DNA of 64,000 bases from Serratia entomophila. Its GTDB lineage: Bacteria; Pseudomonadota; Gammaproteobacteria; Enterobacterales; Enterobacteriaceae. The notes below the pieces were generated by a model. It was not told the DNA's origin and did no database searches. It saw only the letters and a list, made by a program, of their open reading frames with translations. The position numbers and the translations under genes were made by a program. This document shows, one piece after another, positions 1 through 64,000 of the stretch. Location: NCBI RefSeq assembly GCF_021462285.1, contig NZ_CP082787.1, positions 3,534,001-3,598,000 on the forward strand. Direction: 5' to 3'. Numbering within the stretch: position 1 is the first letter of the stretch; every line of letters begins with the position of its first letter.

Positions 1-590
1 AAAACAGCTTCGGCGACGCGGATGTTTACGCCTCTTACCTGTTCAACGACGGCGAATATCTGCCGGGCAACGGCCTGCGCTACAAGCGCAAGGGCGGCGG
101 TTCACTGGGCGTGGACTACCACCTGACGCCGGATCTGACCTGGGGCGCCGCCTGGAACTACACCCGCGCCGAAATGCGCAATCCGTCCACCAGCGGCGCC
201 AAGAGTTATGACCAGAACATTCTGGGCACGGCCATCAGTTGGAAACCGGACAACTGGACGCTGACCTTCGGCGGCGGTTGGTACAACAACTTCCTGACCA
301 CCAAGAAAGCCGACGTGGATAACTACTTCGCCGGCGACGCCTGGGGCATTGAATACCTGGCCGGTTATACCGTACCGGTTGGCCAGTACGCGGTGAAATC
401 CGTGATGCCGTACTTTATGGGCGACCGCCTGGAGTACGTCAGCGGCCGCAACTATCAGCGTATCGACAACGGGCTCGGGGTGACTCTGCAGTTTGATTAC
501 GGCTTCCGCGTAGACGTGGAACACGTGCTGACCTCAAGCACCGATAACCTCGGCGACATGACGCTGGTGCGCCTGCGTTACGATTTCTAA
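1..590 (+). CDS. outer-membrane porin, 5' end missing
   Basis: The open frame runs in from the window edge (frame starting at base 3) and stops with TAA at 588-590, giving the last 195 residues. It is rich in alternating aromatic and polar strands (WKPDNWTLTFGGGWYNN) and ends in ...RLRYDF. A C-terminal phenylalanine is the usual assembly signal of outer-membrane beta-barrels. The composition fits a general Gram-negative porin of the OmpC/OmpF type or a relative, but the N-terminus and constriction loop are not available, so no symbol is given. A strong hairpin terminator follows directly. Porin class is fairly sure; exact family is not. Confidence 0.75.
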   Translation, partial: NSFGDADVYASYLFNDGEYLPGNGLRYKRKGGGSLGVDYHLTPDLTWGAAWNYTRAEMRNPSTSGAKSYDQNILGTAISWKPDNWTLTFGGGWYNNFLTTKKADVDNYFAGDAWGIEYLAGYTVPVGQYAVKSVMPYFMGDRLEYVSGRNYQRIDNGLGVTLQFDYGFRVDVEHVLTSSTDNLGDMTLVRLRYDF

Positions 591-604
591 ACGCTGGCGA
601 TATG

Positions 605-631
605 AAAAAGGCCGCTTAAGCGGCCTTTTTT
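605..631. terminator. bidirectional intrinsic terminator, porin / mltB
   Basis: GGCCGC-TTAA-GCGGCC hairpin with A5 before it and T6 after it. It can serve the porin on the plus strand and mltB arriving on the minus strand. Confidence 0.9.
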
Positions 632-646
632 ATTTTTGCTGCGGCG

Positions 647-1735
647 TCAGAACCCACCGCGCGCCGAGCGCCCCACCGCCTCACCCAACTGCCACACCGC
701 CATCGCATAATGGGTGCTGTGGTTGTAGCGGGTGATGGTGTAAAAGTTAGGCAAACCATACCAGTACTGATAGCCGGTGCCGATATCCAGGCGCAGCAGG
801 CTGGCCTCCTGGTTGTCGCCCAGCGATCCCTGCGGGCTCAGCCCTGCCGCCGCCAGGCTGGCGATCGAGTAGCGGGTCTTGAAGCCGTTTTCCAGCCCAG
901 GAGCCTGGCCGTTGGCCTGTATCGCCACCGGTTCGCCCTTGGCCCAGCCGTGCGCCTTGAAGTAATTGGCGACGCTGCCGATGGCGTCCACCGGATCCCA
1001 CAGGTTGATGTGGCCGTCACCGTTGAAGTCAACCGCGTAGCTTTTGAAGGAAGAAGGCATGAACTGGCCATACCCCATGGCGCCGGCAAATGAACCGCGC
1101 AGTTCCAGCGGATCGTCCCCTTCAGTGCGCGACATCAGCAAGAAGGTTTCCAGTTCGCCGGCGAAGTAATCGGCGCGGCGCGGGTAGTCGAAGGCCAGCG
1201 TCGCCAGGGCGTCGATAATGCGGGTTTTGCCCATGACGCGCCCCCAGCGGGTCTCTACGCCGATAATGCCGACGACTATCTCAGGCGGCACGCCGTAAAC
1301 CTGCCAGGCGCGCTGTAGTGCGTCCTGATATTGATTCCAGAAGACGACGCCGTTTTGCACGTTATCCGGCGTGATGAACTTGTTGCGATAGCGCAGCCAG
1401 GAGCCGTTTGGTCCGGTTGGCCCCTGCGTGCTCGGGGTTGGCGCCTGGCGATCCATCAGCCGCAGCACAGAGTCCAACCGCCGGGCCTGCGCCAGCACGT
1501 CATGCAGCTGCTGGCGATCAAAACCGTGCTCCTGCACCATTTTATCGATAAAACGCGCGGTATTCGGGTTATTGGCGAAATCGCCGCCCAAAGGCACGCC
1601 GCTATGGGCCGGCGTCAGCAAAAAGCCGCCCTTCACCCCGGTGCTCTGAGGCGTGGCCGTCGCGCTGGGTTTAGGTGTGCTGCTGCAGGCAGCAAGCAAG
1701 GTAATCAGAGGTAAAAGAGCAACCAGTTGACGCAT
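647..1735 (-). CDS. mltB: membrane-bound lytic murein transglycosylase B
   Basis: 362 residues. The enzyme cleaves peptidoglycan between MurNAc and GlcNAc, forming 1,6-anhydro ends, from the periplasmic face of the outer membrane. A lipoprotein signal is clear: a hydrophobic stretch ends in LLAAC with the lipidated cysteine at residue 17. The SLT fold shows the catalytic glutamate in GVETRWGR (about E161) and the family block GAMGYGQFMPSSF near 217-228. Length matches the E. coli protein (about 361). It is transcribed alone, away from a 289-base gap, and ends at the terminator shared with the upstream porin. Confidence 0.95.
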   Translation of the reverse strand: MRQLVALLPLITLLAACSSTPKPSATATPQSTGVKGGFLLTPAHSGVPLGGDFANNPNTARFIDKMVQEHGFDRQQLHDVLAQARRLDSVLRLMDRQAPTPSTQGPTGPNGSWLRYRNKFITPDNVQNGVVFWNQYQDALQRAWQVYGVPPEIVVGIIGVETRWGRVMGKTRIIDALATLAFDYPRRADYFAGELETFLLMSRTEGDDPLELRGSFAGAMGYGQFMPSSFKSYAVDFNGDGHINLWDPVDAIGSVANYFKAHGWAKGEPVAIQANGQAPGLENGFKTRYSIASLAAAGLSPQGSLGDNQEASLLRLDIGTGYQYWYGLPNFYTITRYNHSTHYAMAVWQLGEAVGRSARGGF

Positions 1736-2024
1736 CGGATATCCATATAACTGTGCAAGAAATAACTGGAGGTTATGTTAATGCATTGTTCAACGCGAAC
1801 AAACAGGATTATGTCGTCAATCATCGGCTCAGAAGGCTAAAAGCACAAAATTGTGATGCATTGCTCGGAACAGGACGGCCACTTGATGTAAAGAAGCAAC
1901 CTCAACCGCAGGTAAATGATAAAGGTTATCACCTTGAATTTTGCGGCAATATCTTTACAATGCGCGGCAGTTTTAAGGCCGAAGCCGGCCTTTTTCGCGC
2001 TTTTCTCCACAGCGGACTGTTATC
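1736..2024. other. intergenic gap with a hairpin-T tract before the next gene
   Basis: No convincing gene. A promoter-like pair TTGAAT (1934-1939) / TACAAT (1956-1961) with a 16-base spacer points to the right. It is followed by a hairpin AAGGCCG-AAGC-CGGCCTT (1975-1992) with a T5 run, only 30 bases before the next start codon. The hairpin looks like an intrinsic terminator, or an attenuator for the gene at 2025. Confidence 0.45.
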
Positions 2025-2477
2025 TTGGACTCTCTCGGACAAATCGCCAAAGACCTGTTTACCCGCCGCATTGCGCGCAAGCGTTATCTTTTTTCGCTGA
2101 TCTTTTTTGCCGCCGGCATCACGTTGCTGCCGTTGCTGTCGCCTTATCTGGATAAAAATCACTTCCGCACCCATGCGCAAGGGGATACCCAGGAATTTTT
2201 CTCGGTCCTGCTGTATCTGCTGTGCATCATGCTGTGGTCGCTGGTTTGGCTCAGCCTGATTGCCTGGTTTGTCGCCAGAACCGCCTTTCGGCTCAACGAT
2301 GTCGCCCTGCCCGGCTGGTTGTTGGCGCTGGCGATGTACTTCTGCGGCGTCGTTAATAACTACCATCCCGGCCCCGTGCAGCGCTGGCTGCCGATAGTCA
2401 GCCTGATTGGCGTGCTGTGCGCCCTGCTGCTGCCGCCCAACCTCTTCGCCCGCAAGGTGAACGGCAGCGCGGATTAA
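2025..2477 (+). CDS. small inner-membrane protein, DUF805-like
   Basis: 150 residues with four hydrophobic segments (about 24-42, 62-84, 98-116 and 124-140). The N-terminal RRIARKRYLFSLIFF and the central FRLNDVALPGWLLALAM recall the DUF805 pattern of a basic start and an R-L-x-D-x-x-x-x-GW motif, but the match is loose and no function is known. The only usable start is TTG at 2025, without a strong ribosome site. The stop codon overlaps that of pgaD by three bases in a tail-to-tail arrangement. Coding status is likely from the regular membrane pattern. Confidence 0.6.
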   Translation: MDSLGQIAKDLFTRRIARKRYLFSLIFFAAGITLLPLLSPYLDKNHFRTHAQGDTQEFFSVLLYLLCIMLWSLVWLSLIAWFVARTAFRLNDVALPGWLLALAMYFCGVVNNYHPGPVQRWLPIVSLIGVLCALLLPPNLFARKVNGSAD

Positions 2478-2908
2478 CGCAGTTGCACCACCTTGTCATC
2501 GGCCATTTCCGCCAGCCTGGCGCTAACCTGGCTGATGCCGCCGCCGCTATTGTGGAAAACCACGGCGTTGGACAGACGTTTCAATTGCCCGGTCAGTTCC
2601 GGGGTGATGTAGCTGATGCGGGTATTGGGTATCTGCGCCCGCCAGCGGCCGGCCGCTCTGCGGCGTGAAAAATACTGGTTGTACTTGGCCCAGGCGATCA
2701 GGGTAAAGGCATTAAACAGCGCCACCACGATGTACAACGAAATAACCTGCAGCAAAGACAACGCGGAATTCGGCCCGTGCTGTTCCATAACCGACACCAG
2801 GCCCCGGCTGAACAGGTACAGGAAACCGCACCAGGCGAACAGCGTCAGCAGCCCGTCGATCATGCGCGGCAGCCAGCCGCGCGCAGAATAAATCAGTATC
2901 TCCGTCAC
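2474..2908 (-). CDS. pgaD: PNAG biosynthesis protein PgaD
   Basis: 144 residues. Small inner-membrane partner of the PgaC synthase, needed for export of poly-beta-1,6-N-acetyl-D-glucosamine. In E. coli PgaC and PgaD together bind cyclic di-GMP (family knowledge). Two membrane segments are visible (about 16-34 and 50-72), followed by a basic cytoplasmic tail ([11 protein letters not shown]). Its ATG overlaps the pgaC stop by four bases, so translation is probably coupled. It is the last gene of the operon pgaABCD, read right to left. Confidence 0.9.
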
Positions 2909-4239
2909 TCTTTTATCCTCCCTATGCCCCGATCCGGGCTAATCCAACGCGCACGTCCGCGTCGGGCTCTCAACATCACTTTGGAAAAAGCCACCAGCGT
3001 GGTCAGCAAGCTGAGCAGCCAATACACCAGCGGATACCAGATGATCCAAAACAGCGAACGACCGAAGCGTTTTTCATAGCGGCGCTCCAGCATCAGGCTG
3101 ACGGCGAACTGCAACAGGCACACCACGCCCAACACCAGGCCGGTGAAGGCCGGCGTCAGCAGGGAGTGAATGCGAATGCCTTCAGGCAGCGGCACCACCA
3201 ACCCGACCAGGAAAATCAGCACGCTGACCAGGTAAGTAAACGCCCACAGCGTGGAAAGACAATATTCGGCGAACAGCAGCCACATATGGCGGTGTTCCCA
3301 CGCCCACAGGTTGCGCAGGTTTTTCAGAAACACCTCGGCGCCGCCCTGCGCCCAGCGCAGGCGCTGTTTCCACAGCCCGCGCAGCGTTTCCGGCATCAGG
3401 ATCCAGCACAGCGCCCGCGGTTCGAAGAATATCGCCCAGTGCTTCAGCTGCAGTTTCCAGCTGATGTCAATGTCTTCGGTGATCATGTCCTGGCTCCAGT
3501 AGCCGACGTCGGTAAGCGCCTGTTTGCGAAACGCCGCCACCACGCCGGAAACGGTAAACAGCCGGCCGTAAACGCGCTGCGTGCGCTTGATCAAACCGAT
3601 AATCGAAGAAAACTCGCCGACCTGAATGCGCCCAATCAGCGTAGAGCGCGTGCGAATGCGCGGGTTGCCGGTCACCGCGCCGACGTGCGGGTTGGTCAGC
3701 ATCGGCGCCACCAGATAGGCGGCCGCATCGCGATCCAGCAGCGCATCGCCGTCGATGCACACCAGATATTCGCTGTGCGCCGCCGCCGCGCCGGCCTGCA
3801 GGGCGATGGCCTTGCCCTGATTCTGCGCCAGATGGATCACCCGCAGGCGGGGGAACTCCAACGCCAGCTGATCCAGCACCTCGGCGGTGTCATCGCTGGA
3901 GCCGTCGTTGATGGCGATCACTTCAATATTCGGGTAACGCTGGGCCAGCGCCGCCGAAAGCGTCTCGCGCGCGTTCAACCCCTCATTGAAGCAGGGAACC
4001 AGAATGCTGATCGACGGGTTGCCCGGCAGCTCGGGCGGCGGCATATCGGGATGCCAGCGCCAGTGGCGTTCGCGGTGCAGCCAGAAATAAATGCCGCCGG
4101 TGATCCAAATGCCGGACATAAACAGCGGCCAGAAAAACACGAAGTTGAGCAGCATCTCGCCGGTAAACAGCAGCACGATGCCAAAGGGCACGCTCAACAC
4201 CAAACACAGGATGAATAACGCAATTAAACGATCGGTCAT
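2905..4239 (-). CDS. pgaC: poly-beta-1,6-N-acetyl-D-glucosamine synthase PgaC
   Basis: 444 residues. GT2-family processive synthase that polymerises GlcNAc from UDP-GlcNAc at the inner membrane. Visible motifs are PCFNEG (about 82-87), NDGSSDD (about 111-117), the metal-binding DGD (163-165), the catalytic TEDID (254-258) and QRLRW (292-296). Two membrane segments precede the catalytic domain and three or more follow it. Length equals the E. coli enzyme. ATG overlaps the pgaB stop by four bases, and its own stop overlaps pgaD. Confidence 0.96.
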
Positions 4240-6242
4240 GGCAGTGGGAACCAGGCAGATGACAACACCGGGCGCACGGCTTCAAGCTTCGGCCGGTTCT
4301 CCAGGAAGTTGTCAGGGTAATAACCAAAGTTCTGCGCGCCGTTGCGCTGCAGACGACGCATCCATTCGGCCAGCTGTTGGCCATCCTCCAGCGGGATCTG
4401 CCGCGTTTGCCGCCAGTCGACCGCCTGCAGCTCGAACACCGTCTTGCCGAGCGCGCCAGGATAGGCCGCCACTTTGCCGACCAACAGATCCAGCCAGCGC
4501 GCGCTCTCGTCGCGCGGCACGTTCTCCATCAGCGGCATGGCCATCGGCGCCACCCAGTCATAGGCCTGCAGGAAGTCGGCCAGATTCTGCGCAAACCAGG
4601 CTTCGCTGGCGGGATCGAGGATCGGCATAGCGTAAATGTTGCGGGCGGTTTTCACCTGCGGGCCGCGAATGGCGTGAACCCGCGCGGTCAGGGTTTGCGT
4701 GAAATCGATCAACGCCCTGCTTTTAAAACGCGTCCAGCGGGCAAAGGCCTGCGGGTCCTGGCGAATGGCCGCGATCGAATCAGCAAAACCGGCGGCGCGG
4801 TAAGCCGCCAGGGCATCCGGGCCGGCGTCCTCATAATCGGACAGCAGCGCATCGTCGTGGAATAAGATCCCCTGGAAACTGGCGTGCGCGGCCAGATCCT
4901 CGTAGATCTCGGTGATGCGTTGGCGCGCCGTCGGGCTGAACGGCGACAGGCGGCGGTACTGCTTGTCGTCGACGGAAATCGCGCCGCTCTGCGGATCGAT
5001 GCGCTGCACCCGCGGCACATCCGGCCCCAGCTCGTACGCCAGCACCGGCATCCAGGCGTAAACTTTCGCGCCAGTGCGCGAAGTCAGCTGCCAGGCAACC
5101 CGGTTGAACAAATCGGCTTTCATCGGCAGCCAGCGATTGGGGAAGTAAACCTCGCTGACATTGCCGTTGCCTTTCGGGTCGGCAAACGCCTGCAGGAACA
5201 CGGTATTGATGCGCAGATCGAAAACGCGCTGGATCAGCTTATCGAGATTTTTGGCCTGCTGTTGCGGATCGGGATCGTAGAGATAGTCCAGATCCACATG
5301 CGCCACCCGCATCATCAATTGGGCCTGGATCTGAGTCACCTGCTGGGCAAAGCTGGCCAGCGTGGGGTTATTGGCTACCAGCATGCGCGGTACGTTATCG
5401 GGCACATTCACGTCGCCCAGGCCGCTCTCCAGGGTCATCGCCATGCGATAACCCTGGCGGCGGATGATATCAAGCGCCACGCCGCCGGCTGCGCCGTACG
5501 GCCATACCCACACCCGCGGCGCTTTGCCGGTCGCGGCGGTAATGCGCCGGGTAATCAGCTCGACGTCTTTCTCAATGCGCCGGCGAAATTCGTCCTCGGT
5601 TTCGTAACGCGAGGTTTTGCCGTCATAGCGGCGGTTGGCCACCGCCGGCTCGGTATTGCCCTGCGGGTTGGCGACGACGCCATAGTGGGAGGCATAGGTG
5701 TGCGCGCCAATCTCCACCAGCCCCGATGCCGCCAGCTCGCTCACCTGCGCCCAGGTGAGAAAACGGTCGCGCGGGGTGATCAGGCCGCCGAAGTCCACCG
5801 GCTTGTCCGCCGGCGCATCCAGCCAGGCGCCCACCGGCGCCAACAGCGCCGGCCAGTTATAGGCTTTCAGCAGCGGGAAAACCCGGCTGTAGAAGCTGCT
5901 GTAACCGTCGTCGAAGCTCAGCAGCACCGCTTTCGCCGGCAGCGGCGCGCCGCCATGCTGCGCGGCGAGAATTTGCTCGACCGACACCGGCTGGTAGCCG
6001 TTTTGTTTCAACCAGGAGAACTGCTCGTTCAGCGCGCTGGTGCGCACCGACAGGTAACGCTGATCCGCCGGGCCATCCTCCACGTCGTGATAGGCCAGCA
6101 CCATGTACTGATTCGCCGGCCAGGGCCGTTCGTCAGCCGCCACCGGGCGCTCCGCCGGCGGCGTGAAGTGCGGCGCATCCGTCTGGCTGCAGGCGTTGCT
6201 CAGCAGCGCGCCCAGCAGTAAAAGCGATGATCGAAAAAGCAT
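4236..6242 (-). CDS. pgaB: poly-beta-1,6-N-acetyl-D-glucosamine N-deacetylase PgaB
   Basis: 668 residues. Periplasmic outer-membrane lipoprotein that partly de-N-acetylates PNAG before export. The lipobox ends LSNAC (C18). The polysaccharide-deacetylase domain (about 45-310) has SFDDGY (D111, D112) and [10 protein letters not shown] (H181, H186), equivalent to the metal and catalytic residues of E. coli PgaB. The C-terminal half (about 315-640) is the glycoside-hydrolase-like domain that binds and cleaves the partly deacetylated polymer. Only 10 bases separate it from pgaA. Length is close to the E. coli protein (672). Confidence 0.96.
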
Positions 6243-6252
6243 AATTATTCCT

Positions 6253-8703
6253 TTAAAAACGATAATTCAGATCGAAAGTCAGGCTGATGTTGCGCTCGCG
6301 CTTGCCGTCGTACGGGTGTTTCTCCCATTGCAGCATGGCGCCGGCGTCCAATACCCCGCCCCAGCCGATACGCTGTCCGTAGCCCAGTTGGGTGATCGCT
6401 TTACGCGCATAATCTTGTTGCCAATAGCTGCCGGCGCCGGCCTGAATCTGCTGGCTCCATTGCGTTTGATAATGGCGATACAGCACGCTATCGAGCGTTA
6501 CCGACGGCATCAGCGTAAAATCGCTTTTAGGGTTGTAGTAAGGCGCGTCGTCCAGGCTGTTGCGGCTGCCGGCCAGCGTCAGGTTCATGTCCAGCGTATA
6601 GCGGCCGCCGGCCAGCAAACGCTGGCGTCCTTCCACGCCGTATTCCAGGCGGTTGTTGCCGTCGGAAAAGTGCGATGGCGCCACGCTGGCGCGCAGCTCG
6701 CGGCTTTCATTTTGCTGCCAACGCAGCCACAGGTTGCCGCCGTTGGCGCTGATGCCGTTGGTCATGGCGCGCAGCGGGGTGTCCGCCGACAGCCGCGCGA
6801 CGGCGCCGCCGATGCGCCACTGGTCGTTAACGTCATGCCAGCCGGAAAGCCGCAGGCCAAGCTGATTGCCGTGGCCGAAATTGCGGTTGGCCACTTCCGC
6901 CTCCAGCCAGCCGTCGCGCGAACGCCACTCGGCCCCGGCGCTGAGATCGCGGTTGATGCCCTTCCCTTCGGTAAACTGGCCAGTGGTAAAGCCCCAGCCG
7001 GTGAACAGCCGCCAGTTGTCGTCAATCGGCGCTGAATAGAGTGCGGCGCGCAGGCCAAAATCATGGGTGCCGCTGATTGGGCCATCGGAATCGATGCCCT
7101 GATTGCCGCTGACGCGCAATTCAGACATATGATGAATACGGCGCGAACGCTCAAGCTGCTGCGAGGCGACGCTTTCCGGCGCGCGTCGCATTACATCGTC
7201 CGCCAGCAGGTCCATCTGCCGCCACTCCTGCAAATCCTGTGCGACATAGCCCTGCTGAATTTCGAGCGCCAGGCTGCGCGGATCCAAACCTTCAACCTGT
7301 TTTAATTCCTCTTCCGCGCGCCGCGGCCAGCCGCGCGCCTGATAAACACCGGCCAGCGCGATGCGCAATCCCTGGTTGCCGGGCGCCGTACGCGCCAGAT
7401 GCGTGATGTGCCGTTCTGCCTCCGGCAGGTCACGTTGATAAATCAGCGCCTGCTGCCGCAAAATTTGCGCGGCCAGCCAGTCGTCGTTATACGTCAGCGT
7501 CGGCAGCCGATAGAGCCGCACAAAATAGGGATATTGCTGGCTGGCGCGTTGGGCAAGCAGCGCCGCCCGATCGATCTGCTCATTTTCCGCCTGCGCGTAG
7601 AACAGTTCGGTTTGCGCGCCAATGCCGCTTCTCTGCGGCGCAGCCGCGTTCAGCCGGCTGAAAATGGCCTGCGCCTGGTCCGGCTGACGCAAATAAAGAT
7701 AGGCGGAAGCCGCCCAGCGCTGCGCGTAATCCGGTACCGGGCGCCCTTCCGCCAGCAGCGCCTGGTAATCGGCGACCACGTCCGCCATGCGGGAGCGGGC
7801 CAGCAGCGCCCCAAGCCTGTCGATACGCGCCTGCTGATAGTTGACCTGCGCGTCCGGCAACGTGCGCCATTGCGCCAGCAGTTGGTCGTAGCGCGCCAAT
7901 GCGCGATCGGCAAGGGTGAAACGCTGTTGTTCACCACGCGATTCAACAAACGACAAACGCACCAGCTCGGCGGCTTCATCCGCCTGCAGGCGGCGCAGCT
8001 GGTCCGCCGGTAGCGATGCCCCCTCGACCAGCGCGGGGCCGGCCACCCGATTGGCCGCCAGCAGCGTGACGTAATATTGCCGGATACCGTCGTCCGCAGG
8101 CGCCAGCGTACGGGCGCGGGTGGCGTTTTCCAGCGCCGCCCAGGGGCGGCCTCCCGCTTTGTCGACGTAAGCGCGCGTCAGATAATAGGCGGCCGGATCG
8201 AGCCTGCCGTTCAACCTGGCCGCTTCCGCCTGCGCCTGCAGATCCTGCCCGGCGTCCGCCAGCGTCATCACATAGCCGCGCTGCAGCCCTGCGTCGGCCG
8301 GGGTCTGCCGCAACGCCGCGCGCCACAGCCGCAGCGAAGGCGGCCACTGTTTCAGGTTGCGGTAGGCACGGGCCACCGCCGCCAGGCTGGCGGCATCCCG
8401 CGGCAGCGAGGCGCCGTCGGCCTGCCAAAGATCGACAATCTCTTGATCGCGCCCCGCCCAGCCGGCCACCTGAATAAAGTCGGCCTGCTGCTGCGGGTTC
8501 AATCCATCGTGGGCGCGCCGCTGCGACAAATACGCCAATACCGGGCCGGTATTGCCCGCCCGGGCCTGACGAATCAGCCCGTCGTAATGTTCATCCGCCA
8601 GCGCACCTGGCGGCAGAGCCAAACCGATAAACAACAACGACGCGGCATATTTGATTGGGTATCGCTCACCCAACCGGCGTAAGCGAGGGTTAACTTTAGG
8701 CAC
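6253..8703 (-). CDS. pgaA: PNAG export outer-membrane porin PgaA
   Basis: 816 residues from a GTG start at 8703. An upstream ATG frame would add 34 residues, but GTG has AAAGGA seven bases before it and gives a normal signal peptide: a basic start, a hydrophobic stretch, and cleavage near GALADEHYDG. The N-terminal half is TPR-like and alpha-helical (about 50-500) and faces the periplasm. The C-terminal third alternates beta-strands and ends NYRF, the outer-membrane barrel signature. E. coli PgaA has 807 residues. First gene of pgaABCD, with a long AT-rich leader upstream. Confidence 0.93.
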   Translation of the reverse strand: MPKVNPRLRRLGERYPIKYAASLLFIGLALPPGALADEHYDGLIRQARAGNTGPVLAYLSQRRAHDGLNPQQQADFIQVAGWAGRDQEIVDLWQADGASLPRDAASLAAVARAYRNLKQWPPSLRLWRAALRQTPADAGLQRGYVMTLADAGQDLQAQAEAARLNGRLDPAAYYLTRAYVDKAGGRPWAALENATRARTLAPADDGIRQYYVTLLAANRVAGPALVEGASLPADQLRRLQADEAAELVRLSFVESRGEQQRFTLADRALARYDQLLAQWRTLPDAQVNYQQARIDRLGALLARSRMADVVADYQALLAEGRPVPDYAQRWAASAYLYLRQPDQAQAIFSRLNAAAPQRSGIGAQTELFYAQAENEQIDRAALLAQRASQQYPYFVRLYRLPTLTYNDDWLAAQILRQQALIYQRDLPEAERHITHLARTAPGNQGLRIALAGVYQARGWPRRAEEELKQVEGLDPRSLALEIQQGYVAQDLQEWRQMDLLADDVMRRAPESVASQQLERSRRIHHMSELRVSGNQGIDSDGPISGTHDFGLRAALYSAPIDDNWRLFTGWGFTTGQFTEGKGINRDLSAGAEWRSRDGWLEAEVANRNFGHGNQLGLRLSGWHDVNDQWRIGGAVARLSADTPLRAMTNGISANGGNLWLRWQQNESRELRASVAPSHFSDGNNRLEYGVEGRQRLLAGGRYTLDMNLTLAGSRNSLDDAPYYNPKSDFTLMPSVTLDSVLYRHYQTQWSQQIQAGAGSYWQQDYARKAITQLGYGQRIGWGGVLDAGAMLQWEKHPYDGKRERNISLTFDLNYRF

Positions 8704-9208
8704 GGAATATTCCTTTAATCCTGATGTGACTTCCTTGATGCAATTCGGGAGAGTGAAAATTGGCACCCGAAAAATGGCCAAACGGCAATAAACAGTCTTA
8801 GGCAAATTCCCAATAAAAGAAGATAACGAGGTAAGGAAAGACTATTTTATAAACATGGGAATTGACACGAAAATTAAAGAAACACTTTTATAAACACATG
8901 AACCGACAATAAAAAACCAGTAAAACATTGAAATAAAATCATTTAAAATCAATAGGTAATTTATTTTTGTGAATTAAAAAAAACAATATGAAATCATATA
9001 AAAACCCGTAAACTATTTTATCTAATCTACCAATACCGTAATTATCACCCTGGCATAAAACGCTTTCCTTGATGTTTTCTTATTTTATTTCCTTACCGCT
9101 ACGCAGCGTATTTTCGCCCGGCAATGCCGGCAGAATTTAGCCGCGCTGGCTATCTGCCGGCCAAGCCGTCACAATACTGCATCATTCATGCGCTACTCAG
9201 GAACCACC
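8704..9208. other. AT-rich divergent intergenic region, pga leader and promoter
   Basis: 505 bases without a gene, clearly AT-richer than its flanks, between pgaA (minus) and the HicB-like gene (plus). On the pgaA side three GGA triplets fall within about 30 bases of the GTG start (in TCC on the plus strand at 8711-8713, 8720-8722 and 8732-8734). No operator could be assigned with confidence. Confidence 0.6.
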
Positions 9209-9652
9209 ATGCCTTGCGATTATTCCGCCCATTACGCCTTTGATCATGACAGCGACGCCTGGCAGATTGGCTTTCGCGATTTCCCCGAACAGCGCGCAGC
9301 CTGCTACAAGCGTGAAGACGTCGAACTGGAAGCGCAGGAAGGCTTGCTGACCGCCATCGCCGTCGCCATGGACGAAGGACGCGAAATACCCGCACCCTCC
9401 CCCCGGCAGGCGGAAGAGCTGGCGGTGCATCTGCCGGTGCTGGTCAGGCTCAAGCTGGAGCTGCATAACATCATGCTGGCCAATGGCATCGCCAAGGCGG
9501 ACCTGGCGCGCAGGCTGGGTTTTAACGGCGGCCAGATGGATCGTTTGCTGGACGTGAGCTATGCCTCAAAAGTCGAGGCGCTGGAACAGGCGCTGTACCT
9601 GTTGGGCTATGAAGTGCGCACGGCGGTAATGGAAATAAACCGCGGCCAGTAA
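9209..9652 (+). CDS. HicB-family antitoxin-like protein, solitary
   Basis: 147 residues from ATG 9209, preferred over ATG 9188 because AGGAA lies six bases upstream. The N-terminal half (about 1-65) is the HicB partial RNase-H-like fold (SAHYAFDHDSDAWQIGFRDFPE). The C-terminal half has a helix-turn-helix: KADLARRLGFNGGQMDRLLD, then YASKVEALEQALYLLGYEV. In complete modules HicB neutralises the HicA mRNA interferase and represses the operon. No hicA-sized gene with a dsRBD-like KxGS pattern is found on either side, so this looks like an orphan regulator. Confidence 0.75.
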   Translation: MPCDYSAHYAFDHDSDAWQIGFRDFPEQRAACYKREDVELEAQEGLLTAIAVAMDEGREIPAPSPRQAEELAVHLPVLVRLKLELHNIMLANGIAKADLARRLGFNGGQMDRLLDVSYASKVEALEQALYLLGYEVRTAVMEINRGQ

Positions 9653-9738
9653 AATATTGTCCGCCAGGGCTAAATTTCCGCCAATTTACGCCGATGTGAT
9701 GGTTACCCAATCACCAACAGTAACCATGAAGGCTTAAA

Positions 9739-9834
9739 ATGGAGTGGAATCGCCGTAACATTTGGACCGTTATTCTGCTGTCTTGCTTTGTCTTCTGGGT
9801 CATGCTGCTGACCGGCATCAACGCCGTCGCCTAG
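9739..9834 (+). CDS. small membrane protein, 31 residues
   Basis: ATG 9739 to TAG 9832-9834. The peptide has a charged start (MEWNRRN), one hydrophobic helix of about 18 residues (IWTVILLSCFVFWVMLLT) and a short tail. AAGG lies six bases upstream of the ATG. I do not recognise a named family. Positive-inside charge and the single membrane helix fit the many short inner-membrane proteins of enterobacteria. It could be cotranscribed with the HicB-like gene 86 bases upstream. Coding status rests on composition and ribosome site only. Confidence 0.55.
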   Translation: MEWNRRNIWTVILLSCFVFWVMLLTGINAVA

Positions 9835-9866
9835 GCCCCCTTCCACAACATCGCAGCATACCTGAT

Positions 9867-9889
9867 TAAAAAGCCCGCAGCAGCGGGCT
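9867..9889 (-). terminator. intrinsic terminator reading leftward
   Basis: AGCCCGC-AGCA-GCGGGCT (9872-9889). On the minus strand the hairpin is followed by T5; on the plus strand no T run follows. It therefore suits a minus-strand transcript, although no annotated minus-strand gene ends here. Confidence 0.6.
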
Positions 9890-9968
9890 ATCCCCCATTG
9901 CCCCTGCCGAGGATGAAAATAAAAAGCCTTTAAAAACAGCAATGGGTGGTTAAAAAACAGCCAAAAAA

Positions 9969-9984
9969 TGTGATCAAAAACACA
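9969..9984 (+). promoter_or_regulatory. CRP-like site upstream of ypdK
   Basis: TGTGA-TCAAAA-ACACA matches the TGTGA-N6-TCACA consensus at nine of ten positions. It lies just upstream of the -35 box at 9988. Confidence 0.5.
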
Positions 9985-9987
9985 GTA

Positions 9988-10017
9988 TTGAAATCACTCG
10001 GGCATTGGGAGTACATT
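9988..10017 (+). promoter_or_regulatory. sigma-70 promoter for ypdK
   Basis: TTGAAA (9988-9993), an 18-base spacer, then TACATT (10012-10017). The predicted start at about 10023 would give a leader of about 185 bases before the ypdK GTG. Confidence 0.5.
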
Positions 10018-10027
10018 AGCGCCGATC

Positions 10028-10201
10028 CTGTCGTGTTTCAGATTTTACCTCACGGGCGATGAAACACGGCAACCGGACAATCCGCGGTCAGGGACGTTGT
10101 TCTTTCTGATTGAAGAACCCGCCGGGCCACTGCGGATTGACCATAAAACACTCAGCACAACAATCGGGATCATTGCTGGCGAGGAACTCCAAATGGGAGT
10201 T
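10028..10201 (+). ncRNA. structured 5' leader of ypdK
   Basis: Three inverted repeats follow one another. CGTGTTTCA/TGAAACACG is at 10032-10040 and 10060-10068. CAATCCGC/GCGGATTG is at 10078-10085 and 10132-10139, with GTTCTT/AAGAAC (10099-10104, 10113-10118) nested inside. AACTCC/GGAGTT is at 10186-10191 and 10196-10201, and its right arm covers most of the GGGAG ribosome site. Read together they form a multi-stem leader. Pairing was judged by eye, not by a folding program. Confidence 0.5.
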
Positions 10202-10206
10202 GTTCA

Positions 10207-10281
10207 GTGAAATATTTTTTGATGGGCGTTTCATTCATGTTGTTTGCATGGATTGGCACCTTCATGCTGATGGTTTCCTAA
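10207..10281 (+). CDS. ypdK: YpdK-like small membrane protein, 24 residues
   Basis: GTG start at 10207, TAA at 10279-10281. The peptide begins MKYFLMGVSFM (GTG read as Met) and continues as one hydrophobic helix to MLMVS. From memory it closely matches the 23-residue E. coli inner-membrane protein YpdK (MKYFFMGISFM...). Position also agrees: in E. coli ypdK sits next to alaC and ypdAB, as here except for the intervening cybB. GGGAG lies seven bases before the GTG but can be covered by a hairpin. Function is unknown in E. coli. An intrinsic terminator follows. Confidence 0.8.
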   Translation: MKYFLMGVSFMLFAWIGTFMLMVS

Positions 10282-10306
10282 CGGCAGCCTGACCAGGTAC
10301 ACAAAT

Positions 10307-10330
10307 AAAGGGACGCATCTGCGTCCCTTT
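10307..10330. terminator. bidirectional terminator, ypdK / cybB
   Basis: AAAGGGACGC-ATCT-GCGTCCCTTT. T-rich sequence follows on both strands (TTTGTTGTTT to the right, TTTATTTGT on the minus strand). Confidence 0.85.
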
Positions 10331-10350
10331 GTTGTTTCCGCCGCCGACGA

Positions 10351-10875
10351 TTATTTGCCCGGCATCATGCGGCGCAACGTGTCGTCCTTGCGCACATAGT
10401 GGTGGTACAGCGCCGCCAGGGCGTGTGCGGAAATAATGAAGTAACCGACGTTGGCCAAGGTTTCGTGCGTGGTTCTGATCAGCCGGCGCATCACCGGATC
10501 CGGCGTTACCCACTGCGGCACCTGCCAGCCCAGCAAAACCCAATGCTTCCCGCCGTAGGCCAGCGCCAACACCCCCAGCACCGGCAGCGCCAGAAACACC
10601 ACATACAGCAGCCAGTGGAAAATTTTAGCGCCTATATCCTGCCACTCTTCCAGCAGCGGCGTGATAGCCGGCGTCATCATGAAATAGCGCAGAATCAACC
10701 TGACGAACATCAGTGCAAATACCGAAACGCCGAAGTTGAAGTGCAGGTTTTTCACCACCGGCGCCAAGGAGTCAGGCACGCTGTCCTTCAGCAGCATCGC
10801 CGCGTAGGTGAGGATCACCATCAGCAGCGTCAGCCAGTGCAAAGCGATTTGCGATCTCGCGTAGCGGTTGCTCAT
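10351..10875 (-). CDS. cybB: cytochrome b561
   Basis: 174 residues. Inner-membrane di-haem b-type cytochrome. In E. coli CybB oxidises superoxide and passes electrons to ubiquinone (family knowledge). Four membrane segments are visible (about 12-29, 46-66, 86-108 and 140-160). Candidate haem ligands are the histidines in IALHWLT, NLHFNFG and NVGYFIISAHAL, and the end ...DDTLRRMMPGK resembles E. coli CybB (KDNTLLRMMPRK). It lies between ypdK and alaC and converges on the ypdK terminator. Confidence 0.88.
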   Translation of the reverse strand: MSNRYARSQIALHWLTLLMVILTYAAMLLKDSVPDSLAPVVKNLHFNFGVSVFALMFVRLILRYFMMTPAITPLLEEWQDIGAKIFHWLLYVVFLALPVLGVLALAYGGKHWVLLGWQVPQWVTPDPVMRRLIRTTHETLANVGYFIISAHALAALYHHYVRKDDTLRRMMPGK

Positions 10876-10956
10876 CGATTATTTCCAAAGAAAATAAAAT
10901 CAAGATTAGATGAGCATAATGGGGAAATAATGAAGAAAACCTGAGGAGCCAATAAA

Positions 10957-10980
10957 AATAAGGCCGGGCGAACGCCCGGC
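10957..10980 (-). terminator. alaC terminator
   Basis: GCCGGGCG-AA-CGCCCGGC (10963-10980). On the minus strand it is followed by a T-rich tail (TTATTTTTATT), just past the alaC stop. Confidence 0.85.
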
Positions 10981-10989
10981 TTCCAGGGG

Positions 10990-12219
10990 TTATTTGGCGG
11001 TGCCGGCCTTGCCCGGCTTGAGCAGGCCGTCGGCGCGGAACATCGCCTTGATGCCGCGCACCGCCTGCCGAATGCGGTCCTGATTCTCGATCAGGGCAAA
11101 ACGCACGTGGCTGTCGCCGTAGTCGCCAAAACCGATGCCCGGCGAGACGCAGACCTTGGCTTCCGCCAGCAGCCGCTTGGCGAACTCCAGCGAACCGAGA
11201 TGCGCGTATGGCTCGGGAATTTTCGCCCATACGTACATCGAGGCTTTCGGGTTCTCGACCATCCAACCGGCTTCGTGCAGCCCTTTCACCAGCACGTTGC
11301 GGCGCTGGCGATACTGTTCGGCGATGTCGCGCACGCACTGCTGATCGCCCTCCAGCGCGGCGATGGCCGCTACCTGCAGCGGCGTAAAGGTGCCGTAATC
11401 GTGGTAGCTCTTGATGCGCGCCAGCGCGTTGACCAGCTCGGGGTTGCCGACCATAAAGCCGATGCGCCAACCCGCCATGTTATAGCTTTTCGACAGGGTG
11501 AAGAACTCTACCGCGATATCCTTGGCGCCCGGCACCTGCATGATCGACGGCGCTTTCCAGCCATCGTAAACGATGTCGGCATAGGCCAGATCGTGGATCA
11601 CCAGCACGTTGTACTGCTTGGCCAGCGCCACCACCCGCTCAAAGAAGTCCAGCTCGACGCACTGGGCGGTGGGGTTGGACGGGAAGCCGAGGATCATCAT
11701 TTTCGGCCGTGGAATGGTTTCGCGGATGGCGCGTTCCAGCTCGCCGAAGAAATCCACCCCGTCCACCAGCGGCACCGAACGCACCTGGGCGCCGGCGATC
11801 ACCGCGCCGTAGATGTGGATCGGGTAGCTTGGGTTCGGCACCAGCACGGTGTCGCCGTGGTCCAGGGTCGCCAGCATCAGGTGCGCCAGCCCTTCCTTCG
11901 AACCTATGGTGACGATGGCTTCGCTTTCCGGATCGATATCCACCTGGTAGCGGTCGGCGTACCAGCGTGAAATGGCGCGGCGCAGGCGCGGAATGCCGCG
12001 CGAGGTGGAATAGCCGTGGGTATCGTCGCGCTGCGCCACGGTGCAGAGCTTCTCCACGATGTGCGGCGGCGTCGGGCCGTCGGGGTTGCCCATGCTGAAA
12101 TCGATAATATCCTCGCCGCGACGGCGTGCGGCCATCTTCAGTTCGGCGGTGATGTTGAATACGTAAGGGGGCAGGCGTTCAATACGCGTAAAACGGCGTT
12201 GTGGACTGTTATCAGCCAT
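10990..12219 (-). CDS. alaC: alanine transaminase AlaC
   Basis: 409 residues. PLP-dependent class I/II aminotransferase converting pyruvate and glutamate to alanine and 2-oxoglutarate in the cytoplasm. The PLP lysine is in [12 protein letters not shown] (about residue 240). NPSYP and the final arginine region [10 protein letters not shown] fit the family. ATG 12219 has GAGGAA upstream. Length is close to E. coli AlaC (412). It neighbours ypdK and, after two genes, ypdAB, as in E. coli. In E. coli it is a target of SgrR (family knowledge, no site identified here). Confidence 0.95.
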
Positions 12220-12265
12220 AGGTTCCTCGAAGAGACGTTAGCGCCCGGACCGTCCGAGCGACGCT

Positions 12266-12329
12266 GACCCGTTTTCGGGTCGAATATCGAACATATCGCA
12301 GCGGCGGCGACATTGTCGATACCCGCCGC
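12266..12329. repeat. inverted repeats upstream of alaC
   Basis: GACCCG-TTTT-CGGGTC (12266-12281) and GCGGCGG/CCGCCGC (12301-12307, 12323-12329) enclosing CGACA-T-TGTCG. The second is followed on the plus strand by ATATTTTTATT, so it could act as a rightward terminator, but no plus-strand gene ends here. Confidence 0.5.
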
Positions 12330-12336
12330 GATATTT

Positions 12337-12876
12337 TTATTGCCCCGCCCGAAACTCCGCCGCCAGCAGCCCGAACAGCCAGTCAGCGTGCCACTGCCCC
12401 GCCAGCCGGAAGTTGTCGCGCAGCGTGCCTTCCAGCAAGAAGCCGCAGGATTCCAGCAGGCGGCGCGAGGCGATATTGCCCTCGGTGACGGTCGCGGTCA
12501 GCTTGTGGAAGCCGCAGGCGTTGAAGCCAAAATCCAGCACCGCCCGCAGCGATTCCTTGCCGTAGCCCTTGCCGTGCCCGGACGGCAAAATGCCGTAGCC
12601 CACTTCCGCCTGCCGGCAAGGCAGCCACATCGGGCGAAAACCGGTGATGCCCACCGCCTCCCCGCCGGCCTTTTCGCGCATCACCAGGCACAGCCAGTGG
12701 TCCCCATGCTTATCCCAGGCCGGCAGCCGCGCCTCAAACCGCGTGCGGATTTCCGCCTCGGTCAGCGGATCGGCGATATAGCGAATCACCTCAGGATCCT
12801 GATACAGGCGCAGGAACAGCGGCCAGTCGTCGGCGATTATCGGCTGCAGGGTCAAACGTTCCGTACTCAGCTTCAT
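12337..12876 (-). CDS. GNAT-family N-acetyltransferase, RimJ/RimL-like
   Basis: 179 residues from ATG 12876, chosen over longer frames because GGAG lies nine bases upstream and the protein then starts MKLSTERLTLQPI, the usual RimJ/RimL-type opening. The acetyl-CoA binding loop appears as GYGILPSGHGKGYGKESLRAVLDFGF (Q/R-x-x-G-x-G/A region at about 95-110). The C-terminal ESCGFLLEGTLRDNF is typical of acetyltransferase_3 members. The substrate, protein N-terminus or small molecule, cannot be read from sequence. Its stop faces the alaC promoter region. Confidence 0.85.
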   Translation of the reverse strand: MKLSTERLTLQPIIADDWPLFLRLYQDPEVIRYIADPLTEAEIRTRFEARLPAWDKHGDHWLCLVMREKAGGEAVGITGFRPMWLPCRQAEVGYGILPSGHGKGYGKESLRAVLDFGFNACGFHKLTATVTEGNIASRRLLESCGFLLEGTLRDNFRLAGQWHADWLFGLLAAEFRAGQ

Positions 12877-13046
12877 GCAAAATCTCCGAAAAACGAAAAA
12901 GAGGAACTTACGAATGAAAGATATCCCTTTATTTTCCCCTATTAAATCCAGATAATCATTAACGTCAAAACCACAAAACCATAACCTCTTACCTCGTCCC
13001 CTACAACTTGCCCGCCGCCGTGCGAACGCGGCATGAGGAGAACACC

Positions 13047-14291
13047 ATGGCTTCATTACTCATCGACGACATTCCGGCAGCGATTAAAAGCGTCAAACAA
13101 CAGCTGCGCCAGGCGTTGCCCAACTACCGCGAGGTGTTTCTGGCGCTGGAGGACAACATCCGCGGCCAGGTGGAGCAAATCCGCCAGGAGCTGGCCGCCG
13201 GGCAAAATCCGGTGCCGCAAATCGATGCCGAAGACATTCTGCAGCAGCGCGTCAGCGAGCAGCAAAAAGCGCTGATCAAGCAGCGCGGCGCCTGCGCCAT
13301 CCGCGGCGTGTTTCCGCGCGAGAAAGCCGATGCCTGGAACCGCGAGGTCGGCGACTACCTCGACCGCAACAACTTCGTCGAACGGCTGAAAAACGCCGCC
13401 GAAGACAACTACTTCGGCAAGCTGGCCGCCAGCAAGCCGCAGATCTACGGCATTTACTGGTCGAAGCCGCAGGTGGAAGCGCGGCAGGATGCGCGCATGC
13501 ATGCGGTGCAGGTGTTCCTCAACAGCCTGTGGCAAACCGAGAGCAATGGTAAGCAGCACTTCGACCCGACGCGGGTCGCCACCTATGCCGATCGCACCCG
13601 CCGCCGCCCGCCGAACTCGTCGTCGCTGGGCCTGTCGCCGCACGTCGACAGCGGCACCATCGAGCGCTGGCTGGACGAAAACTTCCGCTACGTTTACCGC
13701 CACGTATTCTCCGGCAACTGGCAGCAGTACGATCCCTTCGCCGCCGACGGCCGCACCGAAGTGCGCGAGATAGCCTCGCCGGCGGTGTGCTCGATGTTCC
13801 GCACCTTCCAGGGCTGGACGGCGCTGACGCCGCAGCGCACCAACGCCGGCACGCTCAACCTGGTGCCTGTCGCCAACGCCATGGCCTATGTGCTGCTGCG
13901 CGCGCTGCAGGACGACGTCGCCGACGACGATCTGTGCGGCGCCGCGCCGGGCCGCGCGCTGTCGATCTCGGAACAATGGCATCCCCTTTTACTCAGTGGG
14001 ATTTCCCCTATTCCCGATCTGGAGCCGGGCGATACGGTATTCTGGCACTGCGACGTGATCCACGCGGTGGAAAACGAGCACAACGGCGAGTTCGACAGCA
14101 ACGTGATGTACATCGCCGCCGCGCCGGGCTGTGCGAAAAACGACGCCTACCTGCAGCGCCAGCTGCCGAGCTTTATCGCCGGCAAAACGCCGCCGGACTT
14201 CGCCCCCGACGACTTCGAAGTGGACTTCGTCGGCCGCGCCACCCTCAGCCTGCTGACGCCGCTGGGCAAAGCGCAGCTCGGCATCAAATAA
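13047..14291 (+). CDS. ybiU: YbiU-like DUF1479 protein
   Basis: 414 residues from ATG 13047, with GAGGAG seven bases upstream. It belongs to the DUF1479 family of E. coli YbiU (about 421 residues). The fold is thought to be the double-stranded beta-helix of Fe(II)/2-oxoglutarate oxygenases. Supporting this, the sequence has SPHVDSGT (HxD, about residue 197) and a distal histidine in [11 protein letters not shown], a plausible metal facial triad. The substrate is unknown. It stands alone between two gaps and runs toward ypdA. Confidence 0.85.
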
Positions 14292-14380
14292 CCCTCCGCC
14301 GGTGGCGCGCCCCCGCTCGCCACCGGCTTCTCTCGCTGTGATATACTGGCGCTATTCGTCCGCCGCCGCGAGAGCCCGTC

Positions 14381-16090
14381 GTGCACCCTTTTTTTGAAAT
14401 GCTGTTAGCGGTGTTTGATCGCGCCGCACTGATGTTAATCTGCCTGTTTTTCCTGACCCGCACCCGGCTGTTCCGCCAACTGCTGCAGAAAGAAGACCAT
14501 ACGCCGCTCGAGCTGGGCATCGTCACGGCGATTTTCTCGCTGTTCGCGCTGTTCAGCACCTATTCCGGCATCAACGTCGAAGGCTCGCTGGTCAACGTGC
14601 GGGTGATCGCCATTATGGCCGGCGGCATCCTGTTCGGCCCCTGGGTGGGCATCATTACCGGCGTCATCGCCGGGGTGCACCGTTATCTGATCGACATCGG
14701 CGGCATTACCTCGGTGCCTTGCCTGATCACCGGCATCATCGCCGGCATCAGCGCCGGCTACATCAACCTCAAAGTGAAGAAAGAGCAGCGTTGGCGCGCC
14801 GGCATCATCGGCGGCATGCTGTGCGAATCCCTGACGATGCTGCTGATCGCGCTGTGGGCCACCCCCACCTCGCTCGGGCTGGATATCGTCGCCCAGATAG
14901 CCTTGCCGATGATCCTCGGCACGGTGTGCATCGGGCTGATCGTGCTGCTGGTGCAGAGCGTCGAGGACGAAAAGGAGGTGATCGCCGCCCGCCAAGCCAA
15001 GCTGGCGCTGGATATCGCCCACAAGACGCTGCCCTACTTCCGCAACATCAACGGCGAATCGCTGAGCACCATCTGCCAGATCATCCGCCAGGACATCCAG
15101 GCCGATGCGGTGGCGATCACCGACACCCACCAGGTGCTGGCCTACGTCGGCGTGGGCCAGGAGGCTTACCCGATCGGCCGCGAGGGGCTGAGCCGCGTCA
15201 CCCGCGAAAGCATCCGCCACGGCAAAATCATCATCAAAAACAATCTGGAGAACCCGGCCGCGCCGCAGATCCACTCGCAGCTGGTGGTGCCGCTGTGGGA
15301 AAAGGGCGAAGTGACCGGCGCGCTGAAAATTTACTACTGCCATGCCCACCAAATCACCAACACGCTGAAGGTGATGGCGGTCGGCCTGTCGCAGATCATC
15401 TCCACTCAGATGGAGGTGTCGCGCATAGAGCATCTGCGCCAGATGGCGGACAAGGCCGAAATGCGCGCGCTGCAAAGCAAGATCAATCCGCATTTCCTGT
15501 TCAACGCGCTGAACGCCATCTCCTCGTCGATTCGCCTTAATCCGGACACCGCTCGCCAGCTGATCATCAACCTGTCGCGCTACCTGCGCTATAACCTGGA
15601 GCTGAACGACGAGCTGATCGACATCCGCAAGGAGCTGCACCAGATCCAGGACTATATCGCCATCGAGCAGGCGCGCTTCGGCGCCAAGCTGACGGTGATT
15701 TACGACATCGACGACGATATTTCGGTGCGTATCCCCAGCCTGCTGATCCAACCGCTGGTGGAGAACGCCATCGTGCATGGCATCCAGCCCTGCAAGGGCA
15801 AGGGGGTGGTGGTGATCGCGGTGAAGGATCGCGGCGATCGGGTGAAAATCTCGATCAAGGACACCGGGCACGGCATCGATCGGGAAACCATCGCGCGGGT
15901 GGCGCGCAACGAGATGCCGGGCCACAATATCGGCCTGCTCAACGTGCATCACCGCGTTTCGCTGCTGTACGGTGAAGGGCTGCGCATCCGCCGCCTGGAG
16001 CCCGGCACCGAAATCGCCTTTTACATCAGCAAAAACGGCGGCAAACTACAGACGGAACAAGGCGCATTGCCCGTTGGGGAGCCCTCATGA
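14381..16090 (+). CDS. ypdA: LytS-type sensor histidine kinase YpdA (PyrS)
   Basis: 569 residues from GTG 14381. Inner-membrane kinase of the YpdA/YpdB pair, which in E. coli responds to external pyruvate. Domains in order: 5TMR-LYT membrane region (about 1-195, with [24 protein letters not shown]), GAF domain (about 225-350), phosphoacceptor [17 protein letters not shown], and HATPase ([10 protein letters not shown], then DTGHGID). Similarity to E. coli YpdA is high along its length, as I recall that sequence. The stop overlaps ypdB by four bases, so the two are coupled. Confidence 0.95.
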
Positions 16091-16821
16091 AAGCCATCAT
16101 CGTCGAAGACGAGTTCCTCGCGCAGGAGGAGCTCAGCTATCTGATCAAAAAGCACAGCAACATCGTTATCGAGGCCACCTTCGAAGACGGGCTGGACGTG
16201 CTGAAGTACCTGCAGACGCATCAGGTCGACGCCATTTTCCTCGACATCAACATCCCGTCGCTGGACGGCGTGCTGCTGGCGCAAAACATCAGCAAGTTCG
16301 CCCATCGGCCGTCGATCGTGTTTATCACCGCCTATAAAGAACACGCGGTAGAGGCGTTCGAGATCGAGGCGTTCGACTACATCCTCAAGCCCTACCACGA
16401 GGCGCGCATCGTCACCATGCTACAAAAGCTGGAAGCGCTGCACAGCCGCCCCGCCAGCGCCCCCGATCACAGCGCGGCGCCGGGCCGCAGCAGCCACAGC
16501 ATCAACCTGATCAAAGACGAGCGGATCATCGTCACCGACATCAACGACATCTACTATGCCGCCGCCGATGAGAAAGTGACGCGGGTCTACACCCGCCGCG
16601 AAGAGTTTGTGATGCCGATGAACCTCACGGAGTTTTACGGCCGCCTGCCGGAAGAGCACTTCTTCCGCTGCCACCGCTCTTACTGCGTCAACCTGTCGAA
16701 AATCCGCGAGATCGTGCCCTGGTTCAACAACACCTACATTCTGCGGCTGAGCGACCTGGAGTTTGAGGTGCCGGTCAGCCGCAGCAAGGTGAAGGAATTC
16801 CGCAAGCTGATGCGCCTGTAA
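16087..16821 (+). CDS. ypdB: LytTR response regulator YpdB (PyrR)
   Basis: 244 residues. The receiver domain (1-120) has acidic D8/E7, the phosphorylation site D53 in [11 protein letters not shown] and the lysine in FITAYKEH. The LytTR DNA-binding domain (about 140-244) has [15 protein letters not shown] and [17 protein letters not shown]. In E. coli YpdB activates yhjX from two direct GGCATTTCAT repeats. A yhjX-like gene with such repeats lies 0.7 kb downstream. ATGA overlap with ypdA. Confidence 0.95.
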
Positions 16822-16825
16822 CGGC

Positions 16826-17158
16826 TTACCAGCGCGGCCCCGGGCGGTAGTAATAGCCCGGCGGTGGCGACATGCGGTAATACGGGCGATCGCGCCATTC
16901 GCGCCGCGGTGGCCCATAGTAGATAACCCGCGGCGGCGGCCCGTAGTAGTAACCCCGCGGCCGTTGATAGACACGATGTTCAGACCACCAGCGCGGGTCG
17001 CGCCAGCGGCCGCCGTCCCAGTAATGGCCGCGATTATCGCGATCGCCGATATGCAACGACAGGCCAGGCACGCTGACGCCGATAGATACGCCTGCGTGGC
17101 CCGCCAGCGGCAGCGTCAACGGCAGCATGGCCGCCAGTAACAACAGTATCTTTTTCAT
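16826..17158 (-). CDS. DUF2502 (YpeC-like) exported protein
   Basis: 110 residues, ATG 17158 with AGGAG upstream. A signal peptide ends near LAGHAG. The mature start GVSIGVSVPGLSLHIGDRDNRGHYWDGGRWRD is the DUF2502 signature shared with the paralogue at 25850. The rest is rich in Tyr, Pro, Arg and Trp (PRGYYYGPPP, PPPGYYYRPGP) and has low complexity. Function is unknown; the protein is presumably periplasmic. It sits tail-to-tail with ypdB, four bases apart. Confidence 0.8.
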   Translation of the reverse strand: MKKILLLLAAMLPLTLPLAGHAGVSIGVSVPGLSLHIGDRDNRGHYWDGGRWRDPRWWSEHRVYQRPRGYYYGPPPRVIYYGPPRREWRDRPYYRMSPPPGYYYRPGPRW

Positions 17159-17345
17159 TTCAAGGACTCCTGCAGAGCGGAACCTGTCCGTTCCCGGATA
17201 ACATAGGCCCGCGCCCGCCGCCGCTCTATAGGAGCAATGCCGATTTACGCCATTCAGACAAATCCTTCACAATTCCACCACAATTCATCACCGCCGATTT
17301 ACAATAAATCGTTGATATCTTTGATGTAGATCACGTGACGCCAAA

Positions 17346-17427
17346 GGCATTTCATCCCCTTTAACCCCCTAAAACGGCAACTCACGCAGCGCCAGATGCA
17401 TTTCATTCCTTCCTCGATGCAACTCAT
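17346..17427 (+). promoter_or_regulatory. YpdB (LytTR) direct-repeat operator array
   Basis: One perfect GGCATTTCAT at 17346-17355, then GGCAACTCAC (17376), TGCATTTCAT (17397) and TGCAACTCAT (17418). The last three start exactly 21 bases apart, the period of the E. coli yhjX operator (10-base motif, 11-base spacer). The array ends 10 bases before the -35 region. Confidence 0.75.
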
Positions 17428-17437
17428 TCCCGATCCG

Positions 17438-17466
17438 CCGTTCGCTGGTACTACCAGCCATATAAT
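17438..17466 (+). promoter_or_regulatory. activator-dependent promoter of the YhjX-like gene
   Basis: Consensus -10 TATAAT (17461-17466) but a poor -35 (CCGTTC, 17438-17443), as expected where YpdB bound upstream recruits polymerase. The remaining part of the 396-base gap 17159-17554 shows nothing else I can name. Confidence 0.55.
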
Positions 17467-17554
17467 AAGCCCATACCGCGGGACCGCAGATTTCCCCGCA
17501 AATTTCCGCCAACGGCTGACGCCCGGCAACGCACACACAGGAAGGAGACCGGCC

Positions 17555-18781
17555 ATGAACACCAAACCGGCAAATCGCAGCTTAATCGTCCTCGGCACCA
17601 TCATCTGCCAGATGGGCCTGGGCACTATCTACACCTGGAGCCTGTTCAACCAACCGCTGGTCGACAAGTTCCATTGGGGCCTGGCGGACGTCGCCACCAC
17701 CTTCTCCATCACCAGCTTCTTCCTGGCCTTCGCCACGCTGTTCGCCGGCAAGCTGCAGGAGCGCTTCGGCATCCGCAACCTGACGCTGTGCTCCGGCGTG
17801 CTGGTCGGCCTGGGGTTGATCGCCAGCGCCCACGTCAGCTCACTCGATATGATTTACCTGCTGGCCGGCGTGGTGGTGGGCTTCGCGGTCGGCATCGCCT
17901 ATATTTCCACCCTGTCCAACCTGATTAAATGGTTCCCGGCCAACAAGGGGCTGATCTCCGGCATCTCCGTCGGCGCCTTCGGCAGCGGCAGCCTGTTGTT
18001 CAAATACGTCAACGCCGCACTGATTGCCGACGTCGGCGTCTCCGGCGCCTTCTTCTACTGGGGCGCCATCGTGATGGCATTGATCGTGCTGGGTTCACTG
18101 CTGCTGAAAGAGCCGGTGCTGGCGGCCAACACGGCGCAACAAGGCGCAGGCGGCCTGGGCAACGACTTTAGCGTGCGCCAGATGCTGGCCACCAAAGAAG
18201 CCTACCTGCTGTTCATCATTTTCTTCGCCGCCTGCATGAGCGGCCTGTACCTGATCGGCATCGTGAAAGACATGGGCGTGCAGCTGGCCGGGATGGATCT
18301 GGCAACCGCCGCCAACACCGTCTCGGCGGTCGCCATCTTCAACACCGCCGGCCGCATCATCCTCGGCACCCTGTCCGATAAAGTGGGCCGCATGCGCGTC
18401 ATCAGCTTCACCATGCTGGTGACGGCGCTGGCGATTGTGGCGCTGAGCTTCCTGACCCTGAACCATACGCTGTTCTTTATCTGCGTCGGCGCGGTAGCCT
18501 TCTGCTTCGGCGGCAACATCACCGTATTCCCGGCGATTGTCGGCGACTTCTTCGGCCTGAAAAACCACAGCAAGAACTACGGCATCATCTACCAGGGCTT
18601 CGGCCTGGGCGCGCTGGCCGGTTCGTTCGTCGCCAAATACTTCGGCGGCTTCCACGCCACCTTTATGGTGATTGGCGTGCTGTCGGCTGCATCACTGCTG
18701 ATTACCCTGTTCATCAAGGCGCCGAAGGCGGTGGAACAGGAAGAGGAAGGCCGCCAGGCGGCGGAGCTGGCCAAAGCCTGA
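17555..18781 (+). CDS. YhjX-like MFS transporter, probable YpdB target
   Basis: 408 residues from ATG 17555, with AGGAAGGAG upstream. A longer frame from 17396 would run through the promoter and is rejected. Twelve membrane segments of the oxalate/formate antiporter (OFA) branch of the major facilitator superfamily are visible. Conserved pieces shared with E. coli YhjX (as recalled) include TIYTWSLFNQPL, GKLQERFGIRN, LSNLIKWFPANKGLISG, ACMSGLYLIGIVKD and GGNITVFPAIVGDFFGL. In E. coli yhjX is induced by YpdAB on pyruvate; here the gene adjoins ypdAB. The substrate is probably a small monocarboxylate, possibly pyruvate or lactate. Confidence 0.85.
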   Translation: MNTKPANRSLIVLGTIICQMGLGTIYTWSLFNQPLVDKFHWGLADVATTFSITSFFLAFATLFAGKLQERFGIRNLTLCSGVLVGLGLIASAHVSSLDMIYLLAGVVVGFAVGIAYISTLSNLIKWFPANKGLISGISVGAFGSGSLLFKYVNAALIADVGVSGAFFYWGAIVMALIVLGSLLLKEPVLAANTAQQGAGGLGNDFSVRQMLATKEAYLLFIIFFAACMSGLYLIGIVKDMGVQLAGMDLATAANTVSAVAIFNTAGRIILGTLSDKVGRMRVISFTMLVTALAIVALSFLTLNHTLFFICVGAVAFCFGGNITVFPAIVGDFFGLKNHSKNYGIIYQGFGLGALAGSFVAKYFGGFHATFMVIGVLSAASLLITLFIKAPKAVEQEEEGRQAAELAKA

Positions 18782-19094
18782 CAGTCGAGGTGAAAACCGG
18801 GAATACATTCTCTGGATATATACTCCAAATGCCGGATACTCTCTGGCATTTGGACGTTTATTTTACGTCCAACCGCCGCTACAGTGCCCGCATTAACAGG
18901 CTATATCTGACACATTGAGAATATTTGCAGGAAATATTCCGGCCATATCCCGATAAACCCCGCTTCTCTGAGCTATTCTGGTGGTGGATTTATTAAACTC
19001 ACCCAGTTTCTTTTTATCTTCTCTAACCTCATATGTGTCTTTGCTGTCCGGGGCTGGCATTTGTCTCATTATCTGTTCTAAACAAGGAGGAAGA
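18782..19094. other. gap with a hairpin after the MFS gene; AT-rich right half
   Basis: Contains CCAAATGCC/GGCATTTGG (18825-18833, 18845-18853) followed by ACGTTTATTTTACGT, a possible weak terminator of the MFS gene. From about 18960 the sequence becomes AT-rich, continuing into the hydrolase gene. Confidence 0.5.
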
Positions 19095-19790
19095 GTGAAC
19101 TTACTGTTAATTCCGGGGTTTATGACTGATAAAGCATTATGGCGTGATATGAAACCTGCGTTATCTTCCCTAGGGGTAATTACTTACGGAGACATTTCAC
19201 AGGGGGAGGATCTCAGAGAAATCGCTCTGCATAATATTGCACTGTCACCAAATCGATTTGTTCTGGTGGGATTTTCTTTAGGTGGGTATGTAGCGCGCTG
19301 GATTGCCAGCTTAGCGCCTGAAAGGGTCCAAGCCTTAGTGCTTATTGCCACGTCGAATCAGCCAGATAGCGACAGCCAAAAAGCAGTAAAATCCCGCACA
19401 GCTGAAATGGTGAACAAAGAGTCTTTTGGCGGGCTCAGCCCCGCAACTATTCGCACATCGCTCCATGCATGCAATAGAGAAAATAAACACCTGGTTGAGT
19501 ACATCCGCGCCATGAGCCTGAGATTAGGACCGGAAGTATTTGTCCGTCAGTTAAAGTTGCAACGCGACAACCCGCCCCCTTTGTCGAGCACTCTGCACTG
19601 CCCCATATTAATCATTGCTTCAGCCGGTGATGAACTGAGAACGTTAGCTGATGCGGAGGCGTTGCAACATGAATTTCCCGTTTCCACTTTGCGCATCATA
19701 GAGGGCGCTGGACATATGTTGCCTCTTGAACAACCTGAAATATTGGTAAAAGTTGTCAGTACATGGCTAGAAGAGTCCATCCATACGTAA
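19095..19790 (+). CDS. alpha/beta hydrolase
   Basis: 231 residues from GTG 19095, chosen because AAGGAGG (19084-19090) precedes it; the upstream frame from 18981 lacks support. Alpha/beta-hydrolase fold: oxyanion region LLIPGFMTDKALWRD, nucleophile elbow GFSLGG (Ser near residue 61), acid in IIASAGDELRT and histidine in IEGAGHMLPLEQP. Length and motifs resemble small esterases and BioH-like or menaquinone-pathway hydrolases, but the substrate is not readable. Base composition is clearly lower in GC than its neighbours, which suggests recent acquisition. Confidence 0.8.
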   Translation: MNLLLIPGFMTDKALWRDMKPALSSLGVITYGDISQGEDLREIALHNIALSPNRFVLVGFSLGGYVARWIASLAPERVQALVLIATSNQPDSDSQKAVKSRTAEMVNKESFGGLSPATIRTSLHACNRENKHLVEYIRAMSLRLGPEVFVRQLKLQRDNPPPLSSTLHCPILIIASAGDELRTLADAEALQHEFPVSTLRIIEGAGHMLPLEQPEILVKVVSTWLEESIHT

Positions 19791-19835
19791 CCGAATGATA
19801 GATGGACAATCTTTTCCTTGCTATCGATAAAGCGC

Positions 19836-20798
19836 TTACAGATGCATGCCCAGCGTCTGGCGCAGGTGGGCGCCCGCCCCCAGCAGGCCCGGCTGACCGT
19901 GGGTGATCATGAACACCGGGATGTCGCGCACGTAATCCTTGAAACGCCCCTTGTCTTCAAAGGCGGCGCGGAAACCGGACGCCTTGAAGAATTCCATAAA
20001 GCGCGGCACGATGCCGCCGGCGATGTAGACGCCGCCAAAGGTGCCCAGGTTCAGCGCCAGGTTGCCGCCAAAGCGGCCCATGATCACGCAGAACAGCGAC
20101 AGGGCGCGGCGGCAGTCGATGCAGCTGTCGGCCAGCGCGCGCTCGGTGATATCCTTCGGCTCCAGCTTCTCCGGCAGGCGATGGTCCGCCTTGACGATGG
20201 CGCGATACAGGTTGACCAAGCCCGGCCCGGACAGCACCCGCTCGGCGGAAACGTGCCCCACTTCGGCGCGCAGCACCTCCAGAATGACGTCTTCTTCTTC
20301 GCTGTTCGGCGCAAAGTCGACGTGGCCGCCCTCGCCCGGCAGGCTGACCCAGCGGCGGTCGACATGCACCAGATGAGCGACGCCCAGCCCGGTGCCGGCG
20401 CCGTAGACCGCAATCGGCTTGTCCTTCTGCGCGCTGCCGCCGCCAAACTGCAGCACGTCGTCCGGCGACAGCATCGGGATCGCCATCGACACCGCGGTAA
20501 AGTCATTGATCACTTCCAGATGGCTCAGCCCCAGATTAGCCTTCATCTCCTTGATGGAGAACGCCCAGCTGTGGTTGGTCATCGCCACCCAGTCTTCGGT
20601 CACCGGGCAGGCGATCGCGATACAGGCGTCCTGCACCGCGATATCATGCTCCTGCAGATAACGGCGGATCACCGCCTCCAGGCTGTCGAATTCGAGGCCG
20701 GAATACGTTTTTGCCTGGGTAATCTCACCCGTCGCAACAGTGCACAGCGCCAGGCGAGCATTAGTGCCGCCAACATCACCTACGAGGGCATAGGTCAT
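19836..20798 (-). CDS. glk: glucokinase
   Basis: 320 residues from ATG 20798; the longer frame to 20897 would cross the promoter. The enzyme phosphorylates free intracellular glucose with ATP. ROK-like/bacterial glucokinase motifs: phosphate loop [15 protein letters not shown] at the N-terminus, [23 protein letters not shown], and [10 protein letters not shown] with the catalytic region. E. coli Glk has 321 residues. It faces yfeO across a 323-base gap, as in E. coli, and a Cra-type operator lies upstream. Confidence 0.97.
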
Positions 20799-21121
20799 CG
20801 ATATCTTCTCCGCAACAAAATGAAAAATAGAAAACTGCCCACACTGTAAAATCCCGCCGCAAAAACAACAATCACCATCCTCGGGTCTGCCATCCATTAG
20901 CGATCCAGATCACAAAAAACGTTTCAGCCGACGCCAGCCCACCGCCGGGAGCGCGCGTTGAAACAAATTGCGGCAAAAAACGTGCCGCAACCGCTGTTAA
21001 CCGTCATGCGCGCCGGGCAATATCAGTGCGTGCCTGAGCGCCGTTTGTCTGGCAAGCTGAGGCCCTGCGTCCAATCACCCTTTCTCCCTGCCGTTCAGGG
21101 GGTCATCGACGAGGATCGTTC
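20799..21121. other. glk / yfeO divergent promoter region
   Basis: 323 bases between divergent genes, holding the Cra-like site at 20915-20928. GC rises toward yfeO. No small gene is convincing. Confidence 0.6.
20915..20928 (-). promoter_or_regulatory. Cra (FruR) operator of glk
   Basis: On the minus strand GCTGAAACGTTTTT closely matches the Cra consensus GCTGAAWCGNTTNN. E. coli glk is Cra-repressed (established knowledge). Confidence 0.65.
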
Positions 21122-22369
21122 ATGCTGCACCCGCGCGCCAATGCCATGTTGGCCTTTGCTCTGCCCGCGCTGATTATCGGCTCCGCCTCCAGCCTGGTGC
21201 TTATTCTGGTGATGAAATTCGCCGATGCGCTGCAGCAACTGCTGTGGGTCAATATCCCGGCCGCCCTGAACATCGATACCGCTTCCCCCTGGTGGCTCAT
21301 TGGCATACTGACGCTGACCGGCGTCGCCGTCGGGCTGATCCTGCGCTATATGCCCGGCCACGGCGGGCCGGACCCGGCCACCGAATCGCTGATCGGCATG
21401 CCGCTGCCGCTCTCTTCCCTGCCCGGCCTCGGGCTGGCGCTGATTATCGGCCTGGCCGGCGGCGTCAGCCTGGGGCCGGAAAACCCGATTACCGCCATCA
21501 ATATCGCCCTGGTAGTGGCGGCCGGTTCGCGCCTGCTGCCCAAGGTGCCGCGCATGGACTGGATCATCCTCGCGGCGGCCGGCACCATCGGCGCGCTGTT
21601 CGGCACCCCGGTGGCCGCGGCGCTGATTTTTTCGCAAACCCTGGCGAGCAATAACGAGACGCCGCTGTGGGATCGGCTGTTCGCGCCGCTGATGGCGGCG
21701 GCGGCGGGCGCGGTCACCACCCAGCTGTTCTTCACGCCGAACTTTGCGCTGCAGCTCGATGCCTACGAGGTGACCCGGCTGCCGGATGTTTTCAGCGGCG
21801 CGCTGGTGGCGCTGATCGCCATCGCCCTCGGCATGGTCGCCCTGTGGTGTTTCCCGCACCTCCACCGCCTGTTCCATTCGATGAAAAACCCGGTGCTGAT
21901 GCTCGGGCTGGGCGGTTTTCTGCTGGGGGTGCTGGCGCTGTTCGGCGGCGAGATTACCCTGTTTAAAGGGCTGGACGAGATGAAACGGCTGGCGTCCGAT
22001 CAGAGCTTTTCGGTAACGGCGCTGCTGACCATTACGCTGACCAAGCTGGCGGCGCTGGTGATCGCCGCCGCCTGCGGTTTTCGCGGCGGGCGCATCTTCC
22101 CGGCGGTGTTCGTCGGCGTGGCGCTGGGGCTGATGCTGCATCAGCACGTTCCTGCGGTGCCGGCGGCGATCACCGTGTCGTGCGCCATCATGGGGTTGGT
22201 GCTGGTGGTTACGCGCGACGGCTGGCTCAGCCTGTTTATGGCGGTGGCGGTGGTGCCGGAACTGCACCTGTTGCCGGTGCTGTGCATCGTGATGTTGCCC
22301 GCCTGGCTGGTGCTGGCGGGCAAGCCCCTGATGCTGGTGAACCGGCGCCAACCGCCCTACGACGATTAA
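21122..22369 (+). CDS. yfeO: ClC-type ion channel family protein YfeO
   Basis: 415 residues, ATG 21122 with GAGGA upstream. Inner-membrane member of the chloride channel/transporter (ClC) superfamily, about ten to eleven hydrophobic helices. Conserved glycine-rich pieces include [18 protein letters not shown] (selectivity-filter type GxxxGPExP) and [16 protein letters not shown]. coli YfeO has 418 residues and is likewise beside glk and ypeC-mntH. The ion carried is not established. Its stop overlaps the convergent ygeA stop. Confidence 0.92.
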
Positions 22370-23058
22370 GCCAGCGCATACTCCGCGGCGGCGCGCGCAT
22401 GGATGGCGGTGGTGTCGAACACCGGCACCGAAGCATCCTGCGCGCCGACCAGCAAGCCAATCTCGGTACAGCCGAAAATAATGCCGCGCGCGCCCTGCTG
22501 TTCAAGAGTGCCGATAATCCGGCGATATTCTTCACGCGACGCGTCGTGAATTTTCCCCAGGCACAGTTCGTCGTAGATAATGCGGTGCACGATGTCGCGA
22601 TCGGCGGCGACCGGCGTGACCACGTCAATGCCGTGCTGTTCCTGCAGCCTGCCGCGGTAAAAATCCTGCTCCATGGTGAAGCGGGTGCCCAGCAGCCCAA
22701 CCCGGCGGATCCCCTGCCGGCACACCTGCAGCGCGGTGGCGTCGGCGATGTGGATCAGCGGCAGCCCGCTGGCCTGTTCGACCGCCTGCGCCACTTTATG
22801 CATGGTATTGGTGCAAATGACGATAGCCTCGGCGCCGGCGGCGCGCAGCGCGGCGGCGGCATTGGCCAACAGCCGCCCGGCCCCCGCCCAGTCGCCCTGG
22901 TGCTGCAGGCGTTCAACCTCGTGGAAGTCGACGCTGTAAAGTACGATTTTGGCCGAGTGCAGGCCGCCGAGGCGTTCCTTCACCTGCTCGTTGATCATGC
23001 GGTAATAAGGGATGGTTGATTCCCAGCTCATGCCGCCCAGCAAGCCCAACACTTTCAT
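22366..23058 (-). CDS. ygeA: broad-specificity amino-acid racemase, YgeA-like
   Basis: 230 residues from ATG 23058. Asp/Glu racemase superfamily, PLP-independent, two-base mechanism. The start [25 protein letters not shown] and the paired catalytic cysteines in [11 protein letters not shown] (about C84) and [11 protein letters not shown] (about C197) match E. coli YgeA, also 230 residues. E. coli YgeA racemises several amino acids, homoserine among the best. In E. coli the gene is elsewhere, so its position here after yfeO is a local difference. Possibly supplies D-amino acids for envelope or biofilm control. Confidence 0.9.
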
Positions 23059-23125
23059 CGTTTTCTCCTCAGCCTTCTCCGGCAATCCCCAGACATTACC
23101 TGAGAATCGCCGGGCTGACGATGCC

Positions 23126-23578
23126 TTATTTGGCGCCGGAATTGATCGGCTGGCGCGCTTCGAACCAGCGCTGGCGCAGCGTGTCGTACAGCCAGTTATA
23201 GAGCATGGTGTACGGCAGGAAGAACAGGAAGAAGCCCAGTTCCAGCATAAAGGCCTGCCCCCAGGTAATGTTCAGCATCCAGGCGGCGATCGGCACGCCT
23301 ATCAGGATAAAACCGGCTTCGAAGCCGACCGCGTGCAGCACCCGCACTTTCAGATTCCGCGCCACGCGGCTGACCGGCCACAGGCGGTCGAACACCGTGT
23401 TATAGACCATGTTCCACACCATGGCGACTGTGGACAACATCACCGCCAACGCACCGACCTGCACCATCGAACGGTTCAGCAGCCATGCGCCCAGCGGGGC
23501 GCAAATCATCACGGCAATGGCCTCAAAGCCGACGGCGTGGACGATACGTTCAACGAAAGACTTGTTTTGCAGTTGCAT
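23126..23578 (-). CDS. PACE-family multidrug efflux transporter
   Basis: 150 residues, four membrane helices arranged as two tandem BTP (bacterial transmembrane pair) repeats. Each repeat opens with the same motif: ERIVHAVGFEA (1) and VRVLHAVGFEA (2). The acidic residue in the first repeat (GFEAIA, about E18) corresponds to the proton-coupling glutamate of AceI. PACE proteins export biocides such as chlorhexidine or acriflavine, and natural substrates may include short diamines. It is divergent from a LysR gene, the same arrangement as aceI/aceR. Its ribosome site lies inside an inverted repeat. Confidence 0.9.
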   Translation of the reverse strand: MQLQNKSFVERIVHAVGFEAIAVMICAPLGAWLLNRSMVQVGALAVMLSTVAMVWNMVYNTVFDRLWPVSRVARNLKVRVLHAVGFEAGFILIGVPIAAWMLNITWGQAFMLELGFFLFFLPYTMLYNWLYDTLRQRWFEARQPINSGAK

Positions 23579-23580
23579 AC

Positions 23581-23620
23581 ATCACCTGTTTTCTGACTGT
23601 TGTTAATAATGCCAGGTGAT
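23581..23620 (-). promoter_or_regulatory. inverted repeat covering the PACE gene ribosome site
   Basis: ATCACCTG (23581-23588) and CAGGTGAT (23613-23620) are exact inverses with 24 bases between. On the minus strand the CAGGTGAT copy holds the AGGTGA ribosome site just before ATG 23578, and ATCACCTG upstream can pair with it. Confidence 0.55.
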
Positions 23621-23677
23621 TATCATCGTTTTTTTGGGTAGATTAAAAATAGGTTCCATCGATAAAGTAGATAGGTC

Positions 23678-24556
23678 ATGCGCTATTCCCCGGAAGCATT
23701 ACAGGCGTTTGTCGAAGCGGCGGCCCTCGGCTCCTTCTCCGCCGCGGCGCGCAAGCTGCACAAGAGCCAGTCGACCATCAGCACCGCCATCGCCAATCTG
23801 GAGGCCGATCTGGCGCTGACGCTGTTCGACCGCCAGGCGCGCCAGCCGGTGCTGACCGCCGCCGGCCGCAAGGTCCTGGGGCACGTACAGGAGATCCTCG
23901 CCGCCAGCGAGCGGCTCGATGCGCTGAGCATCCGGCTGGCGGGCAATATCGAGCCGCGCCTCAGCATGGTGTTCTCCGACACCTACCAGCCGCAGCACCA
24001 CGACCGGCTCATGCAGCTCTTCGAGCAACGCTATCAGGATATCGAGCTGGAGTGGATGATCGCCGAAGAAGGCGACGTGATCGATCTGTTGCAAAGCGGC
24101 CGCGCGCATTTGGGCATGGTCGAGGTGCAAAAACACTACCCGCCGGATATCGCCTTCGCCCGCCTGCCGGAGCAAACCGAGATGGGGCTGTTCGTCGCCC
24201 ACCGCCATCCGCTGGCGCAGGTTGCCGCCCCCACCCCGGAGCAGTTATCCAGCAACCGCCAGCTGATCCTGAACACCTATACCGGCGCTGAAACCACCCG
24301 CTCGGGCGGCCTGGTATGGTCAGCCCCAAGCTATCTGTTATTGCTGGAAATGGCGGAGCAGGGGTTCGGCTGGGCGATGCTGCCGCACTGGCTGGTACAA
24401 CAATACGGCCACGGCAAGTTGACCGAGCTGCGCCCGCGCGGCTGGCCCAGACTGATATCGGTGGATGCGGTATGGTCCAAGCTCACCCCGCCGGGGCCGG
24501 CGGGGTACTGGATGCTGGAACGGTTGCTGGAAAGCGGCGAAGTTCAAAAGGCGTGA
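23678..24556 (+). CDS. LysR-family regulator, probable regulator of the PACE gene
   Basis: 292 residues. N-terminal winged helix (about 1-60: YSPEALQAFVEAAALGSFSAAARKLHKSQSTISTAIANLE) and a LysR substrate-binding domain (about 88-285). It is divergent from the PACE transporter with 99 bases between starts. LysR genes next to PACE genes, such as aceR, usually activate them when the substrate is present; that role is inferred here. Start ATG 23678 has only a weak AGGT upstream. Confidence 0.88.
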   Translation: MRYSPEALQAFVEAAALGSFSAAARKLHKSQSTISTAIANLEADLALTLFDRQARQPVLTAAGRKVLGHVQEILAASERLDALSIRLAGNIEPRLSMVFSDTYQPQHHDRLMQLFEQRYQDIELEWMIAEEGDVIDLLQSGRAHLGMVEVQKHYPPDIAFARLPEQTEMGLFVAHRHPLAQVAAPTPEQLSSNRQLILNTYTGAETTRSGGLVWSAPSYLLLLEMAEQGFGWAMLPHWLVQQYGHGKLTELRPRGWPRLISVDAVWSKLTPPGPAGYWMLERLLESGEVQKA

Positions 24557-24586
24557 AGAGCGTGATCGCCGGCGCTGTGCGCAGCA

Positions 24587-24618
24587 GTGAAAACGCATAC
24601 ACTAAAATACGTTTTCAC
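24587..24618. repeat. inverted repeat between LysR gene and aldo/keto reductase
   Basis: GTGAAAACG and CGTTTTCAC, exact nine-base arms separated by 14 bases, ending 20 bases before the next ATG. Could be an operator or a leader hairpin; no T run follows. Confidence 0.6.
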
Positions 24619-24638
24619 CTCCGCCAATAAGGATCCGT

Positions 24639-25628
24639 ATGCTTTATCAAGCTGACCCTGCGCGTTATCAGAATATGGAGTACCGGCGCTGCGGCCGCAG
24701 CGGCTTGAAGCTGCCCGCCATCTCGCTCGGCCTGTGGCACAACTTTGGCGACACCACGTTGTATGACAACGCGCGCCAGCTGATTCACTGTGCCTTCGAC
24801 CACGGCATCACCCATTTCGATCTGGCCAACAACTATGGCCCACCGCCCGGCGCCGCCGAAGAAACCTTTGGCCGCATCCTCAATCGCGACCTGAAAAGCT
24901 GGCGCGACGAACTGATTATTGCCTCCAAGGCCGGCTACACCATGTGGCCTGGCCCCTACGGCGACTGGGGCTCGAAAAAATACCTGGTCGCCAGCCTCGA
25001 TCAGAGCCTGAAACGCATGGGGCTGGAGTACGTCGACATCTTTTATCATCACCGCCCGGACCCGGACACGCCGCTGGAAGAAACCATGGCGGCGCTGGAT
25101 CTGCTGGTGCGTCAGGGCAAGGCGCTGTATGTCGGGCTGTCCAACTACCCTGCCGATCGCGCCCGCCAGGCCTTCGCCATTCTGCAACGGCTCGGCACCC
25201 CTTGCCTGATCCACCAGCCGAAGTATTCGATGTTCGAACGTTGGGTAGAACCGGAGCTGCTGGATACGCTGGCAGAGCACGGCGTCGGCGCGGTCGCCTT
25301 CTCGCCGCTGGCCGGCGGCCTGCTGACCGACCGCTATCTGCACGGCATTCCGCAGGATTCCCGCGCCGCCAGCGGCAGCCAGTTTTTACAGCCGCAGCAG
25401 TTGACCGACGAGCGGCTGAACAAAGCGCGCAGCCTCAATGCGCTGGCGCAGCAGCGCGGGCAGAAGCTGTCGCAGATGGCGCTGGCCTGGGTGCTGCGCG
25501 GCGATCGCGTGACCTCGGCGCTGATCGGCGCCAGCAAAACCAGCCAGATCGACGACGCCGTCGGCATGCTGGCCAACCGTCATTTCAATGAGGACGAAAT
25601 AGCGCTGATTGAGAAAATATTAATGTAA
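24639..25628 (+). CDS. aldo/keto reductase, YghZ (Gpr)-like
   Basis: 329 residues, ATG 24639 with AAGGA upstream. NADPH-dependent (alpha/beta)8 oxidoreductase. The tetrad is visible as Asp and Tyr in FDLANNYGPPPG, Lys in IIASKAGYTM and His in IFYHHRPD. The NADPH pocket shows as SALIGASKTSQIDD near the C-terminus. Sequence and length resemble E. coli YghZ, the L-glyceraldehyde 3-phosphate reductase, and the related MgrA group. The exact substrate is inferred only. Confidence 0.88.
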   Translation: MLYQADPARYQNMEYRRCGRSGLKLPAISLGLWHNFGDTTLYDNARQLIHCAFDHGITHFDLANNYGPPPGAAEETFGRILNRDLKSWRDELIIASKAGYTMWPGPYGDWGSKKYLVASLDQSLKRMGLEYVDIFYHHRPDPDTPLEETMAALDLLVRQGKALYVGLSNYPADRARQAFAILQRLGTPCLIHQPKYSMFERWVEPELLDTLAEHGVGAVAFSPLAGGLLTDRYLHGIPQDSRAASGSQFLQPQQLTDERLNKARSLNALAQQRGQKLSQMALAWVLRGDRVTSALIGASKTSQIDDAVGMLANRHFNEDEIALIEKILM

Positions 25629-25849
25629 TCGCTTACAAAAACCGCCGGCCTTGTTGCCGGCGAAGGCGCTCGCCTTGCTCCAGACAAATCTTAAATCCTG
25701 ACGCCCATCGATTTTTCAGAGTTCATCTCAGATTCAACCCTATCCGCCAGCGCTAATATGCCGATGTTGCAGAAAAAAATGATTATAAGGTCGCTTTATA
25801 AACTGATGAACGCGCTTCATTACCGATAAAGCCGACCAAAGGAGAAGCC

Positions 25850-26266
25850 ATGTTTAAACCTCTGCTATTGGCCGCCGTGCTGGCGGCGGCAACGTTGCCC
25901 GCCCTACAGCAAGCGCACGCCGAAGGCGTCAGCATCGATTTGATGCCGGGCGTTTCATTGCGCATAGGCGATCAGGATAACCGCGGCCGCTACTGGGACG
26001 GTTACGACTGGCGTGATCGCGACTGGTGGCGTGGCCACCAGGGCCGCTATCTGGGCGATCGCAGCCCGCGCGGTTATTTCTGGGATGGCTACCGCTGGCG
26101 TGACAACGATTACTGGCGCAAGAATTACTACTATCACGATGGCCGCTATCGCAAGTTCGACAAGCATTACGACAAACATCACGATAAACACCACTGGAAG
26201 AAGAAAAAACACCACGACGATCGCGACCACTGGCGCCGCGGCCATGATGATGATGATGATGACTGA
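25850..26266 (+). CDS. ypeC: DUF2502 exported protein, YpeC homologue
   Basis: 138 residues, ATG 25850 with AAGGAG. Signal peptide ends near QQAHA. The mature start GVSIDLMPGVSLRIGDQDNRGRYWDGYDWRDRDWW is the DUF2502 core; a second GYFWDGYRWRDNDYW repeats part of it. The tail is His/Lys/Asp rich (KHYDKHHDKHHWKKKKHHDD) and ends in six aspartates encoded by a GAT/GAC run. E. coli ypeC occupies the same place beside mntH. Function is unknown; the His-rich tail could bind metal ions, an inference suggested also by the manganese transporter next door. Confidence 0.85.
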   Translation: MFKPLLLAAVLAAATLPALQQAHAEGVSIDLMPGVSLRIGDQDNRGRYWDGYDWRDRDWWRGHQGRYLGDRSPRGYFWDGYRWRDNDYWRKNYYYHDGRYRKFDKHYDKHHDKHHWKKKKHHDDRDHWRRGHDDDDDD

Positions 26267-26274
26267 CAGCAGCA

Positions 26275-26297
26275 GGCCGGCATCAGGCCGGCCTTTT
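26275..26297 (+). terminator. ypeC terminator
   Basis: GGCCGG-CATCAGG-CCGGCC followed by TTTTC, just past the ypeC stop and between it and the convergent mntH end. Confidence 0.85.
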
Positions 26298-26308
26298 CAT
26301 TGCCTCGC

Positions 26309-27544
26309 CTACAGCAAGCCGCCGACCAGCAGATAGCCGTTCAGCCCAACCACCACCAGCACGATCAGTTTGCCCAGATTCTGCACCGAACGGCCGTTCA
26401 CCATTTCCCCCATCAACTGCCTATTGCCGGTGAAAGACAGTAGCGGCACCAGCGCCAGCGCAATGCCGAAGCTCAGCAACACCTGGCTCAGAACCAGAAT
26501 ACGCGTGGCGTCCATGCCCATCATGATAACGATAAACGACGGCAGCATGGTCACCAGACGGCGCAACCACAGGGGAATATGGAAGTGCACAAAGCCCTGC
26601 ATCACCACCTGCCCCGCCAGCGTGCCCACCACGGTGGAAGACAATCCGGCGGCCACCAGGCTCAGGCCGAATACGGTGGCAGCGGCCTGGCCCAGCAGCG
26701 GTTGCAGCGTCAGATAGGCGCGATCGAGATCGGCGATACCGCTGTGGCCGCTAAAGTGGAACGCGGCGGCGGCGGTGGCCATCATCGCCAGATTGACGAA
26801 GCCGGCGATGGTCATGGCGATGGCGACATCAACCTTGGTGGCGGCATAGCGATCGGCCCGGCTCTCGGCGTCGCCGTGTTGGGTTAACGAAGAGTGCAGA
26901 TAGATAACGTGCGGCATGATGGTGGCACCCAACACGCCGGCGGCCAGGAACACCGCATCGCCGTTGGGCAGATCCGGCACCGCCATGCCTTGCAACAACG
27001 GCCCCAGCTGCGGCTGAGAAAACGCCAATTCGACGATATAAGCGGCGGCGACAAACAGCAGCAGCCCGCCAATCACCCGCTCGAGCGGCTTCTGCCCGCG
27101 TTTTTGCAAGCCGAGGATCAGGAAGGTGGCGATGCCGGTGAGGATCGCGCCTTCCAGCAGCGAAACGCCCAACAACAGCTTGAAACCGATCGCCGCGCCG
27201 ATAAACTCGGCCAGATCGGTGGCCATGGCGATAATCTCCGCTTGCACCCAATAGGCCCATACCGCCGGGCGCGGGAAACGATCGCGAATATGCTCCGCCA
27301 GATTTTTACCGGTGGCGATCCCCAGCTTGGCCGACAGCAGTTGGATCAGCATCGCCATCAGGTTGGCCCAGACCACCACCCACAGCAGGCTGTAACCGAA
27401 AGAGGCGCCGGCCTGAATGTTGGTGGCGAAATTGCCGGGATCGATGTAGCCGATGGCGGCGATAAATGCGGGGCCCATCAGCGAGAATTTGACCTTTCTT
27501 GACGGGTAACTGCGGGTGGTTTCAACCACGCGGCTGTTCAGCAT
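26309..27544 (-). CDS. mntH: Nramp-family Mn(II)/Fe(II) transporter
   Basis: 411 residues from ATG 27544. Proton-coupled divalent metal importer of the inner membrane, eleven helices. The metal-binding helix 1 motif is present as [15 protein letters not shown] (DPGN) and helix 6 as [11 protein letters not shown] (the MPH motif). E. coli MntH has 412 residues. A longer frame to 27712 would run through the Fur-like box and is rejected. Divergent from nupC, convergent with ypeC, the same order as in E. coli. Confidence 0.96.
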
Positions 27545-27585
27545 ATGTTGAACCCTTACTGATAATACGTTTACCACCACTCTAT

Positions 27586-27604
27586 CTAAATGATAATAAT
27601 TATC
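27586..27604. promoter_or_regulatory. Fur-like box upstream of mntH
   Basis: The 19-base stretch with core AATGATAATAATTATC matches the GATAATGATAATCATTATC consensus at 15 of 19 positions, 41 bases before the mntH ATG. Fur control of mntH is known in E. coli. I could not identify a matching MntR site. Confidence 0.65.
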
Positions 27605-27922
27605 AAGCGCATTTGTCGTGGTAAAACTTATCTCTGCAATAGGCGGGAATTTAGGTTTTATCGAAAGGTTGGAGGGCAAACCTGCCCATTTCCGTGCTTT
27701 GTTGGCTGACATTCAGGGCGCAATACCCCTGAAACACAGGTTAGCACAAGAATACGAATTTCATATGGATATACTAACATCTTGATTTTTTATGCTTTTA
27801 CGCAATAGTTTAAGAACATTCCCGCTATCATTTTCCATATTTGCTATAGAAGTCTCGTTTTTAAACGTGGCGTTACATAAAATGACATCCGAAATTCAGC
27901 CTGCCTCAAGTTTGGAGCAAAC

Positions 27923-29110
27923 ATGTCCCATATTGCGCACTTTGCGTTAGCGTTGGTGGTGGTGGCGATCCTGGCACTGTTGGTGTGCCGCGATCGCAAA
28001 AGCATCCGCATTCGCTATGTTATTCAATTATTGGTTATCGAAGTACTGCTGGCCTATTTTTTCCTGCATTCGGAAGCGGGTTTAGGCTTTGTAAAAGGGT
28101 TTGCGGCGCTGTTTGACAAGCTGCTCGGATTTGCTGGACAAGGGACTGATTTTGTATTCGGCGGCATGGGTGACAAAGGCCTGGCGTTCTTCTTCCTGAA
28201 GGTGCTGTGCCCTATCGTCTTCATCTCTGCGCTGATCGGTATTCTGCAATACATCAAAGTGTTGCCGTTTGTGATCCGGATTATCGGTACCGTGCTGTCA
28301 AAAGTGAACGGTATGGGCAAGCTGGAATCGTTCAACGCCGTCAGCTCACTGATCCTCGGCCAGTCTGAGAACTTCATTGCCTATAAAGATATCCTGGGCA
28401 AAATGTCGGAAAAGCGCATGTACACCATGGCGGCGACCGCGATGTCTACGGTTTCCATGTCCATCGTCGGCGCTTACATGACCATGCTGGACGCCAAGTT
28501 CGTGGTAGCGGCGCTGGTACTGAACATGTTCAGCACCTTTATCGTGCTTTCATTGGTTAACCCGTATGACACTAATAAAGAAGAAGAACTGCACCTGGGT
28601 AACCTGCACGAAGGCCAAAGCTTCTTTGAAATGCTGGGTGAGTACATCCTGGCTGGTTTCAAGGTAGCGATTATCGTTGCCGCAATGCTGATCGGTTTTA
28701 TCGCCCTGATCGCCGCGCTCAACGGCCTGTTCAGCGCCATCTTCGGCCTGAGCTTCCAGGAAATCCTCGGCTACTTCTTCTACCCGTTCGCCTGGGTTAT
28801 GGGCATTCCTAAGCACGAAGCCCTGCAGGTTGGCAGCATCATGGCAACCAAACTGGTATCCAACGAGTTCGTGGCAATGATGGAACTGCAGAAAGTCTCT
28901 GCGGAACTGTCGCCGCGCAGCATGGGTATCCTGTCGGTGTTCCTGGTGTCCTTCGCCAACTTCTCTTCCATCGGCATCGTGGCCGGGGCGATCAAAGGGT
29001 TGAACGAACATCAGGGCAACGTGGTGTCGCGCTTCGGTCTGAAGCTGGTCTACGGCTCCACGCTGGTCAGCATCCTGTCTGCCTCTATCGCCGGTCTGGT
29101 GCTGGGCTAA
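27923..29110 (+). CDS. nupC: concentrative nucleoside:proton symporter NupC
   Basis: 395 residues. Inner-membrane importer of pyrimidine nucleosides and adenosine. CNT-family motifs seen are [34 protein letters not shown] (the GQSE substrate motif in the first half) and [19 protein letters not shown] (N-E-F-V in the second half). Length is close to E. coli NupC (400). ATG 27923 with TTGGAG upstream. Divergent from mntH. Confidence 0.96.
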
Positions 29111-29131
29111 GCCGCCTGGCGGCAAAAGTGA

Positions 29132-29157
29132 AAAGGTCGCTGCGGCGGCCTTTTTTA
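29132..29157 (+). terminator. nupC terminator
   Basis: AAGGTCGC-TGCG-GCGGCCTT hairpin with one G-T pairing, followed by T-rich TTTTATT. Confidence 0.8.
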
Positions 29158-29194
29158 TTGCCCAAAATTTGGTGTGGCTAAATAACAGAAAGCA

Positions 29195-29220
29195 AAAAGC
29201 CGACCCTGAGGTCGGCTTTT
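29195..29220 (-). terminator. terminator of the tRNA-Ala operon
   Basis: AAGCCGACC-CTGA-GGTCGGCTT (29197-29218). On the minus strand it lies 10 bases past the second tRNA and is followed by a T5 run. Confidence 0.85.
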
Positions 29221-29227
29221 CAAATGG

Positions 29228-29303
<76 letters not shown>

Positions 29304-29363
29304 ACAAAAGTGGTACGCATTAACCGGCGTTACGGTATTCCCCAACCTTTCTGAGATAAAGGT

Positions 29364-29439
<76 letters not shown>

Positions 29440-29473
29440 GTTCCACAATCACTTTGTGCTGTGAACGGGGCGC

Positions 29474-29502
29474 ATAATATGAAACCCGGTAAACACTGTC
29501 AA
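29474..29502 (-). promoter_or_regulatory. promoter of the tRNA-Ala operon
   Basis: On the minus strand TTGACA (29502-29497), 17 bases, TATTAT (29479-29474), then a GC-rich discriminator GCGCCCC, typical of stringently controlled tRNA promoters. Confidence 0.85.
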
Positions 29503-29748
29503 CGGCTAAATTGAATTCCTCGATCAAGCGCTGAAAAAGCCGCCAAATCAGCACGTTTAACGCCAAAAAACCGGCAATGCGGATATAAATCAATCGTCAC
29601 GCGAACCGGCCCACGGAAAATCGATTACCCTTATAAATTGCGTTGCTTTTTAATTAATAGAATGTTAGCGAAATGCGCTTGAGTCCCTTGCTGCACAGGC
29701 ATAGACTGCCCGCGCCGTAAATTTCATTACTCTAAAACTGAGCCAGTT
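29503..29748. other. gap between tRNA-Ala promoter and the FNT gene
   Basis: Mixed composition. It holds a promoter toward the FNT gene: TTGAGT (29679-29684), 17 bases, TAGACT (29702-29707). Nothing else could be assigned. Confidence 0.55.
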
Positions 29749-30534
29749 ATGTCTTTGCATTCACCAAAAGAAATCGCCACCCTCGCCGTTCAGGCCGGGG
29801 TGAACAAAAGCCACGCCCCTCTCGCCAACCTGTTGATTCTGGGCTTTCTCGCCGGCGCCTTTATCGCCACCGGCTTTCTGCTGGATATCCACGTAATCGG
29901 CACCCTGCCTGCTGAATGGGGCTCCTTTGGCGCCTTGCTGGGCGCGGCGGTGTTCCCTATCGGGCTGATCCTCACCATCCTGGCCGGCGGCGAACTGCTG
30001 ACCGGCAATATGATGACGCTGCCGATGGCCTGGTTCGCCCGGCAAATCACCGCGTTCGCCGTACTGCGCAATTGGTTCTGGGTCACCCTGGCCAACTTTG
30101 CCGGCAGCCTGGCGGTCGCCTACTTCTTCGGCCACCTGCTTGGCTTGACCGAGGGTGCGTTCCTGCATAAAACCCTGGCCATTGCCCAGGCGAAAGTCGA
30201 CGCCGACTTCCTGCACGCCTTTATTTCCGGCGTGGGCTGCAACTGGCTGGTATGCCTGGCGGTGTGGCTGGCCTTCGCCAGCAAAGACGTGCCGGGCAAA
30301 GTGATCGGCATGTGGTTCCCGGTCATGGCCTTTGTCGCCATCGGTTTTCAGCACGTGGTGGCCAACATGTTCATTATCCCGGCGGCGATTTTTGCCGGCG
30401 GGATGGGCTGGGATCAATTTCTGCCTAACGTGGTTGCGGTGTTCCTTGGCAATGCGCTGGGCGGCGCCGGCTTTGTCGGCCTGATGTATTTCCTCGCCTA
30501 CCGCCCCGCTTCGCCGGCCAGCGAACGGGCCTGA
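29749..30534 (+). CDS. formate/nitrite transporter family protein
   Basis: 261 residues, six membrane helices of the pentameric FNT channel family (FocA, NirC). Family signatures: ILAGGELLTGNMMTLP near residue 80 (the E-L-x-T-G-N motif of the omega loop) and ISGVGCNWLVCLAVWLA plus HVVANMFIIP with the conserved pore histidine (FQHVVANM). It does not sit beside pfl or nir genes here, so whether it carries formate, nitrite or another small anion is open. It lies between the tRNA-Ala operon and gltX and shares a terminator with gltX. Confidence 0.88.
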   Translation: MSLHSPKEIATLAVQAGVNKSHAPLANLLILGFLAGAFIATGFLLDIHVIGTLPAEWGSFGALLGAAVFPIGLILTILAGGELLTGNMMTLPMAWFARQITAFAVLRNWFWVTLANFAGSLAVAYFFGHLLGLTEGAFLHKTLAIAQAKVDADFLHAFISGVGCNWLVCLAVWLAFASKDVPGKVIGMWFPVMAFVAIGFQHVVANMFIIPAAIFAGGMGWDQFLPNVVAVFLGNALGGAGFVGLMYFLAYRPASPASERA

Positions 30535-30547
30535 TCGGCAGCAATAA

Positions 30548-30580
30548 AAAAAGCCCCGGGATCGCTCCACGGGGCTTTTC
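30548..30580. terminator. bidirectional terminator, FNT gene / gltX
   Basis: AAAAGCCCCG and CGGGGCTTTT arms separated by about 11 bases, T-tracts on both strands. Confidence 0.85.
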
Positions 30581-30600
30581 ATTTATAGCGCGGCAGCTTA

Positions 30601-32016
30601 TTAGCCCTGGGCTTCACGCCCGGCGATGTAAGCCAGCGCCATATCGATACGCTGCAGAGAACGCGCCTGACCAATGGCATGCACGGTCACGTCCATCCCC
30701 GGCGACTGGCCGGCGCCGGTTACGGCAACGCGCAGCGGCATGCCGACCTTGCCCATACCTACGCCCAGCTCATCCGCGGTGCCCTGAATCGCGTCGTGCA
30801 CGTTTTCCGGCGTCCAGGCGCTGATGGCGGCCAGCTTGGCGCGCACCGCTTCCAGCGGCTGGCGAGCCACCGGGCGCAGGTGTTTCTTGGCGGCGTCGGC
30901 GTCGAATTCGCTGAAGTCTTCATAGAAGTAGCGACAGGATTCGGCCATTTCCTTCAGCGTCTTGCAGCGCTCGCCCAGCAGCTTGACGATATCCTTCAGC
31001 TCAGGACCGTTGCGGGTTTCGATGCCCAGTTGTTCAACGTGCCATGCCAGATGCACCGCCACTTCTTCCGCCGGCATATGGTTGATGTAGTGATGGTTCA
31101 GCCACTGCAGCTTTTCGGTGTTGAAGGCGCTGGCGGATTTGTTGATCGCTTCCAGCGTGAAGAACTCTTTCATCTCGTCGATGGAGAAGATTTCCTGATC
31201 GCCGTGGGACCAGCCCAGACGCACCAGGTAGTTCAGCAGCGCCTGCGGCAGATAGCCGTCGTCGCGGTACTGCATCACGCCCACCGCGCCGTGGCGCTTG
31301 GACAGCTTTTTGCCGTCGTCGCCGAGGATCATGGAAACGTGCGCGTATTCCGGCACCGGCGCGCCCAGCGCTTTCAGGATGTTGATCTGGCGCGGGGTGT
31401 TGTTGATGTGGTCTTCGCCGCGGATCACGTGGCTGATTTCCATATCCCAGTCGTCCACCACCACGCAGAAGTTATAGGTTGGCGAACCGTCGGTGCGGCG
31501 GATGATCAGATCGTCCAGCTCCTGGTTGCTGAACTCGATCGGGCCGCGGATCTTGTCGTCGAAGATCACCGAGCCTTCCTGCGGGTTGCGAAAACGCACC
31601 ACGTGCGGCTCGTCGTCGGTGTGGCTGCATTGGCTGTCGCGGCAGTGGCCGTCGTAACGCGGCTTCTCGCCGTTTTCCATCTGCTTTTCACGCAGCGCTT
31701 CCAGACGCTCTTTGGAGCAATAGCATTTATAGGCCGTGCCCTGCACCAGCATGTCGTCGATGACCGCGTTGTAACGGTCGAAGCGTTTGGTCTGGAAATA
31801 CGGGCCTTCATCCCAATCCAGGTTCAACCAGTTCATGCCATCCATAATTGCGTCGATCGCGTCCTGGGTGGAGCGTTCCAGATCGGTGTCTTCGATGCGC
31901 AGAACGAACTCGCCGCCGGCATGGCGGCTGAACAACCAGGAATACAGCGCAGTACGGGCGCCACCGACGTGCAGATAGCCGGTTGGGCTCGGGGCAAAAC
32001 GGGTTTTGATTTTCAT
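30601..32016 (-). CDS. gltX: glutamyl-tRNA synthetase
   Basis: 471 residues from ATG 32016, the same length as in E. coli; an eight-residue extension to 32040 is unsupported. Class I synthetase charging tRNA-Glu. The HIGH-type motif is [16 protein letters not shown], the KMSKS-type motif [10 protein letters not shown], and the zinc-binding segment CYCSKERL...HCRDSQC. It lies between the tRNA-Ala operon and valU-lysV as in E. coli. Confidence 0.98.
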
Positions 32017-32263
32017 TGGGTTCACTGCCTTATTACGCAACGCGTGTCGGCGGTTGCCGACGATTGCTCGGAATTTAAAAAAGTGGGCAACATTGTACCA
32101 CCACGCGCTAATTCCTCAACGCTGACACGATATTGCGGCGGTGGATTTCGCTCTCTCTGCGGCCCGTTTCGCATAACAATGGGCAAAGAATCGGCGGCGC
32201 TGGCGATAATTATCGCATCCTGTTTAAATTTGCGGCGAACGATTGAAATCATTTTAAAAACCG

Positions 32264-32291
32264 TTGACTCACTTTCAACTATCCCTATAAT
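32264..32291 (+). promoter_or_regulatory. promoter of the valUXY-lysV tRNA operon
   Basis: TTGACT (32264-32269), 16 bases, TATAAT (32286-32291) and a GCGACTCC discriminator. AT-rich upstream sequence could act as an UP element. Confidence 0.85.
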
Positions 32292-32308
32292 GCGACTCCA
32301 ACAAGACG

Positions 32309-32384
32309 GGGCGATTAGCTCAGTTGGTAGAGCATCTCCTTTACACGGAGGGGGTCGGCGGTTCGAGCCCGTCATCGCCCACCA
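32309..32384 (+). tRNA. valU: tRNA-Val (anticodon TAC)
   Basis: 76 bases. Acceptor GGGCGAT pairs with ATCGCCC; anticodon loop CTTTACACG; T-arm GGTTCGAGCCC; CCA encoded. First of three. Confidence 0.98.
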
Positions 32385-32415
32385 TCTTGTTGAGCAGTAA
32401 GAAATGAGAAAATGA

Positions 32416-32491
32416 GGGTGATTAGCTCAGTTGGTAGAGCATCTCCTTTACACGGAGGGGGTCGGCGGTTCGAGCCCGTCATCACCCACCA
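32416..32491 (+). tRNA. valX: tRNA-Val (anticodon TAC)
   Basis: 76 bases. Same as the first copy except that acceptor pair 4:69 is T:A instead of C:G (GGGTGAT / ATCACCC). CCA encoded. Confidence 0.98.
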
Positions 32492-32531
32492 CTCATTCTC
32501 TCGTTTAGCAGTAACCTGGAAGTCCTGAAGT

Positions 32532-32607
32532 GGGTGATTAGCTCAGTTGGTAGAGCATCTCCTTTACACGGAGGGGGTCGGCGGTTCGAGCCCGTCATCA
32601 CCCACCA
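32532..32607 (+). tRNA. valY: tRNA-Val (anticodon TAC)
   Basis: 76 bases, identical to the second copy, CCA encoded. Seven bases separate it from the tRNA-Lys gene. Confidence 0.98.
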
Positions 32608-32614
32608 CTTCTGC

Positions 32615-32690
32615 GGGTCGTTAGCTCAGTTGGTAGAGCAGTTGACTTTTAATCAATTGGTCGCAGGTTCGAATCCTGCACGACCCACCA
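32615..32690 (+). tRNA. lysV: tRNA-Lys (anticodon TTT)
   Basis: 76 bases. Anticodon loop ACTTTTAAT, T-arm GGTTCGAATCC, acceptor GGGTCGT / ACGACCC, CCA encoded. Last gene of the array, followed by a terminator. Its 3' end is copied about 200 bases downstream. Confidence 0.98.
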
Positions 32691-32698
32691 ATTCAGAG

Positions 32699-32723
32699 AA
32701 AAGCGCCTTTGGGCGCTTTTTTC
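32699..32723 (+). terminator. terminator of the valUXY-lysV operon
   Basis: AAAAGCGCC-TTT-GGGCGCTTTTTT, directly after tRNA-Lys. Confidence 0.9.
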
Positions 32724-32789
32724 GTTTCAGCTCCACCTCATCCGCCCCAACCTCTTTATTGCATAGCGCACGATGTCGTGTTGGATGAG

Positions 32790-32926
32790 AACCTGCGTTC
32801 AGGTTCGAGCCGAGCGAAGCGAGACGACAACGCACAGCGTTGCCCGCAGGGTGAGGCCAAAGGCCGAATCAATCCTGCACGACCCACCCATTCAGAGAAA
32901 AGCGCCTTTAGGCGCTTTTTTCGTTT
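32790..32926 (+). repeat. partial tRNA-Lys 3' duplicate split by a hairpin-rich insertion
   Basis: AATCCTGCACGACCCACC plus the 3' flank and terminator (32871-32926) repeats 32672-32727 with 54 of 56 bases equal. The T-arm half AGGTTCGA (32801-32808) is separated from it by about 60 bases containing CAACGC-ACA-GCGTTG (32828-32842) and GGCC-AAA-GGCC (32855-32865); AACCTG-CGTT-CAGGTT (32790-32805) overlaps the left half. The rest of the 385-base gap 32691-33075 holds no gene. Confidence 0.8.
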
Positions 32927-32980
32927 TCGCCGTTTGAAAATCCCCCCAGCCAAAATCACCGCCCCGTCGTCTTGGATACG

Positions 32981-32996
32981 AATGGTTATCATTTTA
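32981..32996. promoter_or_regulatory. Fur-like box upstream of fepB
   Basis: On the minus strand AATGATAACCATT matches the Fur core AATGATAATCATT at 12 of 13 positions, about 80 bases before the fepB ATG. Confidence 0.65.
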
Positions 32997-33075
32997 ACAT
33001 GTTGAGTGGTAAATTAGCGGGTATGCCTAACCCAGCCAAGACACGTCTTAGTTCAAGGAAAGAAAGAGCCCGCTC

Positions 33076-34077
33076 ATGACCCTATCCTTACGTCACCTAT
33101 TTATTTCATTTATCGCGGCTTCCGGCCTGCTGCTCAGCGGCTGCGGCCCAGACGACAACCCCGAAGCGCAAACGCCCGCCTCCGCAAACAGCGGCTGGCC
33201 GCGCACCATCGACAGCGCCAAAGGCCCGTTTACGCTGGAAAAACCGCCGCTGCGCATCGTCTCCACCAGCGTCACTCTCACCGGCACTCTGCTGGCGATT
33301 GACGCGCCGGTTATCGCCAGCGGCGCCACCAGCGCCAACTCATCGCTGTCTGACAGCCAGGGGTTCTTTACCCAGTGGAGCGAAGTGGCGAAGCAGCGCA
33401 ACGTCAAACCGCTGTATCAGGTTGAACCCAATGCCGAAGCGGTCGCCGCCGCCAACCCCGATTTGATCGTCATCGCCTCCACCGGCGGCGATTCGGCGCT
33501 GAAGCTGTACGACCAACTGTCGACCGTCGCGCCAACGCTGGTGCTCAACTACGGCGATAAAAGCTGGCAGCAGCTGGCCACCCAATTAGGGGAAATCACC
33601 GGCCACGAACAGGGGGCAAAACAGGCCGAAGCGCGCTTTGAACGGCGGGTGGAACAGGTGAAGCAGTCCATCGTCCTGCCGCCGCAGCCCACTTCCCCGC
33701 TGGTCTATGCCGACAACGGGCGTGAGGCCATGCTGTGGACGCCGGACTCCGCCCAGGGGAAATTGCTGACCCAGCTCGGCTTCCAGCTGGCCACGCCGCC
33801 GGAAAGCGCCAAGGGCAACACCAGCATGGGCAAACGCCAGGACATCATTCAGCTTTCGGGCGAAAAGATGGCGGAAGGCCTGAACGGCAAGACGCTGATG
33901 CTGTTCTCGGCCGATGAGCGCAAGGTCAGGGAGCTGTTGGCCAACCCGTTCCTCCAGCACCTGGAGCCGGTTGAACAACATCATGTCTACGCCGTCGGCA
34001 CCGACACCTTTCGCCTCGATTACTACAGCGCCACCAATATGCTGAACAGCATCGAGCGGCAGCTCAAGAAATCCTGA
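33076..34077 (+). CDS. fepB: ferric-enterobactin-type binding protein FepB, lipoprotein form
   Basis: 333 residues. Substrate-binding protein of a class-III ABC importer for catecholate siderophore iron. Similarity to E. coli FepB is evident as recalled: RIVSTSVTLTGTLLAIDAPVIASGAT, YDQLSTVAPTLVLNYGDKSWQQLATQLGEITGHE and TDTFRLDYYSA. Unlike E. coli FepB it carries a lipobox: the hydrophobic stretch ends LLLSGC with cysteine near residue 23. So it should be membrane-anchored rather than free in the periplasm. A Fur-like box lies upstream. It precedes fepDGC by about 200 bases that include a second box. Confidence 0.9.
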   Translation: MTLSLRHLFISFIAASGLLLSGCGPDDNPEAQTPASANSGWPRTIDSAKGPFTLEKPPLRIVSTSVTLTGTLLAIDAPVIASGATSANSSLSDSQGFFTQWSEVAKQRNVKPLYQVEPNAEAVAAANPDLIVIASTGGDSALKLYDQLSTVAPTLVLNYGDKSWQQLATQLGEITGHEQGAKQAEARFERRVEQVKQSIVLPPQPTSPLVYADNGREAMLWTPDSAQGKLLTQLGFQLATPPESAKGNTSMGKRQDIIQLSGEKMAEGLNGKTLMLFSADERKVRELLANPFLQHLEPVEQHHVYAVGTDTFRLDYYSATNMLNSIERQLKKS

Positions 34078-34249
34078 CATGCCCTCCGGCAGGCCTGGCG
34101 CCTGCCGCATTTCGCCGCGCAACAATTACATTCAATCTATTGAAATATAAACAATCATTAACATCACGGATAACTTATCCCACCCTATCCGGCGGATGCA
34201 TTGCGGCGCAAACTCATGCTACTATAAGCCGGTCTTCAAGAACGCTAAT

Positions 34250-34268
34250 AATAATGAGAATCAAAATT
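34250..34268 (+). promoter_or_regulatory. Fur-like box upstream of fepD
   Basis: AATAATGAGAATCAAAATT matches the 19-base Fur consensus at 14 positions, just before the fepD ribosome site. Confidence 0.65.
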
Positions 34269-34285
34269 ATAAAGGAGTTAACGGT

Positions 34286-35341
34286 GTGAGCTTACCCACT
34301 CCGACCACGCGGGCGCCTACATCCACGTCTCGCACAGCCTACGCCGGCGGCCTGAAGCGGGTTTCCGGGCTGGGCCTGTGCCTGGCACTGCTCTTGCTGT
34401 GCGTGATGGCCAGCCTGATGCTGGGATCCAAATCCATTCCTTTTCATACCGTTTGGCTCAGCCTGCAGGGCCAGTTTAGCGGTGCAGACAGCACAATTAT
34501 TCTCAACGCCCGCCTGCCCCGCACGCTGGCGGGCATTCTGGCCGGCGTGGCGCTGGGCGGCGCCGGCGCGCTGATCCAGGCGCTGACGCGCAACCCGCTG
34601 GCCGATCCCGGCGTGCTCGGCATCAACGCCGGCGCCAGCTTCGCCGTGGTGCTGGGCATTATGTTTTTCGGCGCCGCTTCTACCGAAGGCTATATGGGCT
34701 GGGCCTTTGCCGGCGCCGCCATCACCACCCTGCTGGTGTACCTGATCGGCACGCTGGCGGGCGGGCGCATCAATCCGGTGCGGCTGACGCTGGCCGGCGT
34801 GGCGATAGGCGCGGTGTTGAACGGCGTCACCACCGGGCTGTCGCTGCTCGATCCGCAGACCTTCGACCAACTGCGTTTCTGGCAGGCCGGCACGCTGGAT
34901 ATCCGCACTCTGGCCAGCCTGGCGGTCACCGCGCCCGCCATCCTGATCGGCGCCCTGCTGACGCTGGCCATCGCCCGGCCGCTGAACACCATCGGCATGG
35001 GGGAAGATCTGGCCATCGCGCTCGGCGCGCGCGTGGCGCTGACTCAAATCATCGCGGTTATCGCCATTACGCTGCTGTGCGGCGCGGCGACCGCCACCGT
35101 CGGCCCGATCGCCTTTGTCGGCCTGATGGTGCCGCACATCGCCCGCTGGTGGGTTGGCCCCGATCAGCGTTGGATATTGCCTTACTCAATGCTGATGGCC
35201 CCGGTGCTGCTGCTGTGCGCCGACATCATCGGCCGTTTGTTGGTGCCCGGCGAGCTGCGGGTCTCCATCGTCACCGCCTTTATCGGCGCGCCGGTCTTGA
35301 TCTGGCTGGTGCGCCGCAAGAAAACCCTGGGGGGCCTGTGA
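34286..35341 (+). CDS. fepD: ferric siderophore permease FepD
   Basis: 351 residues from GTG 34286, with AAGGAG eight bases upstream; the longer frame to 34196 crosses the Fur box. FecCD-type permease with about nine to ten helices. Motifs: ARLPRTLAGILAGVALGGAGALIQALTRNPLADPGVLGINAGAS near residue 70-110 and GPIAFVGLMVPHIAR (cytoplasmic loop that contacts the ATPase). E. coli FepD has 334 residues and shares these blocks. Its stop shares one base with the fepG ATG (TGATG). Confidence 0.92.
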   Translation: MSLPTPTTRAPTSTSRTAYAGGLKRVSGLGLCLALLLLCVMASLMLGSKSIPFHTVWLSLQGQFSGADSTIILNARLPRTLAGILAGVALGGAGALIQALTRNPLADPGVLGINAGASFAVVLGIMFFGAASTEGYMGWAFAGAAITTLLVYLIGTLAGGRINPVRLTLAGVAIGAVLNGVTTGLSLLDPQTFDQLRFWQAGTLDIRTLASLAVTAPAILIGALLTLAIARPLNTIGMGEDLAIALGARVALTQIIAVIAITLLCGAATATVGPIAFVGLMVPHIARWWVGPDQRWILPYSMLMAPVLLLCADIIGRLLVPGELRVSIVTAFIGAPVLIWLVRRKKTLGGL

Positions 35342-36378
35342 TGTCGATGCCTCGCACCCTGCTTATCGGCCGCGCGGACGGCATCGTCAACTGGCGCATG
35401 CCGATGCGCGTGCTGCTGGTCAATCTCTCGCTGCTGGCGCTGTGCCTGCTATTGGCGGTGGCGGCGCTGTGCTACGGCACGCTTCCGCTGTCGCTGGAGC
35501 AGGTGTTTTCCGCGCTGAACGGCCAGGCGCCAAAGAATCTGGTGACCGTGGTCACCCAGTGGCGCCTGCCGCGCATTACCATGGCGCTGCTGCTGGGCGG
35601 CGCGCTCGGCATGAGCGGCGCGATTTTCCAGTCTATTATCCGCAACCCGCTGGGCAGCCCGGACGTCATCGGCTTTAACATGGGCGCCTATACCGGCGCG
35701 CTGATCGCCATCACGCTGTTCAGCGGCGGCTATTACTCCATCGCCGGCGGCGCGCTGGCCGGCGGCATCGTCTCTGCGCTGGTGATCTACCTGCTCGCCT
35801 GGCGGCAGGGCGTGGCCGGCTTCCGGTTGATTATTGTCGGCATCGCCATCAGCGCGGTGCTGGTCTCCACCAACACCTGGCTGATCATCACCGCCTCTCT
35901 GGAGCGCGCCATGGACGCCGCCATGTGGCAGGCCGGTTCATTGAACGGCATGACCTGGCAGAAATCGCAGCCGGCGCTGGTGTTTATCTCGCTGGCCGCC
36001 GCCGCCGCGCTGTTGATGGGCAAACGCCTGCGGTTGCTGGAGATGGGCGACGACGCCGCGCGCGCGCTGGGGGTGAATGCGGAAGGTAGCCGGCTGTGGC
36101 TGATGCTGTTCGGCGTGACCCTGACCGCCGCCGTTACCGCCACCGCCGGGCCGATTTCTTTTATCGCGCTGGCCGCCCCGCAGATCGCCCGCCGTCTGAC
36201 CGGTCAATCCTCGGTTACCCTGACGTCGTCGGCCCTGATGGGCGCCACCTTGCTGCTGGGGGCCGACGTTGCCTCCCAGCATCTGTTCGCGCCGACCCAG
36301 CTGCCGGTGGGCGTCGTGACCGTCAGCATCGGCGGCCTGTATCTGATCTGGCTGTTAATCCGTGAGTCCCGCAGATAA
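35341..36378 (+). CDS. fepG: ferric siderophore permease FepG
   Basis: 345 residues from ATG 35341. Second FecCD permease of the heterodimer, with WRLPRITMALLLGGALGMSGAIFQSIIRNPLGSPDVIGFNMGA and GPISFIALAAPQIARRLTG. ATG overlaps the fepD stop and its TAA overlaps the fepC ATG by one base, so fepDGC is translated as a coupled unit. An upstream frame from 35077 lies inside fepD and is discarded. Confidence 0.92.
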   Translation: MSMPRTLLIGRADGIVNWRMPMRVLLVNLSLLALCLLLAVAALCYGTLPLSLEQVFSALNGQAPKNLVTVVTQWRLPRITMALLLGGALGMSGAIFQSIIRNPLGSPDVIGFNMGAYTGALIAITLFSGGYYSIAGGALAGGIVSALVIYLLAWRQGVAGFRLIIVGIAISAVLVSTNTWLIITASLERAMDAAMWQAGSLNGMTWQKSQPALVFISLAAAAALLMGKRLRLLEMGDDAARALGVNAEGSRLWLMLFGVTLTAAVTATAGPISFIALAAPQIARRLTGQSSVTLTSSALMGATLLLGADVASQHLFAPTQLPVGVVTVSIGGLYLIWLLIRESRR

Positions 36379-37199
36379 TGAAGAGTAAGAATGCCATGAG
36401 CCACCGCCTGCACGCCTCGCACCTGACGCTGGGCTATGATAACAAAATCATCGCCAACGACCTGAGCGTAGCCATCCCCGACGGCGCCTTCACGGTGATT
36501 GTCGGGCCGAACGCCTGCGGCAAATCCACGCTGCTGCGCGCGCTGTCCCGCCTGCTGAAACCCAGCGCCGGCGAGGTGTTTCTCGATGGCAAAAACATCA
36601 GCAGCTTCGCCACCAAGGCGCTGGCGCGCGAGCTGGGCCTGCTGCCGCAAACCTCGATCGCGCCGGACAGCATCACGGTGGCGGATCTGGTGTCGCGCGG
36701 GCGTTACCCACACCAAAGCCTGCTGAAGCAGTGGACCCATGCCGACCGCCAGGCGGTAGAGGAAGCCATGGCGGCCACCAACGTCAGCCAGTTGGCGGAC
36801 CGCAGCGTCGACGAACTGTCCGGTGGCCAGCGCCAGCGCGTGTGGGTGGCGATGGTGCTGGCGCAGCAAACCTCGCTGCTGTTGCTGGATGAGCCGACCA
36901 CCTATCTGGACATCGCCCATCAGATTGAGCTGTTGGATCTGTTCCGCCAGCTGAACCAGGAACGCGGCCAAACCATGATCGCCGTACTGCACGATCTGAA
37001 CCACGCCTGCCGCTATGCCGACCACATCATCGCCATGCGCGCCGGCAAGATAGTGGCGCAGGGCAAACCGGCCGAAATCATCACCGCCGAGCTGGTTGAA
37101 CAGGTGTTCGGCATGCCCTGCATGATCATCGACGATCCGCTGTCGCACACGCCGCTGGTGATCCCGCGCGGCCGCTTCCACTGCGGTTCCGCACGGTAA
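36378..37199 (+). CDS. fepC: ferric siderophore ABC transporter ATPase FepC
   Basis: 273 residues. ABC ATPase energising FepDG. Walker A GPNACGKST, Q-loop LLPQTS, signature LSGGQRQRVWVAM, Walker B LLLLDEPTTYLD and H-loop VLHDLN are all present. ATG 36378 overlaps the fepG stop; an internal ATG 18 bases on (MSHRLHAS) is an alternative start. An intrinsic terminator follows. No enterobactin synthesis genes or outer-membrane receptor lie within the window. Confidence 0.94.
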   Translation: MKSKNAMSHRLHASHLTLGYDNKIIANDLSVAIPDGAFTVIVGPNACGKSTLLRALSRLLKPSAGEVFLDGKNISSFATKALARELGLLPQTSIAPDSITVADLVSRGRYPHQSLLKQWTHADRQAVEEAMAATNVSQLADRSVDELSGGQRQRVWVAMVLAQQTSLLLLDEPTTYLDIAHQIELLDLFRQLNQERGQTMIAVLHDLNHACRYADHIIAMRAGKIVAQGKPAEIITAELVEQVFGMPCMIIDDPLSHTPLVIPRGRFHCGSAR

Positions 37200-37205
37200 A
37201 TAACA

Positions 37206-37226
37206 GGCCGGCTCTCCCGGCCTTTT
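37206..37226 (+). terminator. fepC terminator
   Basis: GGCCGG-CTCTC-CCGGCC followed by TTTT. Confidence 0.85.
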
Positions 37227-37229
37227 CGA

Positions 37230-38816
37230 TTATTTCTCCAGCGACACCTGCTTGAAGATGTGCTTGCCGAACGGGTCGATCTCGTAGCCCTGCACCTCCT
37301 TGCGCACCGGCTCGAAGATGGTCGAATGGGCGATCATCAGCGCCGGCATTTGTTCATGCATCATCACCTGCGCCTGTTCGTACATCGCCACCCGCTTGGC
37401 ATGGTCGTTCTCTTCGCGCGCCTGCTGGATCAACTGGTCAAACGGCTTATAGCACCACTTGGCGGAGTTAGAGCCGTTGAGCGAGGCGCAGGTGAACAGC
37501 GGGCCGAAGAAGTTGTCCGGGTCGCCGTTGGCGGTGGTCCAGCCCATCAGCGCGGTCTGGTGCTCGCCGTTTTTGATCCGCTGCAGGTACTCGCCCCATT
37601 CGAAGGTCACCACCTTGGCGCGCACGCCGATTTTAGCCCAGTCCGCCTGGATCATCTCCGCCATGCGTTTGGCGTTGGGATTATAGGGCCGCTGCACCGG
37701 CATCGCCCACAGATCGATGGCGAAGCCCTGCCCCAGCCCGGCCTCCTGCAGCAGCCGTTTCGCCTGGTCCGGCGCGTACGGGTAATCCTCAATCTTGTCG
37801 TTGCTGCCCCACTGGGTCGGCGGCAGCAGATTCTTGGCAGGCTGGCCGGCGCCGTGGAACACCGCCTCGATAATCGCCGGCTTGTTGATCGCCAGCGCCA
37901 GCGCCTGACGCACCTTGACGTTGTCCAGCGGTTTCTTCTGGGTATTGAACGCCAGGAAGCCGATGTTCAACCCCGACTTTTCCATCAGCCGTAGATTGTT
38001 ATCTTCCCGCATGCGGGCTAAATCCGCCGGGTTGGGGAACGGCATCACCTGACATTCGTTTTTTTGCAGCTTGGCGAAGCGCACCGCCGCGTCCGGGGTG
38101 ATCGAGAACACCAGCCGATCGATTTTCGGCCGCCCTTCCCAATAGCCGTCGAACGCCTTATAGAGAATTTTGGCGTCCTTCTGGTATTGCACCAGTTGGA
38201 ACGGGCCGGTGCCGATCGGATCGTTGTCCACCCGCTGTGGCGTACCCGCCTTCAGCATCGCGTCGGCGTACTCCGCCGAGAGAATGGTGGCGAAATACAT
38301 GCCCAGATCGGCCACGAACGGCGCTTCGGCGCGGGAAAGCTCGAAACGCACGGTGTTGTCGTCCACCTTGACGATGCGATCGATCAGCGTACCGAACTCC
38401 ATCGATTCAAAGTTGGTGTAGGCGCCGTTGGAAACCTTGTGGTAGGGATTATTGGCGTCTTTCTGGCGCATAAAGGAGAAAATGACGTCGTCGGCGTTGA
38501 AGTCGCGGGTGGGGGTGAAATATTTATTGCTCTGGAATTTCACGCCTTTGCGCAGGTGGAAGGTATAGGTTTTGCCGTCTTCGCTCACTTCCCAGCGCTC
38601 CGCCAGGCTGGGCTGCAGCTCGACGGTGCCGGTTTTAAAATCCACCAGCCGGTTGTAGATCGTCGCCGAACTGGCGTCCACCGTCGGGCCAGAGGTAAAC
38701 AGCTGCGGGTTGAAGCCCTCCGGCGAACTTTCCGAACAATAGACCAGCGTGCTCGCCTGCACGCCACCGCTTACCGCCAACGCCAACAGCCCCATCGTTA
38801 TCGCTTTTTTATTCAT
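37230..38816 (-). CDS. dipeptide-type ABC substrate-binding protein, orphan
   Basis: 528 residues from ATG 38816. Family 5 extracellular solute-binding protein of the DppA kind. Signal peptide ends GGVQAS, and the mature start LVYCSESSPEGFNPQLFTSGPTVDASSATIYNRLVDF matches DppA. Other DppA-like pieces are GTGPFQLVQYQKDA, LAFNTQKKPLDNVKVRQALALAINK and FTCASLNG. E. coli DppA has 535 residues. No permease or ATPase genes adjoin it, so it probably feeds a dpp permease encoded elsewhere, or binds haem or peptides in a similar way. That role is inferred. Confidence 0.85.
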   Translation of the reverse strand: MNKKAITMGLLALAVSGGVQASTLVYCSESSPEGFNPQLFTSGPTVDASSATIYNRLVDFKTGTVELQPSLAERWEVSEDGKTYTFHLRKGVKFQSNKYFTPTRDFNADDVIFSFMRQKDANNPYHKVSNGAYTNFESMEFGTLIDRIVKVDDNTVRFELSRAEAPFVADLGMYFATILSAEYADAMLKAGTPQRVDNDPIGTGPFQLVQYQKDAKILYKAFDGYWEGRPKIDRLVFSITPDAAVRFAKLQKNECQVMPFPNPADLARMREDNNLRLMEKSGLNIGFLAFNTQKKPLDNVKVRQALALAINKPAIIEAVFHGAGQPAKNLLPPTQWGSNDKIEDYPYAPDQAKRLLQEAGLGQGFAIDLWAMPVQRPYNPNAKRMAEMIQADWAKIGVRAKVVTFEWGEYLQRIKNGEHQTALMGWTTANGDPDNFFGPLFTCASLNGSNSAKWCYKPFDQLIQQAREENDHAKRVAMYEQAQVMMHEQMPALMIAHSTIFEPVRKEVQGYEIDPFGKHIFKQVSLEK

Positions 38817-38947
38817 CGTGCCATCCCCAGTGGTGAGAAAACAGACCGATGAATAGCAATAAATCACGCAGTTAGGCTTGTAAAGGACAAATTCCGCGCA
38901 TGCGGGCAGCCGCATGGCCATTCACGGCATAAAGCCGGCGTTGCTGG

Positions 38948-39853
38948 TTATTCGCCGCAGCTCGCTATCAGCCTCTCGATTAACGCCTTAACTTTGGGCA
39001 ACTTTTCCCGGTTTTTCAGCCAGGCCAGGGTAATCGGCATACCGTCCGTTTCCAATTCAGGAAGAATTTTCACTAGCCGGCCGTCTGCCAATGGTTCGCG
39101 GATCAACCAGGTGGGGAGCTGCCCGATGCCAAACCCGGCCATCACCGCCAGCGCCTGCCCTTCCGAATCCCCTATCGCCAGGCCGCCAGAGGCCGGCCTC
39201 AGTATATTTTCCTGCCTCTCCCCGGTGAAATGGAGCGGGTAGGCCATGCCGTTTCCCTGGCCATAGAAGACCAAAGCGTGCTCCGACAGCTCATGCTCAT
39301 TGCCGGGCTCCCCGTGCCGTTGCAAATAGCCCGGCGAAGCGCAAAAGACCAGCCTTTGAATATTCATCTGATAATGCCCCAGCGCCGCCGGCCAAATGCT
39401 GCGGCCGCCTGAGCGTACGATAATATCAATCCCGTCTTCAACCGGGTCGACAAAGCGATCGGACAGGGTAATGTGGGGTTCCAGCTGCGGGTGCTCGCGC
39501 ATAAATTGCAAGATGACCGGCAAAACCTGCAGCCGCCCATAGGCTGCCGGCAAATCGATACGTATCCCGCCCTTTAATTCCTGATGTTCCGCATGCAGCG
39601 ACAGCTCCACCTCTTCAAGATGCGCCAACGCGCCGGTGCAGGCACGGTAAAACTCCACGCCGGCGTCATTCAGCGCCAGGCGTCGGGTCGTGCGGTCGAA
39701 CAGCTTTACCTTAAGCCGTTTTTCTAACCTGGCGACGGATTTGCTGACGGCCGAAGTGGTTAAATGCAATCGCTCGGCGGCGGCGGTAAAACTGCCCGCA
39801 TCAGCGACGCAGACAAACACGTCAATGCCCTTCAGACGCTCTGAAAAACGCAT
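38948..39853 (-). CDS. LysR-family regulator, divergent from nitroreductase
   Basis: 301 residues from ATG 39853 (MRFSERLKGIDVFVCVADAGSFTAAAERLHLTTSAVSKSVARLEKRL); a TTG start 33 bases upstream is less likely. The helix-turn-helix is residues about 18-40, with the effector domain in the remainder. The DNA-binding part resembles regulators that repress neighbouring oxidoreductase genes. It faces the nitroreductase gene across 126 bases that include an exact inverted repeat. Confidence 0.88.
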   Translation of the reverse strand: MRFSERLKGIDVFVCVADAGSFTAAAERLHLTTSAVSKSVARLEKRLKVKLFDRTTRRLALNDAGVEFYRACTGALAHLEEVELSLHAEHQELKGGIRIDLPAAYGRLQVLPVILQFMREHPQLEPHITLSDRFVDPVEDGIDIIVRSGGRSIWPAALGHYQMNIQRLVFCASPGYLQRHGEPGNEHELSEHALVFYGQGNGMAYPLHFTGERQENILRPASGGLAIGDSEGQALAVMAGFGIGQLPTWLIREPLADGRLVKILPELETDGMPITLAWLKNREKLPKVKALIERLIASCGE

Positions 39854-39934
39854 GGGAGGCCACCCTATTGTTGAATTAATTTCCAATAACAGAGTGAATT
39901 AATACCAAAGATGTCACCTGGATTCCATTATAAG

Positions 39935-39959
39935 ATTGCCTGTCTCATTTTTAGGCAAT
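39935..39959. promoter_or_regulatory. LysR-type operator before the nitroreductase gene
   Basis: ATTGCCT-N11-AGGCAAT, exact seven-base arms with the 11-base spacing typical of LysR boxes, placed 20 bases before the nitroreductase ATG. A position this far downstream suggests repression. Confidence 0.6.
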
Positions 39960-39979
39960 TTGATTAACGGAAGGTAAAT

Positions 39980-40660
39980 ATGAACAGCCGGGTATTATCT
40001 TTTGCAGACACCGTCAGCCAGCGTTTTTCACCGCGCGCTTTTCTTCCTGCGTCCTTAACCGAGGGGCAACTCAACGAGGTGCTGCAAGATGCGCAATGCG
40101 CGCCATCTAATTGCAATACTCAGCCATGGCACGTCCATATCGTGTCGGGTAAAAAGAGGGAAGCCCTGAGCAATACATTGATAGAAAATGATAATCTTGG
40201 CCTGGCCAAACCGGATTTCACCTTCGATTACGCCGATTATTACGGTGATTATTTCGAACGCAGCCAGGAGCAAACCAGAATATATTATGAATCTCTCGGA
40301 GTAAGGCGCGAGGATCAGGAAAAACGCAGAGAAATCTACCTGCGCAATTTTAAATTCTTCAATGCGCCTCACGTCGCGTTCTTGTTTATGCCTTCATTTG
40401 GCGACAACGTACGCGTGGCGTCCGATATCGGCATGTATGCGCAAAACTTCCTGCTTTCCCTGACCGCCAGAGGCTATGCCGGGATACCGCAAACCCTGCT
40501 CGGATTCCATGCGGATACGGTGAGGGAAGCGTTGGGCGTCTCGGCGGAGTTCCGGCTGCTGTTTGGCATTTCGTTCGGCTATGCCGACCCGCAGGCCCCG
40601 ACCCACAGTGTTCGCGTAGGCAGGCTCCCGGTTGAGAAAAGCGTCGTTCTGCATAATTAA
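39980..40660 (+). CDS. nitroreductase family protein
   Basis: 226 residues, ATG 39980 with GGAAGG upstream. FMN-dependent NAD(P)H oxidoreductase. The N-terminal FSPRAFLPASLTEGQLNEVLQDAQCAPSNCNTQPWHVHIVSG is the FMN-phosphate and ring-binding pattern (R-x-F, PSxxNxQPW). SDIGMYAQNFLLSLTARGYAGIPQTLLGF and LFGISFGYAD complete the fold. Members reduce quinones or nitroaromatics; the substrate is unknown. GC content is lower than that of neighbours, especially in the first half. Confidence 0.88.
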   Translation: MNSRVLSFADTVSQRFSPRAFLPASLTEGQLNEVLQDAQCAPSNCNTQPWHVHIVSGKKREALSNTLIENDNLGLAKPDFTFDYADYYGDYFERSQEQTRIYYESLGVRREDQEKRREIYLRNFKFFNAPHVAFLFMPSFGDNVRVASDIGMYAQNFLLSLTARGYAGIPQTLLGFHADTVREALGVSAEFRLLFGISFGYADPQAPTHSVRVGRLPVEKSVVLHN

Positions 40661-40760
40661 CCGCTAATGACCGCCAGAACCAGCGCACGATGATTTGGCT
40701 GCGCCGCAGCAAAAAATCGCGGCTGGTTCTTTGGTGGCAGGCCATCAGCCGATGATGAAA

Positions 40761-42446
40761 TTAAATCATCTGGCTAAAGTTCATCTGCGCCATCAGCTTG
40801 TAGTTGTCGGCATAATCGACCGGTATCGCCACCACCACCGGCCCCTGGATTTCCATCGCCTTGCGCAGCATCGGCCGCAGATCCTCTACCGACTGTACGG
40901 CAAAGCCAACCGCCCCGCAGGATTCCGCATAGGCTTTGAAATCTATCGGCCCGAACTCTACGCCGGATTTGCGCTGGTATTTGTTTACCTCCTGCATTTC
41001 CACCATGTTGTAGGCGTTATCCACCCAGATCACGTGCACGATGTTGTTTTTCAGCCGCACGGCGGTTTCCAGCTCCATGCTCGACTGCATAAAGCCGCCG
41101 TCGCCTGAAATCGAGACCACTTTGTCGCCCGGGCGCACCAGCGCCGCGCCGATCGCCCACGGCAGCGCCACCCCCATGGTCTGCTGGCCGTTGGAAATCA
41201 GCAGCTGACGGGCGCGGAAGCTGTAAAGATAGCGGGCGATCCAAATATGGAAGCTGCCCATATCCACGCACAGCGTCACGTCATCGCTGACGATATCCTG
41301 CAGTTCTTTCACGATGCGCAGCGGGTGGATCGGCATGCCGCCGCGCCGCGCCGCGCGCTCCGCCAGCTCGCTGCGCTGGCGCCCCAGATCGGTGAGGATC
41401 AGCTCCACCTCGGCCGGCACGCTGACCGCGCCGCTGAAGGCTTCGGTCAACATGTTGAGGGTGGCGCTGATATTGCCCACCAGCTCGACGTCCGGGCGGT
41501 AGCAGGTGTCGATGTCCGCCGGCAGCACGTCGATATGCACCAGCTTCAGCCTGCCCTGGCTGTTCCACATGCAGGGATCGTATTCGATCGGGCCATAGCC
41601 GACGCTGACCACCAGATCGGCCTTTTGCAGCAGCTGATCGGCGGGCTGGTTGTTGAACAGCCCGACGCGGCCGGCAAAGCGGGCGAAATGGTTAACGTCG
41701 ATCACCCCGGCCGCCTGATAGGTGCCGACCACCGGCATATGGGTGCGGTACAGCAGATGGCGCACCGCCTCGCTGTTTTCCGGGCGGCTGGCCTGCAGGC
41801 CCAGCAGCAGTACCGGGCATTTGGCCCGTTGGATCAGTTTTACCGCCGCCTGAATGTCGTCGGCGGCCGCGGCGCCCATGCGCGGCAGGCGGCAGCCGGC
41901 CAGCACCGGCGCGCTCACCGGCTCATTGACGATGTCCATCGGCAGGCTGACGAACGAAGCGCCGGGCCGGCCAAACTCGGCGCGGCGGAAGGCGTTGGCG
42001 ATCACCTCGGAGATCGCCGAACCGGCGTGCACCTCGGCGCAATATTTGGTCACCGGGCGGAACATGCTGACGGTGTCCATGCTCTGGTGGGTCTGCTTCA
42101 GGTTGTCGGCGCGCTTCACCGCCCCGCCGAAAGCCACCACCGCATCCCCTTCCGAAGTGGCGGTCGCCAGCCCGGTGATCAGGTTGGAGCTGCCCGGCCC
42201 GGAGGTGACCAGCGCCACCCCGGCCTTGCCGGTCAGGCGGCCGACCGCCGCCGCCATAAAGGCCGCGTTGGCCTCGTGGCGCACCACCACCGTTTCGATC
42301 GACGGCGCGTCCTCCAGCGAATCGAACACCCGGTCAATCTTGGCGCCCGGAATGCCGAACACGTGCTTCACGCCCTGCGCCTCCAGATTTTTCACCACCA
42401 AATCCGCGCCGCATTGCCAATTATTGTCTGTTTTTACCTGTGCCAT
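40761..42446 (-). CDS. budB: catabolic acetolactate synthase
   Basis: 561 residues from ATG 42446, GGAGG seven bases upstream; the longer frame to 42971 would read into budA. FAD-independent, TPP-dependent enzyme condensing two pyruvates to alpha-acetolactate. The TPP glutamate is in [13 protein letters not shown] and the Mg-TPP motif in [44 protein letters not shown] and length fit the AlsS/BudB branch. It follows budA by 34 bases in the same transcript. Confidence 0.95.
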
Positions 42447-42480
42447 GGTTCCACCTCCTAAAAAAACGATCGCCGGGGCA

Positions 42481-43260
42481 TTAACCCTCGGCGGAACGAA
42501 TCGCGCGATCCAAATCCTCTGGGCAGAGGTCGGCGCGTAAGAAATCCGCATCATGCGGCAATTGAAGATTGAGACGGGTGATAACGCCGAACTGCAGGCG
42601 GCCGTGATCGAGCTGATAATCCAGCACGTGGCCGCCGCCGCTGCGGTCGTCGGTAACGAAGTGTTCGTGATAGCCGGCCACGCCGATGCCCTGCATATAG
42701 TCCGGCGAGCGGAAGCCGACCAGCGTGCCCTGCCGCTGATGGAAGGAGAACGTCGGCTGTTCTTCAATCGCCTCCAGCATCGGGCGATACGGCCGTTCCT
42801 GGCGCGGTACGGTACGGGTTTCCACGTGGCTGAATTCGCCGTCGACCCGCACCGCGCAGAACAGGTTCGGCGAAGCGACCTGTTCGTCGATGCACTGGTG
42901 CAGCTGGGCCTTGGTGATCGGCCGGTCGAACCGTTGGCTGACGCTGGGCTGGAAAAAGGTGACCACGGCAAAGGGAGTTTTCTGTTGCAGACCGGCCGGC
43001 CTTGCGCTGCCGTCGGCGCGCAGCTGGTGTATTTCGTGGTCGAAGGCGATCAGCTCGCCATCCAGATGATTGAAGGTGCCAAGGCCGAAGTTGCCGTGCT
43101 TCAGCAACTCGGCGATGGTGACCTCACCTTCGTATACGCCGCCGATCAACGCGCTCATCAGCGAGATTTGGTAGATTTCACCCTCCCCGGCAACCACCGA
43201 TTGCCTGGCGAAACCCTGCACCAAATGGTGCGCGCAGGCGCAACCCTGGTTTTTGTTCAT
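42481..43260 (-). CDS. budA: alpha-acetolactate decarboxylase
   Basis: 259 residues. Converts alpha-acetolactate to acetoin, the step before 2,3-butanediol. Zinc ligands are seen as the histidines of [20 protein letters not shown] near the C-terminus, with the catalytic glutamate and arginine of the family likely upstream. First gene of budA-budB. The acetoin reductase gene budC is not in this cluster. A LysR gene lies upstream and divergent. Confidence 0.95.
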
Positions 43261-43689
43261 GACCTACTCCTCCACCAGCGCAAGGCAATATGCCCCGCGC
43301 GTTCAAAAATGCTCACCGGCGGTGAACAAAGATGCCGCCATCGGCGCGTTCGTGAGTTGGAACGATTCAGCCTGAGGCGACAAAAAAACCGGCACGGCGG
43401 GCCGGCTGACGTTCAGGCGCAACAGGGGTTAGCAAACATAAAGTGTCACTAATCATTGTCGTTTAGCCGAGCGTCAAATTGAACGGTTTATCTGGTGTTG
43501 AAGCGGCAATCAATCTTCCGGGCCAATACGGTTACCCGGGGAAAATATTTTATATTTAGTGCTAAAGGCCACGTGGGTTATGCATTTTTTCTCTATGCGT
43601 CCGTGCCTAAGCGCAGGAAAAGAGTAGCCCGCCGGCCGCCGGCTGAGAAGCGGGTATTCATAAGAAACGCTTTTGCATATAATGCAAAA
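43261..43689. other. bud divergent promoter region
   Basis: 429 bases between budA and the LysR gene, with AT-rich patches. Its right end is an exact palindrome against the LysR start codon, described separately. No FNR site of the TTGAT-N4-ATCAA type was found. Confidence 0.6.
43671..43689 (+). promoter_or_regulatory. palindrome with embedded -10 at the LysR start
   Basis: TTTTGCAT-ATA-ATGCAAAA, immediately before ATG 43690. TATAAT occupies 43678-43683. There is no ribosome site between it and the ATG. Confidence 0.6.
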
Positions 43690-44592
43690 ATGAATGATGC
43701 CCGTTATGTTGAACATCTGCCGATTTTTCTCGATGTGGCCCGGTTGGGCAGCTTCTCCGCCGCCGCGCGCAAGCTGGGCATGGTGCCCTCCTCTCTGGTG
43801 CGCCATATCGACGCGCTGGAGAGCGCACTCGGCGCCACGCTGTTTATCCGCTCTACCCGCGGCCTGATGCTGACCGATGCCGGTGAACTGTTGCTGCCGC
43901 GCGCCGCCGCGCTGTTGGGGGACATCACCGACATCCGCGCCGAGCTGAGCGCGTTGGCCGATACGCCACAGGGCACGCTGCGCATCAGCTGCCTGCCGAC
44001 CTTTGGTAAAACCTACGTTCTGCCGCTGCTGCCGGTGCTGAGTGAACGCTGCCCGCGGCTGTTCGTCGATCTGGATCTGACCGAACGCCAAACCGACCCG
44101 ACGCAGGAGCAGTTGGACGCCGCCATCCGCATCGGCGAGCAGAAGGACAGCGGGCTGTACGCCAGCCGCATCGCCACCCAACGCTGGGTGATGTGCGCCA
44201 GCCCCGGCTATGTCGCCCGCTACGGCCGGCCGGCCAGTCTGGACGCCCTGCCACATCACCGGCTGATCGCCCGTTACCACAAGCAGCAACCGGCCTGCTG
44301 GGCGCAGATCCTCAGCGTCGCGCTGATGGGGCGCTGCAGCATGGTGCTGCGCTGTGACGATTTTACCGCCCAGCGCCAGGCGGCGCTGCTCGGCCTGGGC
44401 ATCGCTTTTCTGCCTAATTGGGTGGTGGGGCCGGATATTCACAGCGGGCAATTACGGCAGCTGCTTGAAGACCCGCGCGGCGAGCAGCAGGGGATCTATC
44501 TGCTGCGGCCGGTGGCGAAAGTTTCCGCCCGGCTGGAGGCCTTCAGCAACCTGCTGCTGCACGGCATCGGTCAGCCGCCCAGCTGGGAATGA
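43690..44592 (+). CDS. budR: LysR-family regulator, probable BudR
   Basis: 300 residues from ATG 43690; the frame is open upstream to 43495 but that part has no family similarity. HTH is in FLDVARLGSFSAAARKLGMVPSSLVRHIDALESALG; the effector domain (about 90-295) includes RISCLPTFGKTYVLPLLPVLSE. Divergence from budAB matches the budR arrangement in Klebsiella and Serratia, where the regulator answers to acetate and growth phase (family knowledge). The role is inferred from position. Its 3' end overlaps eutC by 22 bases on the other strand. Confidence 0.82.
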   Translation: MNDARYVEHLPIFLDVARLGSFSAAARKLGMVPSSLVRHIDALESALGATLFIRSTRGLMLTDAGELLLPRAAALLGDITDIRAELSALADTPQGTLRISCLPTFGKTYVLPLLPVLSERCPRLFVDLDLTERQTDPTQEQLDAAIRIGEQKDSGLYASRIATQRWVMCASPGYVARYGRPASLDALPHHRLIARYHKQQPACWAQILSVALMGRCSMVLRCDDFTAQRQAALLGLGIAFLPNWVVGPDIHSGQLRQLLEDPRGEQQGIYLLRPVAKVSARLEAFSNLLLHGIGQPPSWE

Positions 44593-45362
44593 AGCGGCGT
44601 CACCCGGCCATGCAGCGCCGGGTTGTCGCTTTCATCTTTCAAATCAATGCCGGTCAGCCGCCGCTGAAAAGCCTGTTCAAGCAGCCATGCCAGCTTGAAC
44701 GCCGCCTGCGGGTAGCCCAACCCTTCCGGGCGCACATTGGAGATACAGTTGCGCTCAGACTCCCTTCTTTGGGTATTCGGCCCCCAGGTGAGGTAGAGCC
44801 CCAGACTGTCCGGCGACGACAGGCCCGGCCGCTCACCGATCAGGATCGCCACCGCCTTGGCCTGCAGGCACTCGCCGATATCGTCTCCCAACGCCACCCG
44901 CGCCTGATGCGCCAGCACCACCGGCGCCAGCGAAATATCCAGTGCCGCAAGATAGGGCCGCAACGCCTGCAGCAACGGCAGCGCCTGGCGATGCACCGCC
45001 TTGGAGGACAGCCCGTCCGCTATCACCAGCAGCAGATCGGCTCCCTGCTGCGGCAGGCCGAGCAACAGTTTGCGGCTGTCCGGCTCCAGCCTGCGCCCCC
45101 GGTCCGGGCGGCGCAGGTAGGCGGCGCGATCTTCCGCCTGGCTGTGTACGGTCAACGTTGGCCAGCCGTCGTCCTGCAACGCCTGCGCCAGGCGATCGCT
45201 GTCGAACGGTTGATGCACCGCGTCCCGCGCCTGCGCGTGCGCCAGCCCGAAGCGCAGCAGCTCGTCGGTGGGCAGGCTGGCGCCGGTGCGGCCTAGGGCG
45301 ATGCGTGCATCGGTAAAGGCGCGCAACGCCTCCCAGCCGTTGAGGTGTACCGGTTTGCTCAT
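44571..45362 (-). CDS. eutC: ethanolamine ammonia-lyase small subunit
   Basis: 263 residues. With EutB it forms the adenosylcobalamin-dependent lyase producing acetaldehyde and ammonia from ethanolamine. Recognisable pieces are FGLAHAQARDAVHQPFD, LLVIADGLSSKAVHRQALPLL, GERPGLSSPDSLGLYLTWGP and ERNCISNVRPEGLGYPQAA. Shorter than the E. coli protein (295), lacking much of the N-terminal extension. ATG overlaps the eutB stop by four bases. Confidence 0.94.
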   Translation of the reverse strand: MSKPVHLNGWEALRAFTDARIALGRTGASLPTDELLRFGLAHAQARDAVHQPFDSDRLAQALQDDGWPTLTVHSQAEDRAAYLRRPDRGRRLEPDSRKLLLGLPQQGADLLLVIADGLSSKAVHRQALPLLQALRPYLAALDISLAPVVLAHQARVALGDDIGECLQAKAVAILIGERPGLSSPDSLGLYLTWGPNTQRRESERNCISNVRPEGLGYPQAAFKLAWLLEQAFQRRLTGIDLKDESDNPALHGRVTPLHSQLGG

Positions 45363-46744
45363 GGCCTCTCTCCCTGCAGCGCCAGCAACAGCGGGTGGTT
45401 GGCAGCGGTGTCGCGCAGCCGCCCGCTAGCGTCGATGATGTTCATTTTCGCCAGCCAGACGGCGAACTCCGGCGCATGCTTCAGCCCCAGCAGCTCGCGG
45501 ATATACAGGGCGTCATGAAATGAGGTGCTCTGATAATTGAGCATGATGTCGTCGGCCCCCGGCACGCCAATCAGAAAGGTTAGACCGGCGGCGGCCAACA
45601 GCGTCAGCAGGGTATCCATATCGTCCTGATCGGCCTCGGCGTGGTTGGTGTAGCAAACGTCGCAGCCCAACGGCAGGCCGAGCAGCTTGCCGCAGAAGTG
45701 ATCCTCCAGCCCAGCGCGGATAATCTGCTTGCCGTCGTACAGATACTCGGGCCCGATAAAGCCCACCACGGTGTTGATCAGCAGCGGAGAGAAATGCCGC
45801 GCCACCGCGTAAGCGCGCGCCTCGCAGGTTTGCTGATCGACGCCGTGATGCGCATTGGCCGACAGGCAGCTGCCCTGCCCGGTTTCAAAATACATGACGT
45901 TATTGCCGAGCGTGCCGCGGTTGAGGCTCAGCGCCGCCTGCTGCGCCTCGGCCAACAGCGCCAGGCTGATGCCGAAACCGCGGTTGGCCGCCTCGGTGCC
46001 GGCGATCGACTGAAACACCAAATCCACCGGCGCGCCGCGCTCGATCAAACGCAGCGTGTTGGTCACGTGAGTCAGCACGCAGGACTGGGTGGGAATGGCG
46101 AAACGCTGGATCACGTCGTCCAGCATGTAGTTGAGTTTTTCCAGCAGCGGCAGGCTGTCGCTGGCGGGATTGATGCCAACCACCGCATCGCCGCTGCCGT
46201 ACAGCAGCCCGTCCAACATGCTGGCGGCGATGCCTTGCAGGCTGTCGGTCGGGTGATTGGGCTGCAGCCTGACGCTGAGATGGCCCGGCAGGCCGAGGGT
46301 GTTGCGAAAACGCGTCACCACCCGGCACTTCTTCGCCACCAGGATCAGATCCTGATTGCGCATGATTTTACTCACCGCCGCCGCCATTTCCGGAGTAATG
46401 CCGGGCGCCACCCGCGCCAGCGTGGCGCTGTCCGCCTGTTCGCTCAACAGCCAATTGCGGAAGTCGCCAACCGTCAGATGAGAAATCGGTTCAAAGGCGG
46501 CGGCGTTATGGCCGTCGATAATCAGCCGCGTCACCTCATCCTGCTCATAGGGCACCAGCGGCTGCTGCAAAAAAACCTTCAGCGGCAGATCCGCCAGCGC
46601 GATGCGCGCCGCCATGCGTTCTTCGGCGCTTTGCGCCGCCACTTCGGCCAGATAGTCCCCGGAGCGGGCCGGCGAGGCCCGGGCCATCAACTGGCGCAAG
46701 TCGCTGAAGCGGTAGCTGCGCCGGCCGAGCGTTACCTGATACAT
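45359..46744 (-). CDS. eutB: ethanolamine ammonia-lyase large subunit
   Basis: 461 residues, near the E. coli length (453). Barrel subunit with the active site. Family pieces seen are DGHNAAAFEPISHLTVGDFRNWLLSE, PNHPTDSLQGIAASMLDGLLYGSGDAVVGINPASDS, YFETGQGSCLSANAHHGVDQQTCEARAYAVARHFSPLLINTVVGFIGPEYLYDGKQI and GVPGADDIMLNYQSTSFHDALYIRELL. No eut microcompartment, reactivase or regulator genes are nearby; the system is the short, shell-free type. Transcribed ahead of eutC. Confidence 0.96.
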   Translation of the reverse strand: MYQVTLGRRSYRFSDLRQLMARASPARSGDYLAEVAAQSAEERMAARIALADLPLKVFLQQPLVPYEQDEVTRLIIDGHNAAAFEPISHLTVGDFRNWLLSEQADSATLARVAPGITPEMAAAVSKIMRNQDLILVAKKCRVVTRFRNTLGLPGHLSVRLQPNHPTDSLQGIAASMLDGLLYGSGDAVVGINPASDSLPLLEKLNYMLDDVIQRFAIPTQSCVLTHVTNTLRLIERGAPVDLVFQSIAGTEAANRGFGISLALLAEAQQAALSLNRGTLGNNVMYFETGQGSCLSANAHHGVDQQTCEARAYAVARHFSPLLINTVVGFIGPEYLYDGKQIIRAGLEDHFCGKLLGLPLGCDVCYTNHAEADQDDMDTLLTLLAAAGLTFLIGVPGADDIMLNYQSTSFHDALYIRELLGLKHAPEFAVWLAKMNIIDASGRLRDTAANHPLLLALQGERP

Positions 46745-46943
46745 AGCATCCCCTGTCGCCCTGAATGATGGTTGAAAACTGCAAACCCTGTACCAAGTGT
46801 AGTCAGCCGGCCAGGATTTTCGTTTTTCTTGTAAAATCAGACGATTAACAGGATAACGCCCTCAGCCGGGCTGCACTAAAATCAGGCATGCGCTTCCGTC
46901 GACGGGCACGGCGGAGTACAGTAGCCGCAGCATAGGAGAGGTA

Positions 46944-47492
46944 ATGGACCGGCAACAGAAAATTATCCAGTGGTTACAGCAAGATAACCAAAGAATGAGC
47001 GCACTGCGCACCGCGCGCCGCCTTGGCCTGAACGACTGGTGCCTGGGGGCCGGGTTCGTGCGCAACCTGGTGTGGGATCGGCGGCACGGCTACGCCGACG
47101 CCACGCCGCTCAACGATATCGACGTGATCCATTTTGACCCGCTGCGGCCGGAGGCCGAGCGCGATCGCATGCTGGAAGCGCGGCTGCAACAGTGGCTGCC
47201 GCAGCCCTGGTCGGTAAAAAATCAGGCGCGCATGCACCTGCGCAGCGGCCGGGCGCCTTATCGCAGCAGTGAAGAAGCCATCAGCTATTGGACCGAGGTG
47301 GAGACGGCAATCGGTGTGCGGTTGAACGCCGACGACAGCTTCACGTTGGTGGCGCCCTTCGGCCTCGATGCGCTGTTCAACGACAGCATCACCTTCAATG
47401 TGAAAAACGGCGATCTGAGCGCCTGCCAACAGCGAGTGGCCGAAAAAGGCTGGTTAGCGCGGTGGCCGCGTCTGCGGCAGATAAAGTTTTAG
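46944..47492 (+). CDS. nucleotidyltransferase-fold protein
   Basis: 182 residues, ATG 46944 with GGAGAGG upstream. Belongs to the group formerly called DUF925 (NTP_transf_6-type). Motifs: WCLGAGFVRNLVWDRRHG and the acidic pair LNDIDVIHFD, a polymerase-beta-like metal site, then MHLRSGRAPYRSSEEAISYW and VAPFGLDALFNDSITFN. Members are predicted nucleotidyltransferases of unknown substrate. The FliA-type promoter of the next gene lies across its stop codon. Confidence 0.8.
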   Translation: MDRQQKIIQWLQQDNQRMSALRTARRLGLNDWCLGAGFVRNLVWDRRHGYADATPLNDIDVIHFDPLRPEAERDRMLEARLQQWLPQPWSVKNQARMHLRSGRAPYRSSEEAISYWTEVETAIGVRLNADDSFTLVAPFGLDALFNDSITFNVKNGDLSACQQRVAEKGWLARWPRLRQIKF

Positions 47493-47508
47493 CCGCCGCT
47501 GCCGATAC
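47482..47508 (+). promoter_or_regulatory. sigma-28 (FliA) promoter for flxA
   Basis: TAAA (47482-47485), 15 bases, GCCGATAC (47501-47508). This matches the sigma-28 consensus TAAA-N15-GCCGATAA in all but the last base. Located 37 bases before the flxA ATG. Confidence 0.85.
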
Positions 47509-47544
47509 CCTGAGCAACGATATCAAGACTCAGGGAGAGCACCC

Positions 47545-48009
47545 ATGTCGGCCAGCATTACCATGATCGTACCAATCAAAAACACCGTTCCCGGCGTCAG
47601 CAACGTCTTTAGCGCTCCCGGCAACCAGGGCGAACTGCTGATGGCCAAACCGGTCAATAACCAGCCGCAAGGCGGCAAGGCGGAGAAAAACGAACGCGCC
47701 AACGGCAATGACGAACCGGTTAACCTCAATGAAAGCCACGCCTCGGCGCGCATCAAGGCGCTGAACAGGCAGATTCAGGCTCTGCAGCAGAAGCTGGTGG
47801 AGCTGAAGGACTCCGATGCCGATCCTAAAGAGATCGAAAAACAAAAGCAGCTGATCGAAGCGCAGATCAAGATGCTGCAGGCGGAGATCGCGCGCATCCA
47901 GAAAGAAGAGATGGAAAAGCAGCAGCAACAGATGGAAAAAGCCGCGGCGCAATCCGGCGACGGCGTTAACCGCCCGACGCCGCTCAACGCCGTGGACGTC
48001 TATATCTGA
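47545..48009 (+). CDS. flxA: FlxA-like protein
   Basis: 154 residues. The central region (about 65-135) is a long heptad-rich coiled coil (SARIKALNRQIQALQQKLVELK, then EIEKQKQLIEAQIKMLQAEIARIQ), the FlxA pattern. N- and C-termini are low in order. In E. coli flxA is a FliA-dependent flagellar-regulon gene of unknown role; the sigma-28 promoter here supports the same regulation. No other flagellar gene lies within the window. Confidence 0.85.
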   Translation: MSASITMIVPIKNTVPGVSNVFSAPGNQGELLMAKPVNNQPQGGKAEKNERANGNDEPVNLNESHASARIKALNRQIQALQQKLVELKDSDADPKEIEKQKQLIEAQIKMLQAEIARIQKEEMEKQQQQMEKAAAQSGDGVNRPTPLNAVDVYI

Positions 48010-48010
48010 T

Positions 48011-48931
48011 TCAGTATTCCGCGCTTTGCCGCCGGCGATCCGCCAGCAGCGCCGCCTGCCGGCGCACTACCTGCCAAATGGCCTCCGCCGCCGGCGTCAG
48101 CGAGCGGTTTTTACGCCGCACCAGCATCAGCGCGCGGTTGATTTCCGGCACCAGCCGCCGCACCTTCAGCTGCCCGCCTTCCGGCAGCGGCAGCGCCAGC
48201 GCCGGGAAAATGCTGATGCCGATGCCCGCCGCCACCATCGGGAACAGCGTCGCCGGGTGGCCGATTTCCTGCACCACCTGCGCTTCCACCCCCTGCTGGC
48301 GCAGCGCGCTGTCGATCAATGGCCGGCTGCCTGAGGCGTAATCCTGCAGTACCAGGCGGCAGCCGCTCAACGCCGACCAATGCACCTCAGGCTGCGCGGC
48401 GAACGGATGATCGTTGCGGCACAGCAGCAAAAACGGTTCGTGCAGCACCGGCTCACAGTCCAGATCCACCGCCTGCACCGGATCGACCACGATGCCGAAA
48501 TCCACCTCGGCGTTGCGGATGCTTTGCAGCACCTGCTGCTGCGCCTGATCGCGCAGCATGATGCGGATCTCCGGGTACTGCCGCTCGCCTGCCGCGATGC
48601 ACTGCGGCATCAGGTGCGCCGAGATGGTCTGGCTCGACGCCACCCGCACCGTGCCGCTGCGCAGCACGCCGAAGCTGCGCGCGTCCAGCAATGACGCCTG
48701 CAGCTCATCCAGCAACCGTTCAACCCGGTTGGCCAGCCGTTGGCCGGCGTCGGTCAACACCACTTCGCGGGTAGTGCGGTCCAGCAGCCGCACGCCGATC
48801 TCCGTTTCCAGTTCCTTCACGCTGTGGCTGACCGCCGATTGAGTCAGGCCGATAGCTTCGCCGGCGCGGCTAAAGCTGCCGTGCCGGGCGATAGCGACGA
48901 AGACCTTTAGCTGCTTGAGTGAATAATTCAT
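48011..48931 (-). CDS. yfeR: LysR-family regulator YfeR
   Basis: 306 residues. HTH in [39 protein letters not shown]; effector domain to the end. Divergent from yfeH with about 100 bases between, as in E. coli and Salmonella, where YfeR regulates yfeH in response to osmolarity (literature memory). A strong AT palindrome in the gap could be its operator. Its stop is two bases past the convergent flxA stop. Confidence 0.9.
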
Positions 48932-48949
48932 GCGTGTTTTTCATAAATA

Positions 48950-48971
48950 AATTAAATAAATCAATTTAATT
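48950..48971. promoter_or_regulatory. palindromic operator between yfeR and yfeH
   Basis: AATTAAAT-AAATCA-ATTTAATT, exact eight-base arms in an AT-rich gap; TATTATAT overlapping its right side could be a -10 for yfeH. Confidence 0.55.
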
Positions 48972-49028
48972 ATTATATCCCTGCGCGGGAGAATAGGCCT
49001 ATCGATTTTCCGCCACGAGTACACCGCC

Positions 49029-50021
49029 ATGAGATTCCTGCCCGATCGCTTTACCCTGACGCTGATCGCCACCGTGCTGCTGGCCTCGTTTCTGCCGGCG
49101 CGCGGCGAGTTCGTCGGCTGGCTCAACAACCTGACCATCGCCGCCATCGCCCTGCTGTTCTTCATGCACGGCGCCAAACTGTCGCGCGAAGCCATTCTGG
49201 CCGGCAGCAACAATTGGCGGCTGCATCTGTGGGTGATGTTCAGCACCTTTATCATCTTCCCTGCGCTCGGGGTGCTGTTTAAATGGTGGTCGCCGATCGA
49301 CGTCAGCCCCGAGCTGTATTCCGGCTTTATCTACCTGTGCATCCTGCCCGCCACCGTGCAATCCGCCATCGCCTTCACCTCGCTGGCGGGCGGCAACGTA
49401 GCGGCGGCGGTCTGCAGCGCTTCCGCTTCCAGCCTGCTGGGGATCTTCGTCTCGCCGCTGCTGGTCGGCCTGCTGATGAACGTGCACGGCGAAACCGGTA
49501 GCCTGCAACAGGTGGGTTCCATCGTGCTGCAGCTGCTGGTGCCGTTCGTTGCCGGCCACCTGTCGCGGCCGCTGATCGGCAAATGGATCGAGCGCAACCG
49601 AAAGCTTATCGGCAAAACCGATCAGACCTCGATTCTGCTGGTGGTGTACTCAGCCTTTAGCGAAGCGGTGACGCACGGCATCTGGCACCAGGTGGGCATC
49701 GGCTCGTTGGCGTTTATCGTCGGCGGCAGCATAGTGTTGCTGGCGATCGTGCTGGTGGTGAACACTTACATGGCGCGTTGGCTGGGCTTCAGCAAGGCGG
49801 ATGAAATCACCATCGTGTTCTGCGGCTCGAAGAAAAGCCTGGCCAACGGCATCCCGATGGCCAATATCCTGTTCCCGGCGGCTACGGTGGGCATTATGGT
49901 GCTGCCGCTGATGGTGTTCCATCAGGTACAGCTGATGACCTGTGCGGTATTGGCCAAAAGATATCAGCGCAAACAGCAGGATAAACAGGCGATGTTGAAC
50001 GCGCAGGCTTCACGCGGGTAA
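49029..50021 (+). CDS. yfeH: bile acid:sodium symporter-family protein YfeH
   Basis: 330 residues, ten hydrophobic segments. SLC10A7-like branch of the BASS superfamily. Pieces: FFMHGAKLSREAILAGSNNWRLHL, FIYLCILPATVQSAIAFTSLAGGNVAAAVCSASASSLLGIFVSPLL and FCGSKKSLANGIPMANILFP, the crossover motifs of the family. The substrate is unknown. Adjacent to and divergent from yfeR. Confidence 0.9.
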   Translation: MRFLPDRFTLTLIATVLLASFLPARGEFVGWLNNLTIAAIALLFFMHGAKLSREAILAGSNNWRLHLWVMFSTFIIFPALGVLFKWWSPIDVSPELYSGFIYLCILPATVQSAIAFTSLAGGNVAAAVCSASASSLLGIFVSPLLVGLLMNVHGETGSLQQVGSIVLQLLVPFVAGHLSRPLIGKWIERNRKLIGKTDQTSILLVVYSAFSEAVTHGIWHQVGIGSLAFIVGGSIVLLAIVLVVNTYMARWLGFSKADEITIVFCGSKKSLANGIPMANILFPAATVGIMVLPLMVFHQVQLMTCAVLAKRYQRKQQDKQAMLNAQASRG

Positions 50022-50046
50022 AAAAGACGGGCTGGCGCCCGTCTAT

Positions 50047-50261
50047 TCAGCTCTTTTTCAACGGCTTGACCAGGTGGTCGAGCCCTTCGATTTTAATCGC
50101 CAGCGTCATTTCCATCAGCATGCCGAGTTTGCCGTTGGGGAATTCGCCCTTGCGGGCGAACCACAGCAGATACTCTTCCGGCAGATCGATCAGCACCCTC
50201 CCCTGATACTTGCCGAACGGCATCACGGTGTTGGCGATTTCCAGCAGGTTTTCCTTTTCCA

Positions 50262-50262
<1 letters not shown>
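50047..50262 (-). CDS. ypeB: DUF3820 protein YpeB
   Basis: 71 residues. DUF3820 members have an N-terminal MPFGKYQGRVLIDLPEEYLLWFARKG motif, seen here nearly complete (TVMPFGKYQGRVLIDLPEEYL). Function is unknown; the motif resembles a segment of putative quorum-sensing or exonuclease-linked proteins. It follows ligA with the stop and ATG sharing one base (TGATG), so it is co-translated with the ligase, as in E. coli. Confidence 0.88.
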
Positions 50263-52286
<2,024 letters not shown>

Positions 52287-52300
52287 TCACCACCAAAGAT

Positions 52301-52326
52301 AAAAAACCCCCGGCTAGCGGGGGCTT
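52301..52326 (-). terminator. zipA terminator upstream of ligA
   Basis: CCCCCG-GCTAG-CGGGGG (52307-52323). On the minus strand it is followed by T6. It sits 24-40 bases before the ligA start, so zipA read-through into ligA should be limited. Confidence 0.8.
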
Positions 52327-52359
52327 TGTTGTTACGGATGTTCAGTGCGCGGCAGCCGA

Positions 52360-53361
52360 TCAGGCGTTGTTTTCCAACACTTCACGGATGCGCGCTTTGT
52401 AGGTTTCCAGCTTCTGCGGCGTCATCATGCGGCGCTCGTCGTCGAGCACCACGCCGCCCACGTCGTCGGCGATGCGCTGTGCAGACTGCAGCATCAGCTT
52501 GAAGTTCTGGTTGGCGTCGCCGTAAGACGGCACCATCATGAACATCGACACGCCAGGCGTGGAGAAATCGGACATCAGGTCAGGATCGAAAGACCCCGGC
52601 TTGACCATATTCGCCAGGCTGAACAGCACCGGGCCGCTGCCGGCCGGGCTGATATGGCGATGGAAAATGCCCATTTCGCCAAACTGGAAGCCCGCCTGCA
52701 GCACGCTCTGCAGCAATACTTCGCCGCCGATCACGCCGCCCTGATGGGCCGATACGTGCAGCACCAGCACGGTTTCTTTCAGCTTCGCCTGAACTGGCGC
52801 GGCCGGAGCAGGCTTAGGCTCTGCCGGCGCCGGTTTCGCTTCCGGCTGCGGCTGCAGCGCAGGCTCGGCGCGCAACGCCGGCTCCGCTGCTGGCTGCGCC
52901 TGAGGCGGCAGATCGTCAACGCGCGGCTCGCGGCGCGGCGCAGGCTGTTGCTGCGGCTCGTCGTCTTTGTCCTGCGCGTAGTTGTTCAGCAGGATGTCGT
53001 CATAATCCGGCCGCTGCGACAGCGGCGGCGGCGTCTGATGAGCAGCCGGTTGAACGGCACGTGGCGCAGGCTCAGCCGCCGGAGCGGGTTTGGGCGCTGC
53101 CACGGGTTCTTCGCGTGCGGCATCAAAATGACCAAACGACGGCTCATCCTGCGGGTGAGCGGCGCGTACACGCACCTCCCCCACGCCTTCATCGAGGTCG
53201 TCGATCGGGGTTTGTTCACGTTCCTTTTTGGAACGCTTGGCTGGGCGATCGCGAAAAAGCGACGAGCGTTCTTTACGACTGGTCCAAAGACCGTGTAATA
53301 ACAACGCTATTATGGCGATCGCGCCAACAACGATTAATATCAGACGCAAATCCTGCATCAT
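52360..53361 (-). CDS. zipA: cell division protein ZipA
   Basis: 333 residues from ATG 53361 ([26 protein letters not shown], as in E. coli). N-terminal membrane anchor (about 5-27), a charged segment, a Pro/Gln/Glu/Ala-rich linker (about 75-195) and the globular FtsZ-binding domain (about 195-333: [39 protein letters not shown]). Anchors FtsZ filaments at the division site. Divergent from cysZ. Confidence 0.96.
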
Positions 53362-53582
53362 TGCTATCTCTGTTGTTCCAATACATTGCCACCGCGGCAA
53401 ACATTCACTCTTTAACTCTATTTGCCCGAGCACACAAGTGCAAGTCCGTGCTGAACTTTATGCCAATAAAGATGATTATACTGCCTTTTTTTGCTGCTTT
53501 TTCAGCCAACGCAACCCTAGCCAGCAGAAAATCATCCCGATATGATAATGATGCCTGTTCAGACAACGAGATAACTTAAGAT

Positions 53583-54344
53583 ATGTCCTATACGCAGCCC
53601 CCTTTAAAATCCACCAGCGGCTTTCACTATTTTGCCGAAGGCTGGCGCCTGATTTCGCGCCCGGGAATAAAACGCTATGTGGTTCTGCCGTTGCTGGTCA
53701 ACGTGCTGCTGATGGGCTCCGCCTTCTGGTGGCTGTTCAGCCAACTCGGCGACTGGATCCCGACGATGATGAGCCACGTGCCCAATTGGCTGCAGTGGCT
53801 GAGTTATCTGCTGTGGCCAGTGGCGGTCATCTCCGTGCTGCTGGTCTTCAGCTATCTGTTCAGCACCATCACCAACCTGATCGCCGCACCGTTCTGCGGC
53901 CTGCTGGCGGAGCAGCTGGAAGGCAGCCTCACCGGCAAACCGCTGCCGGATACCGGCATTTTCGGCATCCTGAAGGACCTGCCGCGCATCATGGCGCGCG
54001 AGTGGCGCAAGCTGGCCTATTATCTGCCGCGCGCCCTGCTGTTGCTGATTCTGTACTTTATTCCCGGCATCGGCCAAACGGTGGCGCCGGTGCTGTGGTT
54101 CCTGTTCAGCGCCTGGATGCTGGCGATCCAATACTGCGACTACCCCTTCGACAACCATAAAGTCAGCTTTGCCGACATGCGCCGCGCGCTGCGCCAGCAC
54201 AAAACCGACAACCTGCAGTTCGGCGCCCTGGTCAGCCTGTTCACCATGATCCCGATCCTCAACCTGGTGATCCTGCCGGTGGCGGTGTGCGGCGCCACCG
54301 CGATGTGGGTGGACCGTTATCGCCCGCAATTCGTCCGTTCCTGA
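53583..54344 (+). CDS. cysZ: sulfate transporter CysZ
   Basis: 253 residues, four to six membrane segments. Proton-driven sulfate importer supplying the cysteine pathway. Family pieces: [33 protein letters not shown] at the N-terminus and [43 protein letters not shown]. coli CysZ has 253 residues. Lies ahead of cysK, with which it shares pathway but not an obvious operon (183-base gap). Confidence 0.95.
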
Positions 54345-54527
54345 GCCGTTTTATTCGGCAAATAATGATTAATTTTTCAACAGGGCGCGCATTTTGCGCC
54401 CTTATCATTGTGCTTAAAACTTATTTCCTAATAACATATAGATATACCAATTCTTTACTTCCCTGCCGGTACTGTTAGCGTATGCTTTCGATGTTCCCCA
54501 CATTTTCATAGAGTTAAAGGACGGGCT

Positions 54528-55496
<969 letters not shown>

Positions 55497-55518
55497 TGCC
55501 AAAGGTGCACAAAACGCT

Positions 55519-55546
55519 AAAAAAGCACCCTAACGGGTGCTTTTTT
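55519..55546 (+). terminator. cysK terminator
   Basis: AAAAAAGCACCC-TAAC-GGGTGCTTTTTT. Confidence 0.92.
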
Positions 55547-55660
55547 GTGGACTGGATCAAAGTTTATAGCAGTAGAAGATTGATTTTGCCCGCTGGCTTT
55601 AGTATTTAACGGTGCATTATTTCGATGCGCAAAATTAATCACCCTCGGTGCCTTGTTTAG

Positions 55661-55674
55661 GCTGAATCGATTTA
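55661..55674 (+). promoter_or_regulatory. Cra (FruR) operator of ptsHI-crr
   Basis: GCTGAATCGATTTA fits the Cra consensus, and the surrounding GGCTGAATCGATTT is, from memory, shared with the E. coli ptsH upstream region. Confidence 0.65.
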
Positions 55675-55679
55675 CTCGT

Positions 55680-55709
55680 TTGTCGCACAGGCGTTAAAGC
55701 GGGCATAAT
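55680..55709 (+). promoter_or_regulatory. ptsH promoter
   Basis: TTGTCG (55680-55685), 18 bases, CATAAT (55704-55709), just downstream of the Cra-like site. Confidence 0.6.
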
Positions 55710-55827
55710 GGGGAGCTGATTGAAACGACGTCAGAAGCCGGGATTTTTTTGATCTGAAGTGCCTAATGCGTCGTTTTCTGTTGCATCAACGCTCGCCCCT
55801 GTACCATAGTCAGGCGCTAACCAGATA

Positions 55828-55861
55828 AGCTAAAGTCATGCTCGTGGGCTAAACTTTAGCT
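55828..55861 (+). promoter_or_regulatory. ptsH leader hairpin
   Basis: AGCTAAAG / CTTTAGCT, exact eight-base arms with an 18-base loop, ending 36 bases before ATG. A similar CTAAAGTC...GACTTTAG pair occurs upstream of E. coli ptsH, as I recall it. Confidence 0.6.
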
Positions 55862-55896
55862 CCACAACATTAATCCAATAAGTTGGGGAAACATCA

Positions 55897-56154
55897 ATGT
55901 TCCAGCAAGAAGTTACTATTACCGCTCCGAATGGTCTGCACACTCGCCCTGCCGCTCAGTTCGTAAAAGAAGCCAAAGGCTTCACGTCTGACATCACCGT
56001 GACCTCCAACGGCAAAAGCGCCAGCGCCAAAAGCCTGTTCAAACTGCAAACTCTGGGGCTGACTCAAGGGACCGTAGTGACCATCTCAGCTGAAGGTGAA
56101 GACGAGCAGAAAGCCGTTGAGCACTTGGTAAAACTGATGGCAGAGCTTGAGTAA
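55897..56154 (+). CDS. ptsH: phosphocarrier protein HPr
   Basis: 85 residues. Receives phosphate from Enzyme I on His15 ([10 protein letters not shown]) and passes it to the sugar-specific EIIA proteins. Ser46 (SAKSLFKLQ) is present. Same length as E. coli HPr. First gene of ptsH-ptsI-crr; GGGGAA precedes the ATG. Confidence 0.99.
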
Positions 56155-56202
56155 AATCGGCCCGTCTTTTTAGTTAACACCAGTCAAGAGTAAGGTAGGG
56201 TT

Positions 56203-57930
56203 ATGATTTCAGGCATTTTAGTATCACCGGGTATCGCTTTTGGTAAGGCTCTCCTACTGAAAGAAGATGAAATTGTCATCAACCGGAAGAAAATCTCTGC
56301 TGATCAAGTAGAGCAGGAAGTCTCGCGTTTTCTGGCAGGCCGCGCCAAGGCGTCCGAGCAGCTGGAAGCGATCAAGACCAAAGCTGGCGAAACCTTCGGC
56401 GAAGAGAAGGAAGCTATCTTCGAAGGCCACATTATGTTGCTGGAAGACGAAGAGCTTGAGCAGGAAATCATAGCCCTCATCAAAGACGACCTGGCTTCTG
56501 CTGACGCAGCGGCCTACACCGTGATCGAAGGCCAGGCGAAAGCGCTGGAAGAACTGGACGACGAATACCTGAAAGAGCGCGCGGCCGACGTGCGCGACAT
56601 CGGTAAACGCCTGCTGCAGAACATTCTGGGCATGCCAATCGTCGATCTGGGTTCCATCCGGGACGAAGTGATCCTGGTGGCCACCGATCTGACCCCGTCC
56701 GAGACCGCACAGCTGAACCTGGACAAAGTGCTGGGCTTCATCACCGATCTCGGCGGCCGCACCTCGCACACCTCCATCATGGCGCGCTCTCTGGAATTGC
56801 CGGCTATCGTAGGCACCAGCGACGTCACCAAGCAGGTGAAAAACGACGATTACCTGATCCTGGACGCGGTTAACAACAAGATTTACGTTAACCCTACCGC
56901 TGACGTTATCGACCAGCTGAAAGCCGCCCAGAATCAATACATCACCGAGAAAAACGATCTGGCCAAGCTGAAGGATCTGCCGGCGATTACGCTGGACGGC
57001 CATCAGGTTGAAGTCTGCGCCAACATCGGCACCGTGCGCGACGTCGCGGGTGCAGAGCGCAACGGCGCGGAAGGCGTCGGCCTGTATCGTACCGAATTCC
57101 TGTTCATGGACCGCGACTCGCTGCCGACCGAAGACGAGCAGTTCCAGGCCTACAAAGCCGTTGCGGAAGCCATGGGCTCGCAGGCCGTGATCGTCCGCAC
57201 CATGGACATCGGCGGCGACAAAGACCTGCCGTACATGAACCTGCCGAAGGAAGAGAACCCGTTCCTGGGCTGGCGCGCCATCCGCATCGCGATGGATCGC
57301 CGTGAAATTCTGCACGCTCAGCTGCGCGCCATCCTGCGCGCCTCGGCGTTCGGCAAACTGCGCATCATGTTCCCGATGATTATTTCCGTGGAAGAAGTGC
57401 GCGATCTGAAAGGCGAAATCGAAACGCTGAAGGCGCAGCTGCGCGAAGAAGGCAAGGCGTTTGACGAGACCATTGAAGTGGGCGTGATGGTGGAAACGCC
57501 GGCTGCGGCGGTCATCGCTCACCACCTGGCGAAAGAAGTCGACTTCTTTAGTATTGGGACAAACGATCTAACCCAGTATACTCTGGCGGTAGATCGCGGC
57601 AATGAGCTGATTTCTCATCTCTATAACCCGATGTCCCCATCAGTGCTTGGCCTGATCAAACAGGTTATTGATGCATCTCATGCGGAAGGCAAGTGGACCG
57701 GTATGTGCGGTGAACTGGCTGGCGATGAGCGTGCTACACTGTTGTTATTGGGCATGGGGCTGGATGAGTTCAGCATGAGTGCGATTTCAATCCCACGCAT
57801 CAAGAAAATTATTCGTAACACGAATTTCGAAGATGTGAAGGCGTTGGCAGCGCAGGCCTTGGCACAGCCAACGGCACAAGACCTGATGAATTGCGTTAAT
57901 AAATTCATCGAAGAAAAAACGCTCTGCTAA
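56203..57930 (+). CDS. ptsI: PTS Enzyme I
   Basis: 575 residues. Autophosphorylates with phosphoenolpyruvate on the histidine of [13 protein letters not shown] (about His189) and phosphorylates HPr. C-terminal PEP-binding barrel with [14 protein letters not shown] and [21 protein letters not shown]; catalytic cysteine region [12 protein letters not shown]. coli PtsI has 575 residues. 48 bases after ptsH with no terminator between. Confidence 0.99.
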
Positions 57931-57979
57931 ACTTCCACGACACTGGAACGCCGCCCAATTTAATGCTTAGGAGAAGATC

Positions 57980-58489
57980 ATGGGTTTGTTCGATAAACTG
58001 AAATCTCTGGTTTCTGATGACAAGAAAGACACGGGCACTATCGAGATCGTCGCTCCCCTTTCTGGCGAAATCGTCAATATCGAAGATGTGCCGGACGTAG
58101 TGTTCGCTGAAAAAATCGTTGGCGACGGTATCGCCATCAAGCCAGCCGGCAACAAAATGGTGGCCCCGGTTGACGGCACCATCGGCAAAATTTTCGAAAC
58201 CAACCATGCTTTCTCTATCGAATCCGACAGCGGCATCGAGCTGTTTGTCCACTTCGGCATCGATACCGTTGAGCTGAAAGGCGAAGGCTTCAAGCGCATC
58301 GCCGAAGAAGGCCAGCGCGTCAAGAAAGGTGACGTCGTTATCGAGTTCAACCTGCCACTGCTGGAAGAAAAAGCCAAGTCGACCCTGACTCCGGTGGTTA
58401 TCTCCAACATGGACGAGATCAAAGAGCTGATCAAACTGTCCGGCAGCGTCACCGTAGGCGAGACCCCGATCATCCGCATCAAGAAGTAA
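57980..58489 (+). CDS. crr: glucose-specific PTS EIIA component
   Basis: 169 residues. Soluble EIIA-Glc, phosphorylated on the second of two active-site histidines ([26 protein letters not shown], His75 and His90). It transfers phosphate to glucose permease and, by its phosphorylation state, controls adenylate cyclase and inducer exclusion (family knowledge). E. coli Crr has 169 residues. Ends the operon at a strong terminator. Confidence 0.99.
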
Positions 58490-58505
58490 TTGCGAATGAG
58501 ATAAG

Positions 58506-58533
58506 AACGGCGCCCCTGGCGCCGTTTTTTTTT
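58506..58533 (+). terminator. crr terminator
   Basis: AACGGCGCC-CCT-GGCGCCGTT followed by T7. Confidence 0.93.
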
Positions 58534-58545
58534 ATCCCCTTCGTC

Positions 58546-58646
58546 TTTCGAACCGCAGCGTTGTTGGCCGCACGTGCTCACCCCAGTCACTTACCGGAGT
58601 AAGCTCCCGGGGATTCCCCCGCTTGCCGCCTAGCTGCAATTCGAAA
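58546..58646. repeat. palindromic intergenic element 1
   Basis: About 101 bases. Ends are inverted: TTTCGAACCGCAGC (58546-58559) and GCTGCAATTCGAAA (58633-58646), 12 of 14 bases complementary. Inside are a nested CTTAC-CGGA-GTAAG (58590-58603) and flanking CCCC/GGGG. From memory, sequences very like CACCCCAGTCACTTAC are dispersed in Serratia and Yersinia genomes; I could not check this. Confidence 0.7.
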
Positions 58647-58664
58647 TCCTTTGGGTATATCGCG

Positions 58665-58792
58665 GATAATAGACGTTATCGGCGCAGGCAGTTTGAACAT
58701 GGACAGCGCACAGCCCTCGGAGCGTACACGCAGTACGTGACGAGGGCGAGCACTGCCCTAGTTCAAAATGGCAAGTAAGATAGTCTATTATT
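58665..58792. repeat. palindromic intergenic element 2
   Basis: About 128 bases. Outer arms GATAATAGAC / GTCTATTATT (9 of 10), second arms GGCAGTTTGAAC (58687-58698) / GTTCAAAATGGC (58761-58772), inner hairpin CCCTCG...CGTAC-ACGCA-GTACG...CGAGGG (58714-58746). The right arm includes the stop codon of the kinase gene at 58788. Confidence 0.7.
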
Positions 58793-60116
58793 GCCAACGC
58801 GGGATGCGCAGAGTAATAACCAACCCCTCTTTTTCGCCGTTGCGCGCCTCAACCTGCCCGCCGTGCGCCAGCACCACCTTGCGGGTGATCGCCAGCCCCA
58901 GGCCGTAGCCCTTGCCCGACAGCGCCGATTTCACGCGCACAAAGGGATCGAAGATGCTCGACAGCTTCGACTCTTCCACGCCAGGCCCCTGATCGCTGAC
59001 CTCAATCTGAAACAGCTGATCGATACGCGACAGCGCCACCGTCACCTGCTGGCCCTGGGTGGAGAAACGCAGCGCGTTGCGCACCACGTTATCCATCGCG
59101 CGCCGCATCAGCTCGGCGTTGCCCTTAACGGTGTATTCCACATCGGAGTTGGCCTGCAGGGCGATATTCACGCCCGGCACCTGCGCCTCGTAGCGTGCAT
59201 CGCTCACCACCGCATCCACCAATCCGTACAGATCGAAATACTCTTCGTCCGGCAGCCGGCTGTGTTCGGTGCGCGACAGCGCCAACAGCTCGCCAATCAT
59301 TTTGTCCAGCCGGCCTGACTCATGCTCGATGCGTTGCAGCGAATTCTCCACGTTGCCGGCATTCTGCCGCGCCAGGCCGATGGCTAACTGCAAACGGGCC
59401 AGCGGTGAGCGCAGCTCATGCGAAACGTCGTGCAACAGCTGTTCGCGAGCGCTGACCAACAGCTCCAGCCGTTCGGCCATGGTGTCGAAATCGCGCGCCA
59501 CCTCGGAGAGTTCGTCGTGTCTTCGCCGCATGGTCGGGAACAAACGCACCGACAAATCGCCCTGCGCCACGCGATCCAGGCCACCGCGCAGCTGGCGCAT
59601 CGGCCGGGTCAGGTTCCAGGCCAGCACCGCGCTGAACAACAGGCCGCCAAGCCCGCCGACCCACAGCATCGGCGCCGGAATATTGAAGACGTGCGAACGC
59701 TTGTTCTGGCGATACTCCTCCCGCAGGCCGCGCACGTTATAGCTCAGCAGGTAGCCCTTGCCGTCCTTATCCTGCACCCAGGCGTCGATGGTTTTCGGCA
59801 TGCGGCGGCCTTCGAATACCGTCTCATCCTCCGCTGGCGCAGGGGGTTGCGTCATCGGAGTGATCGACAATAGCCGGCGATCGTCTTCCGACCAACCCGC
59901 GATCATCGCCTCCAGCGCCGGCATGCCGCCGCTGCGCAGCTGGGTGGCCGCCGAGGTCAGCTGCAAAGCGATCGCTCGCCGCGCCATGGCGTTTTCCGGC
60001 GGCACATAACGGTCGCCATACAGGGAAAAGGCCACCCACAGCGCCTGAGTCATGATGAGAAAGGTCAGCCAGAAGCCGAGCAGGATTTTCCAGAATAGTC
60101 TTCCGCGCATGGCCAT
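58788..60116 (-). CDS. two-component sensor histidine kinase
   Basis: 442 residues. Domains in order: membrane helix 1 (about 8-32), periplasmic loop (about 33-147), membrane helix 2 (about 149-169), HAMP (170-222), HisKA with the phosphoacceptor in HDVSHELRSPLARL (His233), and HATPase with RNALRFS, DQGPGVEE and GKGYGLGLAI. The pattern is CpxA/RstB-like. Not present between crr and cysM in E. coli. It may correspond to RssA of the Serratia swarming regulators, a guess I cannot verify. Its ATG shares a base with the regulator's stop. Confidence 0.88.
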   Translation of the reverse strand: MAMRGRLFWKILLGFWLTFLIMTQALWVAFSLYGDRYVPPENAMARRAIALQLTSAATQLRSGGMPALEAMIAGWSEDDRRLLSITPMTQPPAPAEDETVFEGRRMPKTIDAWVQDKDGKGYLLSYNVRGLREEYRQNKRSHVFNIPAPMLWVGGLGGLLFSAVLAWNLTRPMRQLRGGLDRVAQGDLSVRLFPTMRRRHDELSEVARDFDTMAERLELLVSAREQLLHDVSHELRSPLARLQLAIGLARQNAGNVENSLQRIEHESGRLDKMIGELLALSRTEHSRLPDEEYFDLYGLVDAVVSDARYEAQVPGVNIALQANSDVEYTVKGNAELMRRAMDNVVRNALRFSTQGQQVTVALSRIDQLFQIEVSDQGPGVEESKLSSIFDPFVRVKSALSGKGYGLGLAITRKVVLAHGGQVEARNGEKEGLVITLRIPRWQ

Positions 60117-60796
60117 TACCGAATGCGGTAGCCGATGCTGCGCACCGTCTCAATGCTCAGGGCGTTGTCGGTCAGCGCCCCCAGCTTCTGGCGAATGTTG
60201 CTGATATGCACGTCCACGCTGCGGTCGTAGGCTTCGCGCGGTCGCCCCAGCCCTTTCTCGGACAGTTCGTCCTTGGAAACCACCCGCTCCGGCGCGCGCA
60301 GCAGCAACTCCAACAGGTTGAACTCCGAGGCGGTAAGATCAAACGCCTTGCCGCGCCACTCGCTGCTGCGGGTTGAGGGGTTGAGCGTCAGTTCACCGAA
60401 GCTGATGGCTATCTCGTCGTCCACCTCGTCCGGCCGCTCATCAAAACGCCGCAGCACCGCACGCAGGCGCGCCACCAGCTCGCGCGGATAGCACGGCTTG
60501 GGCATGTAGTCGTCGGCGCCCATTTCCAGGCCAATCACCCGATCAATGTTGTCGCCTTTGGCCGTCAGCATGATGATAGGCATGCGGCTTTTCTTGCGCA
60601 CGTCGCGCAGCACGTCAATGCCGCTCATGTCCGGCAGCATAATATCGAGGATCATCGCGGTATAGTCGCCCGACAGCGCACCTTCCACGCCCGCTTTGCC
60701 TGTCAGCACCAGCGTGGCGTCAAAACCTTCGGCGGTCAGGTATTCGCTCAGCATGGTGCCAAGCTCCAGGTCATCATCGACCAATAAAATTTTCAT
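60116..60796 (-). CDS. OmpR-family response regulator
   Basis: 226 residues. Receiver with D7/D8, phosphorylation site D51 (MILDIMLPDMSG) and K in MLTAKGDN; C-terminal winged helix (about 130-226, FDLTASEFNLLELLLRAPERVVSKDEL, DVHISNIRQKLG and TVRSIGYRIR). Partner of the kinase that follows in the same transcript. The pair interrupts the crr-cysM region relative to E. coli; the signal is unknown. Possible RssB; see the kinase entry. Confidence 0.9.
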   Translation of the reverse strand: MKILLVDDDLELGTMLSEYLTAEGFDATLVLTGKAGVEGALSGDYTAMILDIMLPDMSGIDVLRDVRKKSRMPIIMLTAKGDNIDRVIGLEMGADDYMPKPCYPRELVARLRAVLRRFDERPDEVDDEIAISFGELTLNPSTRSSEWRGKAFDLTASEFNLLELLLRAPERVVSKDELSEKGLGRPREAYDRSVDVHISNIRQKLGALTDNALSIETVRSIGYRIR

Positions 60797-61019
60797 GCCT
60801 TGCTCCTTCGCTGATTTTCATCATTTTCCCGCCAATTCGTTCAATGCGCAGCCGGTTTTACTCAATCCTTACACATGCGGCAGGCGACCAACCGCCACTG
60901 TTATTGTGGCCGCTATCGGGCTATTTCTCTACTTCAGGGGCAGGTCTGATTGCCGGAGCGGCGGCGTAAGCTGTGGTTTTTCCCGGCGAAACGCGCCGCC
61001 GGGAGGGGCGGGAATAGCC

Positions 61020-61901
61020 TTAGTCGAACACCCCGGTTGAGAGGTAGCGATCGCCGCGATCGCAGATCACCGCCACGATCAGGCTGCCAGGGTTGGCCGC
61101 GGCGATGCGCAAGGCACCGGCCACCGCGCCGCCGGAGCTGACGCCGCAGAAGATACCTTCGCGCTGCGCCAGCCGGCGCATGGTTTGCTCGGCGTCGCCC
61201 TGCTCAATGTCCAACACCTGGTCCACCAAGTCCGGGCGGAAGATGCCCGGCAGGTAGGCCGGCGCCCAGCGACGAATGCCGGGAATGCTGCTGCCTTCCG
61301 CCGGCTGCAGGCCGATAATCTGCACCTGCGGGTTCTGGCTTTTCAGGTAGCCGCCCACGCCGGTTATGGTGCCGGTCGTGCCCATGCTGGAAACGAAATG
61401 GGTAATGCGCCCTTCGGTCTGGCGCCAGATTTCCGGGCCCGTGGTGGTAAAATGCGCGTAGGGGTTGTCCAGATTGTTGAACTGATCCAACACCTTGCCC
61501 TGCCCCTGGCGTTGCATCTCCAGCGCCAGATCGCGCGCGCCTTCCATACCCTGCTCCCGGCTGACCAGGATCAGCTCGGCGCCATAGGCGCGCATCGCCG
61601 CCTGGCGCTCCATGCTCATATTTTCGGGCATCAACAGCTTTAGCGGGTAACCTTTCAGCGCGGCGATCATCGCCAGCGCAATGCCGGTGTTGCCGCTGGT
61701 GGCCTCGATCAGCACGTCGCCGGGTGCTATCTCGCCGCGCAGCTCCGCCTGCTGGATCATTGCCAGCGCGGCGCGATCCTTCACCGAGCCCGCCGGATTA
61801 TTGCCTTCCAGCTTGACCCAAACCTCGCTGCCCGCTGCGGCGGCCAGTCGTTGCAGTTTTACCAACGGGGTATTCCCGATGCATTGTTCCAGCGTTGTCA
61901 C
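61020..61901 (-). CDS. cysM: cysteine synthase B
   Basis: 293 residues from GTG 61901 (VTTLEQCIGNTPLVKLQ, matching the E. coli start MSTLEQTIGNTPLVKLQ). A longer TTG start at 61943 would lie inside a terminator hairpin and is rejected. PLP enzyme that can use thiosulfate as well as sulfide. PLP lysine in NPAGSVKDRAA, TSGNTG loop, SSMGTTGTITG. E. coli CysM has 303 residues. Follows cysA but is separated by a terminator. Confidence 0.93.
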   Translation of the reverse strand: MTTLEQCIGNTPLVKLQRLAAAAGSEVWVKLEGNNPAGSVKDRAALAMIQQAELRGEIAPGDVLIEATSGNTGIALAMIAALKGYPLKLLMPENMSMERQAAMRAYGAELILVSREQGMEGARDLALEMQRQGQGKVLDQFNNLDNPYAHFTTTGPEIWRQTEGRITHFVSSMGTTGTITGVGGYLKSQNPQVQIIGLQPAEGSSIPGIRRWAPAYLPGIFRPDLVDQVLDIEQGDAEQTMRRLAQREGIFCGVSSGGAVAGALRIAAANPGSLIVAVICDRGDRYLSTGVFD

Positions 61902-61935
61902 GATCTTTGCCTGTGTGTTGGTGTGCGTAATGTAA

Positions 61936-61959
61936 AAAGGCAACCCCGGGGTTGCCTTT
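61936..61959 (-). terminator. terminator between cysA and cysM
   Basis: AAAGGCAACCCC / GGGGTTGCCTTT, exact 12-base arms. On the minus strand it is followed by a T5 run. It lies after the cysA stop and 35 bases before the cysM start. Confidence 0.8.
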
Positions 61960-61985
61960 AAAATAAACGTGGGTGTTAAAAACTA

Positions 61986-63074
61986 TCAGGCGCTTTTGGC
62001 TAACGCAACAGGTTGCAACAGTTGATCGCCGGCATACAGCCGCGCATTGAGGCTGCCGACATAGTAGCGGCCGCCGCGCACCGGCGTCGCGTTGCCTTCC
62101 GGCAGCACCACGCCGATCGGTTCCTGGTGCCAGCCAATCGGCTGTACGGTCAACTGCCAGAAATGGCCGCGCGGGCTGACTTCCAGCACCTGCACCGGCA
62201 GCGGGCAACGCTCGCTGCTCTCGGTCGCCACTTCCATTTCCCACGGACGCAGGAACAGATCGACGCTGCCCTGATGCATCGGCTGGAACGACAGCGGCCA
62301 CTGGTGCGCGCCGACGAACAGCTGCGAACCGCGGATCTCGCCGTTCAGGCGGTTCACCTCGCCCATAAACTCCAGCACGAAGCGGCTGGCCGGATCGCGC
62401 ATAATCTCTTCCGGCGATCCCACCTGTTCGATATTGCCCTGGCTCATCACCACGATGCGGTCGGCCACTTCCATCGCCTCTTCCTGATCGTGGGTGACGA
62501 ACACGCTGGTGAACTTCAGCTCTTCATGCAGCTGACGCAGCCAGCGGCGCAGTTCTTTGCGCACCTGGGCGTCCAGCGCGCCGAAAGGCTCGTCCAGCAG
62601 CAGGATCTGCGGCTCCACCGCCAACGCGCGCGCCAGCGCCACACGCTGTTTTTGGCCGCCGGACAGCTGCGACGGATAGCGGTTGGCCAGGTGCGCCAAC
62701 TGCACCATTTCCAGCAGCTGGGTGACTTTCTGTTTGATCGCCGCGGCGTTCGGGCGCTCGCGGCGCGGCAACACGCTCAGGCCAAAGGCGATGTTGTCGA
62801 ACACCGTCATATGGCGGAACAGCGCGTAATGCTGGAATACAAAGCCCACCCGGCGATCGCGCGCGTGCACGTGGCTGACGTCGGTGCCGTGGAAGCCCAG
62901 CTTGCCGCCGCTCTGGCTTTCCAGCCCGGCGATAATGCGCAGCAGCGTGGTCTTGCCGGAACCGGACGGCCCCAATAACGCCACCATCTCGCCGGAAGAA
63001 ATATCGAGCGAGATATCGTTCAATACCTTGGTGCGGCCGAAGAACTTGTTGATACCGTTAATCTCAATGCTCAT
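61986..63074 (-). CDS. cysA: sulfate/thiosulfate ABC transporter ATPase CysA
   Basis: 362 residues. ABC ATPase for the CysTW permease. Walker [10 protein letters not shown], signature [15 protein letters not shown], Walker [14 protein letters not shown]-loop VTHDQEEA; the C-terminal TOBE-type regulatory region spans about 240-350. E. coli CysA has 365 residues. Its start overlaps cysW by 11 bases. Confidence 0.97.
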
Positions 63075-63939
63075 GATTTTCCTCCCGCTCGAGCCGTGCG
63101 TTCTGGCGTTCCAGACGCCATTGCAGAGCGCTTTTCAAAAATAGGGTTACTATCGCCATCAGGGTCAGCAGCGCGGCGGCGGTAAAGGAGCCGACGGTGT
63201 TGTAATCCTGCTGCAGCAGCTCAACCTGCAGCGGAAGGCTGTAGGTTTCACCGCGAATCGAACCGGACACCACCGAGACCGCGCCGAATTCGCCGATGGC
63301 GCGCGCGTTGGTCAGCACCACGCCGTACAGCAGCGCCCAGCGAATGTTCGGCAACGTCACCCGGCGGAACATTTGCCAACCGGAGGCGCCCAGCAAAATG
63401 GCGGCCTCGTCTTCCTGGCTGCCCTGGCTGAGCATCATCGGCACCAGCTCACGCACCACGAATGGACAGGTAACGAAGATGGTCACCAACACCATGCCCG
63501 GCCAGGAGAACATGATCTGGATGTTGTGCGCATCCAGCCAACCGCCCAGCAGGCCGTTGCTGCCGTAAAACAGCAGGTAAATCAGCCCCGCCACCACCGG
63601 CGAAACGGCGAACGGGATGTCGATCAGGGTCAGCAGCAGTTGGCGGCCCGGGAAGGTGAAACGCGTCACCAGCCACGCCAGCAGCGTGCCGAAAATCAGG
63701 TTGAACGGCACGGTGATCAACGCGATCAATACCGTCAGCCAGATGGCGTGCAGCATGTCCGGATCGAGCAGGTTGCCCCACATCGCGCCAACGCCTTTCG
63801 AAAAGGCCTCGGCGAAAATCGAAATCATCGGCACCACCAGCAGCAGCACCGAGAACAGCACGCCGACGACGATCAGCGACCATTTGGCCCAGTTGACGCG
63901 CGGGCGCTCGACGCCGTTAAACTCGGAAATATCAGCCAT
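63064..63939 (-). CDS. cysW: sulfate/thiosulfate ABC permease CysW
   Basis: 291 residues with six membrane helices. The EAA loop is [27 protein letters not shown]. coli CysW has 291 residues. ATG shares a base with the cysT stop (TGATG), so cysTWA is tightly coupled. Confidence 0.97.
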
Positions 63940-64000
63940 CAGTGCCCCCCAATGCGGCGGCCGAAGCGGCTCTGCAGAACGTTAATGCTGAACAGCAGCA
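63939..64000 (-). CDS. cysT: sulfate/thiosulfate ABC permease CysT, C-terminal end only
   Basis: The last 20 codons run off the window: LLFSINVLQSRFGRRIGGH then TGA at 63941-63939. The final hydrophobic helix and basic tail, and the position directly before cysW, fit CysT (CysU). The gene continues beyond the window. Confidence 0.85.
   Translation of the reverse strand, partial: LLFSINVLQSRFGRRIGGH

Follow-up and report, generated by a model that had tools for sequence, protein, structure and literature searches.

A conserved, structured leader RNA upstream of the small-protein gene ypdK in Serratia entomophila

Why should a gene of 24 codons be preceded by a leader of 183 nt? The question is raised by ypdK in the window, that is, the whole 64,000-nucleotide stretch of the Serratia entomophila genome (5.15 Mb, two contigs) that was analysed here. 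A first-pass annotation, made from the letters alone, had proposed a compact unit of about 310 bases with its own CRP-like site, promoter and terminator, and a leader of about 185 bases with three inverted repeats, the last of which covers the ribosome site. Measured from the inferred RNA start at position 10024, the leader (10024–10206) is 183 nt and the unit (10024–10330) is 307 nt long, in agreement with those estimates.

The ypdK unit and its surroundings

The ORF at 10207–10281 (plus strand, as are all features below unless stated otherwise) consists of 24 codons with a GTG start, as annotated, and its product, MKYFLMGVSFMLFAWIGTFMLMVS, is identified as YpdK by the NCBIfam equivalog model NF033437 (score 51.2 bits, cut-off 30, positions 1–23 of 23). 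E. coli YpdK (b4680) belongs to the same family, and in K-12 it also starts with GTG. To our knowledge, no function has been established for YpdK to date. The protein was recognized in 54 of 148 relatives and in 191 of the 392 genomes of the family, exceeding the cut-off in 189. The DNA of the unit is present in 26 of the 30 genomes of the genus, that of the window included, and the four genomes that lack it are 1.5–3.6 Mb in size. The protein family is already known; what is new is the structured leader of its gene, and this does not amount to a novel type of system.

On the 3' side of ypdK, a cytochrome b561 gene (81.4 bits in Pfam; 147 bits against an NCBIfam model with a cut-off of 170) and an alanine transaminase gene are located on the opposite strand. 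The upstream neighbourhood is different from that of E. coli K-12, in which ypdK is found between lpxP and alaC, whereas a HicB-like gene and a 31-codon ORF precede it in the window. The HicB-like antitoxin domain (Pfam HicB-like_2, 82.9 bits) extends over 9188–9652. A second short hydrophobic ORF, MEWNRRNIWTVILLSCFVFWVMLLTGINAVA, occupies 9739–9834, and a scan of 28 Serratia-type loci found close relatives of it in 25, the match being weak or missing in L008, L012 and L029; it has no family match above cut-off in NCBIfam or Pfam and looks like another unnamed small membrane protein. Elsewhere in the window, four tRNA matches followed by a match to RtT RNA (81.5 bits) are found at 32309–32889.

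The ypdK loci of other genomes were taken from part of the YpdK-carrying genomes; 163 loci were reduced to 139 distinct ones by merging identical cores, and a promoter was recognized in 126 of these, the remaining 13 being excluded from the promoter-bearing set. In the window, a promoter scan gave a −35-like TTGAAA (9988–9993), lying in a conserved alignment block and replaced by TTGTAA in some species, and, after a spacer of 18, a −10-like TACATT (10012–10017), which is directly followed by the G+C-rich discriminator AGCGCC (10018–10023). The start at 10024 is deduced from this −10-like box. A G+C-rich discriminator is reminiscent of stringently controlled promoters. By itself the scan is weak (two promoters found versus 1.1 expected), and the better argument for the annotated promoter appears to be the conservation of its boxes: of the 126 loci, 103 retain TACATT and 81 retain AGCGCC, although these counts are partly circular, the loci having been admitted partly by the same motif. 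A second promoter at a TATAMT-like stretch of the E. coli-type leaders was rejected on inspection by eye, there being no steady −35 box.

The CRP-like site, TGTGATCAAAAACACA (9969–9984), matches TGTGAN6TCACA at 9 of 10 positions, is the sole such site in the 64 kb (1.12 expected by chance) and is identical in 26 of the 28 Serratia-type loci. However, its centre lies at −47.5 from the inferred start, between the usual CRP spacings, and so control of ypdK by CRP is doubtful. The FabR core ACAnnTGTnnnnT was absent from 9801–10100 of the window and from 43 of 44 GATCC-group loci. It was found upstream of ypdK in 20 of the 46 E. coli-type loci (L063, L033 and others), at −74 in at least six. According to a ChIP study in Salmonella (PMC4804515), FabR is bound between ddg (lpxP) and yfdZ (alaC), and its regulation there is deemed unlikely, given the convergent genes. 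Since E. coli ypdK sits between lpxP and alaC, FabR may control ypdK in the E. coli-type species.

At the other end of the unit, a terminator-like stem occupies 10307–10330 and also faces the convergent cytochrome b561 gene. The stem of the annotated terminator is thus present, but the terminator scan flags it on the minus strand only (two found versus 2.0 expected in the region), and the T run that follows it on the plus strand is interrupted.

Fold and conservation of the leader in Serratia

The predicted folding energy of 10024–10330 is −108.6 kcal/mol (z = −3.57; none of 100 shuffles as low), and the leader alone has a z of −3.36 against 200 shuffles. In the predicted fold, the 5' end (10024–10029) pairs with 10166–10171, upstream of the ribosome site, to form helix P1 (pair probability 0.72 in five pairs but 0.41 in the sixth), and a pair between 10030 and 10165 is possible. 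Hairpin P2 (10030–10070) pairs 10030–10040 with 10060–10070. Hairpin P3 (10075–10142) pairs 10075–10085 with 10132–10142 and includes an inner hairpin (10099–10105 with 10112–10118). Pair probabilities are 0.95–1.0 in P2 and outer P3, and just 0.33–0.58 in the mid-stem of P3. A CA-rich joining stretch (10143–10164), nearly invariant in Serratia-type leaders, is left unpaired (unpaired probability 0.71–0.99 across 10144–10164). Hairpin P4 (10185–10201; pair probability 0.89–0.99) pairs AACTCC (10185–10190) with GGAGTT (10196–10201) around a loop at 10191–10195, and so includes the Shine-Dalgarno GGAG (10196–10199), 7 nt before the GTG. The three annotated repeats are P2, P3 and P4; the closing helix P1 had been missed. 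A possible pairing between CGCC of the discriminator and a GGCG located 5' of the ribosome site was discarded, as CGCC precedes the inferred start.

Many Serratia leaders have a reading frame that opens with ATG, GTG or TTG at the 3' arm of P2 (about 10060–10110). A conserved upstream ORF was rejected, the frames in the alignments being broken by indels and without a good ribosome site as judged by eye, and such frames are probably due to chance.

Conservation was examined in alignment A1 (30 of the 139 loci, coding part included) and alignment A2 (28 Serratia-type rows, the divergent L134 and L135 being excluded). RNAalifold on A1 gave a consensus without P1, outer P3 and P4, in which the ribosome site was paired into the ORF; because of this preference, folds of single sequences and counts on the named structure were used. 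Folded singly, the 28 Serratia-type leaders formed P1 in 26 cases, P2 in 28, P3 in 27 and P4 in 27, the exceptions being L003 (without P1, P3 and P4) and L028 (without P1). Mean folding z values by group are modest (−0.8 to −2.2). Under the named structure, 92.4% of the cells of the 28-row alignment are paired, and 17 of 52 pairs show two-sided changes (64 cells), compared with 8.9 pairs and 23.1 cells in shuffles that take no account of relatedness (0 of 500 as high). Structures slid by 1–3 columns have just 6–11 such pairs, a control that favours a structure derived from the same sequences. With the minimum-energy structure of the window itself on 30 rows, 24 of 53 pairs have two-sided changes (12.6 in shuffles, 0 of 500 as high). 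The number of further pair types, 44 versus 41.2 in shuffles (51 of 500 as high), is not clearly raised. G.U cells outnumber A.C cells (173 versus 45), which indicates that the folded RNA is that of the plus strand.

All of the two-sided changes are located in P2 (3 of 10 pairs), outer P3 (10 of 13) and inner P3 (4 of 12), and we have high confidence that the fold of P2 and P3 is real. They are absent from the two-pair helix in the P2 loop (0 of 2) and from P4 (0 of 9), and P1 is invariant inside Serratia. For P4 the covariation test is uninformative, because no pair has two-sided changes; its arms are conserved and its loop is variable in Serratia-type leaders, and the arms may be kept for reasons other than pairing. 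Compensating changes thus preserve the fold of P2 and P3 and, as described below, that of P1 between genera and that of the E. coli-type leaders, but not that of P4.

In the inferred transcript, the GGAG is predicted to be paired with a probability of at least 0.99 at 37 °C, in accordance with the annotated hairpin over the ribosome site. It is paired at 0.82 or more in the local folds of all of 33 loci (the 28 of Serratia type and five of genus g40), whereas over all 139 loci the value is above 0.7 in 52 and below 0.3 in 33. The ribosome site thus appears, in silico, to be sequestered in the leader fold.

In the named genome collection, the exact 21-base word at 10151–10171 occurs 15 times, in each case in Serratia and directly upstream of ypdK. 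A covariance model of the Serratia leader, R1, scores the window leader, which was part of its training set, at 191.9 bits, and in the whole genome that leader is the sole place below an E-value of 0.8.

Leaders of other lineages

Applied to 84 other loci, R1 gave nine matches at an E-value of 0.0011 or better, and the end of each match lies no more than 6 nt from the start of ypdK; in the alignments of L116, L120, L157 and L127 the P4 pairs of the model are partly broken. P1 was assessed by helix counts, since a duplex-energy swap test was blurred by competing pairings; in several species the 5' end can pair with the loop at the ribosome site. At least six Watson-Crick pairs of P1 are formed in 28 of 28 Serratia-type leaders and in 16 of 21 other leaders of the GATCC/GATTCC(-like) group (all but L073, L074, L121, L134 and L135), compared with about 5% for shuffled partners; five of the 126 promoter-bearing loci were too short for this count, and L127 was placed in the GATCC group by hand. 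In four loci P1 is compensated, with GATTCC/GGAATC instead of GATCC/GGATC, and in others its wobble pair has become G-C, and we regard P1 as real with good confidence. In E. coli-type leaders P1 is found in 4 of 46, the same as in shuffles.

The five genomes of genus g40 have leaders of different lengths: long ones in L134 and L135, one of 78 nt with P1 in L136, and ones of about 65 nt in L030 and L133, which on reading the sequence leave no room for P1–P3 and retain a hairpin over the GGAG. Among the three that were folded, P1 formed in L136 alone, and L135 lacked P4. Given this variation in length, the hairpin at the ribosome site is what stays constant in this clade, and P1–P3 are unlikely to form a ligand-binding aptamer throughout it.

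A long leader is the norm in the family, the inferred length having a median of 148 nt (range 65–200) over 126 loci. The E. coli-type leaders were compared in alignment A3, with 44 of the 46 loci of the GTCT group (L062, another E. coli, and L081, with a long insert, were excluded); 26 further loci of mixed type entered none of the three alignments. These leaders are long and covarying like those of Serratia, but have a different fold, with another helix and a hairpin that abuts rather than covers the GGAG. Two-sided changes occur in 9 of 12 pairs (25 cells versus 4.3 in shuffles, 0 of 500 as high; 44 rows, with relatedness ignored and the structure derived by RNAalifold from the same rows), and G.U cells again exceed A.C cells (58 versus 3). 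In the local fold of E. coli K-12, the GGAG is nonetheless paired at 0.90. Leaders of both types share a short word resembling ATACTCAG despite their differing stems, and a loose pattern for it matches 52 of 126 leaders. There is some support for transcription of the ypdK area in E. coli, in that a tiling-array study reports a UV-responsive transcript with partial overlap of ypdK (PMC3009722).

In Rfam 15, no family reaches its gathering threshold in the window region or in 15 other ypdK loci. PhrS (RF01673), an sRNA of Pseudomonas that encodes a small protein, aligns weakly with the ribosome site, ORF and terminator (10178–10336) at 18.4 bits; we treated this match as chance, because the score is half of the gathering score (37) and P1–P3 are not covered. 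Leaders whose ribosome site is sequestered by a hairpin form a general class, which the ypdK leaders resemble in the conserved anti-Shine-Dalgarno arm and the paired GGAG of the 28 Serratia-type and five g40 loci; the junction of P1–P3 in Serratia, however, is no part of that class. No description of a folded ypdK leader was found in the literature on ypdK and its locus, mostly open-access texts without supplements.

What the leader may do

Since a conserved leader shape hides the ribosome site, YpdK production is probably controlled at translation. Translational control, one of the explanations offered at first pass, is made plausible by the compensating changes in P1–P3, the conserved arms of P4 and the predicted pairing of the GGAG. 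The best reading, to which we assign a probability of roughly 0.6, is that the leader acts in cis and limits or regulates the translation of ypdK. The unit would then be a one-gene message in which P1, by joining the 5' end to the segment just upstream of the ribosome site, closes a junction that holds P2 and P3 and leaves the conserved CA-rich stretch unpaired, while the separate, short P4 would hide the GGAG and lower translation. The junction or the unpaired stretch may be the place where translation is raised or lowered, be it through ribosome standby, by an sRNA or by a protein.

A somewhat unlikely alternative is that the leader is structured without being regulatory, the fold protecting the 5' end and fixing a constant, low rate of translation. 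P1 would seal the 5' end, the architecture varies between lineages while the protein is retained, and some g40 genomes lack parts of the fold, all of which would suit such a role. However, a nearly invariant unpaired stretch, found upstream of ypdK in 15 of 15 cases, exceeds what stability seems to need. The same stretch, together with the size of the unit, could also suggest an RNA of dual function, whose leader would pair in trans with other mRNAs and whose second product would be YpdK; SgrS/SgrT (named in PMC5521070) and VcdRP (PMC8672173) are precedents. This reading appears rather improbable for the ypdK leader: it is weakened by the loss of most of the leader in some relatives (about 65 nt remain in two of the five g40 genomes), and the restriction of the exact 21-base word to Serratia in the named genome collection, the interrupted T run after the terminator and the absence of an Rfam sRNA family at cut-off also speak against it.

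That a trans-acting sRNA such as GcvB targets the CA-rich stretch is very unlikely. GcvB is encoded in the genome (167.3 bits), and its R1 core is predicted to pair with 10153–10172 at −18.4 kcal/mol, an energy that 6.6% of 12,792 stretches of the window also attain. However, 8% of 99 ORF upstream regions reach it too, a longer GcvB R1 finds 15% and 18% of the background as good, and the pairing site overlaps P1. The least credible proposal, for which we see hardly any chance, is the temperature-sensitive switch of the first-pass annotation. A hairpin does cover the GGAG, but in silico the GGAG remains paired at 0.99 or more from 10 to 45 °C, without opening in the physiological range; P4 alone still has −5.9 kcal/mol at 45 °C, and no Rfam family reaches its cut-off in the region.

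A bolder form of the cis-acting reading is improbable, though less so than a dual-function RNA as such. In this view, the ypdK leader would be a regulatory RNA that exchanged its entire fold between sister lineages, with the protein and the promoter core conserved; in Serratia it would be a full regulatory RNA that senses a ligand or partner at the invariant joining stretch, possibly acting also in trans.

The Serratia leader represents an RNA that Rfam 15 does not match, and ypdK is a case in which the leader architecture differs between close lineages and the protein is retained. For YpdK itself, the covarying leader is a handle, as it provides concrete elements to mutate, and its presence in the YpdK family suggests that it pays to control how much of this 24-residue protein is made.
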